A model generated the notes under the pieces. That model was not told the DNA's origin. It searched no databases and was given only the letters and a program-made list of their open reading frames with translations. DNA of 64,000 nucleotides from Pelosinus propionicus DSM 13327 (lineage in GTDB: Bacteria > Bacillota > Negativicutes > DSM-13327). The stretch spans positions 1 to 64,000 of the forward strand of contig NZ_FOTS01000004.1 in the NCBI RefSeq assembly GCF_900114615.1, written 5' to 3'. Shown here in pieces: positions 1-64,000 of the stretch (positions are counted from its first letter, which is position 1; every line of letters starts with the position of its first letter). The translations under genes and the position numbers were made by a program.

Positions 1-41
1 TTTATTCTTTTTCGCCTGGATTTTATCTGCTCAAGAAAGGA

Positions 42-96
42 AGGCTGCCACAAAATGCTTTTTTTCAAAAAGCATTTTGCGACAGCCTCTTTTTTC
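42..96 (+). terminator. intrinsic terminator at the left edge
   Basis: A long hairpin has arms AGGCTGCCACAAAATGCTTT and the near-complement ending in GACAGCCT, followed by a T-run on the plus strand. The T-run suits a rightward gene lying off the window edge. The same stem lies just past the SOD stop and may also stop leftward transcription, although the T-tract on that side is weak. Confidence 0.75.
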
Positions 97-101
97 ATCA
101 T

Positions 102-683
102 TTATACAATTAATCTTCTATCAACTACATCCCAATCAATATTCTTAAAAAAGGTTTCTAAATACTCTGGTCTTTTAAAACCATAATCCATCATATAAGA
201 GTGTTCCCATACATCCAATACTAATAAAGGTTTATAATCTGCAGGAATCCCAGCATGGTGTTCATCAAGCCAAAGATTATTTAATTTACCATTGTTGTGA
301 TCCTGACACAATATGGCCCAGCCAACGCCAGAAATACTTGCAGTTATCTTAAAATCTTCTTTCCATGCTTGATAGCTTCCAAAATTATCCGTTAATTTCT
401 CAATTAAACAGGATGCACTGCTCCTCTCATTCTGACCGCCTAAGTTTTCAAAATATAGTTCGTGTAAACGCATATCACTTGATTGACTGCCAAAACACCG
501 CTTAAGGCTCGCATACTCAGGGGTGTCTTCCTGTCCACGCGCAGCTAGAACTTTTAGCTTTGCTGCAGTTTGATTCCTTCTTTCTACATGTTCATGATAT
601 AAGGTAAAATGATTGTTGAGTAAGTTCTCACTAAAGCCCTGCATTCCCAAAAGATGTCCAAAATCTTGTGCTTGATAAGACAT
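102..683 (-). CDS. Fe/Mn-family superoxide dismutase, divergent
   Basis: A predicted cytoplasmic SOD of 193 aa converting superoxide to oxygen and peroxide. The start at 683 is preceded by GGAGGGG at normal spacing; a longer in-frame start at 737 lacks this and adds a non-homologous leader. All four metal ligands are recognisable: His in NNHFTLYHEH, His in RLHELYF, and Asp and His in DVWEHSYMMDYG. The segment around the first ligand differs from classical SODs: the usual HHxxY stretch reads YHEHV, so the gating Tyr appears to be replaced by Val. Family membership is firm. Metal (Fe or Mn) and actual activity cannot be read from sequence. It is a single gene facing away from the ynfA-like gene. 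Confidence 0.88.
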   Translation of the reverse strand: MSYQAQDFGHLLGMQGFSENLLNNHFTLYHEHVERRNQTAAKLKVLAARGQEDTPEYASLKRCFGSQSSDMRLHELYFENLGGQNERSSASCLIEKLTDNFGSYQAWKEDFKITASISGVGWAILCQDHNNGKLNNLWLDEHHAGIPADYKPLLVLDVWEHSYMMDYGFKRPEYLETFFKNIDWDVVDRRLIV

Positions 684-916
684 GTTTCTACCCCTCCATT
701 TAAAGTGTTTTCGCAATGAACATACGTCTTTTTTCACATATTATAGTTGTAATTTTTTATATATTTTTTACCAATTACTCATATTATATGTTATTATTTC
801 TGTATTATATCATCTTAAAAGCAGCTTTGCTCCCCCTATACGGCATTTATACAGTATACTTTATCAGATGACTAATTATATTACGCAATCATAAAGCAGA
901 CTCAAGGAGGACAACG

Positions 917-1243
917 ATGGTAGTTTTAAAATCTGTAGGATATTTTATCCTTGCTGGATTATTTGAAATCGGCGGCGGTTATTTAATATGGCTTTGGCTG
1001 CGGGAAGGAAAAGGGATTAGCCATGCAGTGTGGGGTGCTATTATTTTAGTACTATACGGAGTAATCCCTACATTACAGCCAGCCAGCTTCGGCCGGGTGT
1101 ACGCTGCCTATGGAGGCGTTTTTATCGTTCTTTCTATTTTATGGGGCTGGGGTATTGATAAAATTCCTCCAGACCGCTTCGATATTATTGGAGGACTCAT
1201 TTCCTTAACAGGTGTCCTGATTATCATGTACTGGCCCAGATAA
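917..1243 (+). CDS. YnfA/UPF0060-family small membrane protein
   Basis: A 108-aa protein made almost entirely of four hydrophobic segments, matching the YnfA (UPF0060) family in length and in the conserved pieces [13 protein letters not shown] and [14 protein letters not shown]. The family is distantly related to small drug/metabolite transporters and sits in the inner membrane. Its substrate is unknown. The start has a strong AAGGAGG at good spacing. It is monocistronic, between the SOD gene and a convergent CMD-family gene. Confidence 0.88.
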
Positions 1244-1414
1244 TAGTGTGTTCTTAATCATCTTGCAACGTAACTACGACCGCCTCATGGATGCGGTCTG
1301 CTGCAAAGTCAACCCGTGAGGGAATGGGAACCAAGTTTTAAAATTGTTCGTCAGAGTAATACGGTGAACTCTAATACTGCATCCCTGGTTTTCACTTGAA
1401 CAACTTGATGAATG

Positions 1415-2134
1415 TTACCTGTTATTCAAAACCGCGCGCAGTACTTCTTGGGCATTATCGGCCTCTTGCTTGCCTACTCTCGCTTCGAGTACGGATATCA
1501 GGCTTTTTAGTTGCGCTTCGGTCAACCCTACATTCAATCCCACATTAAAATGGGAGCGAAGTTGGTTGTTGACGCCGTTCATGCTGGCTAAGGCGGCAAT
1601 GGTCGCAATCTCCCTGCTCTGAAAATCCAGGATATCGCGGCCAAAGATGTCCCCGAACAAATGTCCTTTTAAAAACTCATCAATGGCGGGAGCGAAGGCA
1701 TAGACTGGCCCGCTGACGGGTACGCCTACCAGGCTTGTCTGAATTTCTGTGCCAAGTTTAACGCTGCTTTTACCGGCAGGCAAGGGGCTAGCTTCTCTGC
1801 CCGGTTCGTCCCTAATGCCTTTCGCTTTCCGCTCCTCCAGGACGTTCATAAAGGTAGTGATTCCGTTTAAGCTGCGTGGAAACCCACAGTATGCGTACAT
1901 CTGCACAAGGATTTCCTTAATTTCATTCACGGTCAACCCGACATCCAATCCTTCGTTCAATGCGATTTTTAGTCTCTCTAAATCGCCCCTGGCGGTGAAA
2001 GCCGCAATGGTGACCATCCCCTGCTGTTTGGCATTCAAGCCTGAATGAATTGCTGTCTGCGCCTGCGAAACAGCTGTCATACTAATTACAAAAAGAAAAA
2101 CCCCCGTTAAAATTGCCGCTATTTTTTTCCTCAT
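1415..2134 (-). CDS. exported CMD-family (carboxymuconolactone decarboxylase-like) protein, two-repeat
   Basis: A 239-aa protein with an N-terminal signal peptide (MRKKIAAILTGVFLFVIS, cleavage near AQA) followed by two CMD/AhpD-like repeats. The first repeat includes EILVQMYAYCGFPRSLNG; the second ends near the C-terminus and lacks the matching Cys. The start at 2134 follows AAAAGGAG. CMD proteins act as decarboxylases or alkylhydroperoxidase-like redox proteins, and the precise reaction here is unknown. Secretion of a CMD protein is unusual. It is organised like the frameshifted two-repeat CMD gene at 7083-7849, and it lies downstream of the larB gene and a decayed DUF362 fragment. Confidence 0.8.
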   Translation of the reverse strand: MRKKIAAILTGVFLFVISMTAVSQAQTAIHSGLNAKQQGMVTIAAFTARGDLERLKIALNEGLDVGLTVNEIKEILVQMYAYCGFPRSLNGITTFMNVLEERKAKGIRDEPGREASPLPAGKSSVKLGTEIQTSLVGVPVSGPVYAFAPAIDEFLKGHLFGDIFGRDILDFQSREIATIAALASMNGVNNQLRSHFNVGLNVGLTEAQLKSLISVLEARVGKQEADNAQEVLRAVLNNR

Positions 2135-2228
2135 TAACTCATCTCCTTTTAAGTTAGTATGTCGAGCTTGCCGTGTCTGACATTGCAAAATCTGATGTCT
2201 ATTTTACAAATGATATAAGCGTGAAAGG

Positions 2229-2400
2229 ACTACAGGAGGTTATGCACATATCAATCACAAAGTTACCGGAAAGGTTGGCATTAAATTACACACGGGCGAA
2301 CCACATGACCCGAACCTTTTGCGAATTTCACTGATTAAGGGCTTACAGACTAACATTCCTAACAGTACGAATAAAAGGCAGGCAACACCATTGTATTCTC
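2229..2400 (+). pseudogene. remnant of a DUF362 gene
   Basis: Reading the plus strand in the frame of 2259, the sequence encodes KVTGKVGIKLHTGEPHDPN and then LLRISLIKGLQTNIPNST. This matches the central part of the intact DUF362 protein encoded at 5071-6171 (ITGRVGIKLHTGEAHGPNLL, IKNLQKRIPRSS). There is no start codon or signal peptide, and similarity stops after about 40 codons, where the larB 3' end begins. It is a decayed, inverted partial copy. Confidence 0.75.
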
Positions 2401-3145
2401 ACAATCTATTGATGATGCTCGCATTGTAAGCTGCACCAAATCCATTATCAATATTGACAACACTAACACCGCTTGCGCAGCTGTTCAGCATGGATAAGAG
2501 CGCCGAGAGGCCACCAAAGTTAGCCCCATACCCAACACTGGTAGGGACGGCAATAATAGGTTTGTCCACGAGCCCTCCTATGACACTGGCTAATGCGCCT
2601 TCCATGCCTGCAACTACGATGACAACCCTTGCACCACGAATAAGATCAATTTGGGCAAAAAGCCTATGAATGCCTGCAACTCCCACGTCCATAATTTTTT
2701 CTACACGATTCCCCAGAATCACGGCTGTTTCTGCAGCTTCCTCTACCACCGGCATATCAGATGTTCCTGCTGAAACAATGGCAATGTAACTATCCGTAAG
2801 TTGCTCTTCTCTTTTTCGAATCGTGATGGTCCTTCCCAACGGGTTATACCTGGCTTCTACACCGAACGTTTTTATAGCTTCATACATCTTTTCGTTTACG
2901 CGGGTTGCTAATATATTATTATCTTGAGTCAGCATAAATTGGATAATACTTCTCACTTGTTCCACTGTTTTTCCTTCGCAATAGAGCACTTCTGGATATC
3001 CTACCCGTATTTCACGATGATTATCGATTTTGGCAAAACCTAATTCCTTATAAGGTAAATCCTCAAAGATTTCCATTGCCGCTTCGATTTCAATTTCTTT
3101 ACTCTTTATTCTTTGCAACAAATTTCTCATTTCCGCTTTATTCAT
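2399..3145 (-). CDS. larB: LarB, pyridinium-3,5-biscarboxylic acid mononucleotide synthase
   Basis: LarB carries out the first step of nickel-pincer nucleotide (NPN) synthesis: it carboxylates nicotinic acid adenine dinucleotide and releases AMP. The 248-aa product has the PurE-like C-terminal core with GTSDMPVVEEAAETAVILG, GVAGIHRL and PTSVGYGANFGG. I place the start at 3145 because AGGAGG lies 5 nt upstream; an adjacent ATG at 3148 is only 2 nt from it and a TTG at 3211 has no such site. It is the last gene of a DUF362-larC-larE-larB series on the minus strand, about 75 bp after larE. Confidence 0.92.
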   Translation of the reverse strand: MNKAEMRNLLQRIKSKEIEIEAAMEIFEDLPYKELGFAKIDNHREIRVGYPEVLYCEGKTVEQVRSIIQFMLTQDNNILATRVNEKMYEAIKTFGVEARYNPLGRTITIRKREEQLTDSYIAIVSAGTSDMPVVEEAAETAVILGNRVEKIMDVGVAGIHRLFAQIDLIRGARVVIVVAGMEGALASVIGGLVDKPIIAVPTSVGYGANFGGLSALLSMLNSCASGVSVVNIDNGFGAAYNASIINRL

Positions 3146-3220
3146 CATTTCCTCCTGAGATATCTTCTCGCGAACTTCGATTTGTAGACAGTATTTCATA
3201 CTCCCGTCCAAAAAGATCTA

Positions 3221-4036
3221 TCACTCCAGCGTCTCGTTCATACTACCGATACGGTAGCCAGCCAGGTCCAACGTAACAAAGCTGAACCCCAATTGCTTTA
3301 GTGCACTATGAATGCGACGAGCATTTTCCGATGCGCTAAGAACCGGTATATCAGCCTGTGAAACCTCGATACGCGCTAACTTATCATGATGGCGCACCCG
3401 GATCTGCCCGCTGCAAAATTCCCTTATGACTTTTTCCGCCTGCTCGATCTGCTCCAGCCGCTCTTTGGTAATCGACAAACCATAGGCCACCCGGGATGAC
3501 AGGCAGGCGGCACTGGGTTTATTCCATGTAGGTAATCGCCATTCTCGGGAAATTTCCCGTATCTCTGCTTTCGTTAATCCGACCTCCAAGAGTGGGCTGC
3601 ATACTCCCTCCAATTCAACAATCGCTTTCATTCCCGGTCTATAATCTAGGCAGTCATCAGCGTTAGCACCATCAAGCACCCAGGAGTAGCCTTCTGCCTT
3701 AGCCCATTGGCTCAAAGCACCGAAGCGAGTCCTTTTACAATAATAGCAACGCTGGCTAGTGTTGGCGGCAAATTCAGCACTTTCCAATTCATCGATGTGC
3801 AGTAGAATGTGGCAAATACCCAGCCGGTTGGCAATCGCTACCGCTTCCTCCCGCTCTGACGCCGATAGGGTAGCCGAATAAGCGGTTGCAGCTACCACTT
3901 TATCACCTAGACTCCGGCTAGCGGCAGCCGCTAAAAATGTACTGTCAACTCCGGCGGAGAAGCCCACTACAACACTGTCAAGACCGGCTAATAATTTCAG
4001 TAAGTGATCCAGTTTAGACTGAATTTCAGCATTCAT
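3221..4036 (-). CDS. larE: LarE, ATP-dependent sulfur transferase for the nickel-pincer cofactor
   Basis: LarE adenylates the pyridinium biscarboxylate and transfers sulfur, making the dithiocarboxylate that binds nickel. The 271-aa protein has the PP-loop SAGVDS at residues 27-32 and the motif PSAACLSSR with Cys178, the position of the sacrificial cysteine in the well-studied Lactobacillus LarE (Cys176). A CYYC pair at 97-100 is also present. The intact Cys178 suggests sacrificial rather than only cluster-dependent sulfur supply, but that is inference. The gene lies 44 bp after larC and is preceded by AAGGAG. Confidence 0.93.
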   Translation of the reverse strand: MNAEIQSKLDHLLKLLAGLDSVVVGFSAGVDSTFLAAAASRSLGDKVVAATAYSATLSASEREEAVAIANRLGICHILLHIDELESAEFAANTSQRCYYCKRTRFGALSQWAKAEGYSWVLDGANADDCLDYRPGMKAIVELEGVCSPLLEVGLTKAEIREISREWRLPTWNKPSAACLSSRVAYGLSITKERLEQIEQAEKVIREFCSGQIRVRHHDKLARIEVSQADIPVLSASENARRIHSALKQLGFSFVTLDLAGYRIGSMNETLE

Positions 4037-4080
4037 TTATTACAGTACTCCTTTTTTTCCCATTTCTTAAACAGGTTCTT

Positions 4081-4923
4081 TTATTGATTTTCATTGTCTG
4101 CCGCTATCATTTTACAAACCTCTTTTGCATGCTTCTCCCCCTGATCACGCTGCTCTTCACAACCAAGGTATACTCTTAAAACATTAGGAATCTCAAACTC
4201 TCTATGCCCTATTCCATAGCCAATCTTCTTTACTGAAAGATTCATATGGTCTGTGAAGACACTGACATTTGCCGCCAAGATTGCAGCTCCAGTCGGTGTC
4301 GTCGTTTCAGATGCTACTATACCTGTCTTTACTGGAGTATCTTTTAGAATTTCAATTGTTGCCGGAGCTGGGATGGGAAAGGTACCATGGGCGCATTTTA
4401 CAAATCCTCCCCCAAGCTGAACCGATGATGCCATAACTTTGTCTACCTTTAAGTACTCTAGACCCACCGCAGCTCCCACAATATCAATGATAGAGTCTAT
4501 CGCTCCAACCTCATGAAAATGCACTTCATCTAAAGACTTACCGTGAACTTTTGCCTCAGCCTCTGCTACTTTCATAAAGATTGCCATACTTGCCTTTTTA
4601 ACTTGATCACTCAGGCCACTGCTAATGATTATATTTTCAATATCTTTTAGATTTCTATGTTCATGGTGAGTGTGTCCATGGGCATGCACTATATCACTGT
4701 TTGCTCCATGGTGATGGTGGTCTTGTTTTAAGACCACATCGACTCTGGTGCCGCTTATTCCTTTTTGGGTCTCCTTCTTAACATGCAGTTCATATTCAGT
4801 ATCCAAATTCAGCTTAGACAACTCCCTCCTTAGATAGGCCTCATCTACGCCCAAGTCCAGCAATGCACTAAGATTCATATCACCGCTGATACCACAAAAA
4901 CAATCATAATATAACACTTTCAT
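4081..4923 (-). CDS. larC: LarC1-type nickel insertion protein, without LarC2 domain
   Basis: LarC inserts nickel into the pincer nucleotide in a CTP-dependent step. This 280-aa product begins with the canonical YYDCFCGISGDM and has the His-rich segment DHHHHGANSDIVHAHGHTHH, suited to nickel holding, and the core motif VHFHEVGAIDSIIDIVG. It ends soon after IPNVLRVYLG, the end of the LarC1 part. The LarC2 domain, normally fused or reached by ribosomal frameshifting, cannot fit because larE starts about 45 bp later. The start at 4923 has GGAGAG about 8 nt upstream; the longer upstream reading adds a non-homologous hydrophobic leader. Confidence 0.9.
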   Translation of the reverse strand: MKVLYYDCFCGISGDMNLSALLDLGVDEAYLRRELSKLNLDTEYELHVKKETQKGISGTRVDVVLKQDHHHHGANSDIVHAHGHTHHEHRNLKDIENIIISSGLSDQVKKASMAIFMKVAEAEAKVHGKSLDEVHFHEVGAIDSIIDIVGAAVGLEYLKVDKVMASSVQLGGGFVKCAHGTFPIPAPATIEILKDTPVKTGIVASETTTPTGAAILAANVSVFTDHMNLSVKKIGYGIGHREFEIPNVLRVYLGCEEQRDQGEKHAKEVCKMIAADNENQ

Positions 4924-5070
4924 GATCGATCTCTCCATTTCCTTAATTATTATAATCATAAAAAGACAGCCGGGCTGAATCCCAGCTGCTTTCATATTTT
5001 TAATAGGTGTATGACTGAAACAATATTATCGAAATCACCATATCAGACAACATGATATACCAGAAATAAA

Positions 5071-6171
5071 TTAGATTTCTATTAGATTATAGTAGCGATT
5101 GCCCATTCCCAGTATCTCCATGTATTCGAGCTGGTGCAAGCCAAGGCGGGATTCCATGCGTTCGACGATATCTCGGCGTTGATCGGTAGGCATCTGGTAA
5201 ATCAAATCTACACACGCCTGGTCAGCTGCCAGAATATCTGTCGACCCAATAATCCCAATATCATTGCAAGTCGGTTTAGCGGCACTGGCCCCAGCACAAT
5301 CACAGTCAACCGATATATTTTTCAACACGTTAATATAGGTAATATGACCTTTGAAGTGCTCAGCAATGGCCTTGCCCGATTCCACCATTCGCTCCAAAAA
5401 TCCTTTTCCGAGTGGCCAGCCATCCCCATGAATCATTCTTTTGCCCCCCTTGCCGGAAGCCATACCGATGCCGATGTTTTTTAAAGAGCCACCGAATCCC
5501 CCCATTGCATGACCCTTAAAATGGGTATAGACGATCAAGGAATCATACTTACGCACATTTTTCCCTATCGCAATTTCCTGCAAATGAACTCCTGGCTCAA
5601 AAGGAAACTTTCCTCCGAAATTATCTATGTGTTTATCAAGAAATTCTTTTGCGCCTGTCGGCAGCATAACATCTCCGTCCTCGTCCAGAATATCGACGGG
5701 ACAAAAGTCAAAACCGTTAATTTTGATCGTTTCACGATGCGTCTTTGTTTCCCGGCGCGGACTGTTATATAGCACATTGCACTCGACGATGCTGCTGCGC
5801 GGAATCCTCTTCTGCAGATTTTTGATGTACTCAATCGGCAGTAGGTTCGGTCCGTGTGCTTCACCAGTATGCAGTTTAATCCCAACTCTGCCGGTAATTC
5901 CCTGATTAATCTTTTCATAAATCTTTTGTACGCCTTCCGGGCTCAAATCCCGCGTGAAATAAACATTGGGTTTACTTGGATCATGTGATGAAACCGCATG
6001 TGATCCATCCCAAGTCACGGGCAGCTGCCCGCTTTCCTGTGCCTGCGCAGTTAACTGGCCAAATGCCGGAATTGCTGCTAATGCTGCCACTGTACCGCTG
6101 GCAAACTTCAAAAAATTTCGTCTGGAAAATTCCTTGTTTTTTTGTTCTTCATGACTATTCGTTTTTTCCAT
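5071..6171 (-). CDS. Tat-exported DUF362 protein
   Basis: A 366-aa protein with a twin-arginine signal (SRRNFLKF, residues 16-23, then a hydrophobic stretch ending AQAQ), so it is probably exported folded with a cofactor. The mature part is a DUF362 domain with conserved blocks VGIKLHTGEAHGPNLL, THFKGHAMGGFGGSLKNIG and a Cys-containing CDCAGASAAKPTC near residues 290-305. DUF362 proteins are often linked to iron-sulfur or redox systems, but no reaction is established. It is the first gene after a MerR-type promoter (6288-6318) and precedes larC by about 150 bp, suggesting a link to nickel-pincer chemistry or to the same inducing signal. Confidence 0.85.
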   Translation of the reverse strand: MEKTNSHEEQKNKEFSRRNFLKFASGTVAALAAIPAFGQLTAQAQESGQLPVTWDGSHAVSSHDPSKPNVYFTRDLSPEGVQKIYEKINQGITGRVGIKLHTGEAHGPNLLPIEYIKNLQKRIPRSSIVECNVLYNSPRRETKTHRETIKINGFDFCPVDILDEDGDVMLPTGAKEFLDKHIDNFGGKFPFEPGVHLQEIAIGKNVRKYDSLIVYTHFKGHAMGGFGGSLKNIGIGMASGKGGKRMIHGDGWPLGKGFLERMVESGKAIAEHFKGHITYINVLKNISVDCDCAGASAAKPTCNDIGIIGSTDILAADQACVDLIYQMPTDQRRDIVERMESRLGLHQLEYMEILGMGNRYYNLIEI

Positions 6172-6287
6172 TGTCTCACGGCTCCTCTTTTCGTGATTTC
6201 TATCCCCCTGGATTTGGCGTATTTTGAATAAACATGGCTAGTCCTATTTAGTCTTTTTATCATTGTCCTTGGCCCATCATTAACAGC

Positions 6288-6318
6288 AGTCTATCACTTG
6301 GAGTTAACACCAAGTCAA
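6288..6318 (-). promoter_or_regulatory. MerR-type promoter upstream of DUF362-lar genes
   Basis: On the minus strand TTGACT and TAGACT are separated by 19 bp, the stretched spacing typical of MerR-activated promoters. The spacer contains the dyad TTGGTGTTAACTCCAAG. The same architecture occurs at 7894-7924. The 5' untranslated region before the DUF362 start is about 110 nt. Confidence 0.75.
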
Positions 6319-6477
6319 GTATTTTTAGAGAAAATTTTTACAAACATATTAAGGCTCTATAAAGATTTTTTTACAATTGACAGAAGTCTCTTTTCTTATC
6401 TCAAAGTTTCTTTATTTATCAGTTTTTTGGGATATGTAACTGAAAGTCTACAGCCAATCCCTACTCTGTTTAATTCT

Positions 6478-6540
6478 AAGTTAAGAGACAGGCCGGTTAC
6501 GGTGATTGAATACCACTGCAGCCGGCCTGTCTTTTAACTT
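6478..6540 (-). terminator. large inverted repeat, terminator after the cupin gene
   Basis: Arms of 19 nt (AAGTTAAGAGACAGGCCGG and its complement with one mismatch) flank a 25-nt loop. It lies about 80 bp after the cupin stop and before the DUF362 promoter. The rest of 6172-6619 holds the MerR-type promoter and no convincing gene. Confidence 0.65.
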
Positions 6541-6619
6541 TATTCAGTCTAGTTCCTCAAATTCGCTACATCTTTGTCTACTCTGCCGACTCTCCGCCTT
6601 GAATAGGCGCGCCTCCCGA

Positions 6620-7036
6620 TTATTTTAGCTTACCATAGACTTCATCATCCACTGGTTCCAGCCATTCGTTTGAACTACCTTCGGCGGGCACTTCCACAGC
6701 CAGATGAGAAAACCAGCTATCGCAAGATGCTCCATGCCAGTGTTTTACTTCCGGCGGAATATTTACCACATCTCCAGGACGCAGCTCTAAAGCTTTTCCC
6801 CCCCATTCCTGATAATAGCCCCGACCACCTGTTACTAATAAAATCTGACCGCCCTTATGATGAATATGCCAGTTATTCCGGCATCTCGCTTCAAAAGTCA
6901 CGTTTCCAATGGGAACTCCTATCGTTGTTAACATATTCAAATATGCTTGTCCAGTAAAATATTGACTGAACTTTTCCGGTAGTCTATCTCCAACAGAAAA
7001 AATGACTCCCTTACTTAAATCCATTATTTCACTCAT
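6620..7036 (-). CDS. small cupin-domain protein
   Basis: A 138-aa single-domain cupin. Metal ligands are visible as HIHH (His57, His59) in motif 1 and KHWHGA (His99, His101) in motif 2, with RPGDVVNIPP between them. The start at 7036 is supported by GGAGG 7 nt upstream. Small cupins of this type are often encoded beside CMD-family proteins, and here the cupin directly follows the frameshifted CMD gene (about 45 bp), under the same MerR-type promoter. The substrate is unknown. Confidence 0.85.
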   Translation of the reverse strand: MSEIMDLSKGVIFSVGDRLPEKFSQYFTGQAYLNMLTTIGVPIGNVTFEARCRNNWHIHHKGGQILLVTGGRGYYQEWGGKALELRPGDVVNIPPEVKHWHGASCDSWFSHLAVEVPAEGSSNEWLEPVDDEVYGKLK

Positions 7037-7082
7037 ATACATACCTCCAATTTTTTTCGTTTTGTCGCTTTTCTGCAACCCT

Positions 7083-7849
7083 TCACTTATTTTCTGCAAT
7101 CCGATCTGCCGCTTCATTGACACATCGAAGTGCATTCAAGCTCCTTGGATATCCGATATATGGTAGACACTGAGATATGATTTTAATTAAAAACTGCTTG
7201 TCATTGCCAATACGCATGTTCGCCGCTGCATGACTGGCAAGCTGTGGCTCACAGCCACCCTGTGCGGACAGAAAGCAAAAGGTAATCATCTCGCGCATTT
7301 TGTAATCAAGGCCTTTACGAGTGTAATAATCTCCAAAGCAGTTATCTGCCAGCCATTGATTAATATGGCGCGATTCCTCCGGCCCTGATTTATAAAACTC
7401 TGCCATTTGAGATCCGAAAATGTCTACCTGCGCCTGAATTCCCATTTCCAGACGGTTTTCTGTCGTTGCAATTGCCTGCCCTTCTAGTGGTAGCGGAATG
7501 CCCTTCTCTGTCAATACATCATTGGTAGCATGTAAAAAATCAAACACTCTTCCAATGCCAAGGTAGGCGACTGCCTGATATACCACCTCTTTTATTTCAA
7601 CTGGCGTGACGCCGAAATTTAGGGACGCCTTCATCATCGCCTTGTATTCGTTCACGCATTGTGCACCACAAGTGCTGCTAGAATCGCTATCATACGCGTG
7701 TGGTCATCTAGGTTATCACTGTTTACTACTTCATCAAAGGCAAAGTTGTCAAACCGCTCAATAAATTCCGGATCTGTTTCTAAAAATTTAGATACATATC
7801 CTGGAAACATTCTTTCATGATACTTCTTGGAAAACTCCGTAATTGCCAT
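7083..7849 (-). pseudogene. two-repeat CMD-family gene interrupted by a frameshift
   Basis: Two adjoining frames together make one CMD-family protein of about 255 aa. The first frame (7849 to 7652) ends with IAILAALVVHNA and a stop; the second continues with NEYKAMMKASLNFGVTPVEIKE. Reading the second frame backwards gives GAQCVNEYK, so restoring one G near 7665-7668 yields a continuous ALVGAQCVNEYK. The repeats resemble the exported CMD protein at 1415-2134, including YIGYPRSLNA, but no signal peptide is present. The stop and a GTG overlap, so coupled translation of two halves is formally possible; a real or sequencing-derived single-base deletion is more likely. Confidence 0.8.
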
Positions 7850-7893
7850 ACAAATACCCCCTTCCTGACTCTGTATTATTATTTATTTTCTTT

Positions 7894-7924
7894 AGTTTAG
7901 AACCTTGAGTTAACTCCATGTCAA
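7894..7924 (-). promoter_or_regulatory. MerR-type promoter upstream of CMD-cupin genes
   Basis: On the minus strand a perfect TTGACA and TAAACT are 19 bp apart. The spacer carries the perfect dyad GAGTTAACTC within CTTGAGTTAACTCCATG. This matches the promoter at 6288-6318 and the operator layout of the AdhR/NmlR-type MerR regulators. No merR gene is in the window. The rest of 7850-8133 shows nothing coding. Confidence 0.78.
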
Positions 7925-8133
7925 GCGTTTCCTATATGAAAAAAATAACTTATTATATTTTTTCTCTCTAACTCTTAGGAAGATTAAAGCTATTTTCTTT
8001 TTTATAATTGAGATAGCCTTATTTGAGTTGGAATTCTTTTTTCTTTGGTCTTGAAACTTGCTTTTAAAAGTAGAATTCTTAGGCAAACATCCTTAAGTTG
8101 ACGACATTGCCTGCCATGCGGGTGTTCTTTACA

Positions 8134-8175
8134 AAAAGAAGCTGTCAGTTACATCATCCTGACAGCTTCTTTTGT
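8134..8175 (-). terminator. terminator of addA
   Basis: The hairpin arms AGAAGCTGTCAG and CTGACAGCTTCT are perfectly paired, with a T-run on the minus strand. The stem begins within the last codons of addA. Confidence 0.85.
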
Positions 8176-11100
8176 GCTAAATACGTATAAATATTTTTCG
8201 ATTACCGGCTGTTTAAAAATCTTCTCTACAGCTTCTGCATACAGATTGAGCTGCACCGAATAACGGTCAATTAATTCACTGCTGTCAGTTACCCAATCCG
8301 TCTTATAATCCACTAATACCAACCCATCCGCCTCATCAAACAGTACATCGAGAATCCCTTGAATGAAAATACCTTCTCCCGCCCCTGCCACATCATCATA
8401 AAATTTCTCAGCAGGAAGAACTAGACTAAAGGGCAATTCTCGCCGTACTTTCGGCGAAGCGCATAAGCGCTGACCAAGACTACTTTTGAAAAAAGCTGCC
8501 ACGCCTTTAGTATCCACAATTTCAGCATGTTCCGGCAAGATCATTTCCTTCTTCACCATCGCTGTGATTTGCTCTTTGATACCAGACTCAGACAAATCCC
8601 CCTGCAAATCCATCTGCTGCATGATGCTATGCATTAATGTGCCTCGTTCTGCACCCGTAAGTCCCACTGACTGCTGAATGAACTTAGGACGCAGAGCAAT
8701 GGATTTCTTAGCAAAAATTGGCTGGCTGCTGCTTTCTTCCACCTCTGTATCAAAACGCCGTTTGATTTCCGTCACAGACAATTTAGCAGGTTTGCCCACA
8801 ATATGCTGATAAGCGTACTGCCAACCTAAGGTTTTCTCTACCCAGACAAAATCTTCGCTGCCCTCAACAGGCTGCAGAGTACGGATATTTTCTAACAACG
8901 TAATCGTTTCAGACTGCTCTTCACCAGCCTCCAGCAATTGGCTGCGGGAATAAATATCCACCTTCCACGCCGACAGATCGTCAGCGAAAATTGGGCTGGG
9001 CTCTTGTTCACACTCCCCATATTCTCGAAGAGGTGCTCCCCCCACATGCCGTGCTACAGCGGGACATAGCCAATCCAAATAATTACCAGCTCCTGCAATC
9101 ATTGCATCTGGCAAAGTAGGCTGAAGACGATCGGTATATTGACACCATCCTGCCGTTTTTTTCGCCAGCTTGCTCACAGAACCTACGAGAATCAGTTTTT
9201 CTCTCGCCCTCGTTAAGGCTACGTAGAGAATGCGCAGCTCCTCCGCCTTGGTTTCCATGATGAGCTTATGACGAATGCCATGCCTTGCTAAGGTTGGATA
9301 CCGAAACCGCAGTTCCGGATTGGTCACATAAGGACCCACCCCTAAGATCTTGTGACTCAGTACCAGGGCTTTACTATCCTGCAAATTAATGTTCTTCCCT
9401 AAATCAGCCACAAATACAAGAGGGAATTCCAGCCCTTTACTCTTGTGAATACTCATAATTCGTACCACATCTTCACTTTCTCCCAAAGCTCTGGCAACGG
9501 CAAGATCAGAACCTTTGTCCTGCATCCGTTCTACAAAGCGCAAAAAGCGAAATAAACCTCGAAAATTTGTCGATTCATATTGACGAGCCTGATCATATAG
9601 CGCCCGCAAATTTGCTTGCCGCAGCATTCCACCCGGCATGCCGCCTACATAATCATAGTACCCGGTATCCCGATAAATCTGCCAGATCAGTTCAGGTACA
9701 CCCTTGCGCCGAGACAAATTACGCCATTTTTCAAACTGCCTCACAAAGGCTGCCACTTTCTTCTGCGTTTTTTCCTCTAAGCTCCCCTGCTCTGTCTCAT
9801 CATTCAAGGCGCTCCACAACTCTTCTCCCGGGCAGCACAAACGAACTTCAGCCAACTCTTCCGTCGTAAAACCTACTAAGGGTGAACGCAGCACCGCCGC
9901 CAAGGCAATATCCTGACGTGGATTGTCAATTACACTTAATAACGCTACCATGATTTGCACTTCAATTTCTCTAAAATAACCGGCATCTAGTTCGGCATAG
10001 GCTGGTATGCCTGCCTTTCGCAATACATCCAGCATGACATTCGCCTTGCCCTTTACTGACCGCAGTAAAATAACAATATCTCGCCAAGCGAGATTGCGAT
10101 ATTGTTTTAAAGCTTTATCATACACACGATAACTGCCTGTCATATATTCAGCCATCTTTTTCGCAATCAAACGTGCCTCTAGTTCAAAACCACTGAGCTC
10201 CGCCTCTTCCATCAGCTCGGCTGCAGGACCATCCGGGGATTCTACGCCCTCACCGTTATCCACTTCCCCTTCAGGAGAAGCCATCGGCTCCTCAGCCTCA
10301 TCCCGATCTACAATGCACAACTCTACAGGTCCTTCTAATAGTTTGCCCTGCTCCTCCAGATAATCCGGACCAGGATTGAGTTTTTCCGCTTCCCCATACT
10401 CCAGCTCTCCGATTCGCGGTGCCATGAGCTGCACAAAAAGGAAATTGACAGCATGCAGCACTCCCGCCCGACTGCGAAAATTCTGAGACAAATCAATGCG
10501 GGCATACTCGCTGCCAGCGGTGGGATAGTGGCGATATTTTTCCATAAATAATTCTGGTTCAGCTAAGCGGAAGCGATAGATGCTCTGCTTTACATCCCCT
10601 ACTAAAAATAAATTAGGCTGGGTACTGCTGGCTACCAAACGCAGAATGGTTTCCTGTACCCCGTTGGTATCTTGGTATTCGTCGACCATCACTTCTGCAA
10701 AACGCTCCTGCAGTTCTATGGCAACAGAGGAGGGTTCGATCTCCCCTGGCCGGCTTGTTGGTGCAAGCAATATTTCTAAACAGAAATGCTCCAAATCATT
10801 GAAATCCAATACATCCTTACTGCGCTTCATCTTGGCAAATTCCCGGCCAAACTCAATGACTAACTTGCCTAAGGTTTCCACCACCGGAGCAATGAGCCGC
10901 ATATCCGCCAATAGTTCTTCTGCCGGACGATCAAAAAAATGCACCTTGCAGTCATTGACTTTATCTTTTACTTTCTGCCTGCCCCGTTGAAAATATTTTT
11001 TCAGCGACTCATCCGTTCCCTTGGGTACAGCAGCAATCTTCTCGAACTTACAACTGGCTATTGCATCAGCCAGCCGTTCCCAGGAATGAGCAGCCGCAGA

Positions 11101-11880
11101 CAGTATTTCATCAAGAACGGCCCGATCCGCCATAAAGGTATCTACATAGGCTTCCACGCCACCTGACTTCCCCGCTTCCAGGCAAAGAGCATCCAGCTGC
11201 TGCCCTGCCTGTTCCAAATCCAATATGATCTTCTCCCGAATCAACTGAGACCAAGGTGTTTGATCAACTCTTGTCCCTTCAGGCAAAGCAAAACGCTTAG
11301 AAAGATCAGCCAGCCAGTCTTCTGGCCACGGATGACTCTGGGAGAAGTTATATAACCCTAACACCAGCTGATACAAAGAATCATCACTCTGCTCATCCCC
11401 GTAGTGTTCCACCAGATCCAAGAACGCCTCATCCCCTTGAGCATATTTGCTCTCAAAGAGGGCTTCTAAGACTTCGGTCTTCATAATCGTCACTTCTGCC
11501 TGACCCCCAATGCGAAACTGAGGATCTAAATCTAAGAGATGAAAATTCTGCCGTACAATGTTTTGACAAAAAGCATGGATGGTTGAAATGGCGGAGGAAT
11601 TTAAGAGTGCCAACTGCCGCTGAATATGCTCGGAACGAGGCTGTTTCTTCAGCGCATCATTCAACGCCGAGCCAATTCTTCCCCGCATTTCAGTGGCTGC
11701 CGCATTGGTAAAAGTAACGACTAGTACCTTATCCACATCAATTGGCTGCTCTTTATCCAAGATGCGGGAGATAATCCGCTCAACCAATACAGAAGTTTTA
11801 CCCGACCCAGCGGCTGCCGCTACCAATACGTTTTTATTGCGAGTTTCGATTGCCAATAACTGCTGCTCAGACCAACTCAT
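8149..11880 (-). CDS. addA: AddA, ATP-dependent helicase/nuclease subunit A
   Basis: AddA forms with AddB the Gram-positive RecBCD counterpart that resects double-strand breaks until it meets Chi. The 1243-aa length is normal. The Walker A AGSGKTS lies at residues 24-30, the UvrD-like DEYQDTN motif near residue 395, a helicase motif DVVRIMSIHKSKGLEFP in the middle, and a RecB-type nuclease core with VLVDYKTDW close to the C-terminus. Its ATG overlaps the end of addB by 14 bp, so the two are translationally coupled. addB precedes addA as in other Firmicutes. Confidence 0.97.
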   Translation of the reverse strand: MSWSEQQLLAIETRNKNVLVAAAAGSGKTSVLVERIISRILDKEQPIDVDKVLVVTFTNAAATEMRGRIGSALNDALKKQPRSEHIQRQLALLNSSAISTIHAFCQNIVRQNFHLLDLDPQFRIGGQAEVTIMKTEVLEALFESKYAQGDEAFLDLVEHYGDEQSDDSLYQLVLGLYNFSQSHPWPEDWLADLSKRFALPEGTRVDQTPWSQLIREKIILDLEQAGQQLDALCLEAGKSGGVEAYVDTFMADRAVLDEILSAAAHSWERLADAIASCKFEKIAAVPKGTDESLKKYFQRGRQKVKDKVNDCKVHFFDRPAEELLADMRLIAPVVETLGKLVIEFGREFAKMKRSKDVLDFNDLEHFCLEILLAPTSRPGEIEPSSVAIELQERFAEVMVDEYQDTNGVQETILRLVASSTQPNLFLVGDVKQSIYRFRLAEPELFMEKYRHYPTAGSEYARIDLSQNFRSRAGVLHAVNFLFVQLMAPRIGELEYGEAEKLNPGPDYLEEQGKLLEGPVELCIVDRDEAEEPMASPEGEVDNGEGVESPDGPAAELMEEAELSGFELEARLIAKKMAEYMTGSYRVYDKALKQYRNLAWRDIVILLRSVKGKANVMLDVLRKAGIPAYAELDAGYFREIEVQIMVALLSVIDNPRQDIALAAVLRSPLVGFTTEELAEVRLCCPGEELWSALNDETEQGSLEEKTQKKVAAFVRQFEKWRNLSRRKGVPELIWQIYRDTGYYDYVGGMPGGMLRQANLRALYDQARQYESTNFRGLFRFLRFVERMQDKGSDLAVARALGESEDVVRIMSIHKSKGLEFPLVFVADLGKNINLQDSKALVLSHKILGVGPYVTNPELRFRYPTLARHGIRHKLIMETKAEELRILYVALTRAREKLILVGSVSKLAKKTAGWCQYTDRLQPTLPDAMIAGAGNYLDWLCPAVARHVGGAPLREYGECEQEPSPIFADDLSAWKVDIYSRSQLLEAGEEQSETITLLENIRTLQPVEGSEDFVWVEKTLGWQYAYQHIVGKPAKLSVTEIKRRFDTEVEESSSQPIFAKKSIALRPKFIQQSVGLTGAERGTLMHSIMQQMDLQGDLSESGIKEQITAMVKKEMILPEHAEIVDTKGVAAFFKSSLGQRLCASPKVRRELPFSLVLPAEKFYDDVAGAGEGIFIQGILDVLFDEADGLVLVDYKTDWVTDSSELIDRYSVQLNLYAEAVEKIFKQPVIEKYLYVFSTKEAVRMM

Positions 11881-14800
11881 CGGGTTTCACCTCCTGTCCC
11901 TGGATAATTTTTCCCATAATACTGCTCTCATCCGGCTTTGCCAGTCTGCGGTACTGATTTTCCGGCAATAAACTGTCAAACTGGCACACTGAACTATACT
12001 GACAAAATCCGCATGGTGTCCGTTTATCCAAAGCATAAGGGCTAATTGCAATATTGCCCGCCATAATTTCCCGTGCCGTATCCACTAATTTCTTCTCTAC
12101 ATGCCGAAGTAGCAATTGAAATTCTTCTGGCTCTTTGACATAAGATAAGCAATTGCTATAAAAGGTATCATCCTTTTTCAAGGCGACCTTCAAGAATTCT
12201 GAATAGCCATCAATGCTTTGATCCAATAACCGTATAACCTGAGAATCTGCTAACACCCAGCCCGGCATCTTCAAAAGGCCATTGATTTTTTTACATATTT
12301 CATCTGCGTCTAATTTTATCTTATCGGATAAGTTCGGATTCTTTAAGAAATAATACAACACTCCTGCGGGCAGGCAATCTTCGTACGCCTTACTCGCTAC
12401 CAATAGGTAGGTTAATAACTGGAGCCGCAGTCCATAATACACATCCACCAATTTCAGCCAAGCGCCCCCTGACTTATAATCAATGATGAGCATATATTTC
12501 TTGCCTTCTAAATCGGCAACATCCAAACGATCAATCTGTCCCACTATTTCCAAGGAAATATCATCTGGCAGCATATAAACGAGAGGCGGCAGCGCATCAT
12601 TCCCCCGGCCAAACGACTTTTCCATTGCCATGGGCTTAAAGGTACTTACTCGATCAAACTCCACCAGCCGACGCACTGCACGGGTCACCGTTCGTTTCAG
12701 TCTGCCCACCAAATGCTTGTGCTGCTCTGAACTTAATAAAATCTCATTTTGCAGCTTTGGAGCCAGCTCTTCTACCACTTGATTGACAATCTCCTTGTAC
12801 TCCCCTTCGCTCATACTGCCCCAATCCCGCCCGGCCTCTTGCAGGCTGTCGCCAAATCCTTTGAGAGCAGCATGTAAAAACTGTCCCCAGTCAGGAGCCT
12901 GCAAGCGAAAAACCGCTCGTTCCTTAAGACTAAGTCCATATTGAGCAAAGTGCTTGAAGGGACAAGCCTGATAGGATTCAAAACGGGTGACGCTGCCCCT
13001 TAGTTTATTTTTCTTCGGATATAAGCGTATCGCCAAATTTCCTGGCAAAGACTCTACCTGATTGTGGTGAAATAACCCTGCTACCGCCCGCTGCACATAC
13101 CATTCTAGTCCCTGATGCTGTATCGCCCAATTATAAACATCCCACCACACACTAGCAATTGCCTCGCCGCTCTTGTAGCTGCGAAGCACAGCGGCCAAGG
13201 AGGAAATGCTGCGCTTCCCATGAGCGATATATTGTCGTTCACTTCCCGGTACAGGTTCTACAGGCAAGGAATGAAAGGGCACAGCCGCCAATTCTCGCAC
13301 CCGTTTGATCAAAAGAGAGGGACTTAGCCCCTTGCCTTCTTCATCTGCCAGAGGATAACTCAGCCACAAATAATCTCTCGCCCTTGTTAAAGCCGTATAA
13401 ACCAAAAACCGCTCGGCAAAAGAATCCGATTGAGATCCGGGTGCTAATTCCAGTCCCAGCTGGATCATCTGACCTCGCTCAGCATCCGTTAATAAACCCT
13501 CACCGCGACCACGCATAGGCAATACCCCATCATTTACGCCAGGGATAAAAATACTCCGAATGTTTACTAAGCTAGTCTGCTCCATAGGAGAAACAGTAAC
13601 ATAATCAAGCCCAGGAGGTATAAGACTGAGGGTCAGTCCTTCCAAACCTTCACTGAGCATAATTCCATAATCGGCGACTTTCATTTCTTCTGCTCCGCAG
13701 ATTTCCACCAGTTGTTCCATTAACTGAATGACTTGATCCCATAACTGACGATGCTCCCGTGCCTGCTCCAGATCCCCGATTTCTTCGGCATGAACCGCCC
13801 ACACTTCTAGTTTTTCAGGCACCATCAACCCCACTAGAAATTCATATAGGGCCGTCGTCATCGCCAGTACCGTAGTTGCCGCTTTCATCTGCTGCTCAAA
13901 GACAATCAGAGGCGCAGAGGCTTTCATCCGTATCTCATTAATGGATTGCAGCTGCTCCTGCTGCACTTCATTCAATTCCTCATCTTCCCCTAATGAGAAA
14001 CGACGAATAAATGTCCAGGGCTGACCATTGGTCCATTTTGTACCGCGAATCCCAAACTCCAATACGTAGTTTTCCAATTTATCAATATCATCCCGGGATA
14101 AATCAAATAAATCTGTCTTAAAACAGCGAAACAGCGGATCATAACTCCACCTTTCCGTGATCACTTCTAAAACAGAACGCAATAATTCTGCTAAGGGATG
14201 ATGAACCGGCTGACGTTTGCGATCGCTGAAAAAAGGGATCTCATAATCAGCCAACACTGTCTCTACAAGTTCAGCGTAACTATCCCCACTCCGAAGCAAA
14301 ACTCCAATATCCCGCCAGCGATAGCCTTCCTCTCGAACTAAACGCAGCATATCTCTAGCCATACCCTCGATTTCTACCCGACGATTGGCAGCCTCTGTTA
14401 CCGCAACGCCTCGCGCTTCTCCCGTCCAAACCGTAGAAGGAAAGGTAAATAACTGCTCTTCCATATGCCCGAGGAGAGGAGCGCTAAAGCGTTTCGTCTG
14501 GACTAATTCCACTTCCTCAACCTCTGCTCCCATTTTCTTTGCCATATCCAATAGCTTCCGCCGGGTATCCCATTGGCGATGAAACAATGCTGTCTCACTA
14601 GCCTGCTCACCAGACTTGGCATCTGCCAAACACAAGGTAATGGTTACACTGGCAGAATTCTGCAATAGCTGAGCCACCACACCTGCCTCCTGGGGATTAA
14701 ACCAGGTAAAACCATCAATCCACACCTGGGCCTGATGCAAAATAGCAGACTGAGGAATCTTCTCTGCCAGCAAGGTGAGATAGTCTTCAGGATCCGTATA

Positions 14801-15319
14801 ACGCCCTTGCAAAAAGTTCTCAAAACCTTGATATACTAAAGCTAAATCATGAAGTTTATCACCAATCGGCAAATCCGAACACTGTTCTTCCACCTCCGCC
14901 AACGATTCTGGTGATACACCATAAGCTTTAAATTCCTGAATCATGCTGACTAAAATATCGGCAAAACTTCGCTGGGCAGCCGCCCGATGAAAGATCTTAA
15001 AATCTGCCTGATGATCATGCAGCAATTTATTCAATACGATTCGTTTCCCTAGTTCCGTAATATGAGAACGAACCGCACCACCCGTTTCCATTAAAATCCG
15101 ATGTGCCAAACGGCGAAAACCAAAGACATAGGCCCTTGTAAAGCCAGCAATGTCAGGATTAGATGCCAGCTCATGCTCCACCTGAAAGGTAGCATGCTCC
15201 GGCAAGATCATGACCATAGACCGTCCCTCTGGTGATGCCGCCAGCATCTGCCCCATTTCCTCTAAACAATACTGGGTCTTACCAGCTCCAGCCCTTCCTA
15301 TCATTAAACGAAGCTTCAC
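11867..15319 (-). CDS. addB: AddB, helicase-like/nuclease subunit B
   Basis: AddB contributes Chi recognition and the second nuclease of the AddAB complex. The protein (about 1150 aa) begins with the P-loop MIGRAGAGKTQ and ends with the nuclease motif DYKSGGAW and the iron-sulfur cysteines (QACPF upstream and CGFCQYSSVC at the C-terminus). The start is uncertain: a GTG at 15319 has AGGTGA about 8 nt upstream and gives MKLRLMIGRAG, close to other AddB N-termini, whereas a GTG at 15331 sits too near the ribosome site. It overlaps addA by 14 bp. Confidence 0.95.
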   Translation of the reverse strand: MKLRLMIGRAGAGKTQYCLEEMGQMLAASPEGRSMVMILPEHATFQVEHELASNPDIAGFTRAYVFGFRRLAHRILMETGGAVRSHITELGKRIVLNKLLHDHQADFKIFHRAAAQRSFADILVSMIQEFKAYGVSPESLAEVEEQCSDLPIGDKLHDLALVYQGFENFLQGRYTDPEDYLTLLAEKIPQSAILHQAQVWIDGFTWFNPQEAGVVAQLLQNSASVTITLCLADAKSGEQASETALFHRQWDTRRKLLDMAKKMGAEVEEVELVQTKRFSAPLLGHMEEQLFTFPSTVWTGEARGVAVTEAANRRVEIEGMARDMLRLVREEGYRWRDIGVLLRSGDSYAELVETVLADYEIPFFSDRKRQPVHHPLAELLRSVLEVITERWSYDPLFRCFKTDLFDLSRDDIDKLENYVLEFGIRGTKWTNGQPWTFIRRFSLGEDEELNEVQQEQLQSINEIRMKASAPLIVFEQQMKAATTVLAMTTALYEFLVGLMVPEKLEVWAVHAEEIGDLEQAREHRQLWDQVIQLMEQLVEICGAEEMKVADYGIMLSEGLEGLTLSLIPPGLDYVTVSPMEQTSLVNIRSIFIPGVNDGVLPMRGRGEGLLTDAERGQMIQLGLELAPGSQSDSFAERFLVYTALTRARDYLWLSYPLADEEGKGLSPSLLIKRVRELAAVPFHSLPVEPVPGSERQYIAHGKRSISSLAAVLRSYKSGEAIASVWWDVYNWAIQHQGLEWYVQRAVAGLFHHNQVESLPGNLAIRLYPKKNKLRGSVTRFESYQACPFKHFAQYGLSLKERAVFRLQAPDWGQFLHAALKGFGDSLQEAGRDWGSMSEGEYKEIVNQVVEELAPKLQNEILLSSEQHKHLVGRLKRTVTRAVRRLVEFDRVSTFKPMAMEKSFGRGNDALPPLVYMLPDDISLEIVGQIDRLDVADLEGKKYMLIIDYKSGGAWLKLVDVYYGLRLQLLTYLLVASKAYEDCLPAGVLYYFLKNPNLSDKIKLDADEICKKINGLLKMPGWVLADSQVIRLLDQSIDGYSEFLKVALKKDDTFYSNCLSYVKEPEEFQLLLRHVEKKLVDTAREIMAGNIAISPYALDKRTPCGFCQYSSVCQFDSLLPENQYRRLAKPDESSIMGKIIQGQEVKPDELV

Positions 15320-15451
15320 CTTATGTTTCACCTCTTACCTTGTATCTTGCTATTAGCAGTAACATTCGGTATGAGGGGGGAAAAGTCCTACACGATAGGA
15401 TTGGATTGCACAGGGAAAGTGTTCATGGAAAACTCTCCTGTTTTTATAGCT

Positions 15452-15772
15452 TTACTTGGCTGGTTCATTCAAGTGCAAACTATAAAATACATTCCGCAGG
15501 ACAATACCATCGAGTACCCCTTGCAGATATTCGTGAGTACTGGTATAGTTTTGCTCTTGAAATACGACCGTTTCATACTGCTCTAGCAGCTTTTCATCAA
15601 GTGAACTAAGCTGTTCACGGAGCTTTTCAATCTCTGCTGCCATCTTCTGATATTCCTCTGTTTTATGATACTGACGAAAAGCTCTATTGCGTCGGTCATC
15701 AATAAAACCATCTAACTCGTTTACTAGATTGCTCACAAATGGATCTTCAATATATTTGTGCAAGAATCTCAT
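15452..15772 (-). CDS. hypothetical coiled-coil protein divergent from an XRE regulator
   Basis: I do not recognise this 106-aa protein. It is charged, with a heptad-like stretch between residues 38 and 68 (YHKTEEYQKMAAEIEKL onward) that should form a coiled coil, and no signal or membrane segment. It is transcribed away from the XRE regulator at 15925, and a large palindrome that looks like a shared operator lies between them. The arrangement recalls phage-type or toxin-antitoxin regulatory pairs, but no toxin fold is evident. Confidence 0.65.
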   Translation of the reverse strand: MRFLHKYIEDPFVSNLVNELDGFIDDRRNRAFRQYHKTEEYQKMAAEIEKLREQLSSLDEKLLEQYETVVFQEQNYTSTHEYLQGVLDGIVLRNVFYSLHLNEPAK

Positions 15773-15789
15773 AACAATCCCCTCCGCCG

Positions 15790-15855
15790 TTTGTTGTGTA
15801 TGATTTACAAATTAATCATACACAACAAATATCTTCCTGTCAATCATAAACAACA
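15790..15855. promoter_or_regulatory. palindromic operator between divergent genes
   Basis: A perfect 16-bp inverted repeat, TTTGTTGTGTATGATT and AATCATACACAACAAA, is separated by 8 bp (15790-15829). A third, near-perfect half-site, AATCATAAACAACA, follows at 15842-15855. The position between two divergent small genes makes it the likely binding site of the XRE protein encoded at 15925. Confidence 0.75.
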
Positions 15856-15924
15856 CCATTTCATCACTATCTTTATATATTTTGTGTCCTGTATGGTTTA
15901 CACTTTATACATGAGGTGATTCTA

Positions 15925-16341
15925 ATGAGCTCCAATAAGTTAGGCGATTATATAAAAAATATACGTGGCGATATGTCACTTCGTGATTTTGCTAAATTGT
16001 GCGGAATAAGCCACACTCACATAGATAGTATAGAAAAAGGTGTTGACCCTCGAACAAATAAAACAGTACGTCCTACAGTCGAGACTCTCAATAAAATTTC
16101 TCTTGGAACTGGAATAAGCATAAAAAAGCTAGTTGACCTATCTATGGATATTGTTAGCGATGAAATTCCCCTAATCCAATCCAAAGAAGCAAAATGCAAA
16201 GATTTAATTGAATTCCTCAAACAGCCAGAAGTACTATTCGATGGCATTTTACTTTCAGAAGAAGATAAAGCCAAAGTCAAAGCGTCACTAGAAATCGTAT
16301 TCTGGGATGCAAAACAGAAAAAGAAGCGGGAAAAATCGTAA
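15925..16341 (+). CDS. XRE-family transcriptional regulator
   Basis: A 138-aa protein with an N-terminal Cro/CI-type helix-turn-helix at about residues 6-62 (SLRDFAKLCGISHTHIDSIE) and a charged C-terminal tail ending KQKKKREKS. The start at 15925 has GAGGTG 6 nt upstream; an in-frame GTG at 15916 lies inside that site. It probably represses itself and the divergent gene at 15452-15772 through the operator between them. Its 3' end is duplicated 0.7 kb downstream. Confidence 0.85.
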   Translation: MSSNKLGDYIKNIRGDMSLRDFAKLCGISHTHIDSIEKGVDPRTNKTVRPTVETLNKISLGTGISIKKLVDLSMDIVSDEIPLIQSKEAKCKDLIEFLKQPEVLFDGILLSEEDKAKVKASLEIVFWDAKQKKKREKS

Positions 16342-16370
16342 ACGTAAAACGATTTTCTTCGCTTCTTTTT
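16321..16370 (+). terminator. terminator of the XRE gene
   Basis: A hairpin starts at GAAGCGGGAAAAATCG near the stop codon, pairs with CGATTTTCTTCGCTTC, and ends in TTTTT. Confidence 0.75.
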
Positions 16371-16512
16371 CCGTCAAGCAGGTCGCATGTTCCAATCGGA
16401 TATCCTTACTTATATAATCAAGGATTCTGCGAATTACTCCGGAGAAGGAAATTTAAAATTGTAGAAATATCGAACCCAAAAGAGTAGAATGAAGACATAT
16501 GTTGAGATATTT

Positions 16513-16855
16513 TTATCTATGTAAAATGAAATTAAAGTTATCACTACCATCTTTCAAATAAATTTTTCCGCGGTATGTTTTGTATTTTTCTTTACCTATC
16601 GTTACCCAATAGTTCTTGTCTGTTGCTGGCAAAGAAATTGTATAATTGCCTCGATTGTCAGTCTTTGCAATTTGTATTCCTTTCAAGCCGCCCTCCATTT
16701 CCAATACTATTTTTGCTCCATCAATTGGCCGCAAATTTGAATCCGTTATTTTCCCAGAAATAAGGTACTTTGCTGTTGCCGCCGCAGTGTTAAAATGAAA
16801 CAGGTTCACGAAAAGAAAAGAACCAAGAATGAGTAAGAAAATCTTTCTGTTTTGC
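16513..16855 (-). CDS. small exported protein with a carboxypeptidase-regulatory-like beta domain
   Basis: A signal peptide (MQNRKIFLLILGSFLFVN, cleavage near TAAAT) precedes one small beta-sandwich domain of the CarboxypepD_reg type: ISGKITDSNLRPIDGAKIVL, then TDNRGNYTISLP. About 113 aa. Such domains are usually adhesion or stalk modules; alone, the role is unknown. I prefer a TTG start at 16855, 8 nt after GAGGAG; the GTG at 16866 directly abuts that site. The gene sits between the XRE gene and the duplicated XRE 3' fragment, as if inserted there. Confidence 0.7.
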
Positions 16856-16928
16856 AAAATCAGCACTCCTCATCGATAATAATTTTGACACAAGCAAACA
16901 ATATGATACTATACATTTGTGACGAGAC

Positions 16929-17013
16929 TATGACAAAAGAAGATCTCGAAAAGGTCAAAGCATCACTAGAATCGTATTCTGGGATGCAAAACAAAAAAGA
17001 AGCGGGAAAATCC
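16929..17013 (+). pseudogene. duplicated 3' fragment of the XRE regulator gene
   Basis: About 80 bp closely matches the end of the XRE gene (16257-16341): GTCAAAGC(A/G)TCACTAGAA, then TCGTATTCTGGGATGCAAAA and AAGAAGCGGGAAAA, with small differences and one lost base that shifts the frame. Only a 28-codon reading frame remains. The copy includes the terminator. Confidence 0.8.
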
Positions 17014-17037
17014 TAAATGATTTCTCGCTTCTTTTTC
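16997..17037 (+). terminator. terminator in the duplicated fragment
   Basis: The hairpin GAAGCGGGAAA / TTTCTCGCTTC is followed by TTTTT. It is the counterpart of the terminator at 16321-16370. Confidence 0.7.
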
Positions 17038-17092
17038 TATTAAATGATCCATCCCTATAATTTTCTTACTAATCGTCAATATTATAAACACT

Positions 17093-17344
17093 TTATCTTA
17101 GATTTTCTTTGTGCCGTTGAATTTCAAGTTTCTGACGTTCATGCCACTCTCGTTCACTCTCATTGGGACGCCGCTTCATTTCCCGTTCATGTCTTTCATT
17201 TTCAATCTGATTACGATCATCTTGCTGCTGCACAGAGGATCGTTCCATATGCAGCGGTGAAGCTTCTATTAATGATGCGCCAAATCCAACTTGCATCATA
17301 CCTACCATTGACAATATTGCTATTTTTTTAACCATGCTTTTCAT
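17093..17344 (-). CDS. small exported charged protein
   Basis: An 83-aa protein with a signal peptide (MKSMVKKIAILSMVGMMQVG, cleavage after IEA) and a mature part of about 55 residues that is very rich in Glu, Arg, His and Gln (NERHEREMKRRPNESEREW). The ribosome site is a good AGGAGTG. I do not know the family. The mature part should be a single charged helix, perhaps an envelope or stress-related peptide. Confidence 0.75.
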   Translation of the reverse strand: MKSMVKKIAILSMVGMMQVGFGASLIEASPLHMERSSVQQQDDRNQIENERHEREMKRRPNESEREWHERQKLEIQRHKENLR

Positions 17345-17635
17345 AAGAAATCACTCCTATCTGGTATTTATTGTTTATATTGTAATCTACCAATGTAACA
17401 ACATTGTTACAGATTAATCACTTTTTACCTATACCGATAAGAACCTGATTTTCATTTGCTATTCAAAAGTAGCCTAAGTAGAAGCAGACCGATAGATCTA
17501 GCACAGTCATTTACTTAACTTCCAGCTATCGCTCTTGTTATATGCAATTGAGTAATAATAACCCATATGTATTATATCTTATAGGGGATAACAATCGTAT
17601 TTTTTCTTATTCCAAGTGACTCATTCAGATGATAC

Positions 17636-17989
17636 CTACGTTTGCTTTGCAAGATCAGTATTAAGCTTGCCAATAAAGGACGTGAAAGCCTCCGTAATAT
17701 CGACGTCAAGGCGATCGGATAATACAAATATCCACCAAAGACACTCGGCAAGCTTAGACCCAAGCTCAGCATGCACATCCCCATGATATACCCATCGTCC
17801 CTCAGCAGCCATGACTAGGCGGCCAAGAACACCAACATCGGTAGTAAAAGCGAGCATATCCTCTTCCGTGGTCCACGCGCCTTTATGATTGCATTCTTCA
17901 AGTTTCTGATAAAGCATGCGAACGTGCATTGCCTGTTCAGTGGCCTCACTAAAATCAAGTGCAGCCGGATTTAACTTCTTTATATGCAT
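17636..17989 (-). CDS. MazG-like nucleotide pyrophosphohydrolase-type protein
   Basis: A 117-aa all-helical protein with the acidic signature of the MazG-like/dUTPase superfamily: KLEECN at residues 29-34, LGSKLAECLWWIFVLSDRLD near residues 76-95. MazG-like proteins cleave NTPs to NMP and pyrophosphate, but short stand-alone members are uncharacterised. It is monocistronic with flanking AT-rich DNA. The 290-bp stretch on its left (17345-17635) shows nothing coding. Confidence 0.7.
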   Translation of the reverse strand: MHIKKLNPAALDFSEATEQAMHVRMLYQKLEECNHKGAWTTEEDMLAFTTDVGVLGRLVMAAEGRWVYHGDVHAELGSKLAECLWWIFVLSDRLDVDITEAFTSFIGKLNTDLAKQT

Positions 17990-18186
17990 GTGTTTTCTCC
18001 TTAATCTTTAATTATTGGATGATGAACAATCCTGTTTTATTATCCCTTAAAAACCTTGCATAATTCATAACCGCAACCGTTTTCCTATCGACGTCCGATA
18101 CTACCTAATATTGTTATTGTACATATGGGAATAAGACACCAGTATGTCATATTCAAATTCAAATCGTGATCTAGAAAATAAAATAT

Positions 18187-18215
18187 CCTCACACTTCTTT
18201 CTAGGAAGTGTGAGG
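18187..18215 (-). terminator. terminator of the small membrane-protein gene
   Basis: The perfect stem CCTCACACTTC/GAAGTGTGAGG is followed on the minus strand by ATATTTTATTTT. Confidence 0.85.
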
Positions 18216-18223
18216 ATTAAAAA

Positions 18224-18403
18224 TTAACTTAAAGTTGTAGGATCTATATAAACTCCGATAGAGGCTCCATATAATACAATAGCTGTTAAAGCTACCAAGA
18301 ATAATAGATATCCGCCAATTAGGATTTTCTTATTCATACTCTCGTTAAGCTCTTCTTTTTTTGTTGATTCACAATATCTATTGTGACAATAGGCATTAGC
18401 CAT
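18224..18403 (-). CDS. small single-pass membrane protein
   Basis: A 59-aa peptide. It begins with a polar Cys/His-containing part (MANAYCHNRYCESTKKEE), followed by one membrane helix (KILIGGYLLFLVALTAIVLY) and a short tail. The start at 18403 has AAGGAG 8 nt upstream, and a terminator follows directly. No family recognised. The paired Cys and His residues could bind a metal. Confidence 0.7.
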   Translation of the reverse strand: MANAYCHNRYCESTKKEELNESMNKKILIGGYLLFLVALTAIVLYGASIGVYIDPTTLS

Positions 18404-18540
18404 TATATTCACTCCTTTCGAACCAAATTACTAGTTTTAATGTGAATATATAACAGTCAATAATCATTGTCAATTAGAAAGTTTATTCCGTTAAAAAACA
18501 CAATTTAGATAATTATAAAAATTTTATCGAATAAAGATAA

Positions 18541-18574
18541 AAACTTGGCTACAGTCAACAGACAGTAGCCAGTT
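18541..18574 (-). terminator. terminator of the LDH-like gene
   Basis: The stem AAACTGGCTAC/GTAGCCAAGTT on the minus strand is followed by TTTTT. It lies directly after the stop at 18583. Confidence 0.8.
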
Positions 18575-18582
18575 TAATGCAG

Positions 18583-19572
18583 TTAACACATTTCGCCTTT
18601 TAAAATTTGATGCCTTCCGAGAGTATCGGTAAGTGTTGATGCACTTTTTTTCAATTTAATAAGCTCTTCCTCATTTAGCGGCACAGCAAAACGTTGTTCA
18701 ACACCGTTTTCTGTAACAATACACGGTAGGCTGAGTGCCACGTTAGAAATACCATATTCCCCTTGTAAGGTTGTAGAAACGGGTAAAATAGAACGTTCAT
18801 TGAATAATACTGCTTTTGCGATCCGACAAGCCCCCATAGCAATGCCATAGTTGGTCCAGCCTTTGTTATCCACAATGTCACTTGCGGCACGAATGACTTC
18901 TTCAGCGATAGCATCCCGATCCAGCAGTTTTTTCGGCTGATAATAATCGTCGAATTGTTGAATCGGGATGCCGCTGATACTCGTTAAACTCCATGCCACA
19001 AATGCAGATTTACCATGTTCACCAAGCATAAATCCATTGACATTCTTTCCATCAATTTGATAGTGATCGGCTAAAATACGCTGAAATCGCAAGGTTTCCA
19101 GTGTCGTCCCTGTACCGATTAAGCGATCAAGGGGATAATCAAAAAAGTTAGCAGCATAATAGGTTGTGATGTCAAGTGGATTGCTAATCATGATAATCAC
19201 GGCTTCCTTGGTATACCTTGTGATTGACGTCATGACATCATGAACCACTTTAATATTACGCTCAGCAAGGCGTAAACGATCACGGGTCTCTCCTGGTTTC
19301 AACGGCGGCAGTGAACGTCCGGCAAAACCAGCAGCGATCACGATCACCTTTGCATCCCTGCATTCTTCATAGCCTCCAGAATACACTTTAATATTTTGAC
19401 TGTAATTACACGGCGTGGAATGACTGGCATCGAGTGCCTCTCCATAGGCTCTTTTTTTATCAACATCAATAACAGCAATTTCCGACACCAATTGGAACGC
19501 AATCGAACGATTAAGCACAGCCGCTCCAACATGCCCCATGCCTACAATAACAAGTTTATTTTTTGTTGACAT
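18583..19572 (-). CDS. LDH-family L-2-hydroxyacid dehydrogenase
   Basis: A 329-aa NAD-dependent enzyme of the lactate/malate dehydrogenase family. The nucleotide fold starts with KLVIVGMGHVGAAV and Asp at VIDVDKKRA favours NAD. The catalytic His is in LGEHGKS, and NPLDI is intact. The substrate loop reads AAGFAGRSLPPLKPGETR: it is about six residues longer than in L-LDH, and the residue before KPGET, Gln in LDH and Arg in MDH, is Leu. That argues for a larger or hydrophobic 2-hydroxy/2-oxo acid rather than lactate, as in 2-hydroxyisocaproate dehydrogenases (inference). The start at 19572 has AAGGAG 6 nt upstream. It lies just downstream of an amino-acid binding lipoprotein gene. Confidence 0.85.
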   Translation of the reverse strand: MSTKNKLVIVGMGHVGAAVLNRSIAFQLVSEIAVIDVDKKRAYGEALDASHSTPCNYSQNIKVYSGGYEECRDAKVIVIAAGFAGRSLPPLKPGETRDRLRLAERNIKVVHDVMTSITRYTKEAVIIMISNPLDITTYYAANFFDYPLDRLIGTGTTLETLRFQRILADHYQIDGKNVNGFMLGEHGKSAFVAWSLTSISGIPIQQFDDYYQPKKLLDRDAIAEEVIRAASDIVDNKGWTNYGIAMGACRIAKAVLFNERSILPVSTTLQGEYGISNVALSLPCIVTENGVEQRFAVPLNEEELIKLKKSASTLTDTLGRHQILKGEMC

Positions 19573-19624
19573 ACAATTCTCCTTCACTTCCTTAGAATAT
19601 AAACTTTCACTTCTTCATTTTGCT

Positions 19625-20473
19625 TTACTTTGTTGTTGAAGGAACGGTGTAGTCCCCTTCTAAAAATTTCTCTGACAAATTCTTCAAGGTGCCGTCTTTT
19701 TTCATTTCACGCAGCGTTGCATCGATTTTATTAGCTAACTGTGCCGAATCCTCATCATTTCTTAATATATAAAAGGTCGGAATCGGCGTAAGGTTTTCCC
19801 CTACAGCTTTTAATCCGTAATTCAACGTTTCATTAACTTCCCGCATAGTTAACTTATTATCAATGGAAGCATCAGCATGACCCGTTGCAACCATATTTAA
19901 AGTCTCTGCCGCCCCTTTATCCGTTACCAAAAATTTAATCTTTGGTTCTGCTGTCTCATTATATTTCTTTAAATCTCGATAACTTGGGCTCGTTGGCACT
20001 ACAGCAACTACTTTTCCCCGCAAATCATCAATCGTCTTAATATCATTACGATCCTTTTTTACTACCAATTGATTATCCTTAACATTATTGGCTTCTTTGG
20101 TAAATAAATATTTAGTATCCCTGTCGCTGTTATGTACCATCTGATTGGCAATCAAATCGATCTGTTTTGCCTCTAATGCGACGAACCCGCTTTCTATGCT
20201 CATTGTTTTAAATTCAAATTTAATATCTTTGTTGCGCTTTTCCACTTCTTTTAGAATCTCAATATCAAACCCCGTCAATTGCTCTTTATCATCCACATAG
20301 GTATAAGGTTTATAGGTTCCTCGTGTACCCACATAGTAGGTCTTTACATCATTATCATTTTTCGCACCTTGGCTCGTCTGCTCTTTTGCACCACAACCGG
20401 CCACTACTAGTAAGCTTATCATTATTGCTGCCATCCCAGAGTATGTCAGCCATTTCTTTTTCCAGATCATCAT
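19625..20473 (-). CDS. amino-acid ABC transporter substrate-binding lipoprotein
   Basis: A 282-aa periplasmic-binding protein of the polar amino-acid family (SBP_bac_3). The lipobox VVAGCGA marks the lipidated Cys. Conserved pieces include GTRGTYKPYTYVDDKEQLTG and DIEILKEVEKRNKD. It is a close paralogue of the binding protein at 24433-25269, which heads a full transporter operon, so it may feed the same permeases. The start at 20473 has AGGATG 8 nt upstream. It lies between an LDH-like gene and a decayed aminotransferase gene on the same strand. Confidence 0.88.
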   Translation of the reverse strand: MMIWKKKWLTYSGMAAIMISLLVVAGCGAKEQTSQGAKNDNDVKTYYVGTRGTYKPYTYVDDKEQLTGFDIEILKEVEKRNKDIKFEFKTMSIESGFVALEAKQIDLIANQMVHNSDRDTKYLFTKEANNVKDNQLVVKKDRNDIKTIDDLRGKVVAVVPTSPSYRDLKKYNETAEPKIKFLVTDKGAAETLNMVATGHADASIDNKLTMREVNETLNYGLKAVGENLTPIPTFYILRNDEDSAQLANKIDATLREMKKDGTLKNLSEKFLEGDYTVPSTTK

Positions 20474-20548
20474 TTTTGCCACATCCTATTTACGCTGTTG
20501 CTTTTCTTGCAACATCTATTTTCTCAAAAATTGTTTTTAGTACATTTT

Positions 20549-21692
20549 CTAGTTTTTTAGCTCTCCTATTTTTTTAAATCTTTTTATAGCTTCTTTTAGT
20601 ACTTCTTCTTTCTTACAAAATGCAAATCGCAGCCAAAGTTTTTCGTTTGTTAAGGTTTCATTGGGATAAAAACCAGATAAAGGTCGCGCTGATACACCAA
20701 TGTGTTCTGTTATGTATTTCGTAAACTCAAAATCATCCTTCCATCCGAAACCCGAGAAATCAACGAGTAAAAAATATCCTCCTTCTGGCGCTAAATAAGG
20801 GATTTTCAGTTCATCAAATCCCTTTTTCAATATATCCAGCCGTTTGCTATAGTCTTTTCTCAACTGGATGTAGTAACTTTCCTCACTACCAACCGCTTCT
20901 ACCATACCCATTTGCAATGGTAATGCAGAACTTAATGCTAAATAATTATGCGCTTTTCGAATCCCCTTCGTTAAGGCAGGCGTTGCAATGACATAACCCA
21001 GCCGCCAGCCTGAACGCTGTAGACTTTCGAGAAACCATTGGTGATGATCGTTCGCTCTCGCATGTCAGGCAGCTTCCAAATGGGTATCGGCGGCACTGCC
21101 CCAAAATAGATTTCATCATAAATTTCATCTGTAATCACGATCAAATCATACTCTTGGCTTAGCTGGGCAATTCCTCGCACTTCTTCCTGATCGAAAACTC
21201 TTCCAGAAGGATTATGGGGTGAATTAAAAATAATCGCTTTCGTACGCGCTGTAATCACAGCTTTCACTTTTTCTTTTTCCAATCGAAAGTCCGGCTGTGT
21301 CAATTCTACATAAACAGGTTTTCCACCACACAACTGCACATCTGCCGCATATGATGCAAAGGCAGGTACTAATACAATCACTTCATCCCCTGGATCGATG
21401 ATGGCTAAGAGTGCAGCGGCCGTACTTTCTGTTACACCGCTGCAAATGGTAATCTCCTGTTCAGCATCAAAATGTTCTTGTGCTTTTTGCTGCAATCTTT
21501 TTGAAATTCCCTGTCGCAATTCCGCTACGCCCTGGGTCGGAGCATATTGGTTAAAGTCATCTTGAATCGCCTGTATCGCAGCCTTTTTAAATGCTGCACC
21601 GCTAAATCCGCCAGTTGTTTAAAACTGGGTACTGTAATCTGCGTAATACGGGCAGATAATTTACCTTCCGCATCAAATCGGTTTATCGTCAT
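20549..21692 (-). pseudogene. class I/II PLP aminotransferase, disrupted
   Basis: The parts of an aminotransferase of about 385 residues (KAT/MetC-like fold type I) occur in three frames. The N-terminal frame from 21692 reads MTINRFDAEGKLSARITQIT, then loses about 15 codons normally found before DFSG and shifts frame; the next frame continues with GAAFKKAAIQAIQDDFNQYA. The central part has HNPSGRVF and the PLP-lysine region TNGFSK. A one-base loss near 21000-21025 shifts frame again at SGWRLGYVIATPAL, and the C-terminal frame ends at 20549. Two independent lesions make it a pseudogene. Its reaction was probably transamination of aromatic or sulfur amino acids. Confidence 0.85.
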
Positions 21693-21730
21693 GACTTTTT
21701 CCTTCTTTCTGTAAGAATTTTATAAATAAG

Positions 21731-21772
21731 CAAAAAAGGCCGGAAACATCCCATGGGACGTTTTCCAGCCTT
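21731..21772 (-). terminator. terminator in the leader of the aminotransferase pseudogene
   Basis: A strong hairpin (AAGGCTGGAAAACGTCCC paired with GGGATGTTTCCGGCCTT) ends in a T-run on the minus strand. A TTGACG...TATGCT promoter-like pair lies upstream near 21810-21840, so this could be an attenuator of the gene as well as the terminator of the gene at 21869. Confidence 0.75.
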
Positions 21773-21868
21773 CATTTATCCTGATCAGCTTTTATCGAAT
21801 ATAAACTTGTGACTAAGCATAGCACATTATCTTACATACCGTCAATATAATACCATCTGTTCTCCTTT

Positions 21869-22495
21869 TTAATCTTTTCGCCTCTTATCCTCCTGGTTCA
21901 AAGGCTTCAGAACTGGATGCATTTTTGTTGTCAAAGAGTTACTGGAATATCCAAACTCGTATTTTTGTTCTATTTTTAAAACGATAAGAATCATCGCCCG
22001 CATGACGATTGCAACGATTATCATAATAAAAAAAGTGTAGTAATATTGCCAATTGTACAGCCGAAGAATATCAAACTTAACCAGTATGGGAAGAAGGAAA
22101 AAAGAATAACCTGCTTCAACGATAACGATCCAGAGAAAGAATTTTTTCCATGACTGGCAATACTGATATACTAACATAAATCCTAATGGCACAATCGTTA
22201 AGTCGTTTAAAAATAATGCTTGACCAAAAGGCAGCGGCTTTACACTGTAACTCCAAAGAGCAGCAGAAGATCCAGCATCATCCATAATTAACCTGAAAAC
22301 CGCTATAAACGAACCAAACAAAAGTATTTGAGTTAAGTATCGCTTATTTACATACTTCCACCAAATTCCATATGCGATAGCAATACTGCCAATGATAAGC
22401 CACCACCGAACCGTAAAGAGATTCCTATGCCAATCTGTGAGTTGATAACCCCACAATTCCAATGTAGAGTTATGAATCATGTCAATAATATCCAT
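21869..22495 (-). CDS. multipass membrane protein, CBO0543-like
   Basis: A 208-aa protein with about five or six membrane helices and short polar loops. Its general layout, with VNKRYLTQILLFGSFIAVFRLIMDD and a Trp/Tyr-rich C-terminal half, resembles the uncharacterised CBO0543 family of Firmicutes; this is from memory and only moderately sure. The C-terminal 40 residues are polar and cytoplasmic. No function is known. Confidence 0.7.
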   Translation of the reverse strand: MDIIDMIHNSTLELWGYQLTDWHRNLFTVRWWLIIGSIAIAYGIWWKYVNKRYLTQILLFGSFIAVFRLIMDDAGSSAALWSYSVKPLPFGQALFLNDLTIVPLGFMLVYQYCQSWKKFFLWIVIVEAGYSFFLLPILVKFDILRLYNWQYYYTFFIMIIVAIVMRAMILIVLKIEQKYEFGYSSNSLTTKMHPVLKPLNQEDKRRKD

Positions 22496-22618
22496 AGAAA
22501 TCTCCTCTCTTTTTTTGCATCAGCCTTAGATTACCCGAGGGCATAGTAATCTATGCGTAGACTCGACAGTTATGCAGAATTATTAATTTCATTTACGAAA
22601 CGTTTGAGACTTGTTTCC

Positions 22619-23518
22619 TTATGATTTATCTTGTATCGAATAGACAGATGAGACTCGTTTTTTTTCTAAATTTGGATACACAATTCCTGCAAGAATAAAT
22701 AGAACACCAATCCATTGTAAATAGGTTACCGTTTCACGGAGAACCAATGTAGACATAAGTACAGCCATTGGCAGTTCCGAAGCACTCAAGATATTACCTA
22801 AACTGCGCACCTTGGGCATTCCGATATTGAACAATATTGGAGGAATCACCGACCCAAAGAGTCCTGTAAAGATTCCATAGTTGATCAGGCCTTTTGTCAA
22901 TGCTCCATTAAAAAGAAATAACGGTGGCATCGATGCAAAGACAACCAAGGTTGCTCCACTAGTCATAATTGCACTCTTATAGATTGGATGGACAAGAATG
23001 TTGCTACGTCCGCTCACATAAATAAAGCTAGCAAAGGATAGTGCAGCAGATAAACCCCAAAGTATTCCGATCCAGGAAAAAGTGATGCCGTTTTTAAGAA
23101 TGCCAGAAGCAAGAAACGAGCCAAGAAGTATAATTCCAACCGCAATGACATTTTTTCGACTTGGAATAATTTTATCAAATACATACCGTAAACTAAGGTT
23201 TATCCATATGAATTGTAAGAGTAAAATGATTGCTAAAGAGGCATTAATGTATCCAAGAGATTGATTGTAAAAAATGCCTGTAAACCCCATTGGTGTTCCG
23301 CTTATAAGAAGAATTCCCCATTGCTTTACCGATAGTCTTCTCTTAGGAACAAAGGCAGCCACCATCCATAACATAACTGCTCCACAAAAATATTGACTGC
23401 CAGTTACCTCACTGACTATGAAACCCTCTTTATATGCAAGCTTCACAAAGGTTGAAACAACGCCATATGAACATCCGCCAAGAAAAACTAAAATCGAATA
23501 TTTCCAAAATCCCATCAT
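22619..23518 (-). CDS. EamA/DMT-family transporter
   Basis: A ten-helix drug/metabolite transporter of about 299 aa with two EamA repeats (GVVSTFVKLAYKEGF in the first, LSAALSFASFIYVSGRSN starting the second). Such proteins usually export amino acids or metabolites; the substrate is not inferable. I take the start at 23518 because AGGAGG is 8 nt upstream; the ATG at 23539 has only T-rich DNA before it. A consensus promoter and a leader with a terminator-type hairpin precede it, suggesting control by transcription attenuation. Confidence 0.85.
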   Translation of the reverse strand: MMGFWKYSILVFLGGCSYGVVSTFVKLAYKEGFIVSEVTGSQYFCGAVMLWMVAAFVPKRRLSVKQWGILLISGTPMGFTGIFYNQSLGYINASLAIILLLQFIWINLSLRYVFDKIIPSRKNVIAVGIILLGSFLASGILKNGITFSWIGILWGLSAALSFASFIYVSGRSNILVHPIYKSAIMTSGATLVVFASMPPLFLFNGALTKGLINYGIFTGLFGSVIPPILFNIGMPKVRSLGNILSASELPMAVLMSTLVLRETVTYLQWIGVLFILAGIVYPNLEKKRVSSVYSIQDKS

Positions 23519-23540
23519 CTTAAACGCCTCCTGCTGCATA

Positions 23541-23657
23541 AAATAAAAACGCCACCCATCCCTTTATTAAAGAGATGAATGGCGAAATGAAAATTTAAAT
23601 TCTCAGAAAATCCACCTACTGCATGATTGTTTATGCAGTTTTGCGACTATGTCATTT
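23541..23657 (-). promoter_or_regulatory. riboswitch-like leader of the DMT transporter gene
   Basis: The transcript would carry a hairpin CTGCAT/ATGCAG (23619-23638), a GGUGGAUUUUCUGAGAA stretch, then a terminator-type hairpin (23550-23584) followed by TTTTTATTTT just before the ribosome site. GGUGGA could pair with UUCGCC of the terminator arm as an antiterminator. I cannot assign it to a known class. Confidence 0.55.
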
Positions 23658-23663
23658 TTAATC

Positions 23664-23692
23664 ATTATAGTTCCGCTTGTATGAACTGTCAA
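23664..23692 (-). promoter_or_regulatory. consensus promoter of the DMT transporter gene
   Basis: On the minus strand TTGACA and TATAAT, both perfect, are separated by 17 bp. Confidence 0.85.
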
Positions 23693-23827
23693 GAACGGGA
23701 CAGCTAGACTATGCTTTAAAACAAGAATATCGCTAGTCTATACATTCTTAGTAGAAGTATAAACTAGCGATAATAGCGTGTGGTGTGAAGGTTTGTGGAG
23801 AAATGGACCATATTGCTGTAGTAAAAG

Positions 23828-23968
23828 CTACGCTTTTACATCAACGATATTGTTTTTTTTGGCTGTGTCTGGTTTACTCGCTTCAATTTTTTTAGATACT
23901 AAATTCTTTTTTTGCAAATTTGTGTAATACAAGCTATTGATGTTTTCATTAATTGCCGGTATTGCCAT
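23828..23968 (-). CDS. 46-aa hypothetical peptide
   Basis: A short reading frame begins MAIPAINENINSLYYTNLQK and ends NNIVDVKA. It has a very strong ribosome site (AAGGAGGAG at suitable spacing) and a Lys-rich hydrophilic composition, with no membrane segment. It stands alone between the DMT transporter promoter and the ABC operon. No family recognised. The strong initiation region is the main reason to believe it. Confidence 0.55.
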   Translation of the reverse strand: MAIPAINENINSLYYTNLQKKNLVSKKIEASKPDTAKKNNIVDVKA

Positions 23969-24174
23969 CACATTCTCCTCCTTCCTTACTATTGTTATTC
24001 ATTTTATTGGGGGAACAATTATTATATCGACTCTTCAAATTTGAAATACATTTATATTTATCTTTGATATTCCTTTTTTTAGAGGAATTATAACTTTTCA
24101 CAGTTCATCGTGAATAAGCTTGTTTACTTAAAACACAGAGGCGTACGATAAAAGTATGTAGTTTTTGCGGGACA

Positions 24175-24226
24175 AGGTACCTGTCCCCCCCGTGCCAATT
24201 GAGGTACCTGTCCCCCGTCCCAATTG
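24175..24226. repeat. two tandem copies of a 25-26 bp repeat
   Basis: AGGTACCTGTCCCCC, a short G/C-rich joint and CCAATTG occur twice back to back. GGTACC is palindromic and the whole unit is GC-rich within AT-rich DNA. It lies just upstream of the ABC operon promoter. Confidence 0.8.
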
Positions 24227-24236
24227 CAAAATATCC

Positions 24237-24265
24237 TTGACGTTTTTGCAATAGTTATATATAAT
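24237..24265 (+). promoter_or_regulatory. promoter of the amino-acid ABC operon
   Basis: TTGACG and TATAAT are separated by 17 bp. The predicted transcript starts near 24272 and leaves a leader of about 160 nt. Confidence 0.82.
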
Positions 24266-24313
24266 CGATACAATATATAAATTGCACAGGATGTATAGCT
24301 GATCAGAAAACTG

Positions 24314-24354
24314 AAGGCTGATTTCTCTAAACGTTAGGGAAATCAGCCTTTTTT
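24314..24354 (+). terminator. leader terminator (attenuator) of the amino-acid ABC operon
   Basis: The stem AAGGCTGATTTC/GAAATCAGCCTT is followed by TTTT. It lies within the 5' leader, 80 nt before the first start codon. An upstream AGCTGATCAG could compete for the CTGAT of the 5' arm. Confidence 0.75.
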
Positions 24355-24432
24355 GATTTAGCTATTTTTCATTACTGCTAAAAAAGAAGACCTATAAATA
24401 AAATTTAGGCACATAAAAAGGAGAATGCACTT

Positions 24433-25269
24433 ATGAAAACAGCAACAGGAAAAACAGCACTACTGAACATATTTTTAGTTTTTTTATTATTTACAGGGCT
24501 TGCCCTAGTCACAGGCTGCGGTTCCAGCAGCGAAAAACAGGCTGATACGGCTAAAACCTATTATGTAGCGACCAGAGGAACATTTAAACCCTTTACCTAT
24601 ATGGATGATAAAGATCAATTAACCGGCTATGATATTGAGATTTTAAAAGAAATACAAAAAAGAAATAAAGATATCAAATTTGACTATAAAACAATGAGTA
24701 TTGAAAGTGCTTTTGTCAGTCTGACATCAAACCAGATTGATCTCATTGCAAATCAAATGGGCCGCAATGAAGAGCGTGCCGCCAAATATACATTTACCAA
24801 AGAAGTTAACAATTACACACGTACTAAAATTACAGTGAAAGGTGATCGAAATGACATCACTACACTGGATGACTTAAAAGGAAAAACGATGGTATTAGTC
24901 CCTACTAGCGAATCAGCTAGAGTGATTAAGAAATTTAACGAAACTGCCGAGCCTAAAATCAACTTGATCTATACGGATAAAGGATCTGCCGAAACATTGA
25001 ACTTAGTTGCCACAGGCCGCGCCGATGCCAGTGCCGACTATGAAGTTGCAGTAACAGAAGCTAAGAAAACCTTAGGACTGGATGTGAAAAGTGTTGGTAA
25101 GGTAATTTCCGGGGTGCCTACTTACTTTATCTTAAGAAAAGATGATGATTCTCAGAAATTGGCTGACAAAATTGATGCCACCTTAAAAGAAATGAAGGCT
25201 GACGGTACACTTCAAAAATTATCTGAGCAATTCTTAGGGGCAGATTATACATCTTCCTCTAAGGAATAG
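24433..25269 (+). CDS. amino-acid ABC transporter substrate-binding lipoprotein
   Basis: A 278-aa SBP_bac_3 binding protein with a lipobox (ALVTGCGSS, lipidated Cys29). It is closely similar to the one at 19625-20473, for example TYYVATRGTFKPFTYMDDKD and TMSIESAFVSL. It should capture a polar or sulfur-containing amino acid for the permeases that follow. AAGGAG precedes the start by 9 nt. It is the first gene of the operon SBP-permease-M20 deacylase-permease-ATPase. Confidence 0.93.
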   Translation: MKTATGKTALLNIFLVFLLFTGLALVTGCGSSSEKQADTAKTYYVATRGTFKPFTYMDDKDQLTGYDIEILKEIQKRNKDIKFDYKTMSIESAFVSLTSNQIDLIANQMGRNEERAAKYTFTKEVNNYTRTKITVKGDRNDITTLDDLKGKTMVLVPTSESARVIKKFNETAEPKINLIYTDKGSAETLNLVATGRADASADYEVAVTEAKKTLGLDVKSVGKVISGVPTYFILRKDDDSQKLADKIDATLKEMKADGTLQKLSEQFLGADYTSSSKE

Positions 25270-25284
25270 AAAAGGGGTCTTATC

Positions 25285-25986
25285 TTGGGAAATTATTTTG
25301 ATTTAAGCTACTTGATTAAGACGTTTCCTATCATACTGTCCTATGTTCATACTTCATTGCTGATTACCCTTGTTGCAGGGGTAATCGGCATTGTCATCGG
25401 AAGTATCGTAGCATTAATTCGTATTAATAAGATAATCGTTTTAGATAAATTGGCTGCCATCTATATCTCTTTTATACGAGGAACTCCCTTCTTAGTACAG
25501 CTTTTCTTGGCTTATTTTGGTCTGCCCGAACTTATGCAAAAATTAGGTTATCAAGGGATTCGTGAGATACCAACGTTGTTTTATGTGTTTATTGTATTTT
25601 CCCTTCATGTGGGGGCTTATATTGCCGAAATCATTCGCAGCGCGATTTTAGCTGTAGACAAAGGTCAATTAGAAGCGGCTTATTCCATTGGCATGGGAGC
25701 GATCCAAGCCTATAGCCGGATTATACTGCCTCAAGCCTTTAGCATTGCAATCCCTACCATTTGCAATATCATTATATCCACATTAAAAGGAACCTCCTTA
25801 GTCTTTAATGTGGGAGTGATTGATATGATGCGTAAAGCAGATTTAATGGGTGCAAACAGTCATCGAAGCTTAGAACTGTATATTAATGTTGCCATAATCT
25901 ATATTCTTTTGGTATATATCATCAGTAAATTATCAACCTTTATAGAGAAACGACAAGTCGGTTATCAGCAAATGAGCAATCTGTAA
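25285..25986 (+). CDS. amino-acid ABC transporter permease (HisM family)
   Basis: A 233-aa inner-membrane permease with five or six helices and the EAA loop GQLEAAYSIGMGAIQAYSR that contacts the ATPase. It starts with TTG, preceded by AAGGGG, 15 bp after the binding-protein gene. A second, different permease is encoded later in the operon, so the channel is probably a heterodimer. The arrangement resembles the two-permease Tcy systems for cystine and sulfur compounds of Bacillus. Confidence 0.92.
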   Translation: MGNYFDLSYLIKTFPIILSYVHTSLLITLVAGVIGIVIGSIVALIRINKIIVLDKLAAIYISFIRGTPFLVQLFLAYFGLPELMQKLGYQGIREIPTLFYVFIVFSLHVGAYIAEIIRSAILAVDKGQLEAAYSIGMGAIQAYSRIILPQAFSIAIPTICNIIISTLKGTSLVFNVGVIDMMRKADLMGANSHRSLELYINVAIIYILLVYIISKLSTFIEKRQVGYQQMSNL

Positions 25987-26018
25987 ATAAAGACTATTGA
26001 TATGGATGTGAATCGATC

Positions 26019-27227
26019 ATGAAAGATATAAATGAAAAAATAAATGCACTTACCGCAGCTCTCTATCCTGAGTTAGTTGCGCTTCGTCATAAGATACATG
26101 AATATCCCGAGTTAAGCAACCAGGAATATCAAACTGCTGAACTAGTTGAAAAAGTGCTTACAGATTGGAAGATACAATATACGAGACTGCCGAACAGTAC
26201 GGCAATTATAGCCCAAGTGAAAGGAAATTTAAAGGGCGATCAAAGCATTGGTATACGAGCTGATATGGATGCATTGCCAATTGATGAAGACACCTCACTG
26301 GAATTTGCTTCGAAAAACAAAGGGGTCATGCATGCCTGCGGACATGATATTCATACGGTAAATCTTTTGGGTACAGGATACGTACTGTCCCAATTAAAAG
26401 ATCACTTTGCTGGGACAGTCAAGCTAGTATTTCAACCGGCTGAAGAAATTGGCGGTGGCGCTCAGGAAATACTTGATTTCGGTGTTTTAGAGAATCCAAA
26501 GGTAACAGCCTTTTTAGCTGCCCATGTTTCCGAAGATGTGAAAACGGGTTATATTCAAGTCAAAGAGGAAGAAGTAATGCTAGCTTCCAGCCAATTTACC
26601 ATACAATTAAGCGGTCGGGGCGGTCATGCTTCAGCACCTCATCAAACGGATGATATCATTTTGGCAGCCGCAAAGCTGATTATAGAACTCCAATCCATTC
26701 CCAGCAGAAAAATTAACCACCTTGAGCCAGCAGTGCTTACAGTCGGCAGTATTCACGGCGGCAGCCGGAGCAATATCATTCCTAAAGAATTAACGTTCAC
26801 TGGAACGATTCGAACCCAGAATAATGCTCTGCATCCACAAATTCACGAGCATATCGTCGCCCTTCTAAAAGCCCACGAATTGGTTACAGGCGTCACGGGA
26901 ACAGCCACCTTTCGATTCGGATCAGGAGCTGTTTATAATGATCCAGCAAAAACCAAAGAATTTGTAACAGCAGTATCTGCTATTATCGGTGAAGACAATG
27001 TGTTAAAAGCCAAATTTCCCGGCAATGGTTCCGAGAACTTCTATCGTTTTTCAAAGGAAGTGCCCTCTGTGTTTTTTCGCATTGGCGTAAACCCTGATCC
27101 TTCAGCAAAGATAGAACCTGCTCACAGTCCAAAGTTCACAGCCTCCGATGAAGCACTAATAACTGGCGTAAGAGCTACAACCGCTGCGGCTATTGCATTT
27201 TTACAAAAAGCAGGATTAAGAGTATGA
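26019..27227 (+). CDS. M20-family amidohydrolase (N-acyl amino acid deacylase type)
   Basis: A 402-aa zinc or manganese peptidase-family hydrolase with the metal motifs GVMHACGHDIHT and QPAEEIGGGA, the lid region GRGGHASAPHQ and a C-terminal ligand in PAHSPKF. Members remove acyl groups from N-acyl amino acids. Its place inside an amino-acid uptake operon matches B. subtilis operons that take up N-acetylated or modified sulfur amino acids and deacetylate them inside the cell. Substrate identity is inferred only from this context. The stop overlaps the next start by 4 bp. Confidence 0.9.
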   Translation: MKDINEKINALTAALYPELVALRHKIHEYPELSNQEYQTAELVEKVLTDWKIQYTRLPNSTAIIAQVKGNLKGDQSIGIRADMDALPIDEDTSLEFASKNKGVMHACGHDIHTVNLLGTGYVLSQLKDHFAGTVKLVFQPAEEIGGGAQEILDFGVLENPKVTAFLAAHVSEDVKTGYIQVKEEEVMLASSQFTIQLSGRGGHASAPHQTDDIILAAAKLIIELQSIPSRKINHLEPAVLTVGSIHGGSRSNIIPKELTFTGTIRTQNNALHPQIHEHIVALLKAHELVTGVTGTATFRFGSGAVYNDPAKTKEFVTAVSAIIGEDNVLKAKFPGNGSENFYRFSKEVPSVFFRIGVNPDPSAKIEPAHSPKFTASDEALITGVRATTAAAIAFLQKAGLRV

Positions 27228-27940
27228 ACAATATAGTAGAATTTTCATTTATGTGGGATACTTTTATTCATTTATTACAATTTATTCCTGTTACTTTGTT
27301 TTTGGCAATTATCAGTATGGTTTTAGCAAGTATTATCGGTTTGGCCAGCGCTATCGTACAACTTAGAAATATACCAGTACTAAAACAAATTGCGACTGTT
27401 TATTTGCTAATTGGCCGGGCAGTCCCCACTATGGTAATGCTGTATATCGTGTACTTCGGCTTGCCGATTCTGCTGCTGGTATTCACAGATAAAACGGGAA
27501 TTGATACAGGCTATCAGCATATACCGCCAATGGTATTTGCAATTGCAGGCCTTACCGTGCACACCGGAGCTTATCTAGCAGAGATCTTTAGAGCTGCCAT
27601 ACTATCCATTGATAAAGGACAGATGGAAGCAGCCTTGTCTGTTGGTATGACTTGGTTTCAAGGCTTTTATCGAATCATATTCAGACAGGCGGCGCTAGTT
27701 GCCGTCCCCCTGCTTGCAAATCAATTCTTAGGATTAATTAAAAGTACATCTATTGTATTTACCATCACAGTGATCGAACTGTTAGGCGGTGCCAAAATTG
27801 CTTCTGTAGAAACCTATCGTTATTTAGAAACCTACTTAGTCGTTGCGATTATGTATTGGGGTATCAGTATCATCTTTGAGAAACTCTTTTTACTTGCCGA
27901 ACAGAAATTAAGAATTTTCAAGAAGGAAGCGAACATATGA
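27224..27940 (+). CDS. amino-acid ABC transporter permease, second subunit
   Basis: A 238-aa HisM-family permease with the EAA loop [19 protein letters not shown]. It differs clearly from the first permease of the operon and is fused by 4-bp overlaps to both the deacylase gene and the ATPase gene, so stoichiometric production is expected. Confidence 0.92.
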
Positions 27941-28692
27941 TTGAATTTAAAGATATCCATAAAGCATTTGGTGAAAATAAAGTTTTAAAAGGAATCAATT
28001 GTACAATTCCTACGGGGTCTGTAACGGTTATTGTAGGGCCAAGCGGCTCAGGAAAAACAACACTGCTGCGTTCGGTAAACTTTCTGGAAAGAGCCGATAG
28101 CGGGGAAATCATTTTAGATGATTTCCATCTTGATGTGGAAAAGGCTACAAAGGCAGACATTCATAAAATTAGGCAGCGTACGGCTATGGTTTTCCAGATG
28201 TATCATTTATTTAAGAACAAAACTGCTTTAGAAAACATTATGGAAGGTTTGACGATTGTAAGAAAGGTCCCCAAAGCCGCTGCTAAAGAAAAAGCGATCT
28301 ATTTTTTAGAAAAGGTCGGTCTGGGACATAAAGCCAATGCCTATCCTCATGAATTATCAGGCGGTCAGCAGCAGCGAATTGGTATTGCTCGTGCACTAGC
28401 CCTGAATCCTGACGTAATTCTCTTTGATGAACCTACTTCAGCCCTTGATCCGGAACTAGTCGGTGAAGTATTGGAAGTAATGAAAAAGGTGGCTCAGGAA
28501 GTTAATTCGACTCTAGTGGTAGTTACCCATGAAATCGCCTTTGCCCGTGAGGTTGCGGATCATGTTATCTTTATGGATGGCGGCGTCATCGTAGAGCAGG
28601 GTCCTCCACAAGAAATACTAAACCATCCAAAAGAAGAGCGTACCAAACAATTTTTATCACGTTATATTTCATTAGTTGAATACAATATCTAA
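27937..28692 (+). CDS. amino-acid ABC transporter ATP-binding protein
   Basis: A 251-aa ATPase energising the transporter. Walker [10 protein letters not shown] lies at residues 34-42, the signature is [15 protein letters not shown], and Walker B is [14 protein letters not shown]; the switch His is in VVTHE. It is the last gene of the operon, starting within the stop of the second permease gene, and is followed by a strong terminator. Confidence 0.95.
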
Positions 28693-28714
28693 TAGATTAC
28701 CTGACGTAAATACA

Positions 28715-28754
28715 AAATCTCTCAACTTATATCATAAAGCTGGGAGATTTTTTT
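28715..28754 (+). terminator. terminator of the ABC operon
   Basis: The stem AATCTCTCAACTT/AAGCTGGGAGATT is followed by a seven-base T-run. Confidence 0.88.
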
Positions 28755-28839
28755 GATCAGATATTATACTACAGCTGAAGAATCGGATATTGCCTAATTG
28801 TTTCCAGCATGATATCCTGATTAAAAAGGATGTGCAGAA

Positions 28840-29379
28840 ATGATAAAGAAATCATGGACGGCCCTTATCGTCGTCAGTTTATGTATGCTTATTTATAATA
28901 TCTCTCCCGTCAATGCGAAGGCTTCCGACGATGTCGATGTCATGCAAGAAGAATCAGTACGCCTAAGTCAAGAACAGCTTGGAGAGATTTTTACAGTTTT
29001 TTCAGAAATCAACACCGCCCTTGAAAAAGATATAAAAGAGTATCAAGGGTTCATTGACGATTATAGCAATGATCGCCTGACTCCAAGTGAGATGAATACG
29101 AATGTAACCAAGTTAAATGAATCAATAAAGAACACCCGCAGTAAAACATATTCCTTGAACTTCACTGGCAAATACGAAGACGATAAAATCCAGTTGCTTC
29201 GAACTTGTGATATGCTGCATCAATCCTTAAAAGACATGAAAATATCCATAAGTCTTCGAAATACAGGGTACTACTCAAAAGCTAAGCAAGAGCTGCAGGA
29301 TGCTGAACATTTTAAATCCTTAGCTTGGAAGCACATCAACGAGGATCTTTACTATGATGGCTACATTCCCGCCAAATAA
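28840..29379 (+). CDS. exported hypothetical protein
   Basis: A 179-aa protein with a clear signal peptide (MIKKSWTALIVVSLCMLIYN, cleavage after VNAKA). The mature part is helical and charged with no recognisable motif; residues 40-160 could form a helical bundle. It is monocistronic, with AAGGATG upstream and a hairpin terminator downstream. Confidence 0.7.
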   Translation: MIKKSWTALIVVSLCMLIYNISPVNAKASDDVDVMQEESVRLSQEQLGEIFTVFSEINTALEKDIKEYQGFIDDYSNDRLTPSEMNTNVTKLNESIKNTRSKTYSLNFTGKYEDDKIQLLRTCDMLHQSLKDMKISISLRNTGYYSKAKQELQDAEHFKSLAWKHINEDLYYDGYIPAK

Positions 29380-29440
29380 AAAAGGAAAGCCGTTTTCTTA
29401 ATAAAAGATAACTAGAATTGTTTTTTTGCAAAAAAATTAC

Positions 29441-29478
29441 GCCATGTCGTTCAGATTCGATCTGATCGACATGGCTTT
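29441..29478 (+). terminator. hairpin terminator downstream of the exported protein gene
   Basis: GCCATGTCG and CGACATGGC form a stem extended by CAGAT/ATCTG, followed by TTT. The surrounding 29380-29678 shows nothing coding. Confidence 0.65.
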
Positions 29479-29678
29479 ACTACATATTTTGATTGAATTT
29501 ACATTAAATATAAACTTACTTCTCCCTTTTCTATAAACCTTTCCATTATAAATAGAGGAGTTCATTATTTTTATATAATTTTTTAATCTTTTTATAAAAA
29601 TTTTATAAATCCTTTAAAGCAGATTTATACTCATTTCTTATAATAACCTCATAACAAAATTCAAGGAGGTTATTTTTT

Positions 29679-30353
29679 ATGAATAAGATTCGCTTTTTAT
29701 ACGATGTTATGAAAACAATGAAAGCCAAAGAGGAGGTAAAGGGAATATTGCAGGTACAAGTAGAAAAAAACCAGGCAACGATCCTTTCTCTCCAAAATGA
29801 ATTCGAGAAAAATTTATCAACGGGAGAAATAAAAACAAAAGTAACTGCTTCATTAAATTATGAGGGAACAATTCACTTGCCTGAGCATCACGCCCACGCT
29901 GCAGCTCCTTGCTCACCAGAAAGAAAGCACCATGAAGGGCTGCATCACATGCACTACTCCCCATCACGTCGTCACGGAGGGTTAAAAGAGCTTTTTTCTA
30001 AATGGACTTTCACATTGAGCCTTTTAAACGCTTTGCAAGTTAAAGAAGAAGAGAAAACCACGATTTTATCACTAGATGCTAATGATCTATCGGAAGATAT
30101 GAAAAAACTATTTTCCGAAAGAATTGTTCATACAGGCAGACATCATCGTCAAAGTCACGGCCTCCTAAAGGAGTTTTACTCCATTGATCATCCTGAAGTA
30201 AAGCTTAGTATATTCATCAATTCTAATTATGAAATCGAAAAAGTCGTAGCTACTGCTGCCGGTACTCAAATCGATGCACAAGCCAGTCAACATGATTTAA
30301 ATGCAGATGCCCAAGTAGTCTTTGTGTGGGAAGATGAAAGCGATGCATCTTAA
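29679..30353 (+). CDS. His-rich hypothetical protein
   Basis: A 224-aa cytoplasmic protein, not recognised. Its notable feature is a His-rich central loop (LPEHHAHAAAPCSPERKHHE, then GLHHMHYSPSRRHGG) and a second cluster TGRHHRQSHG. These look like metal-binding segments. The ribosome site AAGGAGG is strong. Its last codons overlap the ferredoxin gene, and the histidine kinase encoded about 300 bp later also starts with a His-rich stretch, which suggests a common metal theme. Confidence 0.75.
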   Translation: MNKIRFLYDVMKTMKAKEEVKGILQVQVEKNQATILSLQNEFEKNLSTGEIKTKVTASLNYEGTIHLPEHHAHAAAPCSPERKHHEGLHHMHYSPSRRHGGLKELFSKWTFTLSLLNALQVKEEEKTTILSLDANDLSEDMKKLFSERIVHTGRHHRQSHGLLKEFYSIDHPEVKLSIFINSNYEIEKVVATAAGTQIDAQASQHDLNADAQVVFVWEDESDAS

Positions 30354-30543
30354 GCAATATTACATTCATCCTGACCGCTGCACTCGCTGTCACCGCTGCC
30401 TTTCTGTCTGCCCAGCAAGAGCTATTGAGTTGACAGAAACAGGCAAACCCCAAATCCAAAATTTAAAGTGCATCCGTTGCAAAGCCTGCAAAAAAGTATG
30501 TCACCAAGGTGCCATATCATATCGTGTCCGCTTGCAGTTTTAA
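30343..30543 (+). CDS. 2[4Fe-4S] ferredoxin
   Basis: A 66-aa ferredoxin with two cluster motifs, CTRCHRCLSVCP and CIRCKACKKVCH. In the second motif the usual Pro after the last Cys is replaced by His. I choose the ATG at 30343, 9 nt after GGGAAG; an in-frame ATG at 30334 abuts that site. The gene overlaps the end of the His-rich gene by 11 bp, so the two are probably coupled. It should be a soluble electron carrier or a domain-like partner of the His-rich protein. Confidence 0.88.
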   Translation: MHLKQYYIHPDRCTRCHRCLSVCPARAIELTETGKPQIQNLKCIRCKACKKVCHQGAISYRVRLQF

Positions 30544-30560
30544 GTCGAGGGATTCTTCTA

Positions 30561-30604
30561 AGAAAAGGAAGGTACAGGATCATTTTGCACCTTCCTTTTC
30601 TTTA
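30561..30604 (+). terminator. terminator of the His-rich/ferredoxin pair
   Basis: The stem AGAAAAGGAAGGT/ACCTTCCTTTTCT is followed by TT. It separates the ferredoxin gene from the kinase gene. Confidence 0.75.
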
Positions 30605-30655
30605 GACTATAATAGTGGTAGCAATGGACCTTGAAATAAGTGAAAGGTGATATGG

Positions 30656-31807
30656 ATGCACAAACATAACGACCCAAAACATTTCCATAGCAAATTAAAT
30701 CTAAACGAAAAAAGCAGTTTCCCTGAAAAATTCCGGCAATTTCATCATCACAGGCATCATCATGGACGTTTTTTGCAGCACTATACCTATTTTCGCTATC
30801 TTCGCCCACTAGGCATTGCATTTACCTTTGTTATTCTCTACTTAGCATTTTACTGGGGAGGCAATGAGGAGATTGGTATACTTTTTGTCACGCTGCTTGC
30901 GGTAAAAGAAATCATCCATTTCTTTTTAATGTGGCGCTTAGAAAAAAACATATTTAAGCCTATGATTCACTTAAAGCAGGGTCTGGATGAAGTCACAAAG
31001 GGAAATTATACGATTAAAGTAAAAAATGAACTATCCAGTGATCTTGGCATCGTAATTGATGCTTTTAATGAAATGACGGAAAAATTATATGAAAATGAAA
31101 AGCTTCAAATGGAGTATGAAGAAAACCGTAAGGCATTGATCGCTAATATCTCCCATGACCTCAAAACACCCATAACTGCCATTCAGGGCTATGTGGAAGC
31201 ACTTATGGATTCTTCCATCGCGTCTAAGGAAAACCAAACTAAGTATCTAAAAACCATCCATCATAATGCTATTTACGTTAATAAACTAATTGATGATTTA
31301 TTTTTGTTTGCAAAATTAGACATGCAAAAGCTGGAGTTTCAATATCAATGTACAAAAATTCGATCCTTTATGGATGATTTGATTGCAGAATATCGCTTTG
31401 ATTTTAGCGAGCGGAATATTCAGTTTTACTATGATGTCTTGCTGGAGGAGAATGTTCAAGTTGATTTGGACGGAAAGCGCTTACATCAAGCCATTAATAA
31501 TATTTTGAATAACGCCATCCAATATGGTCCTGCAGTGGGTCTATCGATAGAAGTAATTGTCTATCAGCAAAAAGATGTTGTCTGTATTGACATTAAAGAC
31601 AACGGACCTGGTATTCCCACAGAAAAGCTTCCTTTTGTTTTTGATCGGTTTTACCGCATCCACAGGGAACGTCCAAAAGAAACAGCAGGTACTGGACTGG
31701 GTCTAGCCATTACCAAAGAACTTATCGAGGCTCATGGGGGAAGAATTATCCTCTCCAGCAAATTAAACGAAGGGAGCTGTTTTTCCATTCAGCTTCCCAT
31801 TTGTTAA
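30656..31807 (+). CDS. sensor histidine kinase with His-rich N-terminus
   Basis: A 383-aa membrane kinase. The N-terminal 45 residues contain eleven histidines, mainly in HKHNDPKHFH and HHHRHHHGRF, followed by two membrane helices (about 52-67 and 73-92) with only a few residues outside, so it lacks a periplasmic sensor. HAMP follows (about 95-150). The phospho-acceptor is His167 in NISHDLKTP, and the ATPase domain has NNILNNAIQYG and GTGLGLAI. The start at 30656 is 6 nt after AAAGGTG. The cytoplasmic His cluster may sense intracellular metal or pH (inference). The partner regulator follows 23 bp later. Confidence 0.92.
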   Translation: MHKHNDPKHFHSKLNLNEKSSFPEKFRQFHHHRHHHGRFLQHYTYFRYLRPLGIAFTFVILYLAFYWGGNEEIGILFVTLLAVKEIIHFFLMWRLEKNIFKPMIHLKQGLDEVTKGNYTIKVKNELSSDLGIVIDAFNEMTEKLYENEKLQMEYEENRKALIANISHDLKTPITAIQGYVEALMDSSIASKENQTKYLKTIHHNAIYVNKLIDDLFLFAKLDMQKLEFQYQCTKIRSFMDDLIAEYRFDFSERNIQFYYDVLLEENVQVDLDGKRLHQAINNILNNAIQYGPAVGLSIEVIVYQQKDVVCIDIKDNGPGIPTEKLPFVFDRFYRIHRERPKETAGTGLGLAITKELIEAHGGRIILSSKLNEGSCFSIQLPIC

Positions 31808-31830
31808 AAAAATGTCAGGGAGATTATACC

Positions 31831-32520
31831 ATGAAACGTATTTTGATTATTGAAGACGATCTGGATATCGCTGAACTGGAGCGGGATTATCTGCAACTAA
31901 ACGGCTATAGAGCAGAAATTGTTCAGGATGGAATGCTGGGATTAAAAAAGGCAGCTTCATCCGAATATGATGCAGTTGTAGTGGATTTGATGCTCCCCAA
32001 TAAAGACGGTTTTGAAATTATCAAAGAGATTCGAAAAAACCAGGAAATTCCCGTGATTGTCGTATCTGCTAAAGTTGACGACATCGATAAAATCAGAGGA
32101 CTGGATGTTGGTGCAGATGATTACTTAACTAAGCCATTCAGCCCTGCAGAACTGATCGCAAGAATAAAAGCTCACCTCAAACGTTACCAGCGACTAAAAG
32201 GTCCCACCCTCTCTCTTGAAGTAATACAGCATAAGGGCTTAGAAATCAATACTGCTTCTCACAAAGTTTCTGTATATGGCAAGGAAGTACAACTGACGAC
32301 GAAGGAATATGAGCTTTTACTTTTTTTAGCTTCTAATCCGAATATTGTTTTTAGTAAAGAGCATCTTTTTGACACCATATGGAATAATGAAAGTTTTGGC
32401 GAAGTAGCCACTGTAGCAGTCCATATCCAAAAAATTCGCAAAAAAATCGAAACCGACTCAACCAATCCCGAATTCATTGAAACCTTGTGGGGTACAGGGT
32501 ATCGCTTTAATTCCTTTTAA
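31831..32520 (+). CDS. OmpR-family response regulator
   Basis: A 229-aa two-domain regulator. The receiver has the acidic pocket EDD (residues 8-10), the phospho-acceptor Asp52 in VVDLMLPNKDG and Lys in TKPFSP; the C-terminal winged helix contains LTTKEYELLLFLASN. The start at 31831 has AGGGAG 8 nt upstream. Its target may include the upstream His-rich/ferredoxin genes. Confidence 0.95.
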   Translation: MKRILIIEDDLDIAELERDYLQLNGYRAEIVQDGMLGLKKAASSEYDAVVVDLMLPNKDGFEIIKEIRKNQEIPVIVVSAKVDDIDKIRGLDVGADDYLTKPFSPAELIARIKAHLKRYQRLKGPTLSLEVIQHKGLEINTASHKVSVYGKEVQLTTKEYELLLFLASNPNIVFSKEHLFDTIWNNESFGEVATVAVHIQKIRKKIETDSTNPEFIETLWGTGYRFNSF

Positions 32521-32536
32521 ACACTGTTATATACAT

Positions 32537-32570
32537 AGAAGCCATTTTCACGAAACGGAAAATGGCTTCT
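32537..32570. terminator. bidirectional terminator
   Basis: The perfect stem AGAAGCCATTTTC/GAAAATGGCTTCT lies between the convergent response regulator and glycosyltransferase genes. Confidence 0.8.
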
Positions 32571-32574
32571 ATTA

Positions 32575-33753
32575 TCATGCACCGATAAAAATCTGCTTTT
32601 CATGAGATTTCTTAGAGATGTTAGCTGCAATTGCTGCGCTCGTAGTATCGAGAATAATATCAGCGATGTACTTAGAGCCATTTGCATCTGCTATCTCCTT
32701 GCATGTTAGTTTGCCAAAAGAAGTCGAGTTCGCAATTTGGTTAATTCTTTTGCATGCCTCCTTTGGAGTCGGGCAGTGATAGCCTAATTGGTTATTGATA
32801 ATAAAGTCAATATTACCAGTCTCTTGAATACCGACTGCTTCCGTAACAATCAACGTTTTCTTCATTGCCACGCCTTCCATAAGAGTACCAGGACCAGCCT
32901 TGGAAACAATTACATCACTTGCTGCCATCAGTTTTTCCATGTTATCAACAAAACCGTAGACATGCAGTCCATCGCAATGAGCGTTTGACTTCTTAAGTTT
33001 ATTATATAACTCTTTATTATTTCCTGTTATAACTAAAAGTTGTTTGTCAGGGCACTGCGCTTTTAGCGTGTGCACCCAATCGCGCATATTTCCCGCTCCC
33101 ACTCCGCCACCCGTAAAAAGAACTGTAAATGCATCACTCTTTATCCCAAGTTCGTCACAGGCTTGCTCTTTCGATAAGGAAAAATCCTTGAATTTAGGAT
33201 GTACCGGAAAACCGGTATAGATAATCTGGCTATAAGGAATACCATACTGAATTAGGGATCGAAATGCGTCTTGCGTTGGAACTAAATACAAATCTGCTCC
33301 TGGTGTTGCCCACGACGCATGTATTGTAACAAGATCCGTAACGACAGCGATGATCGGCCAAGTCCCATGTGATGCTTTGCGCGTTTGATGCAGTAAACCA
33401 ATGACAAGCGGATGAACAGCCACAACAGCATCTGGACTGCTATCCTCTATAGCGTGCTTTATACTATAGCGGGATTGTAAATATACAATTTTTGTTAGTG
33501 CCTTAATACGATTGATGCTATTTGTTTTATTAAAGAACAAATTGTTTAGCCATACATGGTTCTTTGAACAGTAATCATATATTTCCGGTGCTTTTTTAAG
33601 CCCCGGAAAATTTGTAGTTCGCAGGAAATCAACAATTGTAGATTGTATGCTTAGTTCTTGATCAAGTGCAGCGATAATCGATGCTGCAGCACTCCGATGT
33701 CCACCGCCAGTATCTGATATTGCAAACATAATCTTTGTAGGCTTATTTGCCAT
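32575..33753 (-). CDS. MGDG-synthase/UgtP-like glycosyltransferase
   Basis: A 392-aa GT-B glycosyltransferase resembling diacylglycerol glucosyltransferases. It begins with the lipid-binding type motif MFAISDTGGGHRSAA, has VLFTGGGVGAGNM at the domain junction and ends with the sugar-nucleotide site VSKAGPGTLMEG. It would act at the inner face of the membrane on glycolipid or related acceptors. The start at 33753 follows GAGGTG; the longer in-frame extension is non-homologous. Confidence 0.85.
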   Translation of the reverse strand: MANKPTKIMFAISDTGGGHRSAAASIIAALDQELSIQSTIVDFLRTTNFPGLKKAPEIYDYCSKNHVWLNNLFFNKTNSINRIKALTKIVYLQSRYSIKHAIEDSSPDAVVAVHPLVIGLLHQTRKASHGTWPIIAVVTDLVTIHASWATPGADLYLVPTQDAFRSLIQYGIPYSQIIYTGFPVHPKFKDFSLSKEQACDELGIKSDAFTVLFTGGGVGAGNMRDWVHTLKAQCPDKQLLVITGNNKELYNKLKKSNAHCDGLHVYGFVDNMEKLMAASDVIVSKAGPGTLMEGVAMKKTLIVTEAVGIQETGNIDFIINNQLGYHCPTPKEACKRINQIANSTSFGKLTCKEIADANGSKYIADIILDTTSAAIAANISKKSHEKQIFIGA

Positions 33754-33946
33754 GAGACACCTCTCACTATCAGATTTTTCAATGATACCAGTAGATATCT
33801 TTTCCCATTCTATGAGTTTCATTATACAGTGTGCGATCTTGTTTTAAGTTAAGAAACAGTTAAGAAAATATTAAAGATATAAGAAAAACCAGTCTTCCCT
33901 TGACCCTGTGGGCAGACTGGCTGGATTGAAAAGCAAAAGATGTACA

Positions 33947-34351
33947 TCAAAACTTCTTTTTGGGATGACATTCCCCTTTCAATGACAATGTTAATTTTAC
34001 GTTTACTTCTAGAATATGGCATACTAGATCAGGATCCAATCCATATTGCTCAGCAAGAGTTATTACTTTATTCCACCGTTTATCTGTACTTGCCTGATAA
34101 ATAGGAATGCTTTCACGAATACAGCCCTCCTGATCTGATGAAAGCAAATCTTCCTCATCAAATCCAACTAACCAATCGATACTTACCTTAAAATAGCTGG
34201 CAATACGCCTAAGTGTTGCAATATCCGGTTCGCGGCGGTTAATTTCCCAGGAGGCAAGCGTAGAACGATCAACCTGAAGAATCGTCGCTAATGCTTCTTG
34301 GGTTAACTCACTCCGTAATTGTTTAATCCGATCTCCTAATGTTGTTTCCAT
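33947..34351 (-). CDS. XRE-family transcriptional regulator
   Basis: A 134-aa protein with an N-terminal helix-turn-helix (LTQEALATILQVDRSTLASW) and a C-terminal helical part of unknown function that ends in a basic tail HPKKKF. It is divergent from the DHp-like gene at 34522, and two matching operator copies lie between them. The start at 34351 follows GGGGGTG. Confidence 0.85.
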   Translation of the reverse strand: METTLGDRIKQLRSELTQEALATILQVDRSTLASWEINRREPDIATLRRIASYFKVSIDWLVGFDEEDLLSSDQEGCIRESIPIYQASTDKRWNKVITLAEQYGLDPDLVCHILEVNVKLTLSLKGECHPKKKF

Positions 34352-34407
34352 GAGCACCCCCCCTCTTTATTACGATAGCGTGCTTATCATAGCAGTGCAA
34401 TTTTTTC

Positions 34408-34477
34408 GTCCATAAGACACTTTTTTGGCAGGATTTTACAACATTCTAGAGAATTAGTGTCTTATGGACACTAATTC
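34408..34477. promoter_or_regulatory. paired operators between XRE and DHp-like genes
   Basis: AGTGTCTTATGGAC occurs at 34456-34469 and, inverted and perfect, at 34408-34421. The right copy lies in a perfect 11-bp-arm dyad GAATTAGTGTC/GACACTAATTC (34451-34477). This is the expected binding pattern of the neighbouring XRE regulator. Confidence 0.75.
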
Positions 34478-34521
34478 TTATTCAATAAAAAGCAAGAGGA
34501 TAAAAAAGGAGGGACAGTTTC

Positions 34522-34809
34522 GTGCAGGTAGTAACGTTTTCTAAAGATACGGATGCATTGCAAATGACAGACAATAAACCTAAGAAGCAAGCTACAGTAT
34601 CCAATAATTCTCATGCCGATGTAATTACACTAGTAAATGAAATCAGTGATCCGCTCACGGTTATCAAAGGCTATTTACAAGTTTTTGAAAAGAATCCTGT
34701 GAACAATCAGCAAGAGTGGTTACCTCTCGTATTTCAGGAATTAAATCAAGTGGAGCTATTAATCAACCACTTTATAACACTTTCCCAGAATCAGAAGCCT
34801 AAGTCTTAA
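34522..34809 (+). CDS. stand-alone DHp-like domain without phospho-acceptor His
   Basis: A 95-aa protein. Residues 34-90 resemble the dimerisation/phosphotransfer helices of sporulation-type histidine kinases: VNEISDPLTVIKGYLQVFEK corresponds to the usual HEIRNPLTxIKGFLQL. The phospho-acceptor His is replaced by Asn39. There is no ATPase domain. It could bind kinases or Spo0F-type regulators as a competitor or antikinase (inference). The GTG start is supported by AGGAGGG 8 nt upstream. Confidence 0.8.
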   Translation: MQVVTFSKDTDALQMTDNKPKKQATVSNNSHADVITLVNEISDPLTVIKGYLQVFEKNPVNNQQEWLPLVFQELNQVELLINHFITLSQNQKPKS

Positions 34810-34888
34810 TTTATACGATAAGGATCGGTTTTATATCGCTGAATATATATTCCCTTATTGTATATCCATAAACATTCGTAATTATTAC

Positions 34889-34934
34889 AAAGACCAGTAG
34901 AGCTCGCACTATTATACAAGCTCTCCTGGTCTTT
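34889..34934 (+). terminator. terminator after the DHp-like gene
   Basis: AAAGACCAGTAGAGCT pairs with AGCTCTCCTGGTCTTT with one bulge; TTT follows. Confidence 0.75.
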
Positions 34935-35013
34935 AACATTACTATAAACTTTATCCTATAATTTGAGATAACAACAATACATCTGCTAAATCAATTAAGA
35001 ATAATCAGCACAC

Positions 35014-36285
35014 CTACTTGATAATTGGAAGCATGTCAGGAGCATGTGTTAAGATCGTAACTCTAGACTTTGGTCCCTTTAGTCTGACCGCTGAATCAAG
35101 GGCTGCCTGCACAGAGTCAAAGGGAATAAATCCAAGCTTTTTAGCGTCTTCTGACTGGATACCACTTGATATAATGTACACAGTTTCTCTCTCTTTCACT
35201 TGTGCCCAGGCTATTGCTAAGGCCGCTGCAACTTCATCATGTATTTCTTTATCATCCACCATTTTTTTTAGACACTCCGAAGAAAGGCAGGTAATATCCA
35301 CCATTTCGGAGTGGGTGACAGCAACACCTTCATAACACGGAGTTGCAATAATAACGATTCCTCCAACCTTCACTGCTAAATCGGAAGGATACAAGGTCTT
35401 GTGGGCTTGCCAAAACTCAATATCACAAGGATGAGAACTAGAAAGAACAATATCTGCTTCTTCAGGAATTTCAACTGAGTATACCTCCTTCGATAAAGCT
35501 ACACCTTTCTGGAAGGCTTCTATCGTATCACCAAAAAAAGCCCCTACGACCTCTCCGTGACGATTTAAAACCGTATTAAAAATAGTATCCATGCCAATCT
35601 TTTTGGCAATCATATCCAGCTCTCTGCGAACAGGATTATCTTGCACTCCTAAATAAGAACGCGGAGCACGAACACTTAATAAATGAGTTTCAGCAGTGGT
35701 ATGCTCTCCAGAAATACCAGGCTGAACAATTTTCGCTCCACCAGAAAATCCAGGGATATGATGAGGGACAATGCTGCCGATGCCAATTTTAAAGTCTGCC
35801 TCATATGCCTCACGATTTACCCAAACACTGGTTCCATTATTTGTATTTCCAAGATCAATCAGAGCCTCTGGATTTTTAAAATCATGATTTTTAATGGTTA
35901 CACGATTTACAATTTCTTGCCCAAATTTTTCTACGATTTCTTCCTCTGTCATAAAGCGATGGGTCCCCAGAGCAATAATAATGGTAATCTGCTCATCTTT
36001 TATTCCTGCTGAATTCATTTCATCCAGCATTACAGGAATGATCTTATCAGTAGGAGTCAAGCGGGTGTTATCATCCGCTAAAATTACTATTTTTCTCTTG
36101 TTCTTAACCTGCTCAGCCAAAGATTTTGAACCAATGGGATTTGTAAACGCCCGAATAATTTCTTCCCTTACATCGGCTACAACAGTAACATCTTTTGGTG
36201 AATAAACACCAATTAAATTTTCTTTGGGAAGAGATACTTCAAGATTCTCTTGTCCATATGGTATTGTTACTTTTACATTTGACAT
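35014..36285 (-). CDS. LarA-family nickel-pincer 2-hydroxyacid racemase/epimerase
   Basis: A 423-aa LarA homologue. The residues known from Lactobacillus LarA are all in place with an offset of one: His109 (LGTHR) and His175 (IVPHHIPG) as acid-base pair, Lys185 (SGGAKIV), which tethers the cofactor, and His201 (TTAETH), the nickel ligand. The LarA superfamily includes lactate, malate, phenyllactate and hydroxyglutarate racemases and gluconate 2-epimerase. Here it is the last gene of the operon dmpF-dmpG-ilvD/edd-MFS-larA, so the substrate is more likely a polyhydroxy acid than lactate. The cofactor genes larCEB are about 30 kb away in this window. Confidence 0.9.
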   Translation of the reverse strand: MSNVKVTIPYGQENLEVSLPKENLIGVYSPKDVTVVADVREEIIRAFTNPIGSKSLAEQVKNKRKIVILADDNTRLTPTDKIIPVMLDEMNSAGIKDEQITIIIALGTHRFMTEEEIVEKFGQEIVNRVTIKNHDFKNPEALIDLGNTNNGTSVWVNREAYEADFKIGIGSIVPHHIPGFSGGAKIVQPGISGEHTTAETHLLSVRAPRSYLGVQDNPVRRELDMIAKKIGMDTIFNTVLNRHGEVVGAFFGDTIEAFQKGVALSKEVYSVEIPEEADIVLSSSHPCDIEFWQAHKTLYPSDLAVKVGGIVIIATPCYEGVAVTHSEMVDITCLSSECLKKMVDDKEIHDEVAAALAIAWAQVKERETVYIISSGIQSEDAKKLGFIPFDSVQAALDSAVRLKGPKSRVTILTHAPDMLPIIK

Positions 36286-36456
36286 CGATCATCATCCTTT
36301 CTTATCGCTAATTTGGCGACCTGCTATCTGCAATTCATGTTTAAACCCCATTGTCCTCATCCTTTTATCCTTTTCATGTAAATAAAAAGCAAGACAGCAT
36401 ATAGCTACCTTACTTTTACATCAAAAATTGAAGTATTTAAAACCTTATAGAAAAAC

Positions 36457-37791
36457 TTAATTTTTATCAGGTTGAATTGCCAGTGTGTTGAGACGTTCCT
36501 GTGCTGCGGTTTGCTCCATTTTTTTGCAAATCAGATAGGCTATGATACTTCCAATTAATACGCATGAACCCATAAAGATTAAACCACTGCCAAAGTTGCC
36601 CGTGATATCTTTAACCCAGCCAACAACAAACGGACCAACAAACCCCCCAAGGTTACCAATAGAGTTAATAAAGGCAATGCCTGCTGCTGCAGTTCCTGCT
36701 AAGAAAGTCGGAGGTATTGTCCAAAAAATTGGCATGCATCCGTAAAGTCCAATACTGCACAAAGATAAAAAGAAAATTACTAAATTGGGACTACTATGGA
36801 AATAAGCACTAGCCATTAGGCTAAAACCAGCTACTACCATCGAGATGGTCACATGCCACTTACGTTCCTGATATCGATCGGAGCTAATTCCAATTAACAG
36901 CATACCTACTGCGGCAGCTAAAAATGGAATTGCACTCACTAAACCAATTTGACTGGAAGTAAGGTTACCAAACTCTTTAACAATCTGCGGCATCCACAAA
37001 TTAATACCATAGATTCCAATTACCATACATACATAAATAATTCCAAGGAGAATCACTCTCACATTTGACATCGTTTCTAGAATGCTATTTTTAGGACCTG
37101 ATTTTGCTTCTACACTTGCTCGCTCCTGATCAAGCTTCGACTGGAGCCACTGACGTTCATTAGGCTTAAGCCAAGCTGCCTGAGCTGGAGTATCAGTAAG
37201 ATATCGTAACGCAACCAATCCTAATAAGGATGAGGGGAGACCTTCCAGAATAAATAGCCACTTCCAGCCTGCTACGCCCATATAGCCATCCATCCCCAGA
37301 ATCCATCCTGATACAGCAGATCCAATCATAAGTGCGATGGGTTGAGCAAACATAAATCTTGAAATAATGACACCCCTATGCTGAGCAGGAAACCAATAAG
37401 TCAGATAAAGGATAACTCCTGGGAAGAAACCAGCCTCTGCAGCCCCTAACACAAAACGTAACGCTAGGAAACTGGTGGTTCCTTGAATAAAAGCCATAGA
37501 GGCAGACAATAGTCCCCAAGCAATCATAATGAGAGAAATCCAAATTCGAGCGCCATATTTTTGTAATGCCAAGTTGCTGGGTACCCCAAAGAAAAAATAT
37601 CCGATAAATAAAATTCCTGCACCCCAGCCAAAAACCGTTGCCGTAAAACCAAACTCTGTATTCATGGTTAACGCTGCAAAGCCAAGATTTACCCGATCCA
37701 CAAAACACAATAGATAGGATACCACTAGAAAAGGAATCAGCCTCCACGATACCTTGTTGACAATATCTTTTTCTTGTATTTGTTCGTTCAC
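36457..37791 (-). CDS. MFS transporter, anion:cation symporter (ACS) family
   Basis: A 444-aa twelve-helix transporter. The N-terminal pattern NKVSWRLIPFLVVSYLLCFV and DRVNLGFAAL is typical of the ACS family, whose members import sugar acids such as hexuronates, galactonate and glucarate or other organic anions. It starts with GTG, 6 nt after AGGGGGA. Its position between the dehydratase and LarA genes suggests that it imports the pathway substrate. Confidence 0.9.
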   Translation of the reverse strand: MNEQIQEKDIVNKVSWRLIPFLVVSYLLCFVDRVNLGFAALTMNTEFGFTATVFGWGAGILFIGYFFFGVPSNLALQKYGARIWISLIMIAWGLLSASMAFIQGTTSFLALRFVLGAAEAGFFPGVILYLTYWFPAQHRGVIISRFMFAQPIALMIGSAVSGWILGMDGYMGVAGWKWLFILEGLPSSLLGLVALRYLTDTPAQAAWLKPNERQWLQSKLDQERASVEAKSGPKNSILETMSNVRVILLGIIYVCMVIGIYGINLWMPQIVKEFGNLTSSQIGLVSAIPFLAAAVGMLLIGISSDRYQERKWHVTISMVVAGFSLMASAYFHSSPNLVIFFLSLCSIGLYGCMPIFWTIPPTFLAGTAAAGIAFINSIGNLGGFVGPFVVGWVKDITGNFGSGLIFMGSCVLIGSIIAYLICKKMEQTAAQERLNTLAIQPDKN

Positions 37792-37825
37792 AATCCATCC
37801 CCCTAATTTTTAAAAATGCTTTTTT

Positions 37826-37858
37826 AACCAGAGGTGCAAGTACCAGTCCTGCACCTCT
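37826..37858 (-). terminator. hairpin between dehydratase and MFS genes
   Basis: On the minus strand AGAGGTGCAGG pairs with TTGCACCTCT and is followed by GGTTAAAAAA rather than a T-run, so it may only slow or process the transcript within the operon. Confidence 0.5.
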
Positions 37859-37908
37859 TCTTATGGGAAAATTTACTATAATGGCGAAAATTCAATTAAT
37901 TTTGCACA

Positions 37909-39588
37909 TTAAATTTTTATGACGGCTCCCTTATCAGCAGAGCTTGCTAATTTGGAGTAAATGGCAAGATAGCCTTTCGTAAACTTAGGTTTAGGACGCT
38001 GCCATGTTTTCAGCCTGTCTTGGATTTCTTCTTCTGATACATGAAGATGCAAATTTCCATTGGGAATATCAATGGTAATCTTATCGCCATTTGCTACAAT
38101 AGCCAGCGGACCTCCTTCAGCAGCTTCCGGTGATATATGACCTACAAAGCATCCATTATTGGTCCCTGAGAAACGTCCATCGGTTATCAAAGCAGTCTTC
38201 TTCGCCAGCCCCATGCCATACATATACTTCATTGCTTTATACATTTCTCGCATCCCAGGACCGCCCTTAGGGCCCTCATAACGAATTACAACGACATCGC
38301 CTTCCTTGATTTTACCGCCGAGTATTGCTTCCTCTGCTAGCTCTTCTGAATCGAAAACTTGAGCAAGTCCTGTGAATAAGTGCATTTGCGGATCAATCGC
38401 TGCCGGTTTGGTAACAGCAGTATCAGGAGCTAGGTTTCCTCTTAAAATGGCCAGCCCTTTTAAATTACTAAATGGATCAGCAAAGCTGCGTATTACATTG
38501 GTATCAAATGGATACTTAAACTTATAGCTCTGCAGATTTTCCTTAACCGATTTTCCTGTTACAGTAATGCTGTCTAAGTGTAGGAGGGAATGAATTTCCT
38601 GCATTACTTTTGGAATACCGCCAGCTTTATAAAAATCTTCCATATTGTATTTAGAAGCTGGATTGACTTTTGCCACTTGCGGGGTGGATTCACTGAGCCT
38701 GTGATAAGCATCCATCATGATTTCTGCCGTAATATCCACTTCTGCTGCAATAGCGGAAAGATGCAGTACCGCATTTGTCGATCCACCTGTAGCCATCAGA
38801 ACACGAATTGCATTTTCTAAAGACTGCTCGGTGATAATCTTATCTGCTGTAATTTGGTTATATACCTGATTTACAATCGTCTTGCCTGTTTCTTCTGCAT
38901 ACCGCAAGCGATCAGCGTAGACTGCTGGTACTAACGCCCCTCCGGGAACAGACATTCCCAGCGCTTCTGCCAGACAGCACATCGTATTTGCTGTTCCATA
39001 AAATGCGCAAGATCCGCAAGATGGGCCGCAAAGTTCTTCCATATGGTCATAAGCAGTTTCATCAATTTTGTCGCTTTTAAGCATACCTAATGCTTCCGAC
39101 ATAGTAGTTAGATCCGATTTTCGGCCATCGAATTCAACTCCACCTAACATGGGTCCGCCTGGCAGAAAAATAGCTGGTATTTTTAAGCGAGCGGCAGCCA
39201 TCAGCATTCCAGGAACAATCTTGTCGCATGAACCCAGCAGCACAATCCCATCTAGACGATGAGCTTCAACCATAACCTCAATGTCATTTGCAATTAAATC
39301 CCGCGACGGCAGGATGTAATGCATTCCAGCATGTCCTTGGGCTGTTCCGTCACATGCGCCAATAACACCGAACTCTGCCACAGAGCCGCCAGCTCTGTGT
39401 ATTCCCTTGCGCACATGTTCTGCAACCTGCCGCAGATTGGCATGCCCCGGAACTAATTCGTTCCAGGAGTTGGCGATTCCGATGACAGGTCTGGAAAGAT
39501 CATCATCAGAGTATCCTACGGATTTGAAAACGCTACGATTAAAAGACCAATCAGGTTTCTCTAAAATATCGTTACTACGGAATTTCAT
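37909..39588 (-). CDS. IlvD/Edd-family dihydroxyacid/aldonate dehydratase
   Basis: A 559-aa iron-sulfur dehydratase. Cluster cysteines are visible in GSCDKIVPG and CGPSCGSCAFYG; the N-terminal NSWNELVPGHANL lacks the extra Cys of the [2Fe-2S] subgroup and resembles the E. coli IlvD type. The conserved GRFSGTNNG is present at the C-terminus. The enzyme removes water from a 2,3-dihydroxy acid to give a 2-oxo acid. Other genes of valine synthesis are absent here, and the neighbours point to catabolism of a polyhydroxy acid. A true dihydroxyacid dehydratase remains possible. The start at 39588 follows AAGGAG. Confidence 0.88.
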   Translation of the reverse strand: MKFRSNDILEKPDWSFNRSVFKSVGYSDDDLSRPVIGIANSWNELVPGHANLRQVAEHVRKGIHRAGGSVAEFGVIGACDGTAQGHAGMHYILPSRDLIANDIEVMVEAHRLDGIVLLGSCDKIVPGMLMAAARLKIPAIFLPGGPMLGGVEFDGRKSDLTTMSEALGMLKSDKIDETAYDHMEELCGPSCGSCAFYGTANTMCCLAEALGMSVPGGALVPAVYADRLRYAEETGKTIVNQVYNQITADKIITEQSLENAIRVLMATGGSTNAVLHLSAIAAEVDITAEIMMDAYHRLSESTPQVAKVNPASKYNMEDFYKAGGIPKVMQEIHSLLHLDSITVTGKSVKENLQSYKFKYPFDTNVIRSFADPFSNLKGLAILRGNLAPDTAVTKPAAIDPQMHLFTGLAQVFDSEELAEEAILGGKIKEGDVVVIRYEGPKGGPGMREMYKAMKYMYGMGLAKKTALITDGRFSGTNNGCFVGHISPEAAEGGPLAIVANGDKITIDIPNGNLHLHVSEEEIQDRLKTWQRPKPKFTKGYLAIYSKLASSADKGAVIKI

Positions 39589-39648
39589 AAAAAGCACTCC
39601 TTCTCATTTTCCTATTTAACGCATTTCATTTGCTTTTTTTATCATAAG

Positions 39649-40656
39649 TTATTTCGATGACTTTGCCTTTGCCAATTCAATGGCTACATCAATAATCATG
39701 TCTTCTTGTCCGCCGACAGTTTTTCGTCTGCCTAGTTCTAATAAAATTTCTCTCGCATCAACGCCAAACTTTTCAGCAGCACGTCGGCTGTGCAACAAGA
39801 AGCTTCCATAGGCTCCAGCATAACCGATTGCAAGGGAGTCCGAATTAATTGTTTGAGGACGATGCATCAATCCTTCTACCTCTTTGCTTAAATCCATCAA
39901 TTTATACAAGTCAGCACCTGTGTTATAACCGCCCTTATTTAATACTGCGATTAATGCTTCCAACTGAGAATTGCCAGAGCCTGCTCCTAGACCGCAAACC
40001 GTGCCATCAACAGATGCAGCGCCAGCTTCAATGGCTGTTAATGTATTCCCAACCGCCAATCCAAGATTGTTATGAGCATGAAAGCCAATAGGAACTGATA
40101 ATTCTTTGGAGACAAGACCAATTCTAGCCCTTACATCATGAGGTAACATCGCTCCAGCTGAATCTGTAATATACACCGTATCAGCACCGTAGCTTTCAAA
40201 TAATTTTGCCTGTTCCAAAACCTTCTCAGGCGGTGCCATATGAGACATCATGAGAAAGCCAATTGCTTCTAATCCGCTCTTTTTCGCAAATTTTATGTGC
40301 TGCTCGCCGGCATCCGCCTCTGTCACGTGGGTAGCAACCCGAACGGTTTTTACACCATATTCCATCGCAACTTCTAGATCTTCTACAGTACCGATTCCAG
40401 GAATTAATAACACTGCTAGTTTGGTCTTTGTTAAAGCTTCTGAAACTGCTTTTAAATATTGTTCTTCGGTCGCTTTGCTAAAACCATATTGAAAAGAAGA
40501 TCCGCCTAAGCCATCTCCATGGCCTACTTCTACGGTATCTACACCGGCTTCATCCAGCTTGCCAGCAATCATCGCCATTTGCTCTGGAGTAAATTGATGA
40601 CTGACAGCATGCATTCCATCTCGTAAAGTGCTATCGATGATGCGTATTGATTTCAT
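39649..40656 (-). CDS. dmpG: 4-hydroxy-2-oxovalerate aldolase
   Basis: A 335-aa metal-dependent aldolase of the DmpG/MhpE type, cleaving 4-hydroxy-2-oxo acids to pyruvate and an aldehyde. The HMGL-like barrel begins STLRDGMHA (Arg12, Asp13, His16) and carries the metal site FHAHNNLG; the C-terminal part contains ILLELGRRKTVGGQEDMI. It is translated with DmpF (TAATG overlap), as usual for the complex that channels the aldehyde. No meta-cleavage pathway genes (dioxygenase, hydratase) are nearby, so the 4-hydroxy-2-oxo acid must come from elsewhere, probably from the adjacent dehydratase. Confidence 0.93.
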   Translation of the reverse strand: MKSIRIIDSTLRDGMHAVSHQFTPEQMAMIAGKLDEAGVDTVEVGHGDGLGGSSFQYGFSKATEEQYLKAVSEALTKTKLAVLLIPGIGTVEDLEVAMEYGVKTVRVATHVTEADAGEQHIKFAKKSGLEAIGFLMMSHMAPPEKVLEQAKLFESYGADTVYITDSAGAMLPHDVRARIGLVSKELSVPIGFHAHNNLGLAVGNTLTAIEAGAASVDGTVCGLGAGSGNSQLEALIAVLNKGGYNTGADLYKLMDLSKEVEGLMHRPQTINSDSLAIGYAGAYGSFLLHSRRAAEKFGVDAREILLELGRRKTVGGQEDMIIDVAIELAKAKSSK

Positions 40657-41546
40657 TACATAGCCCCCTCGTGTTTTAATTTTGCATACCGCTCCGCTAC
40701 AGTCACTGCTGCCGATGTGATAATATCAAGATTCCCAGAGTATTTAGGTAAATAATCTCCAGCCCCTTCGACTTCCACAACCGTCACGACTTTATCACCA
40801 TCTGCGTAAGGTGATACTTTAAGCTTATATCCTGGAGCATATTTTTGTACTTTACGCGTCATATCCTCTACCGCTTTGATAATGTCTGCAATCTTCGCTG
40901 TATCACATTTCGTATAAATTGTATTACGCATCATAATGGGAGGATCAGCAGGATTCAAAATAATAATTGCTTTAGCATCTTGTGCGCCCCCCACTTTAAT
41001 TAAGGCATTTCTAGTAGTCTGCGTAAATTCATCAATGTTTTGCCTAGTACCAGGTCCTGCACTTAGACTGCTAAGGGTAGCTACAATTTCCGCATATTCT
41101 ACAGGTGTAACCTGATTGATTGCATTCACAATGGGAACCGTTGCCTGTCCACCGCAGGTCACCATATTTACATTGTGTGCAGTTAACAGCTGGCTATCCA
41201 TATTCACTGCAGGAACAATATAAGGTCCTACAGCAGCAGGAGTCAGATCTACAGCAAAAATATCAGCTTGTTTAAGCAGTGGAGCATGTTTCATATGAGG
41301 ATTAGCACCTGTAGCATCAAAGGCAATATCAAGATCGCCAAATTCAATTACACCATCAATACCCCGTGTAGTTGTCGCAATACCAGATTCCTCAGCCATT
41401 TTTAATCCTTGTGAGCCAGATACAATACCTGCCATTAGAACCAATTCCAATACATTACTTCGCTTAATCTTCATCATCAGATCAATACCAATATTACCTG
41501 GTCCAATGATTGCCGCTCTTAGTTTTTTTTGTTCCAAAACGACCAT
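40656..41546 (-). CDS. dmpF: acylating acetaldehyde dehydrogenase
   Basis: About 296 aa. It converts the aldehyde from DmpG into acyl-CoA with NAD and CoA. The Rossmann motif [12 protein letters not shown] and catalytic Cys131 in [14 protein letters not shown] are intact. The start is uncertain: the ATG at 41546 directly abuts GGAAGG, while a TTG at 41537 has that site 9 nt upstream and gives [14 protein letters not shown], close to other DmpF N-termini. A longer extension to 41651 is non-homologous. It is the first gene of the probable five-gene operon. Confidence 0.93.
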
Positions 41547-41581
41547 CCTTCCAATAATTAAATTTAGAAACTTTTTAGTTT

Positions 41582-41701
41582 TACATTGTCGAACTACGTT
41601 CATATTATTTTCCAAAAAAATAATGAACATGTCTAGTAAAATGAATACCATATCTTTTAACCATGTATGCTCACATAGTCCTACATTGTCGAACTTGGTT
41701 C
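41582..41701 (-). promoter_or_regulatory. two IclR-type operator copies upstream of dmpF
   Basis: The minus-strand motif GTTCGACAATGTA occurs twice: within 41582-41601 and 41682-41701. The 20-bp units share 16-17 positions and start exactly 100 bp apart. The motif resembles operators of IclR-family regulators of aromatic catabolism (GTTCGATAAT type). The iclR gene lies next to it at 42036. Confidence 0.7.
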
Positions 41702-41724
41702 CGTTTCTAATGTTATGCTTTTAC

Positions 41725-41752
41725 TTTATCCTAACTAATGGTTTAGTGTCAA
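41725..41752 (-). promoter_or_regulatory. promoter of the dmpF operon
   Basis: On the minus strand TTGACA (41747-41752) and GATAAA (41725-41730) are 16 bp apart. Both operator copies lie downstream of it, which favours repression. Confidence 0.6.
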
Positions 41753-41793
41753 TACTAAATTAAGTATTTATTCTAATAAATATTAATTTTTTA

Positions 41794-41959
41794 ACTAGTA
41801 CCTCATCTGCGTTGAAATTATGGATAATTTAGCGAGGATTTTTTCGACCTGCAAGTCAAGGAGCCGCGCAGACCGAAATCTGTAAGACAGCAGCAATAAA
41901 GCAGAACGGAAAAAGACTGCTAAAGAAGCAATGCTTTTAATACCGATGAGGTGCTAGTA
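41794..41959. repeat. 166-bp element with terminal inverted repeats
   Basis: ACTAGTACCTCATC at the left end matches, inverted with one mismatch, GATGAGGTGCTAGT at the right end (41945-41958). The interior is richer in GC than its surroundings, has no reading frame, and contains short complementary pieces. It fills most of the gap between the dmpF promoter region and iclR. It may be a MITE-like or structured-RNA repeat. Confidence 0.55.
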
Positions 41960-42035
41960 TTCAAATGCAGCTATAACTCCAACTGAATCAGCTTTTATCT
42001 TTACAAAAACATCATTAAATCGATCGGTTGATTGA

Positions 42036-42815
42036 TTATTCCTTATATCCCAATCTCATCGAAATTTTCTTAGCTGTTCTTACTACATCTTTCGCAATCT
42101 CCTCCATATTGAGCAGACGGCTTGATGGTCCGGAAAGACTAATCGCCGCTATAATTATACCTTGGCTATCTTTGACTGGTGCTGCAACACATCCTAGACC
42201 CAGTTCAATTTCCTCCATATCAAAACCATATCCCAATTCTCTAGTCTGACGTATTTGATCTATCAATGGGCACAAATCTACAACTGTATTTTCTGTGAAT
42301 TTTTGTAACTCTCTATTTGTGTACATTTCTTCTATTTGACGCTCACTTAAACCCGACAGTAAGACTTTGCCAACACCAGTACAATATGCTGGGTTTCGGC
42401 CGCCAATGCGAGATCGAATGCCAATGGAGCGAGAACCATCCACTTTATCAATATAAACGACATCTTCTCCCGATAATACTGCAAGATGGACCGTTTCTTG
42501 ATAATGCAAGGAAAGTTCCCGCAAATCCGGTAATGCGATTTCACGTAAATCAAGATTTGAAACATAAGCCTGACCTAATTCAAAAATTCTCAAACCAAGA
42601 GAATACTTCCCAGTTACCGAATCTTGCTGCATATAGCCATACCTTTCTAATGTAGCAATTAATCCATGTGCGGTACTCTTGCTCAATTCCAAATTTTTGC
42701 TGATTTCAGTTAAACTGATAAGATTACCGTGCTCTGCTACGCACTCTAGTATCTTTAGTGCCCTAAATACGGACTGAATATGTTTTTCGCCTTCACCAAG
42801 CTGTTTATTCGTCAT
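42036..42815 (-). CDS. IclR-family transcriptional regulator
   Basis: A 259-aa regulator with an N-terminal winged helix (ISLTEISKNLELSKSTAHGLI) and a C-terminal effector domain (GIRSRIGGRNPAYCTGVGKVL and GYGFDMEEIELGLGCVAAPV). The start at 42815 follows AAGGAAGG by about 10 nt; an upstream ATG at 42905 has no such site. IclR proteins respond to small organic acids. It lies directly upstream of the dmpF-larA operon in the same orientation and is the best candidate for binding its two operators. Confidence 0.9.
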   Translation of the reverse strand: MTNKQLGEGEKHIQSVFRALKILECVAEHGNLISLTEISKNLELSKSTAHGLIATLERYGYMQQDSVTGKYSLGLRIFELGQAYVSNLDLREIALPDLRELSLHYQETVHLAVLSGEDVVYIDKVDGSRSIGIRSRIGGRNPAYCTGVGKVLLSGLSERQIEEMYTNRELQKFTENTVVDLCPLIDQIRQTRELGYGFDMEEIELGLGCVAAPVKDSQGIIIAAISLSGPSSRLLNMEEIAKDVVRTAKKISMRLGYKE

Positions 42816-42939
42816 AAGAATGTTACCTTCCTTTAGTTCGATATTATAGAATGTTGTTTTTATTTTTTTCGACATATCCAATAATATTCCTGCTTTTGTT
42901 GCCATTTATCGGAAACTATCACGTAAATATTAAATAATA

Positions 42940-42984
42940 AATGAGGAGGGTTCTCCTTTAAATAAAGTGAACTCTCCTCATTCT
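42940..42984. terminator. terminator of the arginase gene
   Basis: AATGAGGAGAGTTCACTTTA pairs with AAAGGAGAACCCTCCTCATT on the minus strand, with a T/A-rich tail. Confidence 0.75.
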
Positions 42985-43053
42985 ATTTCTTGAAATCATT
43001 CTTATTTTTGACATATTAAAGTTCTCAAGCGCTTTTGATAACTAAACCAACTT

Positions 43054-44001
43054 TTATATCGCTTCAGCACTTCTTTTTCGATCTATTCTCTGCACCTGTT
43101 TGCTTTTAGCAGTTTCGCCAAATAATGCACCAATCAGGTTAACTGTCAAACGAGCCGTTGTATCATCTTTATCCAGCAGTGGATTGACCTCTACAAATTC
43201 CGCCGAAATTAATTTTTCAGCTGCAGATAATAATCGAACCGCCTGTAAACTTTCTTTATAGCTAAGACCGTTGGTAACCGGTGTCCCGACTCCTGGGAAT
43301 TCGGCAGGATCAATACCATCTACATCAAAGCTCAAATGGATACCATCACAACGTTCCGATAAATATCGTACTGCTTCAGCGATGACCGCTTCCATTCCCA
43401 GCCTTTTCACATCATTAGCAGTGTACATTTTTATATTTTTTTCTGCAATGAGCTGCTGCTCGCCCTTATCCACATCTCGAGCACCAATCAAGACAATATG
43501 CTCCGGCTTCACTTTTCCCTGATAGCCCCCAATATTGGTCAAAGCCGAATGACCTAGACCCATACTGGCTGCCAAAGGCATACCATGAATATTACCCGTC
43601 GGAGATGTTTCAGGTGTATTCATATCAGCATGAGCATCATACCAGATGACACCGACATTGTTGTAATGTTTTGCGATGCCAGCTAATGTCCCCATAGCAA
43701 TACTATGATCGCCGCCTAAAACGAGGGGAAAGCGCCCTTCTTGTATAATATTTGAAACCTTTGCTGCCAGTTTTTCACTTGAATCAACAAGGGTTTTTAC
43801 GTTTTTAATATTCTCGCCACTCTGCCTAAAACATCCTGTAATGCCTATAGAAAGATTACCTTCATCCAGAACATTTCCTCCCAGGCTCTTAAGGCGATCC
43901 ACTAGACCTGCACTACGAATACTTTGAGGGCCTAAATTGGTACCATAACGGGTCTGTCCCAGCCACATTGGTACACCAACGATTGAAATTTCCTTTTTCA
44001 T
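43054..44001 (-). CDS. rocF: arginase
   Basis: A 315-aa ureohydrolase cleaving arginine to ornithine and urea. The binuclear manganese motifs GGDHS, DAHADMN and SFDVDGIDP and the arginase-type EVNP are all present, as is the active-site loop GNIHGMPLA. The start MKKEISIVGVPM aligns with RocF; a GTG at 44016 is less likely. It is monocistronic. Related agmatinases are the main alternative. Confidence 0.88.
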   Translation of the reverse strand: MKKEISIVGVPMWLGQTRYGTNLGPQSIRSAGLVDRLKSLGGNVLDEGNLSIGITGCFRQSGENIKNVKTLVDSSEKLAAKVSNIIQEGRFPLVLGGDHSIAMGTLAGIAKHYNNVGVIWYDAHADMNTPETSPTGNIHGMPLAASMGLGHSALTNIGGYQGKVKPEHIVLIGARDVDKGEQQLIAEKNIKMYTANDVKRLGMEAVIAEAVRYLSERCDGIHLSFDVDGIDPAEFPGVGTPVTNGLSYKESLQAVRLLSAAEKLISAEFVEVNPLLDKDDTTARLTVNLIGALFGETAKSKQVQRIDRKRSAEAI

Positions 44002-44350
44002 GTAACTCACTATCACCGCCCCAATCCTTGTAATTTTTTTACTGCGAATTTTATTTTAAACCTTTCTTCTCTAGTGTGCAAGAAAAGTTTTATAAAATAC
44101 ATGGTCTTTTTTCTATTTTAAAGCATTGGCAGTACAGATTTACTTACATATATTTTTATAGCGTAACAAAATTCAATATATTTCATATTTTATATTTCCT
44201 TCTAAACTCATTATATTCTTATCTTTCCTAAAAAAATACTACATTCTAACCTTATGTGTTATTTTATCAATACTTTTTTACCATTTTATGTTATAATACA
44301 AACTGTTATTCTACTAATTTTTTACATAATACATTCATAGGAGGAATACT
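44002..44350 (+). other. AT-rich intergenic region
   Basis: No gene is visible. A TATAAT-like box near 44292-44297 may belong to the chemoreceptor promoter; the ribosome site AGGAGG lies at the right end. Confidence 0.4.
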
Positions 44351-46354
44351 ATGCCATCTTTTGCACGTATCAAGGCACAATCAATTCATTCATTAGGAAC
44401 TCGCTTGATCGTCCTTTTTGTACTGTTTGCATTATTGCCGACGATTATCTTAGGCGCAGTGAGTTCATATCACAATATTGGTGATAAAAAAGCAACGATC
44501 ATTCAGAATAATACTGTCCTTACAACTCAGCTTGCCAATCAAATAGAACGACTTTTAGATGATTCTCAGGGTCTATTAATAACGACAGCATCAGCAATTG
44601 GTGCAACCGCTGTTAATAAAACATTAGATGCTGCTGCCATTAAAGTTGCACTGCTCGAAATGAAAAAGCAAAATCCAATTTTTGAGTTAGTTATCGCTAA
44701 TGATGCTAATGCTATGCAGATTGCACGAACCTCTGGAGAATTAAGAAGCCAAGCCGGAAAGGCAAACATCATTTCTGCGTTACAAGGAAAAAGTTTCTTT
44801 TCTGATGTTTATATATCCGCTTCTACCCAAGTACCTTGTATAACAATCTATACCCCAATCAAAGATAAAACTGGTGAAGTCATCGGACTGATGTCTGCCG
44901 ATATTAGCTTAAGTTCTATGCAGGAAATAGCAAATAGCGGTAAAATTGGTGAAACTGGATATATCGATATTGTTGATAAACAAGGAGTGCTCATTGCCCA
45001 TCCTAACAAAGAACGTGTGCTGCAAAAAGAAAGCATTGCAGACCTTCCCTATATTACAAAGGCTCTTAGCGGACAAACAGGTAACACTACCGCTATAGCA
45101 AGTAATGGAGCCGAAGCACTAACCGTATTTGCTCCTATCCCTAAGTACAACTGGGCAATCGCCGCCTATATGCCATCTAAAGAAATTGACAGCATCATTA
45201 TATCTTCTCTTTGGTTTACCTTGCTGATTAGTGTATTTGCCGTATTATGCGCTGGATGCACAGCTTTTTTCATTGGAAAAAGCATTTCTCGACCTTTGCA
45301 GCAGCTTGCAGCGAATGCAGGACAATTAGCCGAAGGTAATTTAACGACTTCAATTACTGCTCGAGGTGCCTTAGAAATTAATCAACTTTCCAATGCTCTA
45401 AGCCAAATGCAAATTAATTTCAAACAAATTATCCAAAATATCGTAACTACATCAGAACATGTAGCTTCTTCATCAGTACAATTAATGTCTGGAGCTGAAC
45501 AATCAGCACAAGCTGTCGACCAAGTAGCCCAATCTATTACACAAGTCGCAACAGCTACTGACAAGCAACTTTTGGCTGTTAATCAAGCTACAGCTATTGT
45601 AACGGATATATCATCCAGTATTCATCATATTGCCCAGCAATCTAATATGGTGTCAATTACTTCTGAGCAGACAGCCAGTACAGCTAAAGATGGTGATAAA
45701 GCAATTCATACTGCAATAAAACAAATGAATCTCATTCAAAGCACTGTCATGAGTTCTGCTCAAATTGTTGCTGCCTTAGGAGAACGTTCTGGAGAAATCG
45801 GACAAATTGTAGATACGATTGCTGGTATTGCAGGACAAACGAATCTCTTAGCTTTAAATGCTGCAATCGAGGCTGCACGAGCAGGAGAGCAGGGTCGAGG
45901 CTTCTCGGTGGTAGCTGACGAAGTACGAAAATTAGCAGAACAATCACATGATGCTGCGAAACGAATTGCCCTTTTAATTAACGGTATTCAAGATGAAACA
46001 GATAAAGCCGTTCAATCCATGAATAATGGGACCCAAGAAGTACAACTAGGTGCTGAAGTCGTAAACGATGCCGGACATGCTTTCCGAAAGATTGTTGCTT
46101 CCATTGAGGAGATGTCTGGACAAATACAAGAAATATCAAGCGCTATTCAGCAAATAGCCAGTGGCAGTCAAAATGTAGTCACTACCATGCAAACGATTGA
46201 TACGATTAGTAAAGATACAGCTCTTCAAACCGAAACTGTATCAGCAGCAACTGAAGAGCAATCCGCTTCTATGCAGGAAATCTCAAACTCTAGCCAATTA
46301 TTGGCTAGCATGGCGGAAAAATTACAAAAAGCTGTGCAAAAATTCAAAATGTAA
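44351..46354 (+). CDS. methyl-accepting chemotaxis protein
   Basis: A 667-aa chemoreceptor. Membrane helix 1 spans about residues 17-40, an extracytoplasmic Cache-type sensor about 41-278 (with [19 protein letters not shown] and [18 protein letters not shown]), helix 2 about 279-305, and HAMP 306-360. The signalling hairpin has its tip at about 495-515 ([19 protein letters not shown]). The Cache pocket would bind a small ligand such as an amino or organic acid. A TAGGAGG site precedes it. A CheR methyltransferase is encoded at 58600-59382. Confidence 0.95.
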
Positions 46355-46476
46355 TTTTCTTTAGTGAAGTTAGCCGCAGAGGATTAAACCAATATTATCC
46401 TGTAATAAAACAGCATAATTTAGGAAAAATACTTACAGTATGATCTATCCAAAAAAGGATGCTGGAGGTAAAACAT

Positions 46477-46734
46477 ATGACTGTACAAAAAGATTTAGAA
46501 AAGGCTTTAGCAGCTGCCGAATCAGCTAAAGGAACCTATGCAACTTTTGCTGCATCTACAGATGATCAGAAGGCCCAGCAAATGTTTACTCAAATGTCAC
46601 AGGATATGAAGCAGCATATTTCTACTATTGAAGATCGTCTTAATTCTAACACAAACATGGGATTAAGTTCCGGTGATGCTTCTTCAGTAGTAAATAGCAA
46701 TAGTAGTGCTACCACAGCTAACCAGCAAAATTAA
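46477..46734 (+). CDS. DUF1657-family protein
   Basis: An 85-aa protein with the helical DUF1657 domain at residues 1-65 (MTVQKDLEKALAAAESAKGT, MFTQMSQDMKQHI) and a Ser/Asn-rich tail. DUF1657 proteins are confined to spore-forming Firmicutes and are often linked to spore-associated genes; the function is unknown. The start at 46477 has GGAGGT 7 nt upstream, whereas the ATG at 46459 lacks one. Confidence 0.85.
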   Translation: MTVQKDLEKALAAAESAKGTYATFAASTDDQKAQQMFTQMSQDMKQHISTIEDRLNSNTNMGLSSGDASSVVNSNSSATTANQQN

Positions 46735-46762
46735 TTGGCCAATAAACTATGTTCTAATCTAA

Positions 46763-46801
46763 AAGAAGCCCTATTCCAGTATCGGAATAGGGCTTCTTTT
46801 G
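46763..46801 (+). terminator. terminator of the DUF1657 gene
   Basis: AGAAGCCCTATTCC pairs with GGAATAGGGCTTCT and is followed by TTTT. Confidence 0.88.
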
Positions 46802-46905
46802 CAAAACAAATAAAAAAACTCTACATTTTTAAAGCTTTTGGGGACAAAATAATAGTAAGTATAAAAAAACTGTTTATACATTATTTTGAAAAAGGAGCTA
46901 CTAAC

Positions 46906-46998
46906 ATGGTGGAACTTCAATTGGGCTTCTTTGCATTTCTTTTCATTGCAGTTTCCTTCTTGTTATTACACATTTTGCACGACCTAGGGATGATGTAA
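46906..46998 (+). CDS. 30-aa single-pass membrane peptide
   Basis: A short frame encodes MVELQLGFFAFLFIAVSFLL and a short tail LHILHDLGMM, one membrane helix in all. AAAGGAG lies 8 nt upstream, and strong terminators stand on both sides, so it would be a separate transcript. The longer upstream reading (from 46735) crosses the DUF1657 terminator and is not credible. Function unknown; the size recalls regulatory micropeptides of membrane complexes. Confidence 0.6.
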   Translation: MVELQLGFFAFLFIAVSFLLLHILHDLGMM

Positions 46999-47030
46999 AG
47001 CTTCTTACAGCAACTATAGACTTAAAATAA

Positions 47031-47063
47031 AAAGGACTCATCAACGAACGATGAGTCCTTTTT
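47031..47063. terminator. bidirectional terminator
   Basis: The stem AAAGGACTCATC/GATGAGTCCTTT lies between the 30-aa gene and glnS, with A/T tracts on both sides. Confidence 0.85.
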
Positions 47064-47067
47064 ATTC

Positions 47068-48750
47068 TTATGATTTTTGTGCTTTTGCCCAAGAATCGCG
47101 CAAACCGACAACACGATTAAATACAGGCAATTCTGCAGTAGAATCCTTAGCATCCAAACAAAAATAGCCATTACGTATGAATTGGTAGCGCTGATCGGCG
47201 GTAGCATGAAGCAAACTAGGCTCTACCATACAAGCTGTAAGTCTTTCCATAGAGTTAGGATTAATATCATCCTTAAAGTCTTTTTCCTCTTGTTCTGTCT
47301 CTTCCTCTTTAAGAAGATAATCAAACAATCGTACTTCAGCCTTAACAGCCTGTGCAGCAGAAACCCAATGCAGCGTCCCCTTTACCTTTCGGGTCGCTGT
47401 TCCTGAACCGCTTTTGGTTTCAGGATCATAAGTGCAGCGTAATTCTATCACTTCACCAGTTTTCGGATCTTTAATCACTTCTTCACACTTAATAAAATAA
47501 GCATTTTTTAGACGCACTTCCTGCCCGGGAGCCAAACGAAAGAATTTCTTAATTGGAAATTCCATGAAATCATCCTGCTCAATATAAATCTCCCGCGAGA
47601 AAGGAATACTACGATTGCCCGTATCCGGCTGTTCTGGATTATTCTCGGTTTCCAGTTCCTCTACCTGGCCTTCAGGATAGTTGGTAATAACTACTTTCAA
47701 TGGACGCAGCACTGCCATCGCCCGCAAAGCCTTACTGTTTAGATCTTCTCTAATGCAATGCTCCAGCATCGCAATATCGACAGTACTATTGCTTTTGGCT
47801 ACGCCAATGCGTTCACAAAAATCACGAATGGCTTCCGGCGTATAGCCACGACGACGCAACCCAGAAATAGTTGGCATCCGCGGATCATCCCAGCCATCCA
47901 CCAAACCTTCTTCCACTAACATTCTAAGCTTTCTCTTACTCATGACCAAATTGGTAACATTCAATCGTGCAAATTCAATCTGCTGAGGGCAGTTCTCCAT
48001 TTCAAGAGAAGAAATCAGCCAATCATATAATGGACGGTGATCTTCAAACTCTAAGGTACAAATGGAATGAGTAATTCCTTCTAAAGCATCGGAAATGGGG
48101 TGAGCAAAATCATACATAGGATAAATGCACCAGGTATTACCTGTACGATGATGTTCCGCTCGCATAATACGATATAAAATAGGATCGCGCAAATTTACAT
48201 TTGGCGATGCCATATCAATTTTTGCTCGCAATACCCTAGAGCCATCAGCAAATTTTCCCGCTCTCATACCATCAAATAATTCTAGATTTTCTGCTATGGA
48301 ACGATCACGGTAAGGGCTATTTTTTCCTGGTTCAGTCAAAGTCCCCCGGTATTCCCTCATCTCTTGGGGATTCAAGTCACAAACATATGCCTTTTCAGAT
48401 TTTATCAACTGAACGGCACACTCATAAAGCTGTTCAAAATAATCAGAAGCATAAAACATACGATCGTCCCAATCAAATCCCAGCCATTTTACATCTTCTT
48501 GAATGGATTCAACATACTCGACTTCTTCTTTACTTGGATTGGTATCATCAAAGCGCAAATTACATAAACCATTATAGTCTCGAGCAATCCCAAAATTAAG
48601 ACAGATGGACTTTGCATGTCCAATATGCAGATACCCATTAGGTTCTGGTGGAAAGCGGGTATGTACCCTCTTATTATTTTTATTGTTCTTCAAATCTTCA
48701 TTAATAATATTTTCAATAAAGTTTGAAGAAATTGTCGTATTTGTTGTCAT
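47068..48750 (-). CDS. glnS: glutaminyl-tRNA synthetase
   Basis: A 560-aa class I synthetase charging tRNA-Gln directly. HIGH appears at residues 42-45 ([14 protein letters not shown]), MSK in VMSKRKL near residue 270, and the anticodon-binding beta-barrels occupy the C-terminal third. Length and motifs match bacterial GlnRS. Most Firmicutes lack it and use GluRS plus GatCAB instead, so its presence says something about lineage or transfer. It is monocistronic, 60 bp from a strong terminator. Confidence 0.96.
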
Positions 48751-48873
48751 CCTTGAAACCCCTTCTCGATTTATCTTTTATCTTACTCACATTTCGTCAT
48801 TTATCGCCCTTTTCCTGCTTATGGCAAACATACAACTATGGTATATAGATAAAATAACCAAAATCCACATAAA

Positions 48874-51800
48874 TTAACCAATTTTAAAACAAGCGGTACT
48901 GCCTCTTTCTGTTGCCATAACTTCTAAACGGGCATCTATTCTTTCCTTGAGTTCAGGAACGTGAGAAATAATCCCCACTAGTCGCCCTCCCTGCTGCAAA
49001 TCGATTAAAGCCTTGATGGCAACATCTAAGGATTCTGGATCAAGAGTACCAAAGCCCTCATCGACTAAAATTGTATCTAAATGTATGCCGCCGGCATAGG
49101 ACTGAACAACATCAGCTAAACCCAGAGCTAATGACAAAGACGCCAAGAACGTCTCACCCCCAGATAAAGTCCCTACGCCTCTGGCAATGCCTGTATAGTT
49201 GTCAAAAACCTCTAGATCCAAACCACCAGCAGCGTTTTTTCTGGCTCGTTCTAACGTTCTTTGCAGGGAGTAACGGCTGCGGCTCATCATTTTTAAACGT
49301 TCGTTCGCTGCCACAATTACATTTTCCAATAATGTTCCTAATACAAATCGCTGCAATGTTAATTTGTGCTCATTGCTGCCGTTAGCCACCTCTGCCAAAC
49401 GCCCTGCCACAGCATATTGGGATCCTAATGTGCCCAATGCCTCATCTACTTGGCTGATCTTTTTCAGCCAAGCTTGCTGACGCTTTAGAAGCGCCTCTAG
49501 ATTGGTGTGTGCAGCAAACATATCATTATATCGATTTTGCATCGTTACAACTACTTGCTGCAGCTCCAGCATATCCGGTAATTCCAAATTTTCCGCTGCC
49601 TGAGCAGTCTGTTCTAAAAACAAAGCGGCTTTACTAAATTCTGAATCAAAGGCAGCAATTTTCTTTGCAGTGATACTCATACTCTCTGGGTTCTTTTTTG
49701 CAGTCTCATAATCCTGCTGATCCATAAATCCAGCTGCTGCTACTCGTTTTACAAAATAGTTTTGTTCTTCTTCGTACTTTATCCTGCTCTCTTTTAAACG
49801 ATAGCTGGTATTTTCCAGGAGCGTCTGCTTCTGGGTTACCAGATGCTTTCCCTGCTGTACATGCTGCTGAGCCTGTTCCCAAGCTGTTTTATATTGGTCT
49901 TGCTTATCTTGGGCACTTTTTAGGACTGCTGCCAAATTCCCCATCCCTTGCAGTTCCTCTGGTATCGCGAGACGCCTTTCTGCTGTTATGGTTTCCGCAG
50001 CTGTAAACGACTGTTCTGCCTGACGCCATGCTTCTTGCACCTGAACCAATTCCTTGTGCAGATCCTCTTGTTGCTTTCTTAGCTGCTCCAACTGCCTGGT
50101 TATATCCCTGGCCCGCTGTTCTCCTGTCAAAGCCTGCTCATACTTTTCACGCAATGTTTGAACTCGTTGAGCCAACTCTAGCAAAGGCACTGCAGCTTGT
50201 TCTTTCAGTTCTTCAGTAAGATCGGCAATTCGCTTTTCCCATGTATCCCTCTCGGTTTGCAGCAAACTGTGCTGCCTACGGCAGGTATCTTTTTCTTGCT
50301 CTAAAAATTCCATCTGCTGTTGAGCTGTTTTCAATTGCCTTTCATTTGGCATGACTCCTCTAGGAGCAGCCAGTTTAGGATGATCCGCTGAACCACAGAC
50401 AGGGCAGCTCTCTCCTGCGGCCAAGGTACTTGCCATGAAAGCTGCCTGCCCTTGCATCCATTCATGCTGCAATGTGGTAAGACTGCTTTTAGCAGCTGCA
50501 TAGTTTTTCTCAAGTTCTGCCAGCTTCAGCTCTGAAGCAGAAACTTGCCGTTCTAGCTGGGTGAATTTTTTTCTATGTTCTTCTAGCAGTCTACTTTTCG
50601 TAAGCAATCCTTGGGCATACTGCCATTGTATTTCCCTGCTGCCCACTTCTAATGCAAGTTGAACAGCTTTCTGTTCATCTAGGATGATATGGTCTATCTT
50701 TTCTTGTATCTTCGTATAATTGAATTCAGCAGTATCTTTCTTTTTTGCTGCCTGTTCTAGTTCACTTTTTCGTATCGCTGCTGAACTCAAGGCTTTTTCC
50801 AGTAGTTTGAGCTTATTCTCTGTCTGCTGCAAATGAATGATTTGCCGAACCAGCATCTCCCGATCTTCCTCTTTAGCAGCTTCTATTTCAAATCGCTGCT
50901 GTGCCTGTTTCAGCTTCTGCACCTCAATTTCCAGCTCAACCTGATATGTCTTACAGTTCTCTTCCAACGACAATACATCCTGAGCATAGTTTGAACGATT
51001 CTTTTCCGCATCGAATAAGCCCATTGCCGCCGTTGCTCGAAGAAGACCCGCCCGTTCTTCTTCAATGATTGGCTTTTGCTCGGTAAGCGTTGCAAATAAT
51101 TGCTCTGCTTTTTGTTTGTCTTGGATTTTTCCCTGTATGATTGCCCCTTGATTCACAGCCTGTTGAGCACTTTTTAATTCTTCACTGCTGCTTTTAATCT
51201 GAACGAGTATGTCTTCTACTTCTCTTTCATTTTGCTGTATACAATCCAGCAGTTCATGTTCTTGCGCTACGCCGGCTTCCTGCAAAATCCACTGACGCTG
51301 TTTACTCTGTTCTTCACTCGCTTTTTTTAGAAGTAGAGCCTTGTCCTTTAATTTTTCCTCAATTCTTTGATATAGGTCTGTTTTAAATAATGCCTGCATA
51401 ATTTCTTGCCGTTCATTGGAATTGGCGGTTAATAGCTTACGAAATTCACCTTGGGGCAGCAGCACCACTTGACGAAATTGATTGCTTTTAAAGCCCATCA
51501 ATATTTCAATCTGCTTCGTAACGTCCAGCCATTTCGCTGCCAGCAAAATGGCTTCCCCCACTAAAGGCATACTCCACAATTCAGCTTGCGCCAGCATGGT
51601 GGTAGTGCCGTCTCCTCGTTTCTTCGGCCGCTCCTGCTCTGGAATTCGCTTTACTTGATAACAAGCTTCGCCAATCGCAAAATCAAAAATTACTTCCGTG
51701 ATTACAGCACTATCGGCATGATCGCTGCGCATGGATTTTCCTTCACGCTGCGTGCCGCTGGCATCACCAAATAAGGCAAAGCACATACCATCTAAAATGG

Positions 51801-51927
51801 TTGTTTTTCCTGATCCTGTAGGACCATGAATCAAAAAAAACGTCCGATCCTGCAATTCCCTAAAATCAAGTTTTTGCTGCTGGGCATAGGGACCAAAAGC
51901 CGTCATGGTTAAAGATAATGGTCTCAT
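48874..51927 (-). CDS. sbcC: SbcC, SMC-like exonuclease subunit
   Basis: A 1017-aa ATPase of the SbcCD (Mre11-Rad50 type) nuclease, which opens hairpins and processes DNA ends. Walker A GPTGSGKTT is at residues 35-43, long coiled coils flank the zinc hook CPVC near residue 508, and the C-terminal lobe has LSGGETFLASLSLALG and ILVDEGFGTLD. The start overlaps the sbcD stop by 4 bp. Confidence 0.95.
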   Translation of the reverse strand: MRPLSLTMTAFGPYAQQQKLDFRELQDRTFFLIHGPTGSGKTTILDGMCFALFGDASGTQREGKSMRSDHADSAVITEVIFDFAIGEACYQVKRIPEQERPKKRGDGTTTMLAQAELWSMPLVGEAILLAAKWLDVTKQIEILMGFKSNQFRQVVLLPQGEFRKLLTANSNERQEIMQALFKTDLYQRIEEKLKDKALLLKKASEEQSKQRQWILQEAGVAQEHELLDCIQQNEREVEDILVQIKSSSEELKSAQQAVNQGAIIQGKIQDKQKAEQLFATLTEQKPIIEEERAGLLRATAAMGLFDAEKNRSNYAQDVLSLEENCKTYQVELEIEVQKLKQAQQRFEIEAAKEEDREMLVRQIIHLQQTENKLKLLEKALSSAAIRKSELEQAAKKKDTAEFNYTKIQEKIDHIILDEQKAVQLALEVGSREIQWQYAQGLLTKSRLLEEHRKKFTQLERQVSASELKLAELEKNYAAAKSSLTTLQHEWMQGQAAFMASTLAAGESCPVCGSADHPKLAAPRGVMPNERQLKTAQQQMEFLEQEKDTCRRQHSLLQTERDTWEKRIADLTEELKEQAAVPLLELAQRVQTLREKYEQALTGEQRARDITRQLEQLRKQQEDLHKELVQVQEAWRQAEQSFTAAETITAERRLAIPEELQGMGNLAAVLKSAQDKQDQYKTAWEQAQQHVQQGKHLVTQKQTLLENTSYRLKESRIKYEEEQNYFVKRVAAAGFMDQQDYETAKKNPESMSITAKKIAAFDSEFSKAALFLEQTAQAAENLELPDMLELQQVVVTMQNRYNDMFAAHTNLEALLKRQQAWLKKISQVDEALGTLGSQYAVAGRLAEVANGSNEHKLTLQRFVLGTLLENVIVAANERLKMMSRSRYSLQRTLERARKNAAGGLDLEVFDNYTGIARGVGTLSGGETFLASLSLALGLADVVQSYAGGIHLDTILVDEGFGTLDPESLDVAIKALIDLQQGGRLVGIISHVPELKERIDARLEVMATERGSTACFKIG

Positions 51928-53078
51928 AGAATCGCCTCCCGTTCCTCACGGTATACCGTTTCGATCACATGAACCAAGTGCATTTGCTCCTCCTGCGTCA
52001 TATTTTCTCCCGTCATCTGATGATAAAAGGCGTCAAATAGTTCTTTTTCACTCAGTTTACGATGATCTCTAGGCAAACCGCTCAGCACACCTTTTTTTGC
52101 AAAACGCGGACTTTCGATCTGCAGCACATTAGGATATTTCTCACGCAATTTCCCCATAGCATCTAAAATGGGCATTTCATCTAGCAGCGTTACTGATACA
52201 TAATCCTGCTGGTTCCCTTGATCAATGGAATGATCCAGAATATCTTTAAAATATCCTTTTATACAACGAACGTCACGACGAGGGGATAGGGAAATCCTCT
52301 CAACGGCGATGCCTCCAGCTTTATCCATTTCGATTAAATGAATACCTTTTTGCTGAGAAGCTTCTGCAAAAGAGTATTTCAGTAGTGATCCGCTATAACG
52401 AATGCTTGGATCCCCTGCCTGCTGAGAATTATGTAAATGTCCCAGAGCCGTATAGGAAAAAGGCCGAAATACAGCCCCATTTACCATACTGCTGCCTCCA
52501 ATCGATAAAGGACGTTCCGACTCACTTTCCAGGCTTCCTGCAATAAAAGCATGAGCAATTGCAACCGAACGTGCTTGATTGGGAATTTTTCTAATTACAT
52601 GCTGTACCATAGCCTCTATCGCTTGTTCATGATTGGAAACATCAGGACAAGAAAGACGTTCGCGAACGTATGCAGGCTCTCCATAGGTAAGCGGAGCAAA
52701 ATAAACCGGTCCATGCTCATCATATAAAATGATAGGGTCGATTTCCCGGGTTAATGCCCCTGCTACATACAGCCCTTGAGCCGATAATAAACGACTGCCA
52801 AAGCCTAAGCGTTCTGCACTATCATGATTACCGGCAATCATAATCGTAGGCACCTTGTAATCTACTAAAATCTGCGATATTACTTGGTTTAATAATTCTA
52901 CTGCCTCGATAGGCGGCACGGCACGATCATAAATGTCTCCGGCAATAATAATCCCATCGGGTTTGCTCTCCCGTACCAAAGCTAAGAACTGATCCAGTAC
53001 ATGGGCCTGATCATTCGTCAAATGAATTCCGTGGAATAACCTGCCTAAATGCCAATCCGAAGTATGTAAAAACCGCAC
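51924..53078 (-). CDS. sbcD: SbcD, exonuclease subunit
   Basis: A 384-aa metallophosphoesterase with the motifs SDWHLG, GDIYDRAVP, GNHDS and GHLHNSQ, preceding sbcC with a 4-bp overlap. It is the nuclease partner of SbcC. It follows the YigZ-like gene by about 70 bp. Confidence 0.95.
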   Translation of the reverse strand: MRFLHTSDWHLGRLFHGIHLTNDQAHVLDQFLALVRESKPDGIIIAGDIYDRAVPPIEAVELLNQVISQILVDYKVPTIMIAGNHDSAERLGFGSRLLSAQGLYVAGALTREIDPIILYDEHGPVYFAPLTYGEPAYVRERLSCPDVSNHEQAIEAMVQHVIRKIPNQARSVAIAHAFIAGSLESESERPLSIGGSSMVNGAVFRPFSYTALGHLHNSQQAGDPSIRYSGSLLKYSFAEASQQKGIHLIEMDKAGGIAVERISLSPRRDVRCIKGYFKDILDHSIDQGNQQDYVSVTLLDEMPILDAMGKLREKYPNVLQIESPRFAKKGVLSGLPRDHRKLSEKELFDAFYHQMTGENMTQEEQMHLVHVIETVYREEREAIL

Positions 53079-53146
53079 AATCCAACCTCCTGCCGTTATT
53101 TTCTACTTTCTTGGAGATACGCAAAAAATTCTTACAAGATACTGTT

Positions 53147-53791
53147 TTACTCCTCACAAGTGACTGATGTCTCCACATAAACTTGTCCTTCACGAGTTAA
53201 TGCAGCCTGCCCTGCCGTCCAATCGATAATCTTTTGTTCCAGAACTTCTTCTTGCCCCACTTTTTCTAATACAATCAGTCGTATTGTATCGGTAAATATT
53301 TTATCCTCAATTCGATAACCTTGCAGCCTAAGCTGATTTTCTAGCATTCCCAAAAAAGTATAGTCAATTTCTACCCCTATGCGTGTATGATTTTGCCGCT
53401 GAGTAATTCCTGCTGCTTTTAATCCTAAACTGGCACTCTTGCCATAGGCGCGAATAAGCCCTCCCGCCCCTAGCTTAACCCCGCCAAAATAGCGTGTAAT
53501 GACAATCACAGTATCTTTTATTTGATTCTTCTTAATGATCTCTAAAATAGGCTTGCCAGCCGTACCTGACGGTTCACCATCATCATCCGCTTTTTGCCAT
53601 TGATCATTTCCTCCTATTACATATGCAGAACAGTTATGAGTGGCATTCCAGTGCCTTTTCTTAATTTGTTCTATAAATCCAACTGCAGCTTCTTCCTGCT
53701 CTACCCGTTGTACATAAGCAATAAATCGTGACTTTTGAATCTCAAATTCCGCCTCGCCGTAGCCGCTCACCGTTAAATAAAAAGATAACAT
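53147..53791 (-). CDS. YigZ/IMPACT-family protein
   Basis: A 214-aa protein with the UPF0029 core: FEIQKSRFIAYVQRV, HNCSAYVIGG, DDDGEPSGTAGKPIL and RYFGGVKLGAGGLIRAYG. The C-terminal domain is the usual DUF1949-like part. The family is related to IMPACT, a regulator of translation stress in eukaryotes; the bacterial role is unclear. The start at 53791 is preceded by GGGG; a GTG at 53800 overlaps that site. Upstream of sbcD on the same strand. Confidence 0.92.
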   Translation of the reverse strand: MLSFYLTVSGYGEAEFEIQKSRFIAYVQRVEQEEAAVGFIEQIKKRHWNATHNCSAYVIGGNDQWQKADDDGEPSGTAGKPILEIIKKNQIKDTVIVITRYFGGVKLGAGGLIRAYGKSASLGLKAAGITQRQNHTRIGVEIDYTFLGMLENQLRLQGYRIEDKIFTDTIRLIVLEKVGQEEVLEQKIIDWTAGQAALTREGQVYVETSVTCEE

Positions 53792-53847
53792 CCTATACAC
53801 CCCAATCTATCAAAACATCCTTAAAAATAAATATTCCAACAACGGAA

Positions 53848-54300
53848 TTAGCTCTCACCGAATCTTACCGCATCAGCAAGTAGTTGCTCTAATGAGTGAT
53901 AAAATCGTTTATCTTCTTCTGCCGTGCGTTTGTTGGGACCTTTTGTCCTACCGCCTCCACGGCGTAATTTGGCTTTGACTTCTCGTTCCTCCAATAAAAA
54001 TTCAATATTTTCATTAGAAAATATTCTCCCTATCGGACTTAAACAATACGCTTTTTTCCCCAGAACCATTGCTGCGAGCCCCCAGTCCTGGGTGACAACG
54101 ATATCCTTAGCTTGTGTCAAATTCAGCACTTTAATATCAGCTTCTTGAGAATCGTCGCCTACTACCACATGATGATCCGATACAATCATGTGATTAAAAC
54201 TGGCTACCGTCCAGACAGGCGTCTGGTATTTACGCCCCAGCTCCATACAAATCTGCAATGCCTTTTTAGGACATGCATCTGCATCCACTACTATTCTCAT
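53848..54300 (-). CDS. YaiI/YqxD-family (UPF0178) protein
   Basis: A 150-aa protein with the PIN-like motifs [22 protein letters not shown] and the basic [14 protein letters not shown]. The acidic residues suggest a nuclease-like fold, but no activity is established. It is followed by the YigZ-like gene. Confidence 0.92.
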
Positions 54301-54567
54301 ATCGATCAGCTCCTGTATCTTAAAACGAAATGATATCTGTTTTTTTCATGCATTTATTGAAAATTTTATCACACCTTTACGATTATCTCAAAAATTACTT
54401 GTCAAATCCGTCTTACTATCTTAATATAAAGAAGACTTGATTTAGTTGGGGTTTTACCGCCATCTAAAATCCATGTTACTGTATCCAGAAAAAAATCCTG
54501 GCTACAGCAATACCAATACCAATAATTGGTTATACTCTTACTACTAATAATAAAAGGATGATTTAAA

Positions 54568-54885
54568 ATGAGTGACAACGCGGTATTAGATTTTTATGAA
54601 CCTTTCGGCTTTTATGAAACAGAAACTGAAGATGGCTGTACTGCTCTTCTTTATGAAACACTAAATAACGGCGATTACGCCTTAGTTACTGATGGTGATG
54701 GGATTATACCTGAAGATCTAGAACAAGAAATCATTTTTGCTTACTACACTGCAGATGGAGCTTTTTCCTGGAGTGTTAGTTTTGAAGACTCTCACCATTT
54801 TTTTGAACTATTAGGAAAACATACAGAAAGTAATCATCTCATTGACATTGTGAAGCAATATCGTGATAGCGGCGATTACTATTAA
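54568..54885 (+). CDS. acidic hypothetical protein
   Basis: A 105-aa, very acidic protein (DFYEPFGFYETETEDGCTAL) without signal or membrane segment. No family recognised. A rho-independent terminator follows. The upstream ribosome site is weak (AAAGGATG). Confidence 0.65.
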   Translation: MSDNAVLDFYEPFGFYETETEDGCTALLYETLNNGDYALVTDGDGIIPEDLEQEIIFAYYTADGAFSWSVSFEDSHHFFELLGKHTESNHLIDIVKQYRDSGDYY

Positions 54886-54919
54886 AAATATAAATAGATA
54901 AGAATACGATGTACTCTTA

Positions 54920-54970
54920 GTACAAGGGCTCTGCGATTTTTCGTCGCAGAGCCCTTGTACATTTTATTTT
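54920..54970 (+). terminator. terminator
   Basis: GTACAAGGGCTCTGCGA pairs with TCGCAGAGCCCTTGTAC and is followed by ATTTTATTTT. Confidence 0.9.
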
Positions 54971-55021
54971 GTAAAACTTTATCCGCTCTTATAACTCAAT
55001 ATCTTCTGCTTCCGTAGAATA

Positions 55022-56005
55022 CTAGCTGCAATTGTTTTCTGCACTTTTTCTCATGCGTATCAATGTTCGTCCACAAGCACATGGACTATCATCTAAACTA
55101 CATATGATTCCCGTACAAAAGCGCAGAAGAGGCATCGCCTCTAATGTAAGGCTAGTAAGAAGCAACTCGCCGGTTTCTCCTATTGGCAAAACTTGTCCGC
55201 TTTTAGGATGGATAATTTCAGGATAAAAACAGTCCTCTTGAATATGTAAACCAGCATTACAATGACATTCGCCTGCAATCCCCATTCCCCAAATGTCATA
55301 TATGCCATAAACTTGGTTTGGCTTTTTTCCATAAACCTGTTCAATTTCTTCACTTTGATTTTGTGACACAAAGTTTGCATCGCAAAATATATTCTGTAAT
55401 GGTAACTCTGTTGGCTTATACCCCTTACTACTAGCTTCACATGCAAGCTGCAGCAAGTAACAAGCAGTAGAAAATATTGAGGTAACGCCAAAATCCTCTA
55501 TTGATCGTAACTGTTCAACCTTGCTGCTTCTACATTCAGGCAATAAGGTTGCACCAATTCGCTGTATTCCAGAACTTATTCCTATGCTCGGTATATGTTC
55601 CTCCATTATACCCGCCCATTGAAAAATAGAGGTGACATTGACCCCTCCAGCAACTAATATCCGTGACATTAATTCACTCCACATTCCCATATCATTCCTG
55701 GTATAACTCATGGCAGCGTTTTTTTTACCGTTTTGGCTTGTATGTATGTAGGAAACACCGCTTACTGGCATTGTTAATAATCCATAAGGGTAATTTGCCG
55801 TTATATCCTGTTTGGTAGTAACAGGAAGTCTTTTTAGTTCATTCAGGTTTGCAATCTTTTCTGGCAGCAGTTCATATTCATTCATGCGGCTTTTGTATAA
55901 GATACTTTTCTCATATACACGCTCTATTAATTTTGCTAGTTTATAAGATTGCCATGCTGTCATATCGGCACGGGACAACATTTCTACTTGCTGGTTCCAA
56001 ATCAT
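55022..56005 (-). CDS. degenerate phenylacetate-CoA ligase-like protein
   Basis: A 327-aa member of the PaaK adenylating family, about 100 residues shorter than normal. The N-terminal half is recognisable (LKRLPVTTKQDI, YPYGLL), but the phosphate-binding loop that should read SSGTTGKP is replaced by TSQNGKKNAA. The protein ends at CACGRTLIRMRKS, before the C-terminal domain with the catalytic Lys. The Cys-rich part (GECHCNAG, SPCACGRT) is kept. It is probably inactive as a CoA ligase, or a repurposed fragment. Confidence 0.8.
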   Translation of the reverse strand: MIWNQQVEMLSRADMTAWQSYKLAKLIERVYEKSILYKSRMNEYELLPEKIANLNELKRLPVTTKQDITANYPYGLLTMPVSGVSYIHTSQNGKKNAAMSYTRNDMGMWSELMSRILVAGGVNVTSIFQWAGIMEEHIPSIGISSGIQRIGATLLPECRSSKVEQLRSIEDFGVTSIFSTACYLLQLACEASSKGYKPTELPLQNIFCDANFVSQNQSEEIEQVYGKKPNQVYGIYDIWGMGIAGECHCNAGLHIQEDCFYPEIIHPKSGQVLPIGETGELLLTSLTLEAMPLLRFCTGIICSLDDSPCACGRTLIRMRKSAENNCS

Positions 56006-56183
56006 ATCTGCATCTCCTTTTAAATGACCCTAAAGAACGTCTTGCTTCTTTATCTTATTTCTCCATTTTTAAATTTTAACCTTCCTTTAGCTAACAGATG
56101 CCTCACTGGATAATCAAATTTCGCTCTGATTTCTTTCATATTTTCCTTTCTGTTTGGGCAAACTAGGCCTAGGAGGTGTATAC

Positions 56184-56579
56184 ATGGATGGAATGATCTG
56201 TTCCAATTGTCATACTTGGATGACACTACAAACCAAAAACTGCCCTGATTGCAATGCGGATATTATTATGGATGGAGAACGCAAAAATGTAATCGATCGA
56301 ATTCAGCCTAATTGTCTCATTTATCGCTATGACGGCTCTGATCTATTAGAGGCTGGAGTTGTCATTAAGCAGCTAAAAGTTAATATGAAAGTGGCTACAA
56401 AGCTGCGTGAATACTCAAATCCTCTTCTTGTACCCAAGCATAACGTCTATGCTTTTAATCAAAATCTATATAGTTCGATTCAGAGTTTGCGTAACGAACG
56501 TACTGCCACAATGGTGAGATTTGATCAGCTGATCAAATCCCATTGGCAAAATCTGATACCTTATGAGCCTATCGAATAA
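56184..56579 (+). CDS. zinc-ribbon protein of unknown function
   Basis: A 131-aa protein with one N-terminal zinc ribbon (CSNCHTWMTLQTKNCPDC, residues 6-23) and no other known domain; the rest is mixed alpha/beta with a basic central part. The start at 56184 follows AGGAGGTG. A 22-bp perfect palindrome with two GATC sites lies in its 3' coding part at 56518-56539. Convergent with the deacetylase gene. Confidence 0.75.
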   Translation: MDGMICSNCHTWMTLQTKNCPDCNADIIMDGERKNVIDRIQPNCLIYRYDGSDLLEAGVVIKQLKVNMKVATKLREYSNPLLVPKHNVYAFNQNLYSSIQSLRNERTATMVRFDQLIKSHWQNLIPYEPIE

Positions 56580-56604
56580 GCTGCAGTCTAAAGCAAAGCA
56601 TATT

Positions 56605-57303
56605 TTAATTACGAACCTCATAATACTGCAATAGTTCACTGACGGTGACAATGCTGTAGCCCTGTTCACGAAGTTTATCAATGATAATGCCAAGGGCCTC
56701 TGGTGTAGGCAGCGGATATTGACCATCATGTAGTAGCACAATGCTGCCAGGCTTTACATGATTCATTACGTTCTCAACAACAGAAGATACACTAGGCCGC
56801 CGCCAATCACCAGGGTCCACTGACCATAAGACCGTCGTATAGCCACGCAGTTGTGCTTCTGCCACTACCGTATCATTGTAGGCTCCGCCAGGAGGACGAA
56901 ACAATACTGGTTTCGGAGCAGCTGCCATGATCGCCTTTTCAGCCTTATCAAGTTCTTCACCCATTTCTTCCTTACTTATTTTAGATAAAAACCTATGGTT
57001 ATAAGCATGGGAGGCCACTTCATGTCCATCAGCCACCTCCTGTGCTACTATTTCCGGATGAGCAGCAGCATGCTCTCCTAGAACAAAAAATGTTACTCTT
57101 GCATTTTTTTCTTTAAGAACCGCTAATAACTGTGGTGTCATCATATTGTGTGGACCATCGTCCACTGTCAATGCCACGACTTTATGAGTCGTGGGAACTT
57201 TTCGTATTGCTTTATCATTATCTTTTACGACTCCATCAACCATTACAGCTGCAGAAAAAACAATTCCTATTACGCCTGCAAAGACGAAACTTCCTCGCTT
57301 CAT
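56605..57303 (-). CDS. polysaccharide deacetylase (NodB fold), membrane-anchored
   Basis: A 232-aa protein with an N-terminal signal or anchor (GSFVFAGVIGIVFSAAVMV) and the complete NodB set: TVDDGPH (catalytic Asp), HAYNH (zinc His pair), RPPGGAYN and LLHDG. It removes acetyl groups from cell-surface sugars, such as peptidoglycan or a spore cortex component. The start at 57303 fits GGAGG and the signal sequence; a longer N-terminus to 57414 also has hydrophobic residues but no ribosome site. Divergent from the carboxypeptidase gene, which also acts on the cell wall. Confidence 0.9.
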   Translation of the reverse strand: MKRGSFVFAGVIGIVFSAAVMVDGVVKDNDKAIRKVPTTHKVVALTVDDGPHNMMTPQLLAVLKEKNARVTFFVLGEHAAAHPEIVAQEVADGHEVASHAYNHRFLSKISKEEMGEELDKAEKAIMAAAPKPVLFRPPGGAYNDTVVAEAQLRGYTTVLWSVDPGDWRRPSVSSVVENVMNHVKPGSIVLLHDGQYPLPTPEALGIIIDKLREQGYSIVTVSELLQYYEVRN

Positions 57304-57431
57304 ATCATCCTTACCTCCCATCATTACCTCAGTGGATATTACGCAAAAGACTAAAAAGATATGCTTCATGTTTTGCATGATTATGCCATAACAGCAATAT
57401 ACTATAAAAGCCATTCACGAGGAGGATGCAT

Positions 57432-58592
57432 ATGTGGATACCATTTGCTCGTAGCGCCATACTCCTATTTTGCCTTTTCTTTATTTTATTTACACCCATT
57501 GCCAATTGCTCACCGCCAAAAATTGAGGCACAGGCAGCCATTTTGATCGATGCAAAAACAGGGCAAATTCTCTTTGAAAAGAATAGTCATATTCGCAATG
57601 CTCCTGCCAGTACTACAAAAGTATTAACAGCCATCATTGCTATTGAAAGTGGACGACTAGATGAAGAGGTGAAGGTTAGTTCCCGAGCCGCGAATACAGC
57701 GGGATCTTCCATGCACTTAAGCACAGGACAGCTCATTTCCATGCGTGAACTAGTGATCGGCCTTTTGCTGCGTTCAGGTAACGATGCAGCCGTAGCAATT
57801 GCAGAGCATTTGGCTGGCTCTGTCGATAATTTCGTTATGCTTATGAATGAGAAGGCCCAATCACTGGATGCCGCCAACAGCCATTTTGCCAATCCCCATG
57901 GTCTGACTGCCGTCAACCATTATTCTACAGCTTTCGACTTAGCCTGGATTGCCAGGTATGCGTTAACGAATCCGCTTTTTTCCATGATTGTAAACACGAA
58001 AGAAACGAATATTGAATGGCTTGATCGCAAAGGCAAGGAACATGATCAAAGTCTCAAGAATACAAATAAATTATTATGGCTATTGGAAGAGGCCGATGGT
58101 GTGAAAACAGGAACCACTAATCAGGCAGGCCCTTGCCTAATTTCCAGCGCTACCCGGGGAAATCAGAAGTTAATTGCAGTTGTACTTCATGACCACTCCC
58201 GCTGGTATGACTCCATGCAATTACTGAAATATGGATTTGATGCCTTTGAACTGTATGAATATGCTGCTAAAAACGATATTTTAGGGTCTATTCCTGTGGA
58301 AGAAGGCATTGGATCACTGATTGACGCAGTAGTGAGTAATACAGCAAGCGTAGTGGTACCAGCGGCGGATTATGAGCATGTTACCGTCAGTGTTAATCTT
58401 CCAGAACAAATAAAAGCCCCTGTTTATCAGGGGCAAAAGATTGGTGAAATTGTATTTCTTGTTCACCAGAAAGCAATAAAAACAGTAGATATTACATCTG
58501 GTCAAACGATTGAAGAACGCACAAACAGTAAAATATTACTGCAATATTTATTACGTACCTTTCGTCTATTATCTAGTTGGGGGGCACTCTAA
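57432..58592 (+). CDS. D-alanyl-D-alanine carboxypeptidase (DacF/PBP5 type)
   Basis: A 386-aa exported enzyme trimming the D-Ala of peptidoglycan stem peptides. The signal peptide covers about residues 1-27. The catalytic SxxK is SerThrThrLys at 60-63 (ASTTKV), SxN is in RSGNDAA, and KTG is in DGVKTGTTNQAG; a PBP5-type C-terminal domain and amphipathic end follow. I choose the ATG at 57432, 6 nt after GGAGG; the ATG at 57426 abuts it. The 3' coding end contains a terminator active on the opposite strand. Confidence 0.93.
   Translation: MWIPFARSAILLFCLFFILFTPIANCSPPKIEAQAAILIDAKTGQILFEKNSHIRNAPASTTKVLTAIIAIESGRLDEEVKVSSRAANTAGSSMHLSTGQLISMRELVIGLLLRSGNDAAVAIAEHLAGSVDNFVMLMNEKAQSLDAANSHFANPHGLTAVNHYSTAFDLAWIARYALTNPLFSMIVNTKETNIEWLDRKGKEHDQSLKNTNKLLWLLEEADGVKTGTTNQAGPCLISSATRGNQKLIAVVLHDHSRWYDSMQLLKYGFDAFELYEYAAKNDILGSIPVEEGIGSLIDAVVSNTASVVVPAADYEHVTVSVNLPEQIKAPVYQGQKIGEIVFLVHQKAIKTVDITSGQTIEERTNSKILLQYLLRTFRLLSSWGAL
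58409..58434 (-). terminator. terminator of cheR embedded in the carboxypeptidase gene
   Basis: On the minus strand GCCCCTG, a five-base loop and CAGGGGC are followed by TTTTATTT. It is 165 bp past the cheR stop and lies antisense within the D,D-carboxypeptidase coding region. Confidence 0.7.
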
Positions 58593-58599
58593 TTATACG

Positions 58600-59382
58600 T
58601 TAAAGAGGTCTGCGATAGAAAAAAGGCATATATTGGCTGAATCCAATATCACGGAAATTTAGAATAGCCTCTGTACCGCCTACAAACAATACGCCACCGG
58701 GCTTAAGAGCACTTAAAAATCTTCGATATAAGCCATCTTTTGCCTCTTCAGTAAAATAAATAACTACATTTCTACACAAAATTAAATCGAATCCAGTATC
58801 AAATTTGTCAAGCAATAAATTGTGACGTTTAAATTCTACCCGAGAACGAATATCCTCATCAATTGTATAGGTAGCACCTGCCTGTTTAAAGTATTTTGAA
58901 GCTCTTCCAGTAGAAATATTCTTAAACTCAGTATTAGTATATATACCGCTTTTAGCTTTTGCCAGCATTTCTACATCAAGGTCTGTGGCTAAAATTCGAT
59001 GTTTTACATTTGGTGTTATATCTTTCAAAATCATTGCTAAAGAATATGGCTCGGCACCAACAGAACATCCAGCGCTCCAAATATTTAGTTTAGGACTTTG
59101 TGCTAATAAATCTGGCAGAACTTTGCTTTCCAGCTCAGAAAATTTTTCTGGTGTTCGGAAAAATTCTGTCACATTGATCGTCATATAATCAACAAATTCT
59201 TTGTACATCTTCGCATCTTTATCCAATAAATTAAAAAAGTCTACATATGTATTCACACCATAACGAGTCATTAAATTATTAATTCGTCTCTGCATCTGCG
59301 CAGGTTTATAATCATTAAGGTTAATGCTTGATTTCGCATTAAACTTTTGCTTAAACAACTCCCAGTCCTTCTCACTAACCAT
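58600..59382 (-). CDS. cheR: CheR chemotaxis protein methyltransferase
   Basis: A 260-aa S-adenosylmethionine-dependent enzyme that methylates glutamates of chemoreceptors. The N-terminal helical domain (YKPAQMQRRINNLMTRYG) and the SAM site WSAGCSVGAEPYSLA and LCRNVVIYF are intact. A monocistronic gene with AGGAGG upstream, convergent with the carboxypeptidase gene. It may serve the chemoreceptor encoded at 44351-46354. Confidence 0.95.
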   Translation of the reverse strand: MVSEKDWELFKQKFNAKSSINLNDYKPAQMQRRINNLMTRYGVNTYVDFFNLLDKDAKMYKEFVDYMTINVTEFFRTPEKFSELESKVLPDLLAQSPKLNIWSAGCSVGAEPYSLAMILKDITPNVKHRILATDLDVEMLAKAKSGIYTNTEFKNISTGRASKYFKQAGATYTIDEDIRSRVEFKRHNLLLDKFDTGFDLILCRNVVIYFTEEAKDGLYRRFLSALKPGGVLFVGGTEAILNFRDIGFSQYMPFFYRRPL

Positions 59383-59508
59383 ACAACACCTCCTAACTAA
59401 TTTCTAGAAGTATATTCGACATATTCTATTAATTTCCTACCTTCCCATCAAAAGACTTACAATACGCTTGTTCCCTTGACTACTATAGCAATCATTATAT
59501 TCCAATAG

Positions 59509-59553
59509 AAAATACCCACTTTCACCAATCTAAAGGTGACGTGGGTATTTTTT
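59509..59553. terminator. terminator of alr
   Basis: AAAATACCCAC and GTGGGTATTTT, extended inside by CACC/GGTG, flank a loop, with T/A tracts on both sides. Confidence 0.85.
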
Positions 59554-59594
59554 CAGTTACTTTCATGCATTCTATCGATACTGTTTAAAAAGAG

Positions 59595-60707
59595 TCACCG
59601 ATTAATGTAATGCCTCGGAACTCGTTTTCCTACCATGCATACGATCTCATAATTAATCGTACCCATAATTTGAGCAATTTCCTCTACTGGTAATTCCGCT
59701 CCACCAAATAATATCACTTCATCATCAATGGCAACATCCCGAATATGGCTAACATCAATCATACACTGATCCATGCAGACTCGCCCAACGATAGAAGCTC
59801 GCTGACCATGTACCAAGACTTGTGTCTTCCCCGCCAGCAAACGAGACCAGCCATCTGCATAGCCCACAGGCAGAGTTGCAATTCGACTCTTCTGATCCGT
59901 ATAATAAGTCCTTCCATAGCTTATAGACGAGTTAGGTGGCACATCCTTAACAAAACCGACTTGGGTTTTAAACTTCATCGCTGGCTTAAGCAACAAACTC
60001 TTTTTTACTTCCTCTGATGGCCATAAACCGTACAAAATAATGCCAGGGCGTACCATGTCCAGATGCATCTCGGGCAAATCTAATAACGCTGCACTATTGG
60101 CAATATGGCGAATAGGTATGTGAATGCCTTGTCCCTTAATATATTCAATTGCTTCTAAGAAATGATTGTATTGTTCATAGGTAAAAGCCTTGTCCCAGCT
60201 ATCAGAAGTAGCAAAATGTGAATATACTCCTTCGATTTCAACTCCCGGTAAAACCGCTACTGCTTTTGCAAATTTACCTGCATCAGTTGGGCTAACACCC
60301 ACTCTAGCCATTCCCGTATCGATCTTAAGATGTACTTTAGCTGTTTTACCAGCTGATATGGCTGCTGCTGATAAAGCCTGTGCCGATTCAAGAGAAAATA
60401 TCGTTTGCGTAATATTATGCTTAACTACTAAATCAGCCTGACAAGCCGGCGTATACCCTAACACCAAAATGGGTACGTCAAATTTTGCATTGCGCAATTC
60501 CACTGCTTCATTGACAATCGCTACAGCCAAACGGTCTGCTCCTGCCTGCAATGCAGTTCGCGCAACAGCTACTGCGCCATGCCCATACCCATCAGCCTTA
60601 ACAACTGCACAGACTTTCGCATTATGGTTTGTTACTTTTCTAATTTCAGTTACATTATGAGCAACAGCCGAAAGATCAACCTCTGCCCATACTGGTCGAT
60701 TAAACAT
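59595..60707 (-). CDS. alr: alanine racemase
   Basis: A 370-aa PLP enzyme making D-alanine for the cell wall. The PLP-binding Lys37 is in KADGYGHG, the catalytic Tyr in ISYGRTYY, and the C-terminal beta-domain in GRVCMDQCMIDVS. It lies 69 bp after the spo0E-like gene with no terminator visible between, so it may be read with hypA-hypB-spo0E. Confidence 0.96.
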   Translation of the reverse strand: MFNRPVWAEVDLSAVAHNVTEIRKVTNHNAKVCAVVKADGYGHGAVAVARTALQAGADRLAVAIVNEAVELRNAKFDVPILVLGYTPACQADLVVKHNITQTIFSLESAQALSAAAISAGKTAKVHLKIDTGMARVGVSPTDAGKFAKAVAVLPGVEIEGVYSHFATSDSWDKAFTYEQYNHFLEAIEYIKGQGIHIPIRHIANSAALLDLPEMHLDMVRPGIILYGLWPSEEVKKSLLLKPAMKFKTQVGFVKDVPPNSSISYGRTYYTDQKSRIATLPVGYADGWSRLLAGKTQVLVHGQRASIVGRVCMDQCMIDVSHIRDVAIDDEVILFGGAELPVEEIAQIMGTINYEIVCMVGKRVPRHYINR

Positions 60708-60776
60708 ATCTTACCTCCTATCAAAATAGGTTACAAAGAAACATTACTTAATCGTCCTTATACCTATTGACTACGC

Positions 60777-60953
60777 TCATCTTCTTACATGCCGCATCTT
60801 TACTCTTTCATATTCAACAATTAATTTATCTAATTGAATACTGACTTCTGCCACTTCTGGGTCTATTAAATTACCGGATTTTTGTTCTACCAATTCATGA
60901 AGATGTACTCGAACACGTTCAATTTCTTGTGCCAGCTTCTGCAGGTTAAACAT
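60777..60953 (-). CDS. Spo0E-like aspartyl-phosphate phosphatase
   Basis: A 58-aa helical hairpin peptide, too short for many gene finders. The family signature (S-x-x-L-D, here VSIQLDKLIV at residues 37-46) and the N-terminal helix NLQKLAQEIERVRVHL are clear. Such proteins dephosphorylate Spo0A-P and delay sporulation. Its ATG overlaps the hypB stop (TGATG), so it is translationally coupled to a hydrogenase maturation gene. AAGGAG lies about 8 nt upstream. Confidence 0.85.
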   Translation of the reverse strand: MFNLQKLAQEIERVRVHLHELVEQKSGNLIDPEVAEVSIQLDKLIVEYERVKMRHVRR

Positions 60954-61621
60954 CACTTGCTCTCCTTGCCTTTTTTAATTTGCACTTGTTCAATAAGCCA
61001 ATTGAACCAAGTTTCAAGTCCTGTACCAGTTTGGCATGAGACTGGTAATAAAGTAATTCCAGGATGAATACTCGTAATGTCTTTTTCTGCAGCTTTTAAG
61101 TCAAAATTAGTATATGGCAGTAAATCAATCTTATTTAAAATCACTGCGCTAGCTTGTTTAAATATTAATGGATACTTTAACGGTTTATCATCCCCTTCTG
61201 TAATACTAAGAACCGTTACCTTACAATCCTCACCAATATTAAATTCCGCTGGACACACTAAATTTCCAACATTTTCAATAACAATAACATCAAGAGTATC
61301 AAGATCAAGACAATCCAGTACACCGTCAATCATATTCGCGTCTAAATGACAGCCTCCAGCTGTATTAATCTGTACGACAGGTACACCATGCTGTTCAATA
61401 CGCTCAGCATCCTTAGCAGTAAACAAATCACCTTCAATAACGGCGATTGAAAGTGTATCTTTTAAAGCGTGAATGGTTTTTTCTAATAACGATGTTTTGC
61501 CACACCCAGGTGACCCTAGTAAATTTAACACAAAAATTCCTGCTTTTTCGAACCGTTCCTGCAAAGCAGCAGAAATTTGATCATTTCTCTCCAGAATACT
61601 GGTCATCACTTTTATTTGCAC
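60953..61621 (-). CDS. hypB: HypB, hydrogenase/urease nickel-incorporation GTPase
   Basis: A 222-aa GTPase delivering nickel to [NiFe] hydrogenase. The P-loop GSPGCGKTS is at residues 36-44; the metal-site motif GGCHLDANM and VGNLVCPAEF are present, and NKIDLLPY gives guanine recognition. No His-rich N-terminus is present, unlike nickel-storing HypB. The GTG start has GGAGGT 8 nt upstream, in the end of hypA. Followed by the coupled spo0E-like gene. Confidence 0.95.
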   Translation of the reverse strand: MQIKVMTSILERNDQISAALQERFEKAGIFVLNLLGSPGCGKTSLLEKTIHALKDTLSIAVIEGDLFTAKDAERIEQHGVPVVQINTAGGCHLDANMIDGVLDCLDLDTLDVIVIENVGNLVCPAEFNIGEDCKVTVLSITEGDDKPLKYPLIFKQASAVILNKIDLLPYTNFDLKAAEKDITSIHPGITLLPVSCQTGTGLETWFNWLIEQVQIKKGKESK

Positions 61622-61622
61622 T

Positions 61623-61964
61623 TTATTCTACCTCCAGATAATCAACTGCTAACTCTCGGCCCGATACCACTAGAACATTAGCGGATTGGCATAGGGGACA
61701 TAGGAAAGAGTATCGTTCCACCGTAAATTGCTGCCCACAGCCGTTGCATTCGCCAACTAGAGGTACAATCGTAATATCTACCTTTGCGCCATCAGCTATT
61801 GTATTTGCAGCCAAAGCAGCAAAGCCAAACGTAAGAGATTCGGGCTCAATTTGAGTCATCTGACCAATGAGCAACTTAATGTAGCTTATCCTAACCGCAT
61901 TATGCTCTGCAGCAGTCTTTAGTACGATGTCCAATATTCCTTGCGCAATGGACATTTCATGCAT
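61623..61964 (-). CDS. hypA: HypA, hydrogenase nickel-incorporation protein
   Basis: A 113-aa protein with the nickel-binding N-terminus MHEMSIAQ (His2) and the zinc site CNGCGQQF...CPLCQ. It hands nickel to HypB and the hydrogenase. First gene of the hypA-hypB-spo0E unit. No hydrogenase structural genes are in the window. Confidence 0.95.
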   Translation of the reverse strand: MHEMSIAQGILDIVLKTAAEHNAVRISYIKLLIGQMTQIEPESLTFGFAALAANTIADGAKVDITIVPLVGECNGCGQQFTVERYSFLCPLCQSANVLVVSGRELAVDYLEVE

Positions 61965-62098
61965 TACACTTCACTCCAAGTCTACCATTTTCATACAGTT
62001 AATTCGTCATGAGAGGATGATTTCCTGCTATCACAATCAATTCAATGATTCATAATTGATGTTTTTTACGATTGGAACTATTTACATAATATAAACTC

Positions 62099-62128
62099 GA
62101 ATAATCATTTTCTATTTCGCTGATACTA
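62099..62128 (+). promoter_or_regulatory. forespore (sigma-G/F-like) promoter
   Basis: GAATA and GATACTA are 18 bp apart, close to the sigma-G consensus (GAATA, CATACTA type), 31 bp before the SASP start. Confidence 0.6.
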
Positions 62129-62159
62129 TGATTACACCAACATAAGGAGGTGATTATCA

Positions 62160-62423
62160 ATGGCCAGAAGTAGCAAACCTGTTAACCCAGGCTCTGCAAG
62201 TGCCCTCGATCGTATGAAATATGAGATCGCAGGTGAACTTGGAATTGCTGATCGAGTACGTTCACAAGGCTGGGCTACCATGACTTCCGCTGACTGCGGA
62301 CGTGTGGGCGGACAAATGGTTCGCAGAATGATTGAGCAATATGAATCTGGTTTAAGTGGAACTACCACTCAAGCAACCAGCGGAACATTAACTGCTCAAT
62401 ATGATGCAAACAAACAGCCTTAA
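62160..62423 (+). CDS. small acid-soluble spore protein, alpha/beta type
   Basis: An 87-aa DNA-binding protein that coats forespore DNA and protects it from UV and heat. The conserved blocks are ALDRMKYEIAGELG (with the germination protease site E-I-A) and GGQMVRRMIEQYE. AAGGAGGTGAT is an optimal ribosome site. Presence of this gene shows that the organism, or a recent ancestor, makes endospores. Confidence 0.96.
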   Translation: MARSSKPVNPGSASALDRMKYEIAGELGIADRVRSQGWATMTSADCGRVGGQMVRRMIEQYESGLSGTTTQATSGTLTAQYDANKQP

Positions 62424-62433
62424 TCGTATGCAT

Positions 62434-62456
62434 GGGCGGCTAAAAGCCGCCCTTTA
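62434..62456 (+). terminator. terminator of the SASP gene
   Basis: The stem GGGCGGC/GCCGCCC is followed by TTTATTTATTT. Confidence 0.88.
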
Positions 62457-62473
62457 TTTATTTGTTAGTATTC

Positions 62474-64000
62474 CTATCTTGCTTCAAAATAGACGCTAAT
62501 CTCTACTCCTGCTTCTACAATTGTATTTGCCATTATACTTTGCCGTACCGCAATACCTGTCCCCACAGGAACAATTGATAATCCTGCTCGTGTTAACGCC
62601 TCCCCTGCCTCACGAATACTCTTTCCAGCCACATTAGGTACTACTACCTTTCCTGGGGGCACTTGAATAGTAGGCATGGGTATCGAATTTGTTTGAATAT
62701 TTTCTTTTGAAGCAGGTAATTCATTTGCCATTTGAGGATAAATATTGAGATGACGCATAATTTTACCTAGAATTTCTCCAGCAATCGGCGCTGCAATTTC
62801 ACCTCCATAATAGCTTCCTTGAGGATCATCAAGGACAACTAAAATTGCAACTTGAGGATCTTCTACAGGACCAAAACCAACAAATGATGCTACATAACGT
62901 CCTGCAGAATAGCCGCTGCCATCATCTTGCAGTTTTTCTGCCGTTCCTGTTTTCCCTGCAAAGCGGTACCCTTTTAAATAAGCTTTTTTACCGCCACCTT
63001 CCAATACGACCTTTTCCATTAAGCCCGTCAGGCGATTAGCTGTTTCAGGGCTAATCGCCTGACGTACTGCTTGCGTCATCCCTTCACGCTCAATAGAACC
63101 GTCCATATTTCGTACTTCTTTGATAATATGAGGCTTTAATAGTACCCCATCATTGGCAATTGCCGATACAGCTGTAATAAGCTGCAATGGTGTAACAGCG
63201 ATACTTTGTCCAATAGACATCGTCGCCACATCAGAATCTCGCATATCTTCTGGCCTAAATAACAAACCTTCTTCTTCACCGGGCAACTCAACACCTGTTG
63301 CCTTTCCAAAACCAAAGGCCTTGGCATATTCGATCAATTTATAAGCTCCCAGCCTCATACCAATCTGTACAAAAATGGTATTAATGGACTGTTCAATAAC
63401 TTGAACAAACGAAACATTGCCATAACTTTCGTCACTCCAGTTTCGAATACGCCGCCCCGATACTTCAACATAGCCGTTATCAATAAATCGTTCTTCCGGA
63501 TATAACTGCCCTTCCTGCAATGCAGCTGCAGCTACAACACTTTTAAAAGTAGATCCAGGTTCATAATTGTATGCTACTGCCCGATTCTTCCACTCCTTGA
63601 TACTATATTTGTAGAATTGGTTAGGATTATAAGTGGGTCGATTAGCCATAGCTAATATTTCTCCCGTATGGGGATTCATGACAATTACAGTTGCTCCTTG
63701 AGGGCGATTGGTGGTCATCGCCTTATCCAAGCTCTGCTCAACGATAAACTGAATGGTACTATCTAATGTAAGATATACATTTTTCCCTTGTTTAGGCGGA
63801 GCAAATGTAAAAATCGATTTAAAAATGGGGATGCCTCGGCTATCTGTATCAACAAAATGTTCCATAGAGGTCCCTTTAATGACTTTATCTAATGCCATTT
63901 CCATGCCATCTAAACCAACGTCATCTGTCCCCACAAATCCTAAAACGTGAGCAGCCAAACTATCATTAGGATAATACCGCTTACTTTCTTCCAAGAAGCC
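62474..64000 (-). CDS. class B penicillin-binding protein with PASTA domain (SpoVD/FtsI type), partial
   Basis: The gene runs off the right edge, so the N-terminal membrane anchor is missing; 508 residues are visible. The transpeptidase has SxxK in EPGSTFKS, SxN in QSINTIF and KTG in AGKTGTAEK. A single PASTA domain (VVVPNVAGKSIREAGEALTR) ends the protein. Such PBPs synthesise septal peptidoglycan or, as SpoVD, spore cortex. The PASTA domain and the nearby SASP gene slightly favour SpoVD, but the absence of neighbours prevents a decision. Confidence 0.9.
   Translation of the reverse strand, partial: GFLEESKRYYPNDSLAAHVLGFVGTDDVGLDGMEMALDKVIKGTSMEHFVDTDSRGIPIFKSIFTFAPPKQGKNVYLTLDSTIQFIVEQSLDKAMTTNRPQGATVIVMNPHTGEILAMANRPTYNPNQFYKYSIKEWKNRAVAYNYEPGSTFKSVVAAAALQEGQLYPEERFIDNGYVEVSGRRIRNWSDESYGNVSFVQVIEQSINTIFVQIGMRLGAYKLIEYAKAFGFGKATGVELPGEEEGLLFRPEDMRDSDVATMSIGQSIAVTPLQLITAVSAIANDGVLLKPHIIKEVRNMDGSIEREGMTQAVRQAISPETANRLTGLMEKVVLEGGGKKAYLKGYRFAGKTGTAEKLQDDGSGYSAGRYVASFVGFGPVEDPQVAILVVLDDPQGSYYGGEIAAPIAGEILGKIMRHLNIYPQMANELPASKENIQTNSIPMPTIQVPPGKVVVPNVAGKSIREAGEALTRAGLSIVPVGTGIAVRQSIMANTIVEAGVEISVYFEAR

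Follow-up and report, generated by a model that had tools for sequence, protein, structure and literature searches.

Gene and domain content of the locus

The window analysed here is a stretch of 64,000 nucleotides from Pelosinus propionicus DSM 13327. It carries a pair of divergent genes, one encoding an XRE/Cro-type repressor of 134 aa (positions 33947–34351, minus strand; HTH_3 match, 3.1e-13) and the other a small protein of 95 aa with a GTG start (34522–34809, plus strand). The latter gene is preceded by the ribosome-binding site AAGGAGGG (34506–34513, plus strand) and followed by a likely terminator, the inverted repeat AAAGACCAGTAGAGCT...AGCTCTCCTGGTCTTT (34889–34935), both read from the sequence.

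A preliminary description of the locus had proposed that the 95-aa protein retains the DHp domain of a sporulation kinase, and our searches bear this out. The Pfam domain HisKA (PF00512) matches residues 40–91 with 27.4 bits, narrowly above the gathering cut-off of 26.9, and the only sequence match in the PDB is sporulation kinase B (3d36, E 4e-4). The predicted structure consists of two helices, as a DHp domain should show, at about residues 30–57 and 63–90; the model is of low confidence (mean pLDDT 66), and Foldseek returned no significant match for it, weak DHp-like ones being found among helical hairpins. Searches of NCBIfam and PHROGs did not assign the protein to a specific family.

Kinases carry the motif H-E-I-R-N-P around the phosphoacceptor, and the 95-aa protein reads N39-E-I-S-D-P at the same place. 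The AAT codon of Asn39 (34636–34638, plus strand) falls in the His column of the family alignment, so that the His is truly absent, and two further positions are changed, Arg(+3) to Ser and Asn(+4) to Asp. The lack of an ATPase domain claimed in the preliminary description was likewise upheld: no HATPase_c was found in the protein by Pfam search, nor any degenerate remnant 3′ of the DHp-only genes by tblastn. Judged from its sequence, the protein is thus unable to be phosphorylated on His or to bind ATP. As the phosphoacceptor is missing, it probably acts by binding partners and not by passing phosphate on. The protein is also unlikely to be a phosphatase, given that the E-x-x-N motif is altered, to E-x-x-D in the window protein and to S-x-x-D in its counterpart from a genome of another family (G026, see below).

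Control region between the two genes

The two perfect inverted operator copies announced in the preliminary description are indeed present between the genes: AGTGTCTTATGGAC (34456–34469) is repeated in inverted orientation as GTCCATAAGACACT (34408–34421). Operator 1, an imperfect GTGTCN5GACAC site (34406–34420), lies just upstream of the -35 element of a sigma-A-like promoter of the XRE gene, TTGCAC-N17-TATCGT (34372–34400, minus strand), whose position is conserved in the alignment of loci. Operator 2 is a 29-bp palindrome (34450–34478) around GTGTCTTATGGACAC (34457–34471) and contains the right-hand copy. Two sites of the GTGTCN5GACAC type, spaced by 49–53 bp, recur in all 19 orthologous loci and consequently cannot be attributed to chance. 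A search of the whole genome (5.4 Mb) detected no other site with fewer than two mismatches to operator 2, which makes the XRE protein look like a local regulator. We infer that it represses through these two putative operators.

The gene for the DHp protein is preceded by a sigma-H-like promoter, GCAGGATTT-N11-AGAGAAT (34428–34454, plus strand), a perfect match to the consensus RNAGGAWWW and RNNGAATWW (PMC8510167). Scored with the pattern RNAGGAWWW-N11/12-RNNGAAT (maximum 13), the other 18 loci reach 11 to 13 at the same place, with shuffle p values from 0 to 0.215, the weakest being those of G313 and G041. A shortened form of the pattern has 206 matches genome-wide versus 111 for a reversed control, so that a lone match means little and the evidence lies in the conserved position: across the loci, the -10 element invariably ends 1–4 bases before operator 2. 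This arrangement suggests that the DHp gene uses sigma-H.

Conservation in the genus Pelosinus

The gene is present in four other Pelosinus genomes, including P. fermentans and Pelosinus sp., with 79–82% identity of the product. The sequence NEISDPLTVIKGYLQ is identical in all five. Asn occupies the phosphoacceptor position in each of them, in line with the conservation that the preliminary description had asked to be checked phylogenetically, and a His in close homologues, which would have spoken against its proposal, does not occur in Pelosinus. In four pairwise comparisons with the window genome (Nei–Gojobori), dN/dS is 0.05–0.12 for the DHp part, close to the 0.11–0.15 of the XRE gene in the same comparisons, and 0.54–1.05 for the relaxed N-terminal 30-odd residues. 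The DHp protein is therefore not decaying; its DHp part is under purifying selection. The variable N-terminal part of helix 1 also contains a 5-aa indel (AIAAN) between species.

Gene order is conserved upstream of the locus and not downstream. Three other Pelosinus genomes gave no close match to either the DHp protein or the XRE protein at the thresholds used, G006 having a weak XRE match only; the DHp protein is thus dispensable.

Orthologous loci and origin of the DHp protein

Among 380 genomes of the class (Negativicutes), 19 XRE orthologues were found, including that of the window; the others are 54–93% identical to it over nearly the full length. No full-length orthologue was found outside the class in about 400 sampled genomes of the phylum, where the best matches cover the HTH part or are 37% identical. 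The divergent gene is the Asn form in the five Pelosinus loci. In G026 it encodes a 102-aa DHp-only protein with Ser at the His position. Eleven of the 19 loci carry instead a kinase of about 235–270 aa (for G314 a separate locus, L038, supplied the kinase sequence), nine with His, one with Tyr (G302) and one with Gln (G046). The two remaining loci have unrelated proteins in this slot, a GGDEF protein in G039 (L070:1939–2718), where both operators are kept, and a 130-aa receiver protein in G020 (L072:2037–2429). The G020 receiver seems to be devoid of the conserved Lys, and operator 2 of this locus is an 18+5+18-base palindrome.

HATPase_c is present in the XRE-linked kinases that were checked, those with Tyr and Gln included. 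These two full-length proteins (L066:1989–2801 and L067:1977–2777), with His replaced and the ATPase domain kept, are candidate pseudokinases. The XRE-linked kinase of G316 (reverse complement of L069, 1991–2737) keeps its His, but its Glu(+1) is replaced by Gly (HGIRNP), a change shared with the Tyr form of G302 (YGIRNP).

The other HisKA proteins encoded in the loci fetched from the class have His in each case where the motif is visible, and a total of 48 distinct His sites was counted, nine of them XRE-linked. By genus, the ratio of His-less to His-bearing forms is 4:3 among XRE-linked lineages, against 0 to roughly 39 in the others (Fisher p about 2e-4, obtained with a count of 38; the test ignores phylogeny, and the loci had been chosen by similarity to the orphan DHp protein).

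A tree of the combined XRE and DHp sequences groups Pelosinus with G026 (97/91), the latter on a long branch, which suggests that truncation probably happened once. The tree of XRE alone is undecided. A single loss of His for all His-less members is not rejected (p-AU 0.34, and 0.30 when tested together with the combined tree), and we consequently leave the number of His losses at one to four. Since orthologous loci hold kinases of about 250 aa, two of them already His-less, we conclude from the comparison of loci that an XRE-linked kinase, stripped of its ATPase domain and of the His, gave rise to the window protein. The restriction of His to these more distant full-length kinases thereby shows where the window protein came from.

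Probable phosphorelay of the host and receiver-facing residues

The genome of P. propionicus encodes Spo0A, a response regulator 49% identical to Spo0F of B. subtilis and a His-bearing Spo0B-like protein of 76 aa, whose gene lies between L27 and obg (L096:1483–1713, contig 84), the neighbourhood used for recognising Spo0B (PMC6136694). Together, these proteins make a Spo0 phosphorelay likely. The Spo0B-like protein is a bare DHp hairpin, so that in Pelosinus the phosphotransferase may be without its customary C-terminal domain. Close to the end of contig 89, the Spo0F-like gene has a transposase-like frame beside it (L115).

Receiver specificity of Spo0 kinases has been assigned to positions +7, +8, +11, +12, +14 and +15, which read TVGFQL in KinB of B. 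subtilis (PMC6136694). The DHp protein reads TVGYQV, with four of six residues identical to KinB and two conservative changes. TVGYQF is the reading in a kinase of 558 aa encoded elsewhere on contig 59 (130.5 kb), the contig of the window. It is the DHp domain of this kinase that is the closest match of the window protein in its own genome, with about 40% identity. The stretch TVIKGYLQ is identical in 17 of 17 XRE-linked DHp proteins, with or without His; ordinary kinases of these genomes often carry it too.

Possible role of the DHp protein

The locus can be pictured as a self-regulated switch, in which XRE would bind the two operators. As operator 2 directly follows the -10 element of the sigma-H-type promoter, XRE bound there is expected to keep the divergent gene from being transcribed. 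Ancestrally, this gene encoded a small soluble histidine kinase of the sporulation type, which in Pelosinus has been reduced to the DHp hairpin, with the phosphoacceptor His and its neighbours altered. At the onset of sporulation, with sigma-H active and XRE released, the DHp protein would be made and would occupy the face of Spo0F or Spo0A that kinases use, so that the flow of phosphate would be lowered or reshaped. The reading that we favour, tentatively and at slightly less than even probability, is that of a non-catalytic docking protein in competition for a Spo0 receiver. It draws on the full kinases at orthologous loci, the low dN/dS of the DHp part, the specificity residues, the invariant TVIKGYLQ, the match to sporulation kinase B, the Spo0 proteins of the genome and the precedent of DivL. 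This Caulobacter protein, in which Tyr stands at the His position, is active neither as a kinase nor as a phosphatase but binds a response regulator, and Thr(+7), Tyr(+12) and Arg(+3) matter for the binding, which was weakened in R553A (PMC4211667). The partner of the DHp protein would accordingly be a phosphorelay receiver, and the sign of its effect probably that of a brake. The preliminary description had suggested that a His-less DHp could titrate kinases or the response regulator and so act on sporulation as a brake. It finds support in the type of the DHp, the conserved loss of His, the pairing with XRE and the Spo0 candidates of the genome, and newly in the sigma-H-like promoter and the specificity residues; titration and a slowing of sporulation are putative. 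The residues at +3 and +4 weigh somewhat against ordinary docking to a response regulator. Asp(+4) is predicted to put an extra negative charge near an acidic pocket, and Ser(+3) counts against docking by analogy with the matching change R553A of DivL. The frequency of TVIKGYLQ in ordinary kinases and the dispensability of the protein speak against the favoured reading as well.

Both helices of the DHp are retained and the nearest relative in the genome is the DHp of the 558-aa kinase, which could also mean that the protein forms heterodimers with sporulation kinases through their DHp domains, poisoning or retuning them in a dominant-negative manner, instead of binding a receiver; with its ATPase domain gone, a mixed dimer would have one catalytic arm fewer. 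The N-terminal part of helix 1, which normally belongs to the dimer stem, is however variable and interrupted by the AIAAN indel, and we consider this alternative unlikely. A further proposal takes the DHp protein for a co-regulator of XRE, its hairpin pairing with the helical C-terminal part of the repressor and relieving or tightening repression in the manner of SinI/SinR. It could appeal to the strict pairing of the two genes, to their common control region and to the confinement, in Pelosinus, of operator matches with fewer than two mismatches to this locus. Nevertheless, the presence of a receiver (G020) or a GGDEF protein (G039) in the slot, with XRE and the operators unchanged, indicates that XRE needs no DHp partner, and such a role seems improbable.

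The series of losses, from full kinase through His-less kinase and DHp only to no kinase, and the absence of the gene from other Pelosinus genomes are what one would expect of a decaying kinase relic devoid of a present role and kept by its neighbourhood alone. We give this explanation equally little credence: selection on the DHp part is purifying, all indels are in-frame, the ribosome-binding site is good, NEISDPLTVIKGYLQ is invariant in five genomes and no ATPase remnant lies downstream, while the grouping of the truncated forms of Pelosinus and G026 argues for persistence across two families.

A broader and rather doubtful scenario can be envisaged, in which an XRE-gated, sigma-H-driven locus of the Negativicutes made a dedicated, non-catalytic docking protein out of a sporulation kinase, a free-standing 'dead DHp' brake of the phosphorelay, with the His lost first, then the ATPase domain, and the receiver-facing surface kept. 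This would represent a new kind of control on the entry into sporulation in Negativicutes, in which, to our knowledge, the Spo0 network has been little studied. A natural DHp of 95 aa deprived of its acceptor, with full-kinase relatives as intermediates, would moreover allow the passage from kinase to pure binding protein to be tested experimentally.

Comparison with known systems

Both DHp-only proteins, exemplified by Spo0B, and kinases without the His, exemplified by DivL, are already known; the histidine-kinase pseudokinases of which we are aware, DivL among them, are large proteins of several domains. No description of a free-standing His-less DHp protein, or of such an XRE-switched locus, was found in the open-licence papers searched. 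With KinA and KinB, whose DHp is of the HisKA type, the window protein shares the DHp sequence, the receiver-specificity residues and a sigma-H-like promoter, kinA of B. subtilis being sigma-H dependent; unlike them, it has no phosphoacceptor His, ATPase domain or sensor part.

As a free-standing DHp hairpin it recalls Spo0B of the phosphorelay, all the more as the Spo0B-like protein of the same genome is also just 76 aa long. Spo0B, however, keeps its His and sits between L27 and obg, whereas the window protein has no His on helix 1 and no obg neighbour, and its domain match is to HisKA instead of SPOB_a; a different gene encodes the obg-linked Spo0B-like protein. Sda, the inhibitor of KinA and KinB, is comparable in the part proposed here, that of a small protein braking the phosphorelay without catalytic activity. 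It is unrelated in sequence, and it binds the DHp, whereas the window protein is itself a DHp. DivL resembles the window protein in the replacement of the phosphoacceptor His and in Thr(+7), Gly(+11) and Tyr(+12), which are common to both. It retains the CA domain, PAS domains and Arg(+3), whereas the window protein consists of the DHp only and has Ser(+3); the Tyr and Gln kinases at the orthologous loci of G302 and G046 are closer to DivL in layout.
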